Part shown: piece after piece, positions 1 through 64,000 of the stretch
How positions within the stretch are numbered: the first letter of the stretch is position 1
Layout: the number at the start of each line of letters is the position of its first letter
Origin: Pagrus major
Taxonomy: Eukaryota > Chordata > Actinopteri > Spariformes > Sparidae
Length of the DNA stretch: 64,000 nt
Assembly: GCF_040436345.1 (NCBI RefSeq)
Contig: NC_133219.1
Location: 19,433,458 to 19,497,457 of the forward strand
Reading direction: 5' to 3'
The notes under the pieces: model-generated
Told to the model about the DNA's origin: nothing
Database searches by the model: none
What the model saw: only the letters and a program-made list of their open reading frames with translations
Made by a program: the position numbers and the translations under genes

Positions 1-1071
1 AAAGAAGTGAACAGCATATCAGCATAAGTCCTTTATTTATTCACATTGTTGATACTACTAGTCAACGTAAAATACAAATAAATAAAATATTTGAATTAAT
101 TATTGTAAGAAAAACCTGACCCCCCACGTCCCCACCCCAATGACGATAATAATGTGTACTACGATATTTGGGCGGGACAATAATATGATTTAAAATGTTG
201 GATATCGCCCAAGCCAAACAACAACAACAACGTCAGAGCGAGCAACCTACACGCTGAAAATGGCAAGTTACCCTAACCTGGTCGCTAATGGTACAAACTT
301 TACAAGCTGTCAGCTCTTGGCTTCTTGTTTGTGATGATTTAGCCATTTTAATGCCGGGGCTGTCCTCCCCAAAGACAGAAAAAACTGGTAATACAGCGAT
401 TAATCAGCTCACTGAAAAGACGTCTTTAAAATGTACAGTTCATTATTTAATTGTGATCTGCTCCATCACTTTTATACAGAACCAGAGTGAAAACAAGCAG
501 ATTATGAGAAGTCACATGGTGCATTTGTGGCAGTGATCTCTAGACCAAATTATTCAGTTGAAGGTGGAGTAACTTGCTAGTTTGCAACTGAACCATAAAC
601 AAAATAGCAAAAAATGAAAACTGCAGTTGAGGTTCAGATTGCAAGTGTTAAAATGATGACACTTGACCTTGTTTTGCCTATTTGCTGTTCAGTACCAAAG
701 ACATGCTTTCAGTGTAGTTAAAACAAAGGGCGAGCAATAAAGAGTACAGAATGAATCTTAAAATACAACACATACTGGGTGTGATATCCGCAGTGTGACC
801 ACCACTAACTGCTAACTAACACACAGGAACATTAGGGAGTACAGACACAAACATACAAACATGCAGAGGATTCTCAGCCTGCGGGTTACAGAGCTCAACA
901 GCTGACTGAAGTGGGGGAGGATGGACATGGACACACACACACACACACACTGAACTGCATGCATGCCTACACACTGACAAACATTTCATAGGTGGACATA
1001 GTTTGAGCCTCGACCGCACATTTACAGACACATGTGGTCACATGCTCGTGTTGGCTTTTAGTCAGGGATCG

Positions 1072-1180
<109 letters not shown>

Positions 1181-1293
1181 CTCTCAGCATTTGGGCTGTA
1201 AATGTGACCTGCCTAGTATTTATTCATTGGGAGACCTTTAGAAACAAGACACAGGATTCTAATTTATAGCCCTGAACTTTACAGTCATGCCAG

Positions 1294-1297
<4 letters not shown>

Positions 1298-1336
<39 letters not shown>
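1298..1336. repeat. (CT)n microsatellite with a repeated 5' anchor
   Basis: Pure CT run. Its left anchor (1276-1297) is identical to the anchor of a second CT run near 11,743, so it belongs to a dispersed repeat rather than being an isolated microsatellite. Confidence 0.9.
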
Positions 1337-1341
<5 letters not shown>

Positions 1342-1497
1342 GTGTCTCATGTTATAATATTTCGCAGACTGGCCAGACTCCTGCTTTATTACAGCCTGTT
1401 ACTGTAAGTCAGATTTAGGGCTCCTTTATGTTTGTTAGATTAAAACTGTCGTCAAATGTCGGCTGTCAAATTCAGTAATGGAATGAATCCAAGAACA

Positions 1498-1720
1498 ATT
1501 TTGAGGTACTTTACTTGAGTATTTCCTTTTTCTGCCACTTTATACTTCCTCTCCACCACATGTATTTGATAAATTGCTAGTTACTTTGCAGATTCATATT
1601 ATTTTATTGATTATCTGCTATTCATGTGATGTGTTACCAATCAGATAGTGTTGTAGGCGGGGCATTGTGTCAGAGGATATTGCATCAGAGCCAAAGTAGC
1701 ACATTTTAAAATGTGTTTAT
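1498..1720. mobile_element. Common teleost interspersed repeat (non-autonomous DNA-element type)
   Basis: The start (GGTACTTTACTTGAGTATTT, then a stretch on 'cactttatacttcc' and 'ctccaccaca') is a consensus familiar from very many fish introns. A related end, with CTCAAGTAAAAGT, is seen near 36.40 kb. Boundaries are approximate, no coding capacity is present, and the family is not assigned. Confidence 0.5.
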
Positions 1721-3425
1721 TTTATCGGCAATCTGACGGAAAAATCACTAAAGCTGATAATTGGAAAAATGGTGAATATCGTCCCCGATAATTTGCCAAG
1801 TCAATAATTGGTATATCCCTTATCTGTAGGATTGTGTTTTGCGATAAAACTACACATAGAGTGGCCTTTTATTGTGACTAGCCGAAGGCACACCTGTGCA
1901 ATGATGATTCTGTTTAAGCAGCTTCTTGGTGTGCCACACCTGTCAGATGGATGGATTATCTTGAAAAAAGAAGCACTCCCTAAAACACAGATTATGACAT
2001 ATTTGTACTCAGTATTAGAGAGAAATTAGCCTTTTGTGTACCCAGAAAAAGGTCTTAGATATTTTAGTTCCACTCGTGAATAAACGGAGCAAAAACAGTT
2101 ATATTTTTGTTGAGTGGAAAAGAAAACTCACTGTTGTATCTAAGCTTCAAGTTTTGATCTTAAGTGTCCTGACTCTGTTGTAACTTTCTTAGTTTACCAA
2201 CTTTTTCAGTCATTACGGCTCATCTAATTTCTGCTTTCTGCGTTTATAATACTATAAGGAAGTAAGGATTTCACTGCTTTGGAAAGTTATCACCGTTTCA
2301 GTCAATTTCTCTTTCAGTGTGATGATCAGCAGGTAAACAATAAAAAAACATCCACGCTACAAAGTGACCTACCTCCTAGCATTAATTTGATTGGCAAACA
2401 CAGCAACTTGCAAAATGCTGCTGCACTGCGTTGTGGCAAATGTTGACAGTGAGCCCTCCAGTTTGGCACCTGGTCTCATTAAAATGAATGACAGGGTTGT
2501 ATTTTTTTCACATAATGGCTTTTCTGTTTTCTGTCTTTTCTTGTGGCCTTATTCAAAATTGCGTTGCGTTGTAGTCTGTCAGGCTTCCATTGGGCAAAAA
2601 AGCTGCCTCTTCCAAACTGGATTTTATCGTGCATCATTGAACAGTGTTGCAAATTGTCAGAGAAGAAGTCAAAGAAGCCCTTTGTCATGTGGTGTGCATT
2701 TGGGATTTATATTTAGAAATACAAAATTGTGTAATACAACCACATAGTTGGATCCAGAAATGCAAGTTTCATAACCAACAGCTGTTTTTTTTGATGCACT
2801 GAAAAAAAAAACTTAATTCATGCACAATCCTCACTGAACTTTGATGAACTTCGACTTTGTCAGTGCACAGGAAGCACATATGCACGGTCAACCTTTGTCT
2901 TCACACTCATGGCCACATCCCCAACAGCACAGGCGTTTGTGCATGTGTATGTGAGAGAGAGCGACTGAGTGTGTGCAGCTCCGCTTCAGTCCACACCTCC
3001 CACAGCTGGACCCAGGCAATGTACATGGCCCTACGCACACATGTACTTGTTGTCTGTCTCATCACACACAAACACACATATATATATCTCTCCCTTGTTC
3101 CCCTGCTCAGATGTATCATCTAGTCTCTGCATAGACTCAAACCTCAATCATTCCTCAGCGTCCCTCGCACAGTTTTTGACTTTTGGGTTTTTATTTTTAG
3201 TATCCGGCAGCTAACTGACATCAGAATGACAGCTCTTGTCAGCAGGGGCCAGCGAGGCCGGCAATAGACATGGCATTGATCCCAGACACATCATTTAAAT
3301 GTTATTAATTGCACAATGACTCACTCCTTCCCTTACCTCCTTCATCAACGCCTTCTGTGCCCCCCATGGCCAGACACATTCTCACACCCTCTATCATCAC
3401 CCAGGGCCTGCTGGCTAAAACATGG

Positions 3426-3449
3426 AGGGGCGGGGGGGGGGGGGCGGGG
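3426..3449. repeat. Poly-G tract in intron
   Basis: A nearly pure guanine run in which the only interruptions are single cytosines. It could form a G-quadruplex, and is also a place where sequencing often fails. Confidence 0.8.
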
Positions 3450-3916
3450 TATCTAGAATCCACCTGCAGCCAACTGAACTCTAACATGTGTTTCCGAGAT
3501 GAGTATGTCTATGGATATACTCATCTATGGAGAATAGAGTACCTAAAACATAGATCATATAGTAAATCCATGGGTTAGTTGCAGAATAGATCAACTCAAA
3601 GGAATCTTCTGTTGCAGAGCACACACAACTATGCCCCTGCAGGCCAGCTGAGTAAAAGCCATAGAGACAGCCATCCCCCTAGACACCTCACCAATGAAAG
3701 CCTTTTTAAGGCCTAGGCTTTTTTGAGGGAAGCTCAACACGGAAGAACAAGCGAGCATACAGGATATTATTGTAGGCCTTACATTTGAACCACAGTGGTT
3801 AGCTAACCTAGCCCATGTGGCTAACTAGTTGGATGCTATTTAAGTGAACCCTAATTGGCTTCATCTATCGCAAATGTGTGCTTACTTGTGGGTCAGCCGA
3901 AGCCAATAAAAGCTGA

Positions 3917-42623
<38,707 letters not shown>

Positions 42624-42863
42624 GGTAAGGACTACAGCACTGGGAGAACACTGGCGGCAGAAGGTGTCCCTAAGAGCATGTTTGTACTGTGTAGCCTTTT
42701 TTAAACTGCTATAATAGCTTCATATTTACATGAGAGAGGTCTCAATCCTTTCAATCTGACATTCTGCAATAAATTTCCAAGAATGTCAAACTTGTCCTTT
42801 ATTTTTCACACCTTCACTGTCACATATTTAATTTATTTGACATGTTTTTGTTTTCCTTCGCAG

Positions 42864-44850
42864 GGTTGAATGCCGTAGCTTTGTCTGTCAGGAGTGCTCT
42901 GCTGGAGATAGGGAGGAAGAGGAGGAGGAGGAGGAGGGGGAAGGGATGAAAGACCAAGTCCAGTATTTGTTTTGGGGACAGGGCTCCTCGCCCTTCAACA
43001 GCAAACCACCCTCCCCCCTCACTGGATGCCCAGCCTCAATCCCCCCAGCATGCATCTCTTCTTTTACTACTACTGTCCTCCTGTCTGTCACCTGGCCCCA
43101 CATCATCTTCTGAGCACCATCAAACAACAGCAACTAAACGTCCAACAGCTCGACATCCTTCACCCCCTCCGGCTTCCTCTTCTTCCCTCCGGCACACTGG
43201 GTGATTGGCGGGGGTGAGGGTGTTTTCAGCACTCGTTGTGATTCCCTCTTCCTGTCCCCTCCCTTTTGTCCCCACAATTTTTGCGACACCAACCCTCTTG
43301 TCCTCCTGTGAATCAACACTTGTGTGACATAAACACTGCACTGGAAATACAGTATGTAAAGTTTTAAGTAAAATCTATTATTATCATTACTATATTATTA
43401 TGATGATGATTATTATTATTACACATTTGCAATTGTATATGTAATTTGTATAATTCGAAATTCTTGATGCCAGTGGTTTCTAGAGTTGAAGGACATCTTT
43501 TTTGTTTGTTTGTTTTGTTTTGTTTTTCTCTATCTTTTTAAGGAAGCATGTTTTTTTCCCCATATTAACAGTGGCTGTTTTTTATTGTGGCTATTAAGTG
43601 GAAAATGATATTGGTAGTTTTTGTAATTTGCTTCTTGTATGTTAGCTATAATACTGCGCCCAAACTCATGGTCAACATGTTTTTGTTTGTTTGTTTGTTT
43701 GTTTTTCTTTCCTTTTATTTTTTTCTTTGTTGTTGTTTTTTTTTTTTTGGAAGGGGTGTCTGATGGTGTCATGTGTTCATGTTGAGAGTGAGTCAGTGTG
43801 TACAGTTGGAGGAACCTGTTGTTTTTCCCTTGTTGCAATGTGACCGGCCGGAGACGGGGTTAGCTAGGCTCTCAGTGTCTTCCTGCATTAAAAAAAAATA
43901 CATTTCAATCGTACAAAACAGACAGAATGCAACAGGAGTTTTATCATCAATTTACTTTTTCATCTTAAAGTTTAACCTTGCAATGGTAGAATACCTGCTG
44001 TCAAGCACTCTGAACGGTGAGGGGTAAAAACTGACGACAAGAGAGAAAAACACATTTTTTGTTTTTCAGTTAGTGTTAATGTTCCCTTACTTGTTCTGTA
44101 TTGCTGTCACCTTGAGAAAAAAAAATCAGTTTCTCATCCCAATGATAGCATTTTCTTAAATGTACTACAAGGAACCTTTAACTAGTCATGAAACAATACT
44201 GATGGTTCTGATTGACCTACATGACCTGCAAACGAGACCATCAGCGAAAAGATTGGCTATTTCTATACACTTATTCTCGGGTCAGATTCCCCACAAAATC
44301 ATCATATTACTCATAAATGTTTATAACTTTAGTTTTCTCAACAAAATTACTATTACTGAGCAACTGAACCTGTTGTATGCCACGTATGAACCACACTGAA
44401 ACAAAGTTGACTTTGTTTCACCCTCATACATCTTACAAAGTCACAAAATACATTACCCCATCTGTGCATCCTGCAAACAGCTGTGTTTAAAAAACAAAAA
44501 AAAAGTAGTCCAAATATGTTATGTCTTTCTTTCACTCTCTTCCAAAACCAATACCACCAAATCCAGAAAGATTCCTGACAACAGGAGGCGGCGGTGGTGC
44601 TTTACCGCTTTTGTCCAGAGGGGCTGCCTGAATCAAGAGCAAATAAATGTGACAATAACCAGGGGAATCTGTCATACCATTACGTCAAAGTATCTTGTTA
44701 TAATTGCTCTATCTATTACTATATAACTATTTTTCATTCAGAGCAGCAGGGACAAGCAGCCTTACTTCCCAAACCTGGCTGTTGTTTAACCCCTCACCTC
44801 TGTCTTTTCTCTAACAATGACGATTCAAATAAAAAGGTGCTTGGAGACCG
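42864..44850 (+). other. camk2b: camk2b 3'UTR exon (3' end uncertain)
   Basis: Acceptor CCTTCGCAG at 42855-42863 precedes the 3'UTR exon. It has a GAGGAGGAGG run near 42.92 kb, C/T-rich sequence, and T-rich runs with TTTGTTTG repeats near 43.50 and 43.68 kb. Candidate poly(A) signals AATAAA occur at 44642-44647 and 44828-44833. The end given assumes the second one is used; the true UTR could stop earlier or run further. Confidence 0.5.
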
Positions 44851-46753
44851 TCGCCCTGTTGGGGGCTCCTGACGTTGCCAGGCGACAGCTGAATACCCTT
44901 TGAAGCTCGCTGTGCTTTTCCTAAAAGTTCAGATATTTTTTAAAAATCTGCAACAGCAGGTCCTTTTTTTCCTTTTCAATCAAAAAATGACAAAAGAAGT
45001 CAGTGCTCTAAAGAAAGGATCCCGGTGGCTGTGTGACCTTTCCCACTTCCAAAGCCACGGTGCAGAATGGCGATGCCACTGCCTGTTTGTCTGTACAAAG
45101 CACATGCATATAGACAGTTAACACTTAGGTTCATATCAGTAATGAAGAAGTATACGTGTGTTCGAAGCCTCTTACAAGATTTTTCTGCCGTACCGTGAGT
45201 TCATAAACATCTGCAGATAGTGAGGTTTGCTTTGCTGTTCTGTGGTCTGGTTCCTTATTTCAGGGCAGTCATTTGCCACAGAGTGCAATATGTGTGTGTG
45301 TGTGCGCACGTGCGTGTGTGTGTCTGCAAGCAGGTACAATTCATCCGTTGCTCTGTGTGTATTCTTTACGAGCCTGGGTGGGGTGGGCTGTTGTGTGAGA
45401 GATGGGAAGATAAGGCTTTATTTCAGAGGACATATCAGTCCCCTGCCTTCAACCCAGAACTTTTTTTTTTTTTATGATTCGATATCATTTTTCATGTATT
45501 ACGTTTTTCATGTATTATCAGCTTTTTATGATATAAAGTGCTTGTGCCAGGGGGGTGGCAGGATGAATCCGATGGACTTTGCAGCACTGAAAACTGTTTG
45601 TGTGGGGGTTTGACTTACAATCAGCTCCTCTGTACTTTGCTCGTACACCACTGGCTGCCTTCACATTTGTCTCGCCCCTATTGGTCAGACCAATATATTA
45701 AGAGAGTGGGCAGTCGTTTTGGTGAATAGTCCTCAGGTTTCTATTTATTTTGAATATTTATTTATTTATTTTAGTTGATATTTCTATTGTGCTTCTTTCT
45801 CTTTCTCTTTTTGTTTTTCTTTTTTTTTTGTTTTCCTATTGTACAGCTCATGCACTTGTGCAAGTACTGTGTGTTGTTGTTCAAAGGGACACTGCTCCAT
45901 GTAAAACATGACTGTTTTTTTAAGGGATAGTACACCCAGTTTGCATCCTGCATGTGTTTTTCTGTAACGACCAACATGGTGTGAAGTACTTCTTCATTTT
46001 TTTCCTGATATTTTTTCTCTGCTACTTCAGATTTAACTTGACATTGTTTTTGCGGTTGTTTTCATGGTGTCCTTATTTTTTCTTATTCTCCTTCTGCCAC
46101 GTATGTCATTACGACTTGTGGGACATCTATCACTTTCAAACTCATATTATACAGGATTGTATTTTGTGTGAACTATCCCTCCAAAAGCTTTATCACCTTT
46201 GTTTGAGACTTTTTGCGAGTGAAGGTTTTTTTTTCAAGGTGAACCACTGAGTCGTCGTATTGTACTCGTGGCTCATCCTCTAACAGTGTTAATGCCTAGC
46301 TGACCCTGTTTTACACTGAAAGGTCAAGGGTCACCTGAAAGTGTTTCATTCGTGATTGTGCTAACCAAACATGACCCCCGGCCTCCTCTGAAAAAAGAAG
46401 AAATAGCAGCATGTACAGTACAAAGGTGTTGTTCCTCTGTTCTTCTTAGTGTGTTTACTAGCCTTGAAAATCAGTATAATAAGATTCACATATTTAAAAC
46501 GAGGGAGTTCACAGTATTACACAACTACAACTAACTAGCAGCATAGCCGGCATTTTCTTTGCATGACAGTCAACAGGACACTTGTTTTTCGGTGTTTTCC
46601 TTTTTATTTGGTTTCTCCTTTTCTACTGAATGCTGGTATACTCGACCTTTCTCTATTTTCTCAGCTTTTTAAGTGCATATAACTATTTTTGTCTCAAGAT
46701 GATATAATGAAGATGACTATGATGATGATATTAATGACTGTGGCACTATGAGG
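44851..46753. other. Intergenic DNA between camk2b and the duplicated segment
   Basis: No gene recognised. It holds an inverted-repeat element (45923-46181), T-rich runs near 45.46 and 45.82 kb, and an ATGA/GATGAT-rich patch (46.70-46.80 kb) where the duplicated segment begins. Some of it could still be distal camk2b 3'UTR. Confidence 0.6.
45923..46181. mobile_element. MITE-like element with AGGGATAGT termini
   Basis: Left end AGGGATAGTACACCC and right end GTGTGAACTATCCCT are near-perfect inverted repeats of a terminus widespread in fish genomes (AGGGATAGTTCACCC). It is about 259 bases, without coding capacity. Confidence 0.6.
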
Positions 46754-47388
46754 ATGACTATGAGGATGTTGACGGTGATGATGTGATGAAGACTATCTCG
46801 CATGCTTTTCTATGGGCCTCTGTGTTGTCAGTGCAGAGTGGCTGCCTTTTGTATGTAGCTGGGAGAGGACTACGAGGGGCGCTTGTTGACTGTGAGCATC
46901 AAGAGTGACTTCAGGGCTTCAGTTATAGCCTGCGTGTCACTGCCGAGTCCACCTGACAGAGTAGAGGCAGTTCAAAGAGTGAACGAGCTCCAGCAGGGGA
47001 GCACTCACACAGTGTAAAGCACAAACACACAGGGATGGAGGGCGGACTGATGCCTCTGATGTAGCTGCACAATAAGTTGACTTTAGTGTCAAATCTAACA
47101 GACAATCCAGTCAGAGACAGCAGCAGTTTATCACCGTAGATTAAGAAAACGCTTCTATTATAATTATTGATCAGGGCTGCACAGTTATGACCAAGATGAC
47201 CATCCTCATGTCGACACATGATTGATCTCCAGAATCATTCTCCTTTATTCATCTTATGTCAGAAAAACTGTTTCCAGACGCTTTTTACATTCTTGGCTAA
47301 ATAAAAATGCACTGATTCCACTGATAAATCATGATTCTGTGTGACTGATCAAAGCTAAAATCATGATAGAAAATGAGTAATTGTGCAG
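46754..47388. repeat. 635-base duplicated segment, left copy (right copy 63366-64000)
   Basis: Aligned base for base with 63366-64000 at a constant offset of 16,612, with no net indel and only about three mismatches seen. Its right portion is a small element with inverted ends, AGGGCTGCACA (about 47,168) and TTGTGCAGCCCT (about 47,381-47,392). A 98-codon minus-strand frame (46923-47219) is present in both copies but has no recognisable domain. Confidence 0.9.
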
Positions 47389-47504
47389 CCCTACATATAA
47401 ACTACAATAACTGTCCTTCTCTAGTCTCTTGAGGTCAGTGCGAGCTCCGCTGCCTTCCTGTCAGCTATTCAGTCAAACGAAGCATGACTGAGATAAACTG
47501 GAGC

Positions 47505-47534
47505 CACGTGTTCACTCTGAACCGCCGCCATCTT
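47505..47534. promoter_or_regulatory. CACGTG E-box and YY1-type site at the left edge of the TRIM array
   Basis: CACGTG at 47505-47510 and GCCGCCATCTT at 47524-47534; the latter is the exact reverse complement of the YY1 consensus AAGATGGCGGC. Both lie just left of the first array unit and are absent at the other unit borders. Function is inferred only from the motifs. Confidence 0.35.
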
Positions 47535-48626
47535 CTTTCTCCAGCCAGTGCCGAAGTTGCACTGACAACACTGAGTTGGCTTCTCTTCGTAGGGTTTCTT
47601 TCACTCTTTCTCCCATTCCCTCTGTTTCCAACCTTATTCAATCATTTCTCTGCAGTTGGCTCTTTCTACTTTCCCTTTGTCTCTTTTCGTCCGTTTGGGT
47701 TTCTTCTGTATATTGATATTAATCATCTAGTTCTCTGATTCTTCGGATTATTGCTCTGTTCTCTTACGTGCTACACGTGTTTCTATAACTTCAAGACAAT
47801 GTGTTAAGGTGTTATCAATAAAACCATCATTTAAATAGAAAAGCGATTCAGTTTCTGTGTTTACAAGCATTGTATTTTTATTGATTGTAGTAACTGGGAA
47901 AATGTTGGAACTGCTTTTGACTAGAATATTTTCTAAGCAGGTAGAAAACATACAAGTTTTTTAACACAACTTAAAGTGAGTCCACAGTTATCCAGCATCA
48001 ATCCTGAAGATCATCCAGCACAGACTCGTGCTATTGGGTTGTTGGGACAGTTAACATAAACACACAGGAACAAACAGCAGCTCCACCGTAATGAATGTTC
48101 AAGAATGATTAAATTAATGCTGCTGGGAAATAATAAAGGTTAATGTTAGAGATCAAGATTAAAGCAAACACTGCTTTACAATTCAATATCAACAATTCAA
48201 AGACATTATCTGCTTTGCACTCAACATTTTTTATACATATTATAGGAAATGAGACTTCTGACATGTGGAACGTGGTGACATTTAAGTAACGTTTAACTGT
48301 ACTTACTCATCAATTTTGATGTCAATTTAAACAATTAGTACCAAGAAAAAATGTCATAGACTGTCTTTAAGAGTCTTTAGTGTCAACTAGCAGAATCATT
48401 CACTCAACAGTGAGTCAGGTGACGATGAACCTTTAGTTTCACCTTCAGCATCACATTAGAGAGAAGTCTTTCCATTATAACTGGACCACTAATCCTCACT
48501 GCTAAACCAGACTGTGAATACGATACAATAATGTTTAGCTCAGCTGACACTGACAGTTCTCATAAAATGATGCCCACATGTTACAAACAGCTTTCATATG
48601 AATCTCATTGACAACTGAAATGTGCA

Positions 48627-48836
48627 ATGTTATATTTTATTTTTCAAGAGCAAGTACCATCCACCAGCTGTGAAAATCATGATGAACCTAAAGACAAAAT
48701 ACAACTGAATTTATCATCAACTGCATCACAGCACACAGAGTTAAACAAAATGGAGGAGGCAGTCTGCAGCAACACTCCCAAAACTAATCAGTTACAGACT
48801 AAATCAGGAAATAATCAAATCTCTTGTGTCCTCTGA
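48627..48836 (+). other. Short open frame conserved in all four array units (69 codons)
   Basis: A plus-strand frame with an internal stretch EQVPSTSCENHDEPKDKIQL and end NNQISCVL, also at 52264-52473, 56084-56293 and 59745-59954. It begins just after a TTATTTTTCAAG sequence that resembles a splice acceptor. The frame is open in all four units, but substitutions among copies are as often amino-acid-changing as silent, so there is no sign of protein selection. It lies beyond the TRIM poly(A) signal, on the opposite strand. No domain is recognised; it is probably non-coding. Confidence 0.2.
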
Positions 48837-48925
48837 GTAAAACGACGGCCCCCAGAGTGAACATAATCACAGTATCTTGATAAACTACATTGTGACTGAC
48901 AGACTTAAAACAAGAGCCTCGACAC

Positions 48926-48931
48926 TTTATT
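48926..48931 (-). terminator. Poly(A) signal AATAAA of TRIM gene 1
   Basis: Minus-strand AATAAAGTGTCG about 597 bases after the stop codon. The same signal occurs at 52561-52566, 56383-56388 and 60043-60048, always 593-597 bases after the stop of the corresponding TRIM gene, which suggests a 3'UTR of about 0.6 kb. Confidence 0.55.
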
Positions 48932-49299
48932 ATGACCTGAGAAACATAAACATCTTTATCAACTGTTATCTTTATGAGAATAAAATGTACTTTGTTAAAG
49001 AGATACTGCCAACAGATCAGCAATGTTAGTAAACATAAAACAACATGACAGAATATTAAGTTGAAATAATTTCAATTGGAAGTGGAAAGTCAAAAATAAA
49101 AAGTTTCTGATAAACTAACATTGATTAAAAACATTGATTGGGAGGAACTGAGACTCAAGAAAAGAACAAACCAACATGAAAAACACTTTGGATGATTCAT
49201 TTCAGACTGAAGAACAGTTAGAAAACATTTCTGTGACCTTTGACACCAAATCAAATCTGCAGAAGATGTTGAGGAACAAAAAGATCAAGAAACTGATGA

Positions 49300-49492
49300 A
49301 CAATGTTTGTACTATAACACTAACCTTAGCCCAACCTAAATTCACACCTTACCACTAACCTGAACCAGGACCTGAGAAATGACACCTTGTTTGCCTCTTT
49401 AGGACCGGGCTCTGGTCCTCATGACGACTACTGGTCCTGACAAGGTCAGTGTTTATAGCCTGTAAGAAACACACACACACACACACACACTG
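49300..49492. repeat. Fish interspersed repeat with CA tail in the TRIM 3' flank
   Basis: ACACTAACCTTAGCCC ... GGTCCTGACAAGGTCAGTG ... TGTAAGAAACACACACAC resembles a repeat very common in teleost introns that ends in a CA microsatellite. It is present at the same place in all four units (near 52.95, 56.77 and 60.44 kb), so it was there before the units multiplied. Confidence 0.5.
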
Positions 49493-49527
49493 CAGACAAC
49501 AACACTTATTCCTAACATTCCTGAACA

Positions 49528-50949
49528 TCACAGAGAAATATCAGTCTGACAGATTTTGATATCAGCAGTTTTAGCATCACCAGCCTCTCCAATACTGAAA
49601 TATGGGAAGAGTTTCTCAGTGAAAGTGTCTCTGTGAGTGTAGATGTGAGTCGTGTCTTCAGGGTCGTAGAAGGACACCTCCCCACTGTCATAGTCCAGCT
49701 GGACTCTGATCCTCTGGAGACTCTTCTTCACTCTGACAGTCTCACCAGCAACATTAGTGTATTTTCCACTGCGATGCAATAAACACCAGATTCCATATTT
49801 TGGTGTAGTAAATCTCTTTCCCTTCCTGTCAACTGACTCTTTGACCAAACCTACAAGCCAGCCAGGATGATCTCCCACCTCCACCTCCCAGCTGTGTTTC
49901 CCTGAGCTGAAGCCCTCAGAGCCATGAACAATCCTATAATTAGTGTTTCTCTCTGGATTGTCAGGAAGCTGCTGATATGTGACTCCACATCTCACACTGG
50001 TCAGATCATCAGACAGATGGAGCCAGCGGTTTGCAGTGTTTGGGTCCAGAATGACAGGACTGAAGTGGACCTTGTCCTTCATCTTCTCCCAGACTCTGAA
50101 GGACAGGTTGCCCAGGTGTTTGGCCACATCTATCAGCGCTCCTGAGACCAGCTGTGGATCTGACAGTGAGCACTGGACTCTGGCTCTGGTCTGAGTGGCT
50201 TTATAACTGCTGAGGAATGGCACGTTGTGTTTCTGCAGCTCTTCTTCAACAGCACAGATACTGTCTGACAGAGAGGAGATCTGCTCCTCCATCATCTTCA
50301 TCTCTCTGCTGATAGTCTTCCCCTTCTGCTCCTCTTCCTCCCTCAGAGCTGCCAGTCTGGACTCCTCTTCCTCTTTCAGGAACTGGTGGAGCTTGTTGAA
50401 CTCTGCTCTGATCTGCCTCTCTGTGGACGACAGCTGCTTCTTGGAGTGTCGAATCACTTCATTGTATGTTTTCTCCACATGTTTGTAATTGTTCCTTTTG
50501 TCCTGTAGAGACTTTAAGTCAGATTTCAGCTGCTCCTTCAGCTCACTGACTGCTTGTTCTACAGGAACCACCTTGTGAGTCTGGTGGAGAGAAAACTCAC
50601 AGACAGGACACACAGCTCTCTGCTCGTCCTCACAGAACCAATAAGAGACTTCTGGGTGTTTATCACACACGACCTCCTTCTCTCCTTTTTCTGTTTCAGG
50701 TGGTCCAGTGTTCAGTCTCTCAGCAAAGGAGTCAGCCAGTTCCTTCAGTGTAAAGTTCACATCTGGATCATCATTCAACGGTTTCCTTTTACAAATGGGA
50801 CAGTTTTTGTTTTTAGCTTGTTCCCAGAATTTTTGCAGGCAGCTTGAACAGAAGCTGTGGTTGCAGCTAAGAGACACAGGATCTCTGAGAGTCTCTGAAC
50901 ACACATGGCAGCTCAGGAAACTTTCAAGAACAGAACTTTTCTCAGCCAT
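49528..50949 (-). CDS. TRIM E3 ubiquitin ligase 1 (RING, B-box, coiled coil, B30.2), intronless
   Basis: 473 codons without introns. RING C3HC4 with Cys14, Cys17, Cys29, His31, Cys34, Cys37, Cys50, Cys53 should bind two zincs and an E2. B-box 2 (Cys95, His98, Cys106, Cys114, Cys117, His122, His125) follows, then a coiled coil (about 130-250) for dimerisation and a PRY/SPRY (B30.2) domain from about residue 302 (DPNTANRWLHLSDD) to the end for target binding. Resembles the single-exon TRIM35-like / zinc-binding protein A33-like group of fish; the subfamily is uncertain. It lacks six residues (present as VEVKE in the other copies) just before the B-box. The start is the Met beginning MAEKSSVLESF, shared in position by all copies, with ISRE-like sites 150-200 bases upstream. 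Probably a cytosolic, interferon-inducible antiviral or immune-signalling ligase. Confidence 0.93.
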   Translation of the reverse strand: MAEKSSVLESFLSCHVCSETLRDPVSLSCNHSFCSSCLQKFWEQAKNKNCPICKRKPLNDDPDVNFTLKELADSFAERLNTGPPETEKGEKEVVCDKHPEVSYWFCEDEQRAVCPVCEFSLHQTHKVVPVEQAVSELKEQLKSDLKSLQDKRNNYKHVEKTYNEVIRHSKKQLSSTERQIRAEFNKLHQFLKEEEESRLAALREEEEQKGKTISREMKMMEEQISSLSDSICAVEEELQKHNVPFLSSYKATQTRARVQCSLSDPQLVSGALIDVAKHLGNLSFRVWEKMKDKVHFSPVILDPNTANRWLHLSDDLTSVRCGVTYQQLPDNPERNTNYRIVHGSEGFSSGKHSWEVEVGDHPGWLVGLVKESVDRKGKRFTTPKYGIWCLLHRSGKYTNVAGETVRVKKSLQRIRVQLDYDSGEVSFYDPEDTTHIYTHRDTFTEKLFPYFSIGEAGDAKTADIKICQTDISL

Positions 50950-51097
50950 TTGCTCTGATATGTGAACTATTGTTCAACAGCACGACTCACCAAATCTTTG
51001 TCTCTTTGATTAACAGTTTATGATCCTTCTGATTCCTGTTTATTGGAGAGATTCTTCATCCTGTAATGTCTCAGCTCTGTTCAGAAATGTCGACATC

Positions 51098-51109
51098 AGT
51101 TTCACTTTC
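51098..51109 (-). promoter_or_regulatory. ISRE upstream of TRIM gene 1 (proximal)
   Basis: Minus-strand GAAAGTGAAACT, an exact GAAANNGAAACY interferon-stimulated response element, 149 bases upstream of the ATG. Equivalent sites precede every gene of the array. Confidence 0.75.
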
Positions 51110-51137
51110 GTTGAAAGTAAATAAATGACAGCTGACA

Positions 51138-51147
51138 TTTCGTTTTC
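51138..51147 (-). promoter_or_regulatory. IRF/ISRE-like site upstream of TRIM gene 1 (distal)
   Basis: Minus-strand GAAAACGAAA, an exact GAAANNGAAA match, 28 bases further from the gene than the proximal ISRE. Conserved in all four units. Confidence 0.65.
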
Positions 51148-51150
51148 TCA

Positions 51151-51165
51151 CCAGCAGATGGCGCT
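51151..51165 (+). promoter_or_regulatory. CTCF-type core motif, unit 1
   Basis: CCAGCAGATGGCGCT fits the CTCF core CCASYAGRKGGCRSY at all 15 positions and lies directly behind the two ISRE sites. Binding is not shown. Confidence 0.55.
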
Positions 51166-52560
51166 TTGTGATCTATTAACACATTTTAAGGTAACTGTCC
51201 ACACATACAAAATAAAGTTTCATAAATACTGTTTACATGTTTTAGGAAATAATCACCATGATTCATGTTTGAAAAATTGTTTTAAATGTTTAATCATAAT
51301 TTCATTATATGACATGTACTCTCCCAAGATGGTGGAAATTGCTGTATAGTATTTTATTAATGCAACAACACTGAGTTGGCTTCTCTTCGTAGGGTTTCTT
51401 TCACTCTTTCTCCCATTCCCTCTGTTTCCAACCTTATTCAATCATTTCTCTGAAGTTGGCTCTTTCTACTTTCCCTTTGTCTCTTTTCGTCCGTTTGGGT
51501 TTCTTCTGTATATTGATATTAATCATCTAGTTCTCTGATTCTTCGGATTATTGCTCTGTTCTCTTACGTGCTACACGTGTTTCTATAACTTCAAGACAAT
51601 GTGTTAAGGTGTTATCAATAAAACCATCATTTAAATAGAAAAGTTTCTGTGTTTACAAGCATTGTATTTTTATTGATTGTAGTAACTGGGAAAATGTTGG
51701 AACTGCTTTTGACTAGAATATTTTCTAAGCAGGTAGAAAACATACAAGTTTTTTAACACAACTTAAAGTGAGTCCACAAGACTCAAGATTAAAGATTAAA
51801 GCAAACCCTGCTTTACAATTCAATATCAACAATTCAAAGACATTATCTGCTTTGCACTCAACATTTTTTATACATATTATAGGAAATGAGACTTCTGACA
51901 TGTGGAATGTGGCGACATTTAATTAATGTTTAGCTGTACTTACTCATCAATTTTGATGTCGATGTAAACAATTAGTACCAAGAAAAAATGTCATAGACTG
52001 TCTTCAAGTCTTCAGTGTCAACTAGCAGAATCATTCACTCGACAGTGAGTCAGGTGACGATGAGCCTTTAGTTTCACCTTCAGCATCACATTAGAGAGAA
52101 GTCTTTCCATTATAACTGGACCACTAATCCTCACTGCTAAACCAGACTGTGTGAATAAGATACAATAATGTTTAGCTCAGCTGACACTGACAGTTCTCAT
52201 AAAATGATGCCCACATGTTACAAACAGCTTTCATATGAATCTCATTGACAACTGAAATGTGTAATGTTATATTTTATTTTTCACGAGCAAGTACCATCCA
52301 CCAGCTGTGAAAATCATGATGAACCTAAAGACAAAATACAACTGAATTTATCATCAACTGCATCACAGCATACAGAGTTAAACAAAATGGAGGCGGCAGT
52401 CTGCAGCAACACTCCCAAAACTAATCAGTTAAAGACTAAATCAGGAAATAATCAAATCTCTTGTGTCCTCTGAGTAAAACGACGGCCCCAGAGTGAACAA
52501 ATCAGAGTATCTTGATACACTACATTGTGACTGACAGACTTAAAACAAGAGCCTCGACAC

Positions 52561-52566
52561 TTTATT
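52561..52566 (-). terminator. Poly(A) signal AATAAA of TRIM gene 2
   Basis: Minus-strand AATAAAGTGTCG about 593 bases after the stop codon, equivalent in position to the other three copies. Confidence 0.5.
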
Positions 52567-53158
52567 ATGACCTGATAAACATAAATATCTTTATCAACTG
52601 TTATCTTTATGAGAATCAAAATGTACTTTGTTAAAGAGATACTGCCAACAGATCAGCAATGTTAGTAAAAATAAAACAACATGACAGCATATTCAGTTGA
52701 AATAATCTCAATTGGAGGTGGAAAGTGAAAAATAAAAGTTTCTGATGAACTAACATTGATTAAAAACATTGATTGGGAGGAACTGAGACTCAAGAAAAGA
52801 ACAAACCAACATGAAAAACACTTTGAATGATTCATTTCAGACTGAAGAACAGTTAGAAAACATTTCTGTGACCTTTGACACCAAATCAAATCTGCAGAAG
52901 ATGTTGAGGAACAAAAAGATCAAGAAACTGATGAGCAATGTTTGTACTATAACACTAACCTAAGCCCAACCTAAATTCACAACTTACCACTAACCTGAAC
53001 CAGGACCTGAGAAATGACACCTTGTTTGCCTCTTTAGGACCGGGCTCTGGTCCTCATGACGACTACTGGTCCTGACAAGGTCAGTGTTTATAGCCTGTAA
53101 GAACCACACACATACACACACTGGAGACAACAACACTTATTCCTAACATTCCTGAACA

Positions 53159-54598
53159 TCACAGAGAAATATCAGTCTGACAGATTTTGACATCAGCAGT
53201 TTTAGCATCACCAGCATTTCCAATACTGAAATATGGGAAGAGTTTCTCAGTGAAAGTGTCTCTGCGAGTGCAGAGGTGAGTCGTGTCTTCATGGTCGTAG
53301 AAGGACACCTCCCCCCTGTCATAGTCCAGCTGGACTCTGATCCTCTGGAGACTCTTCTTCACTCTGACAGTCTCACCATCACCATTAGTGTATTTTCCAC
53401 TGCGATGCATAAAACACCAGATTCCATATTCTGGTGAAGCAGATAACTCTCCCTTCCTGTCAACTGACTCTTTAACCAAACCTACATTCCAGCTAGGATG
53501 AATTCCCACCTCCACCTCCCAGCTGTGTTTCCCTGAGCTGAAGCCCTCAGAGCCAAAAACATTGACATACTTAGTGTTTCTCTCTGGATTGTCAGGAAGC
53601 TGCTGATATGTGTCTCCACATCTCACACTGGTCAGATCATCAGACAGATGGAGCCAGGGGTTTGCAGTGTTTGGGTCCAGAATGACAGGACTGAAGTGGA
53701 CCTTGTCCTTCATCTTCTCCCAGACTCTGAAGGACAGGTTCCCCAGGTGTTTGGCCACATCTATCAGCGCTCCTGAGACCAGCTGTGGATCTGGCAGTGA
53801 GCACTGGACTCTGGCTCTGGTCTGAGTGGCTTTATAACTGCTGAGGAATGGCACGTTGTGTTTCTGCAGCTCTTCTTCAACAGTACAGATACTGTCTGAC
53901 AGAGAGGAGATCTGCTCCTCCATCATCTTCATCTCTCTGCTGATAGTCTTCCCCTTCTGCTCCTTTTCCTCCCTCAGAGCTGCCAGTCTGGACTCCTCTT
54001 CCTCTTTCAGGAACTGGTGGAGCTTGTTGAACTCTGCTCTGATCTGCCTCTCTGTGGACAACAGCTGCTTCTTGGAGTGTTCAATCACTTCATTGTATGT
54101 TTTTTTCACATGTTTGTATTTGTTCCTCTTGTCCTGTAGAGACTTTAAGTCAGATTTCAGCTGCTCCTTCAGCTCACTGACTGCTTGTTCTACAGGAACC
54201 ACCTTGTGAGTCTGGTGGAGAGAAAACTCACAGACAGGACACACAGCTCTCTGCTCGTCCTCACAGAACCAATAAGAGACTTCTGGGTGTTTATCACACA
54301 CGACCTCCTCTTTCACCTCCACCTTCTTCTCTCCTTTTTCTGTCTTAGGTGGTCCAGTATTCAGTCTCTTAGCAAAGGCATTGGCCAGTTCCTTCAGTGT
54401 GAAGTTCACATCTGGATCATCATTCAACGGTTTTCTTTTACAAATGGGACAGTTTTTGTTTTCAGCTTGTTCCCAGAATTTTTGCAGGCAGCTTGAACAG
54501 AAGCTGTGGTTGCAGCTCAGAGACACAGGATCTCTGAAAGTCTCTGAACACACATGGCAGCTCAGGAAACTTTCAACAAGAGCAATTTTCTCAGCCAT
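53159..54598 (-). CDS. TRIM E3 ubiquitin ligase 2, intronless
   Basis: 479 codons with the same architecture as its neighbours: RING beginning CHVCSETFRDPV, B-box 2 beginning CDKHPEVSYWFC, coiled coil, and B30.2 starting DPNTANPWLHLSDD. All zinc ligands are present and the frame is intact, so it should be a working E3 ligase. Its B30.2 loops differ from copy 1 at the segments reading CGDTYQQ, NTKYVNVFGSEG, GIHPSWNVG, GELSASPEYG and CFMHRSGKYTNGDGE. LDYDRGEVSF and HLCTRRDTF place its 3' end with copy 4. Intronless TRIM35-like / A33-like family; probably interferon-inducible from its upstream ISRE pair. Confidence 0.93.
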   Translation of the reverse strand: MAEKIALVESFLSCHVCSETFRDPVSLSCNHSFCSSCLQKFWEQAENKNCPICKRKPLNDDPDVNFTLKELANAFAKRLNTGPPKTEKGEKKVEVKEEVVCDKHPEVSYWFCEDEQRAVCPVCEFSLHQTHKVVPVEQAVSELKEQLKSDLKSLQDKRNKYKHVKKTYNEVIEHSKKQLLSTERQIRAEFNKLHQFLKEEEESRLAALREEKEQKGKTISREMKMMEEQISSLSDSICTVEEELQKHNVPFLSSYKATQTRARVQCSLPDPQLVSGALIDVAKHLGNLSFRVWEKMKDKVHFSPVILDPNTANPWLHLSDDLTSVRCGDTYQQLPDNPERNTKYVNVFGSEGFSSGKHSWEVEVGIHPSWNVGLVKESVDRKGELSASPEYGIWCFMHRSGKYTNGDGETVRVKKSLQRIRVQLDYDRGEVSFYDHEDTTHLCTRRDTFTEKLFPYFSIGNAGDAKTADVKICQTDISL

Positions 54599-54746
54599 TT
54601 GCTCTGATATGTGAATTATTCTTCAACAGCACGACTCACCAAATCTTTGTCTCTCTGATTAACAGTTTATGATCCTTCTGATTCCTGTTTATTGGAGAGA
54701 TTCTTCACCCTGTAATGTCTCAGCTCTGTTCAGAAATGTGGAAATC

Positions 54747-54758
54747 AGTTTCACTTTC
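54747..54758 (-). promoter_or_regulatory. ISRE upstream of TRIM gene 2 (proximal)
   Basis: Minus-strand GAAAGTGAAACT, 149 bases upstream of the ATG. Identical to the site of copy 1. Confidence 0.75.
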
Positions 54759-54786
54759 CTTGAACGTAAATTAATGACAGCTGACG

Positions 54787-54796
54787 TTTCGTTTTC
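54787..54796 (-). promoter_or_regulatory. IRF/ISRE-like site upstream of TRIM gene 2 (distal)
   Basis: Minus-strand GAAAACGAAA, exact GAAANNGAAA match with the same spacing as in copy 1. Confidence 0.65.
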
Positions 54797-54799
54797 TCA

Positions 54800-54814
54800 C
54801 CAGCAGATGGCGCT
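54800..54814 (+). promoter_or_regulatory. CTCF-type core motif, unit 2
   Basis: CCAGCAGATGGCGCT, identical to the motif in units 1 and 3. Confidence 0.55.
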
Positions 54815-56382
54815 TTGTGATCTATTAACAGATTTTAAGGTAACTGTCCACACATACAAAATAAAATGCAAGTTTCATAAATACTGTTTACATGTTTTAG
54901 GAAATAATCACCATGATGATTCATGTTTGAAAAATTGTTTTAAATGTTTAATCATCATTTCATTATATGACATGTACTCTCCCAAGATGGTGGAAATTGC
55001 TGTAGAGTATTTTATTAATGCAACAACACCGAGTTGGCTTCTCTTCATAGGGTTTCTTTCACTCTTTCTCCCATTCCCTCTGTTTCCAACCTTATTCAAT
55101 CATTTCTCTGCAGTTGGCTCTTTCTACTTTCCCTTTGTCTCTTTTCGTCCGTTTGGGTTTCTTCTGTATATTGATATTAATCATCTAGTTCTCTGATTCT
55201 TCGGATTATTGCTCTGTTCTCTTACGTGCTACACGTGTTTCTATAACTTTAAGACAATGTGTTAAGGTGTTATCAATAAAACCATAATTTAATTAGAAAA
55301 GCGATTCAGTTTCTGTGTTTACAAGCATTGTATTTTTATTGATTGTAGTAACTGGGAAAATGTGGGAACTGCTTTTGACTAGAATATTTTCTAAGCAGGT
55401 AGAAAACATACAAGTTTTTTAACACAACTTAAAGTGAGTCCACAGTTATCCAGCATCAATCCTGAAGATCATCCAGCACAGACTCGTGCTATTGGGTTGT
55501 TGGGACAGTTAACATAAACACACAGGAACAAACAGCAGCTCCACCGTAATGAATGTTCAAGAATGATTAAATAAATGCTGCTGGGAAATAATAAAGGTTA
55601 ATGTTAGAGATCAAGATTAAAGCAAACACTGCTTTACAATTCAATATCAACATTCAAAGACATTATCTGCTTTGCACTCAACATTTTTTATACATATTAT
55701 AGGAAATGAGACTTCTGACATGTGGAACGTGGTGACATTTAATTAACGTTTAGCTGTACTTACTCATCAATTTTAATGTCGATGTAAACAATTAATACCA
55801 AGAAAACATGTCATAGACTGTCTTTAAGAGTCTTTAGTGTCAACTAGCAGAATCATTCACTCGACAGTGAGTCAGGTGACGATGAACCTTTAGTTTCACC
55901 TTCAGCGTCACATTAGAGAGAAGTCTTTCCATTATAACTGGACCACTAATCCTCACTGCTAAACCAGACTGTGAATACGATACAATAATGTTTAGCTCAG
56001 CTGACACTGACAGTTATCATAAAATGATGCCCACATGTTACAAACAGCTTTCATATAAATCTCATTGACAACTGAAATGTGTAATGTTATATTTTATTTC
56101 TCAAGACCAAGTACCATCCACCAGCTGTGAAAATCATGATGAACCTAAAGACAAAATACAACTTAATTTATCATCAACTGCATCACAGCATACAGAGTCA
56201 AACAAAATGGAGGAGGCAGTCTGCAGCAACACTCCCAAAACTAATCAGTTACAGACCAAATCAGGAAATAATCAAATCTCTTGTGTTCTCTGAGTAAAAC
56301 GACGGCCCCCAGAGTGAACATAATCACAGTATCTTGATACACTACATTGTGACTGACAGACTTAAAACAAGAGCCTCGACAC

Positions 56383-56388
56383 TTTATT
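56383..56388 (-). terminator. Poly(A) signal AATAAA of TRIM gene 3
   Basis: Minus-strand AATAAAGTGTCG about 596 bases after the stop codon. Confidence 0.5.
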
Positions 56389-56983
56389 ATGACCTGAGAA
56401 ACATAAACATCTTTATCAACTGTTATCTTTATGAGAATCAAAATGTACTTTGTTAAAGAGATACTGCCAACAGATCAGCAACGTAAGTAAACATAAAACA
56501 ACATGACAGAATATTAAGTTGAAATAATTTCAATTGGAAGTGGAAAGTCAAAAATAAAAAGTTTCTGATAAACTAACATTGATTAAAAACATTGATTGGG
56601 AGGAACTGAGACTCAAGAAAACAACAAACCAACATGAAAAACACTTTGAATGATTCATTTCAGACTGAAGAACAGTTAGAAAACATTTCTGTGACCTTTG
56701 ACACCAAATCAAATCTGCAGAAGATGTTGAGGAACAAAAAAATCAGGAAACTGTTGAACAATGTTTGTACTATAACACTAACCTTAGCCCAACCTAAATT
56801 CACACCTTACCACTAACCTGAACCAGGACCTGAGAAATGACACCTTGTTTGCCTCTTTAGGACCGGGCTCTGGTCCCCATGACGACTACTGGTCCTGACA
56901 AGGTCAGTGTTTATAGCCTGTAAGAAACACACACAAATACACACACTGCAGACAACAACATCTATTCCTAACATTCCTGAACA

Positions 56984-58423
56984 TCACAGAGAAATATCAG
57001 TCTGACAGATTTTGATATCAGCAGTTTTAGCATCACCAGCCTCTCCAATACTGAAATATGGGAAGAGTTTCTCAGTGAAAGTGTCTCTGTGAGTGTAGAG
57101 ATGAGTCGTGTCTTCAGGGTCGTAGAAGGACACCTCCCCACTGTCATAGTCCAGCTGGACTCTGATCCTCTGGAGACTCTTCTTCACTCTGACAGTCTCA
57201 CCAACACCATTAGAGTATTTTCCACTGCGATGCGTTAAACACCAGATTCCATATTTTGGTGAAGCAGATAACTCTCCCTTCCTGTCAACTGACTCTTTAA
57301 CCAAACCTACATTCCAGTCAGGATGATCTCCCACCTCCACCTCCCAGCTGTGTTTCCCTGAGCTGAAGCCCTCAGAGCCCAGAACAATGGTATACTTAGT
57401 GTTTCTCTCTGGATTGTCAGGAAGCTGCTGGTCTGTGTCTCCCTGTCTCACACTGGTCAGATCATCAGACAGATGGAGCCAGCGGTTTGCAGTGTTTGGG
57501 TCCAGAATGACAGGACTGAAGTGGACCTTGTCCTTCATCTTCTCCCAGACTCTGAAGGACAGGTTGCCCAGGTGTTTGGCCACATCTATCAGCGCTCCTG
57601 AGACCAGCTGTGGATCTGACAGTGAGCACTGGACTCTGGCTCTGGTCTGAGTGGCTTTATAACTGCTGAGGAATGGCACGTTGTGTTTCTGCAGCTCTTC
57701 TTCAACAGCACAGATACTGTCTGACAGAGAGGAGATCTGCTCCTCCATCATCTTCATCTCTCTGCTGATAGTCTTCCCCTTCTGCTCCTCTTCCTCCCTC
57801 AGAGCTGCCAGTCTGGACTCCTCTTCCTCTTTCAGGAACTGGTGGAGCTTGTTGAACTCTGCTCTGATCTGCCTCTCTGTGAACAACAGCTGCTTCTTGG
57901 AGTGTTCAATCACTTCATTGTATGTTTCCTCCACATGTTTGTATTTGTTCCTCTTGTCCTGTAGAGACTTTAAGTCAGATTTCAGCTGCTCCTTCAGCTC
58001 ACTGACTGCTTGTTCTACAGGAACCACCTTGTGAGTCTGGTGGAGAGAAAACTCACAGACAGGACACACAGCTCTCTGCTCGTCCTCACAGAACCAATAA
58101 GAGACTTCTGGGTGTTTATCACACACGACCTCCTCTTTCACCTCCACCTTCTTCTCTCCTTTTTCTGTCTCAGGTGGTCCAGTGTTCAGTCTCTCAGCAA
58201 AGGAGTCAGCCAGTTCCTTCAGTGTAAAGTTCACATCTGGATCAACATTCAACGGTTTCCTTTTACAAATGGGACAGTTTTTGTTTTTAGCTTGTTCCCA
58301 GAATTTTTGCAGGCAGCTTGAACAGAAGCTGTGGTTGCAGCTCAGAGACACAGGATCTCTGAAAGTCTCTGAACACACATGGCAGCTCAGGTAACTTTCA
58401 ACACGAGCAATTTTCTCAGCCAT
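56984..58423 (-). CDS. TRIM E3 ubiquitin ligase 3, intronless
   Basis: 479 codons; RING (MAEKIARVESYLSCHVC start, all eight ligands), B-box 2, coiled coil and B30.2 are intact. The B30.2 loops read RQGDTDQQ, NTKYTIVLGSEG, GDHPDWNVG, GELSASPKYG and CLTHRSGKYSNGVGE; the 3' end (LDYDSGEVSF, HLYTHRDTF) agrees with copy 1, as expected for two type A units. Predicted cytosolic E3 ligase of the fish intronless TRIM35-like / A33-like group. The leader resembles copies 2 and 4 but has a short deletion (TTGGAGATTC instead of TTGGAGAGATTC). Confidence 0.93.
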   Translation of the reverse strand: MAEKIARVESYLSCHVCSETFRDPVSLSCNHSFCSSCLQKFWEQAKNKNCPICKRKPLNVDPDVNFTLKELADSFAERLNTGPPETEKGEKKVEVKEEVVCDKHPEVSYWFCEDEQRAVCPVCEFSLHQTHKVVPVEQAVSELKEQLKSDLKSLQDKRNKYKHVEETYNEVIEHSKKQLLFTERQIRAEFNKLHQFLKEEEESRLAALREEEEQKGKTISREMKMMEEQISSLSDSICAVEEELQKHNVPFLSSYKATQTRARVQCSLSDPQLVSGALIDVAKHLGNLSFRVWEKMKDKVHFSPVILDPNTANRWLHLSDDLTSVRQGDTDQQLPDNPERNTKYTIVLGSEGFSSGKHSWEVEVGDHPDWNVGLVKESVDRKGELSASPKYGIWCLTHRSGKYSNGVGETVRVKKSLQRIRVQLDYDSGEVSFYDPEDTTHLYTHRDTFTEKLFPYFSIGEAGDAKTADIKICQTDISL

Positions 58424-58572
58424 TTGATCTGATATGTGAATTATTCTTCAACAGCACGACTCACCATATCTTTGTCTCTCTGATTAACAGTTTATGATCC
58501 TTCTGATTCCTGTTTATTGGAGATTCTTCACCCTGTAATGGCGTCTCAGCTCCATTCAGAAATGTGGAAATC

Positions 58573-58584
58573 AGTTTCACTTTC
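58573..58584 (-). promoter_or_regulatory. ISRE upstream of TRIM gene 3 (proximal)
   Basis: Minus-strand GAAAGTGAAACT, 150 bases upstream of the ATG. Confidence 0.75.
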
Positions 58585-58612
58585 CTTGAACGTAAATTAA
58601 TGACAGCTGACA

Positions 58613-58622
58613 TTTCGTTTTC
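58613..58622 (-). promoter_or_regulatory. IRF/ISRE-like site upstream of TRIM gene 3 (distal)
   Basis: Minus-strand GAAAACGAAA, same spacing as in the other units. Confidence 0.65.
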
Positions 58623-58625
58623 TCA

Positions 58626-58640
58626 CCAGCAGATGGCGCT
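58626..58640 (+). promoter_or_regulatory. CTCF-type core motif, unit 3
   Basis: CCAGCAGATGGCGCT, all 15 core positions matched. Confidence 0.55.
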
Positions 58641-60042
58641 TTGTGATCTATTAACACATTTTAAGGTAACTGCCCAGACATACAAAATAAAATGCAAGTT
58701 TCATAAATACTGTTTACATGTTTTAGGAAATAATCACCATGATGATTCATGTATGAAAAAATGTTTTAAATGTTTAATCATAATTTCATTATATGACATG
58801 TACTCTCCCAAGATGGTGAAAATTGCTGTAGAGTATTTTATTAATGCAACAACACTGAGTTGGCTTCTCTTCGTAGGGTTTCTTTCACTCTTTCTCCCAT
58901 TCCCTCTGTTTCCAACCTTATTCAATCATTTCTCTGCAGTTGGCTCTTTCTACTTTCCCTTTGTCTCTTTTCGTCTGTTTGGGTTTCTTCTGTATATTGA
59001 TATTAATCATCTAGTTCTCTGATTCTTCGGATTTTTGCTCTGTTCTCTTACGTGCTACACGTGTTTCTATAACTTCAAGACAATGTGTTAAGGTGTTATC
59101 AATAAAACCATCATTTAAATAGAAAAGTTTCTGTGTTTACAAGCATTGTATTTTTATTGATTGTAGTAACTGGGAAAATGTTGGAACTGCTTTTGACTAG
59201 AATATTTTCTAAGCAGGTAGAAAACATACAAGTTTTTTAACACAACTTAAAGTGAGTCCACAAGACTCAAGATTAAAGATTAAAGCAAACCCTGCTTTAC
59301 AATTCAATATCAACAATTCAAAGACATTATCTGCTTTGCACTCAACATTTTTTATACATATAGGAAATGAGACTTCTGACATGTGGAATGTGGTGACATT
59401 TAATTAATGTTTAGCTGTACTTACTAATCAATTTTGATGTCGATATAAACAATTAGTACCAAGAAAAAATGTCATAGACTGTCTTCAAGTCTTCAGTGTC
59501 AACTAGCAGAATCATTCACTTGACAGTGAGTCAGGTGACGATGAACCTTTAGTTTCACCTTCAGCGTCACATTAGAGAGAAGTCTTTCCATTATAACTGG
59601 ACCACTAATCCTCACTGCTAAACCAGACTGTGTGAATACGATACAATAATGTTTAGCTCAGCTGACACTGACAGTTATCATAAAATGATGCCCACATGTT
59701 ACAAACAGCTTTCATATAAATCTCATTGACAACTGAAATGTGCAATGTTATATTTTATTTTTCAAGAGCAAGTACCATCCACCAGCTGTGAAAATCATGA
59801 TGAACCTAAAGACAAAATACAACTGAATTTATCATCAACTGCATCACAGCATACAGAGTCAAACAAAATGGAGGAGGCAGTCTGCAGCAACACTCCCAAA
59901 ACTAATCAGTTACAGACTAAATCAGGAAATAATCAAATCTCTTGTGTCCTCTGAGTAAAACGACGGCCCCAGAGTGAACATAATCACACTATCTTGATAC
60001 ACTACATTGTGACTGACAGACTTAAAACAAGAGCCTCGACAC

Positions 60043-60048
60043 TTTATT
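60043..60048 (-). terminator. Poly(A) signal AATAAA of TRIM gene 4
   Basis: Minus-strand AATAAAGTGTCG about 596 bases after the stop codon. Confidence 0.5.
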
Positions 60049-60643
60049 ATGACCTGAGAAACATAAACATCTTTATCAACTGTTATCTTTATGAGAATAA
60101 AATGTACTTTGTTAAAGAGATACTGCCAACAGATCAGCAACGTAAGTAAACATAAAACAACATGACAGAATATTAAGTTGAAATAATCTCAATTGGAAGT
60201 GGAAAGTCAAAAATAAAAAGTTTCTGATAAACTAACATTGATTAAAAACATTGATTGGGAGGAACTGAGACTCAAGAAAACAACAAACCAACATGAAAAA
60301 CACTTTGGATGATTCATTTCAGACTGAAGAACAGTTAGAAAACATTTCTGTGACCTTTGACACCAAATCAAATCTGCAGAAGATGTTGAGGAACAAAAAA
60401 AATCAGGAAACTGTTGAACAATGTTTGTGCTATAACACTAACCTTAGCCCAACCTAAATTCACACCTTACCACTAACCTGAACCAGGACCTGAGAAATGA
60501 CACCTTGTTTGCCTCTTTAGGACCGGGCTCTGGTCCCCATGACGACTACTGGTCCTGACAAGGTCAGTGTTTATAGCCTGTAAGAAACACACACAAACAC
60601 ACACACTGCAGACAACAACATCTATTCCTAACATTCCTGAACA

Positions 60644-62080
60644 TCACAGAGAAATATCAGTCTGACAGATTTTGATATCAGCAGTTTCAGCATCACCAGC
60701 CTCTCCAATACTGAAATATGGGAAGAGTTTGTCAGTGAAAGTGTCTCTGTAAGTGCAGAGGTGAGTCATGTCTTCAGGGTCGTAGAAGGACACCTCCCCC
60801 CTGTCATAGTCCAGCTGGACTCTGATCCTCTGGAGACTCTTCTTCACTCTGACAGTCTTATTAAGACCATTAGTGTATTTTCCATCACCATGCGATAAAC
60901 ACCAGATTCCACATTCTGGTGAAGCAGATATCTTTCCCTTCCTGTCAACTGACTCTTTAACCAAACCTACAAGCCAGTCAGGATGATCTCCAACCTCCAC
61001 CTCCCAGCTGTGTTTCCCTGAGCTGAAGCCCTCAGAGCCCAGAACTTGGGCATACATAGTGTTTCTCTCTGGATTGTCAGGAAGCTGCTGCTTTGTGTCT
61101 CCCTGTCTCACACTGGTCAGATCATCAGACAGATATAAACAGCGGTGTGCAGTGTTTGGGTCCAGAATGACAGGACTGAAGTGGACCTTGTCCTTCAACT
61201 TCTCCCAGACTCTGAAGGACAGGTTCCCCAGGTGTTTGGCCACATCTATCAGCGCTCCTGAGACCAGCTGTGGATCTGACAGTGAGCACTGGACTCTGGC
61301 TCTGGTCTGAGTGGCTTTATAACTGCTGAGGAATGGCACGTTGTGTTTCTGCAGCTCTTCTTCAACAGCACAGATACTGTCTGACAGAGAGGAGATCTGC
61401 TCCTCCATCATCTTCATCTCTCTGCTGATAGTCTTCCCCTTCTGCTCCTCTTCCTCCCTCAGAGCTGCCAGTCTGGACTTCTCTTCCTCTTTCAGGAACT
61501 GGTGGAGCTTGTTGAACTCTGCTCTGATCTGCCTCTCTGTGGACAACAGCTGCTTCTTGGAGTGTTCAATCACTTCATTGTATGTTTCCTCCACATGTTT
61601 GTATTTGTTCCTCTTGTCCTGTAGAGACTTTAAGTCAGATTTCAGCTGCTCCTTCAGCTCACTGACTGCTTGTTCTACAGGAACCACCTTGTGAGTCTGG
61701 TGGAGAGAAAACTCACAGACAGGACACACAACTCTCTGCTCGTCCTCACAGAACCAATAAGAGACTTCTGGGTGTTTATCACACACGACCTCCTCTTTCA
61801 CCTCCACCTTCTTCTCTCCTTTTTCTGTTTCAGGTGGTCCAGTGTTCAGTCTCTCAGCAAAGGAGTCAGCCAGTTCCTTCAGTGTGAAGTTCACATCTGG
61901 ATCATCATTCAACGGTTTCCTTTTACAAATGGGACAGTTTTTGTTTTCAGCTTGTTCCCAGAATTGTTGCAGGCAGCTTGAACAGAAGCTGTGGTTGCAG
62001 CTCAGAGACACAGGATCTCTGAAAGTCTCTGAACACACATGGCAGCTCAGGAAACTTTCAAAGAGAGCTCTCTCAGCCAT
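60644..62080 (-). CDS. TRIM E3 ubiquitin ligase 4, intronless
   Basis: 478 codons, starting MAERALFESFLSCHVC, one residue shorter at the N-terminus than copies 2 and 3. RING, B-box 2 and coiled coil are intact. The B30.2 domain is the most divergent of the four: the PRY start reads DPNTAHRCLYLSDD (Trp changed to Cys), and loops read RQGDTKQQ, NTMYAQVLGSEG, GKISASPECG and CLSHGDGKYTNGLNKT. LDYDRGEVSF groups its 3' end with copy 2 (type B). Predicted interferon-inducible E3 ligase of the intronless TRIM35-like / A33-like group, possibly with a different target from its neighbours. Confidence 0.93.
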   Translation of the reverse strand: MAERALFESFLSCHVCSETFRDPVSLSCNHSFCSSCLQQFWEQAENKNCPICKRKPLNDDPDVNFTLKELADSFAERLNTGPPETEKGEKKVEVKEEVVCDKHPEVSYWFCEDEQRVVCPVCEFSLHQTHKVVPVEQAVSELKEQLKSDLKSLQDKRNKYKHVEETYNEVIEHSKKQLLSTERQIRAEFNKLHQFLKEEEKSRLAALREEEEQKGKTISREMKMMEEQISSLSDSICAVEEELQKHNVPFLSSYKATQTRARVQCSLSDPQLVSGALIDVAKHLGNLSFRVWEKLKDKVHFSPVILDPNTAHRCLYLSDDLTSVRQGDTKQQLPDNPERNTMYAQVLGSEGFSSGKHSWEVEVGDHPDWLVGLVKESVDRKGKISASPECGIWCLSHGDGKYTNGLNKTVRVKKSLQRIRVQLDYDRGEVSFYDPEDMTHLCTYRDTFTDKLFPYFSIGEAGDAETADIKICQTDISL

Positions 62081-62231
62081 TTGCTCTGATATGTGAATTA
62101 TTCTTCAACAGCACGACTCACCAAATCTTTGTTTCTTTGAGTAACAGTTTATGATCCTTCTGATTCCTGTTTATTGGAGAGATTCTTCACCCTGTAATGG
62201 CGTCTCAGCTCCGTCCGGAAATGTCGACATC

Positions 62232-62243
62232 AGTTTCATTTTC
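62232..62243 (-). promoter_or_regulatory. ISRE upstream of TRIM gene 4 (proximal)
   Basis: Minus-strand GAAAATGAAACT. The spacer differs (AT rather than GT) but the site still fits GAAANNGAAACY; 152 bases upstream of the ATG. Confidence 0.7.
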
Positions 62244-62271
62244 CTTGAAAGTTAATAATTGACAGCTGACA

Positions 62272-62281
62272 TTTCGTTTTC
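62272..62281 (-). promoter_or_regulatory. IRF/ISRE-like site upstream of TRIM gene 4 (distal)
   Basis: Minus-strand GAAAACGAAA, unchanged from the other units although the sequence around it has decayed. Confidence 0.65.
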
Positions 62282-62284
62282 TCA

Positions 62285-62299
62285 CCAGCAGATTGTGCT
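62285..62299 (+). promoter_or_regulatory. Degraded CTCF-type motif, unit 4
   Basis: CCAGCAGATTGTGCT: the GGCG of the core has become TGTG, which should abolish CTCF binding. Positional equivalent of the intact motif in units 1-3. Confidence 0.45.
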
Positions 62300-62424
62300 T
62301 TGTGATCTATTAACACAAAATAAAATGCAAGTTTCATTAATACTGTTTACATGTTTTAGGAAATAATCACCATGATGATTCATGTGTGAAATAGCCAAAG
62401 TGCTGTAGAGTATTTTATTAATGC

Positions 62425-63365
62425 ATACAAAAATGATTAATCACAAAAAGAGGTTGTGTTTTTGAATGAAATACACACGCTCATAAAAGAAACCAGAAAT
62501 CTTAACATCGGCATTGAACACAACAGTAATGTTTATCAAGTCAAACTAAAAACATGAGTAGAAAGCAAAGCGCGCATCGGCATAAATGGTAGGAAACATG
62601 AGCCACTCCGAGTTGCTACCCGGACGATAAAAACTGTGACACACAACATCCGCCTAACTACAGGATCGAAAGAAAAGTTTTCTCGCCTGTTGAACCGTAA
62701 GGGAATCCTGTGCAAACTGTGCAAGATATCTACAATCACCAGAGAGACAGCCGGTGAGACAGCCAGCGCAGAGAGTGCGACTGTGGACTGTACAGGGAAG
62801 TCTTTGTGCAGCCGCTAGCCGCTAGCTGCTAGCCGCTAGCTGCTAGCTGTAGCCACCGGGTCGCTCGGCAGCGCACAGTGAAGAGTTAACCCCTTAAATG
62901 CCAGCGTGTTTTCTGCTTGTTAGTAAATATGTTCAAGTTTACAGACCTGATTTAAAATAATGATTTCAATATTGATATTATTTAAATAAATAATACATGG
63001 AAAATATTTAAAAAAAAGACTAATATTAAGTTCATAACATCACTTTTATGTGTGGATAGTAGATAACTTTTACAGTTTACTTCAGGAAAATTAGGGGAAA
63101 ATTGTCTTATTTTCTGATTTGCATTTATTTATTCAAATTGTATTGTAAATTATGTTTCTTGTTTTTTGCACCAAAAGGTTTTTCACCTAATCACCCTGCC
63201 AACAACTGAAGAATAAAAGAAGGAAAAATAAAATGAAAGTTTGAAGCCAGTTAAAACTGAGTAGATGTCCCTCTCTTTCAAATGGAGACTGCACAAAAAG
63301 TAAATAACTTGACAATGTTCATGAAAAACATGAATACATTTTCAATAAAAAAGTATATGAGCATT
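62425..63365. other. Spacer right of the TRIM array
   Basis: No gene recognised. The first half (about 62,560-62,890) is rich in CpG compared with its surroundings and contains a GCTAGC-based repeat at 62811-62850. The second half (62,930-63,365) is AT-rich. Confidence 0.6.
62811..62850. repeat. GCTAGC / GCCGCTAGCTGCTA short tandem repeat
   Basis: Alternating GCCGCTAGC and TGCTAGC words in a CpG-rich tract. GCTAGC is itself palindromic, so the run can fold back. Confidence 0.8.
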
Positions 63366-64000
63366 ATGACTATGAGGATGTTGACGGTGATGATGTGATG
63401 AAGACTATCTCGCATGCTTTTCTATGGGCCTCTGTGTTGTCAGTGCAGAGTGGCTGCCTTTTGTACGTAGCTGGGAGAGGACTACGAGGGGCGCTTGTTG
63501 ACTGTGAGCATCAAGAGTGACTTCAGGGCTTCAGTTATAGCCTGCGTGTCACTGCCGAGTCCACCTGACAGAGTAGAGGCAGTTCAAAGAGTGAACGAGC
63601 TCCAGCAGGGGAGCACTCACACAGTGTAAAGCACAAACACACAGGGATGGAGGGCGGACTGATGCCTCTGATGTAGCTGCACAATAAGTTGACTTTAGTG
63701 TCAAATCTAACAGACAATCCAGTCAGAGACAGCAGCAGTTTATCACCGTAGATTAAGAAAACGCTTCTATTATTATTATTGATCAGGGCTGCACAGTTAT
63801 GACCAAGATGACCATCCTCATGTCGACACATGATTGATCTCCAGAATCATTCTCCTTTATTCATCTTATGTCAGAAAAACTGTTTCCAGACGCTTTTTAC
63901 ATTCTTGGCTAAAAAAAAATGCACTGATTCCACTGATAAATCATGATTCTGTGTGACTGATCAAAGCTAAAATCATGATAGAAAATGAGTAATTGTGCAG
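63366..64000. repeat. 635-base duplicated segment, right copy (cut by the window end)
   Basis: Second copy of 46754-47388, about 99.5% identical by eye. It is truncated only because the window stops, so the duplication extends further right by an unknown amount. Confidence 0.9.

Follow-up and report, generated by a model that had tools for sequence, protein, structure and literature searches.

The window, that is the whole 64-kb stretch of DNA that was analysed, contains a tandem array of four TRIM genes:

47565..62391, no strand assigned: tandem array, unit spacing about 3.63-3.83 kb
49528..50949, minus strand: TRIM gene copy 1, 473 aa, single uninterrupted ORF with RING, B-box, weak coiled coil and PRY-SPRY
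53159..54598, minus strand: TRIM gene copy 2, 479 aa
56984..58423, minus strand: TRIM gene copy 3, 479 aa
60644..62080, minus strand: TRIM gene copy 4, 478 aa

No further TRIM pieces besides these genes were detected in the window at E 1e-3, and a scan of the window for RNA families gave none at the gathering threshold. With copy 2 as query, pattern matches to 5 and 8 stretches were obtained in viral and prokaryotic contig collections, and 0 were confirmed. As these collections are viral or prokaryotic, missing TRIM relatives there say little. A GGTGAGT resembling a splice donor stands some 40 bases upstream of the start codon in all four copies; it was considered and discarded, since with the nearest acceptor-like CAG the intron would measure 36 bases by manual count.

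For all four proteins zf-C3HC4, zf-B_box, PRY and SPRY scored above the curated cut-offs. Each of them has the RING finger, B-box and PRY-SPRY of class IV (C-IV) TRIM proteins. For the coiled coil that such proteins have between B-box and PRY-SPRY, TRIM_CC reached 20.0, 20.7 and 23.0 bits against a cut-off of 30 in three proteins; copy 3 was not listed. The 60 PDB matches listed, of 184, were TRIM7, TRIM72, butyrophilins, pyrin, TRIM58 and TRIM21.

The two halves of the array (47565-54932 and 55023-62391) match by 95.8%. The two-against-two site patterns among the four copies conflict (21, 14 and 13), by which a single clean duplication history was rejected. Gene conversion or a mixed history of the copies is therefore likely. 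Protein divergence is uneven: 40 of 179 codons in PRY-SPRY are amino-acid-variable, compared with 25 of 293 outside it (Fisher P=4.9e-5). Pooled pN/pS, computed from non-independent pairs, was 2.31 for PRY-SPRY, 0.49 for RING-B-box and 0.96 for the coiled coil. The high pooled ratio suggests positive selection on PRY-SPRY, but does not prove it, because the pairs are not independent and the domain contrast between synonymous-only and amino-acid-variable codons was not significant (Fisher P=0.19). PRY-SPRY ends of TRIM proteins serve target recognition.

Teleost class IV TRIM sets (finTRIM/ftr, bloodthirsty-related/btr and trim35/hltr) likewise combine RING, B-box and PRY-SPRY and occur as clustered recent duplicates; the array resembles them also in the concentration of its amino-acid variation in PRY-SPRY. 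Expanded trim35/hltr, btr and ftr sets and positive selection in B30.2 were described for fish (PMC3137616). The cited sections of that study do not treat promoter control.

Upstream of each start codon two interferon-type sites were found:

51098..51109, minus strand: ISRE of copy 1, GAAAGTGAAACT, 149-160 before ATG
54747..54758, minus strand: ISRE of copy 2, GAAAGTGAAACT, 149-160 before ATG
58573..58584, minus strand: ISRE of copy 3, GAAAGTGAAACT, 150-161 before ATG
62232..62243, minus strand: ISRE of copy 4, GAAAATGAAACT, 152-163 before ATG, change in the free NN spacer
51138..51147, minus strand: second IRF-type site of copy 1, GAAAACGAAA, 189-198 before ATG
54787..54796, minus strand: second IRF-type site of copy 2, GAAAACGAAA, 189-198 before ATG
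58613..58622, minus strand: second IRF-type site of copy 3, GAAAACGAAA, 190-199 before ATG
62272..62281, minus strand: second IRF-type site of copy 4, GAAAACGAAA, 192-201 before ATG

In all four TRIM genes of the window the ATG is preceded by GAAA(G/A)TGAAACT at 149-163 bases and by GAAAACGAAA at 189-201 bases, which agrees with the preliminary description of such sites about 150 and 190 bases upstream of all four start codons. The minus strand, on which all ISREs lie, is the coding strand of the genes. The ISRE consensus AGTTTCN2TTTCN (PMC10287828) is present in the proximal promoter of four of four copies, with 'proximal' measured from the ATG, and the longer form RNGAAANNGAAACT was also found in all of them. 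In the second site the terminal CT of a full ISRE is missing.

The forms GAAAGTGAAACT and GAAAATGAAACT occur 4 times in the window with 0.04 expected, and 0 of 100 shuffles reached 4. For GAAANNGAAACT, 4 exact matches were counted in the 64 kb (0.34 expected), all at the TRIM promoters. The core GAAANNGAAA alone is less specific (20 in the window, 5.07 expected); eight of these form the four pairs and 12 lie elsewhere. According to the preliminary description, the sites should score better than shuffled sequence. This was confirmed with dinucleotide shuffles of the 300 bp upstream of each ATG: the ISRE score was reached by only 6, 6, 8 and 6 of 5000 shuffles for copies 1-4, at least two GAAANNGAAA cores by 10, 9, 6 and 10, and both together by 0 of 5000 for each copy. 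As the copies are duplicates, the four motif sets count as one observation. The promoters align one to one and, on this alignment, go back to a single ancestral promoter that tandem duplication has multiplied; they do not represent four separate events.

For copy 4, decay of the surrounding sequence with survival of both sites had been described as a hint at selection. The alignment gives a different picture. The gene-proximal block of about 310 bp is still about 94-95% identical to its counterparts and contains a single 26-base gap; homology then stops at about 62391. None of the 18 core positions varies among the copies, which is unremarkable with 24 of 282 gapless promoter columns varying overall (P=0.19); restricted to the nearest 114 columns, of which 16 vary, the test gives P=0.051. 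Plain inheritance accounts for the retention of the motifs as judged from these columns. Purifying selection on both interferon-type sites in each copy is rather unlikely. The invariant cores with the local P=0.051 and the position of the sole ISRE change in the free spacer would fit this explanation. However, the test across the whole block does not favour it, non-motif stretches such as the gapless columns -128 to -111 are unchanged as well, and only four copies, closely related and in conflict in their site patterns, could be compared. Of the interferon-inducible unit that had been proposed, the full ISRE in four of four copies, its inheritance by duplication and the class IV type of the genes stand, whereas the hint of selection does not.

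Retention at the level predicted by inheritance alone would also agree with motifs that are inert, having been copied from the ancestral promoter of genes with constitutive or developmental regulation. The mean divergence between copies, 4.7% in the promoter and 2.4% in the 3' non-coding DNA, points in the same direction and also speaks against the hint of selection in copy 4. Nevertheless, this explanation is very unlikely: a full-scoring ISRE with two cores in 300 bp was not matched by any shuffle of any of the four promoters, and class IV TRIM genes and finTRIMs are reported to respond often to poly(I:C) or virus (PMC12263217, PMC13030082).

A GAS-type site overlaps each ISRE; the consensus was taken from PMC10287828:

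51106..51116, minus strand: GAS-type site of copy 1, TTTCAACGAAA, full TTTCNNNGAAA
54756..54764, minus strand: GAS core of copy 2, TTCAAGGAA, outer T of the full consensus absent
58582..58590, minus strand: GAS core of copy 3, TTCAAGGAA, outer T of the full consensus absent
62240..62250, minus strand: GAS-type site of copy 4, TTTCAAGGAAA, full TTTCNNNGAAA

Near the ISRE, TTTCNNNGAAA is full in copies 1 and 4, and the TTCNNNGAA core is present in copies 2 and 3. In the window TTCNNNGAAA is not rare (11 found, 15.43 expected). Composite ISRE and GAS promoters are known from the interferon-induced human genes PARP14, TRIM69, APOL6 and UBE2L6 (PMC10287828). In the array, as there, the ISRE has a STAT1-type site close by, and a TRIM gene is among the human examples. 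The array differs in that its GAS-type site is predicted, has its GAAA in common with the beginning of the ISRE and is full in only two of four copies.

It is likely that the four TRIM genes, each under a separate copy of the same ancestral interferon-type promoter, are switched on together, and this shared promoter is probably how they turn on jointly in infection. When interferon or virus is sensed, the ISRE, some 150 bases upstream of the start codon, would be occupied by ISGF3 (STAT1-STAT2-IRF9), and the second GAAANNGAAA site, some 190 bases upstream, by IRF1, IRF3 or IRF7. STAT1 dimers could act through the GAS-type site overlapping the ISRE. Binding of ISGF3, IRF and STAT1 would lead to the joint switch-on of all copies. 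The promoter would have been carried along by tandem duplication while the PRY-SPRY ends diverged. A motif match alone is no proof of induction; from the motifs we infer that the factors bind and the genes are induced, as well as the transcription start and an antiviral role.

By its sequence, the array belongs to a known kind of locus, in which class IV TRIM genes stand in tandem behind interferon-type promoters. In turbot, class IV TRIM genes were mostly upregulated by poly(I:C), with trim35-14 among those raised in vitro (PMC12263217). For flounder cells TRIM35-12 and TRIM25 are listed as raised more than 2-fold by VHSV, but several other TRIMs were lowered (PMC7521715), which counts against induction. 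The same is true of the report that, TRIM25 aside, not many TRIMs of fish count as bona fide ISGs, although many finTRIMs are induced (PMC13030082).

Furthermore, a strong predicted site for CTCF, a protein that organises chromatin, was found beside the second IRF-type site in three promoters:

51151..51162, plus strand: CTCF consensus CCAGCAGATGGC of copy 1, 3 bp from the IRF site, antisense to the gene
54800..54811, plus strand: CTCF consensus CCAGCAGATGGC of copy 2, 3 bp from the IRF site
58626..58637, plus strand: CTCF consensus CCAGCAGATGGC of copy 3, 3 bp from the IRF site
62285..62296, plus strand: CTCF-like position of copy 4, two core changes, 9.27 compared with 20.32 (CTCF matrix score)

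These sites may be part of a composite CTCF-IRF-ISRE promoter. CTCF would keep the promoter open and poised, or connect it to a distant element that the promoters share, which would let ISGF3 act at once; each duplicate would have its own cassette, and copy 4 at the edge of the array would be without the CTCF part. Such a role is unlikely, although several results agree with it. Exact CCASYAGRKGGC occurs in the window only at promoters 1-3 (3 found, 0.04 expected), where two extra letters of the 14-letter consensus match as well. With a CTCF matrix, of which the best 12 matches per strand were taken and the best 16 listed, promoters 1-3 gave the top three matches in the window (20.32 each, next 14.97); this score was reached by 0 of 5000 shuffles of each of them. 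In addition, most promoters of selected immune genes, those of class IV TRIMs included, showed no differential accessibility, for which poised states were suggested (PMC12263217).

On the other hand, the sites are predicted, and the consensus is derived from human ChIP-chip, as quoted in PMC6746451. Like the ISRE, the CTCF sites of copies 1-3 go back to one ancestral event. CCASYAGRKGGC was not found in the copy 4 promoter even with one mismatch allowed, and the weak score there was reached by 41 of 5000 shuffles; this gene is nevertheless intact. With one mismatch 8 CTCF-like sites were counted in the window (2.28 expected), five further ones lying at 27-40 kb. No minus-strand partner to the right of the promoter sites was among the best 16 matches listed (down to 8.94).

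Clustered protocadherin promoters have one CTCF site each. In the array, too, the genes are repeated and have a CTCF-type site, here predicted, in their promoters. Unlike protocadherins, it has interferon-type sites beside the CTCF site, which is antisense to the gene and missing in one of four copies. That CTCF, IRF and GAS/ISRE sites within about 65-70 bp form a cassette by which new duplicates are born chromatin-open and interferon-responsive, similar to protocadherins with the edge copy excepted, is quite doubtful. In mammalian Gbp, Ifit and Oas clusters chromatin contacts change on interferon treatment (PMC8857492). These are also clustered genes, interferon-responsive there and predicted to be so from promoter motifs here; the array belongs to a different gene family.

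Copy 4, without a CTCF-type site but with the remaining sites, is a natural test of the CTCF-type site. The TRIM families of fish are large and change fast. If the interferon reading is true, the promoter belongs to the duplicating unit, and growth of the array would multiply interferon-inducible effectors with varied target-binding ends.

The pair of interferon-type motifs reported in the preliminary description upstream of all four tandem TRIM genes is real. The genes and the array are located as follows.

49528..50949, minus strand: TRIM gene copy 1, open reading frame of 473 aa
53159..54598, minus strand: copy 2, 479 aa
56984..58423, minus strand: copy 3, 479 aa
60644..62080, minus strand: copy 4, 478 aa
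47565..62391: tandem array, units spaced about 3.63-3.83 kb

The ISRE, GAAA(G/A)TGAAACT, has exactly four matches in 64 kb, one upstream of each gene, and the second IRF-type site, GAAAACGAAA, lies 28 bases upstream of it in 4/4 copies. Motif-to-ATG distances differ by no more than 3 bases among the copies. Likewise, GAAANNGAAACT was found four times in the window (0.34 expected) and nowhere away from these promoters. Specificity is lower for the shorter core GAAANNGAAA: of 20 occurrences (5.07 expected), eight form the four pairs and 12 lie elsewhere.

For the comparison with shuffled sequence proposed in that description, the 300 bp upstream of each gene were shuffled 5000 times with dinucleotides preserved and scored with a simple ISRE matrix built from the consensus. 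The ISRE score was matched by only 6, 6, 8 and 6 shuffles for copies 1-4, two cores were present in 10, 9, 6 and 10, and both together in 0/5000 for every copy. The four promoters align and each sits in a duplicated unit. Thus, they are four views of one ancestral promoter, whose chance figures are not to be multiplied over the copies.

Copy 4 had been described as retaining both sites in decayed surroundings, hinting at selection. Its gene-proximal block still shares about 94-95% identity with copies 1-3 apart from one 26-base gap, and homology stops abruptly at about 62391, which looks like a duplication edge rather than decay. All 18 specified motif positions are invariant, whereas 24 of 282 promoter columns without gaps vary (P=0.19); for the nearest 114 columns, 16 of them variable, P=0.051. 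The promoter block differs between copies by a mean of 4.7%, more than the RBCC coding sequence (2.3%) and the 3' non-coding DNA (2.4%). Hence, selection on the sites is not demonstrated.

A predicted STAT1-type GAS overlaps the start of the ISRE; copies 1 and 4 have the full TTTCNNNGAAA, and copies 2 and 3 have TTCNNNGAA. With 11 occurrences across the window (15.43 expected), TTCNNNGAAA is frequent, so this overlap is suggestive only. A putative CTCF-type site is an additional and more striking feature of the array. The window was searched with the first 12 letters of the human consensus CCASYAGRKGGCRS, as quoted in PMC6746451. The sole exact matches, at 51151, 54800 and 58626 (three found, 0.04 expected), lie 3 bp past the second IRF site in copies 1-3, antisense to the genes, and the final two letters of the consensus also fit there. 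With one mismatch permitted, eight matches were obtained (2.28 expected), five of them besides the promoters, at 27-40 kb; the copy 4 promoter had none even then. By a CTCF matrix, promoter sites 1-3 rank top in the window (20.32 each, next best 14.97), a score attained by 0/5000 shuffles of each of these three promoters. The corresponding position in copy 4 scores 9.27 (attained by 41/5000) because of two core changes. In limited searches, CTCF sites at TRIM promoters were absent from titles and abstract openings of the matched papers on CTCF and interferon-stimulated gene clusters, and 'CTCF motif' did not occur among the matches listed for teleost TRIM, tandem duplication and interferon.

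RING, B-box, PRY and SPRY exceeded curated cut-offs of a domain profile search in 4/4 proteins; the coiled coil was weakly recognised (TRIM_CC in 3/4, under its cut-off). Amino-acid-variable codons among the four copies are concentrated in PRY-SPRY (40/179 versus 25/293 in the rest, P=4.9e-5). Pooled pN/pS was 2.31 for PRY-SPRY, 0.96 for the coiled coil and 0.49 for RING-B-box, and nucleotide divergence of PRY-SPRY (6.9%) exceeds the 3' non-coding baseline of 2.4%. Synonymous-only versus amino-acid-variable codons did not differ significantly across domains (P=0.19). Positive selection in B30.2, reported in PMC3137616 for zebrafish trim35/hltr and btr, points in the same direction. A splice-donor-like GGTGAGT was seen about 40 bases before ATG in 4/4 copies (50985-50991 in copy 1); no acceptor at plausible distance lies between it and ATG in the four copies.

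The TRIM units pair over 7.4 kb (47565-54932 with 55023-62391, 95.8% identity), whereas within 250 bases of the ATG on the upstream side, 5/6 two-against-two sites group copies 1+4 and 2+3, which suggests gene conversion or a history of mixed events. To the left of the array, 635 bases (46754-47388) recur at 63366-64000 with 632/635 identical. As this repeat runs to the window end, a further duplication of the flank, and perhaps of the array, may lie past that point. Elsewhere, translated pieces at about 3900-10300 resemble CaMKII gene exons by eye; the single piece compared, 10115-10261, had CaMKII beta and gamma chains as best PDB matches. A long CA/TG dinucleotide repeat was seen in translations at about 1060-1200, near the left window edge.

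Interferon induction of the array is likely and is the simplest account of its promoters. The ISRE would recruit ISGF3, the second site would bind IRF factors, and STAT1 may use the overlapping GAS, as described for human composite promoters, TRIM69 included, in PMC10287828. According to PMC12263217, poly(I:C) upregulates most turbot class IV TRIM genes (trim35-14 is one that rose in vitro), and most promoters of selected immune genes lack differential accessibility, read by its authors as poised. A CTCF-held open promoter, as proposed here, would fit such a state. VHSV increased TRIM25 and TRIM35-12 in flounder cells, and several further TRIMs decreased (PMC7521715). A review counts few fish TRIMs except TRIM25 as bona fide ISGs and many finTRIMs as induced (PMC13030082). 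The array belongs with the known TRIM genes that carry interferon-type promoters; the putative CTCF-type site is an added feature.
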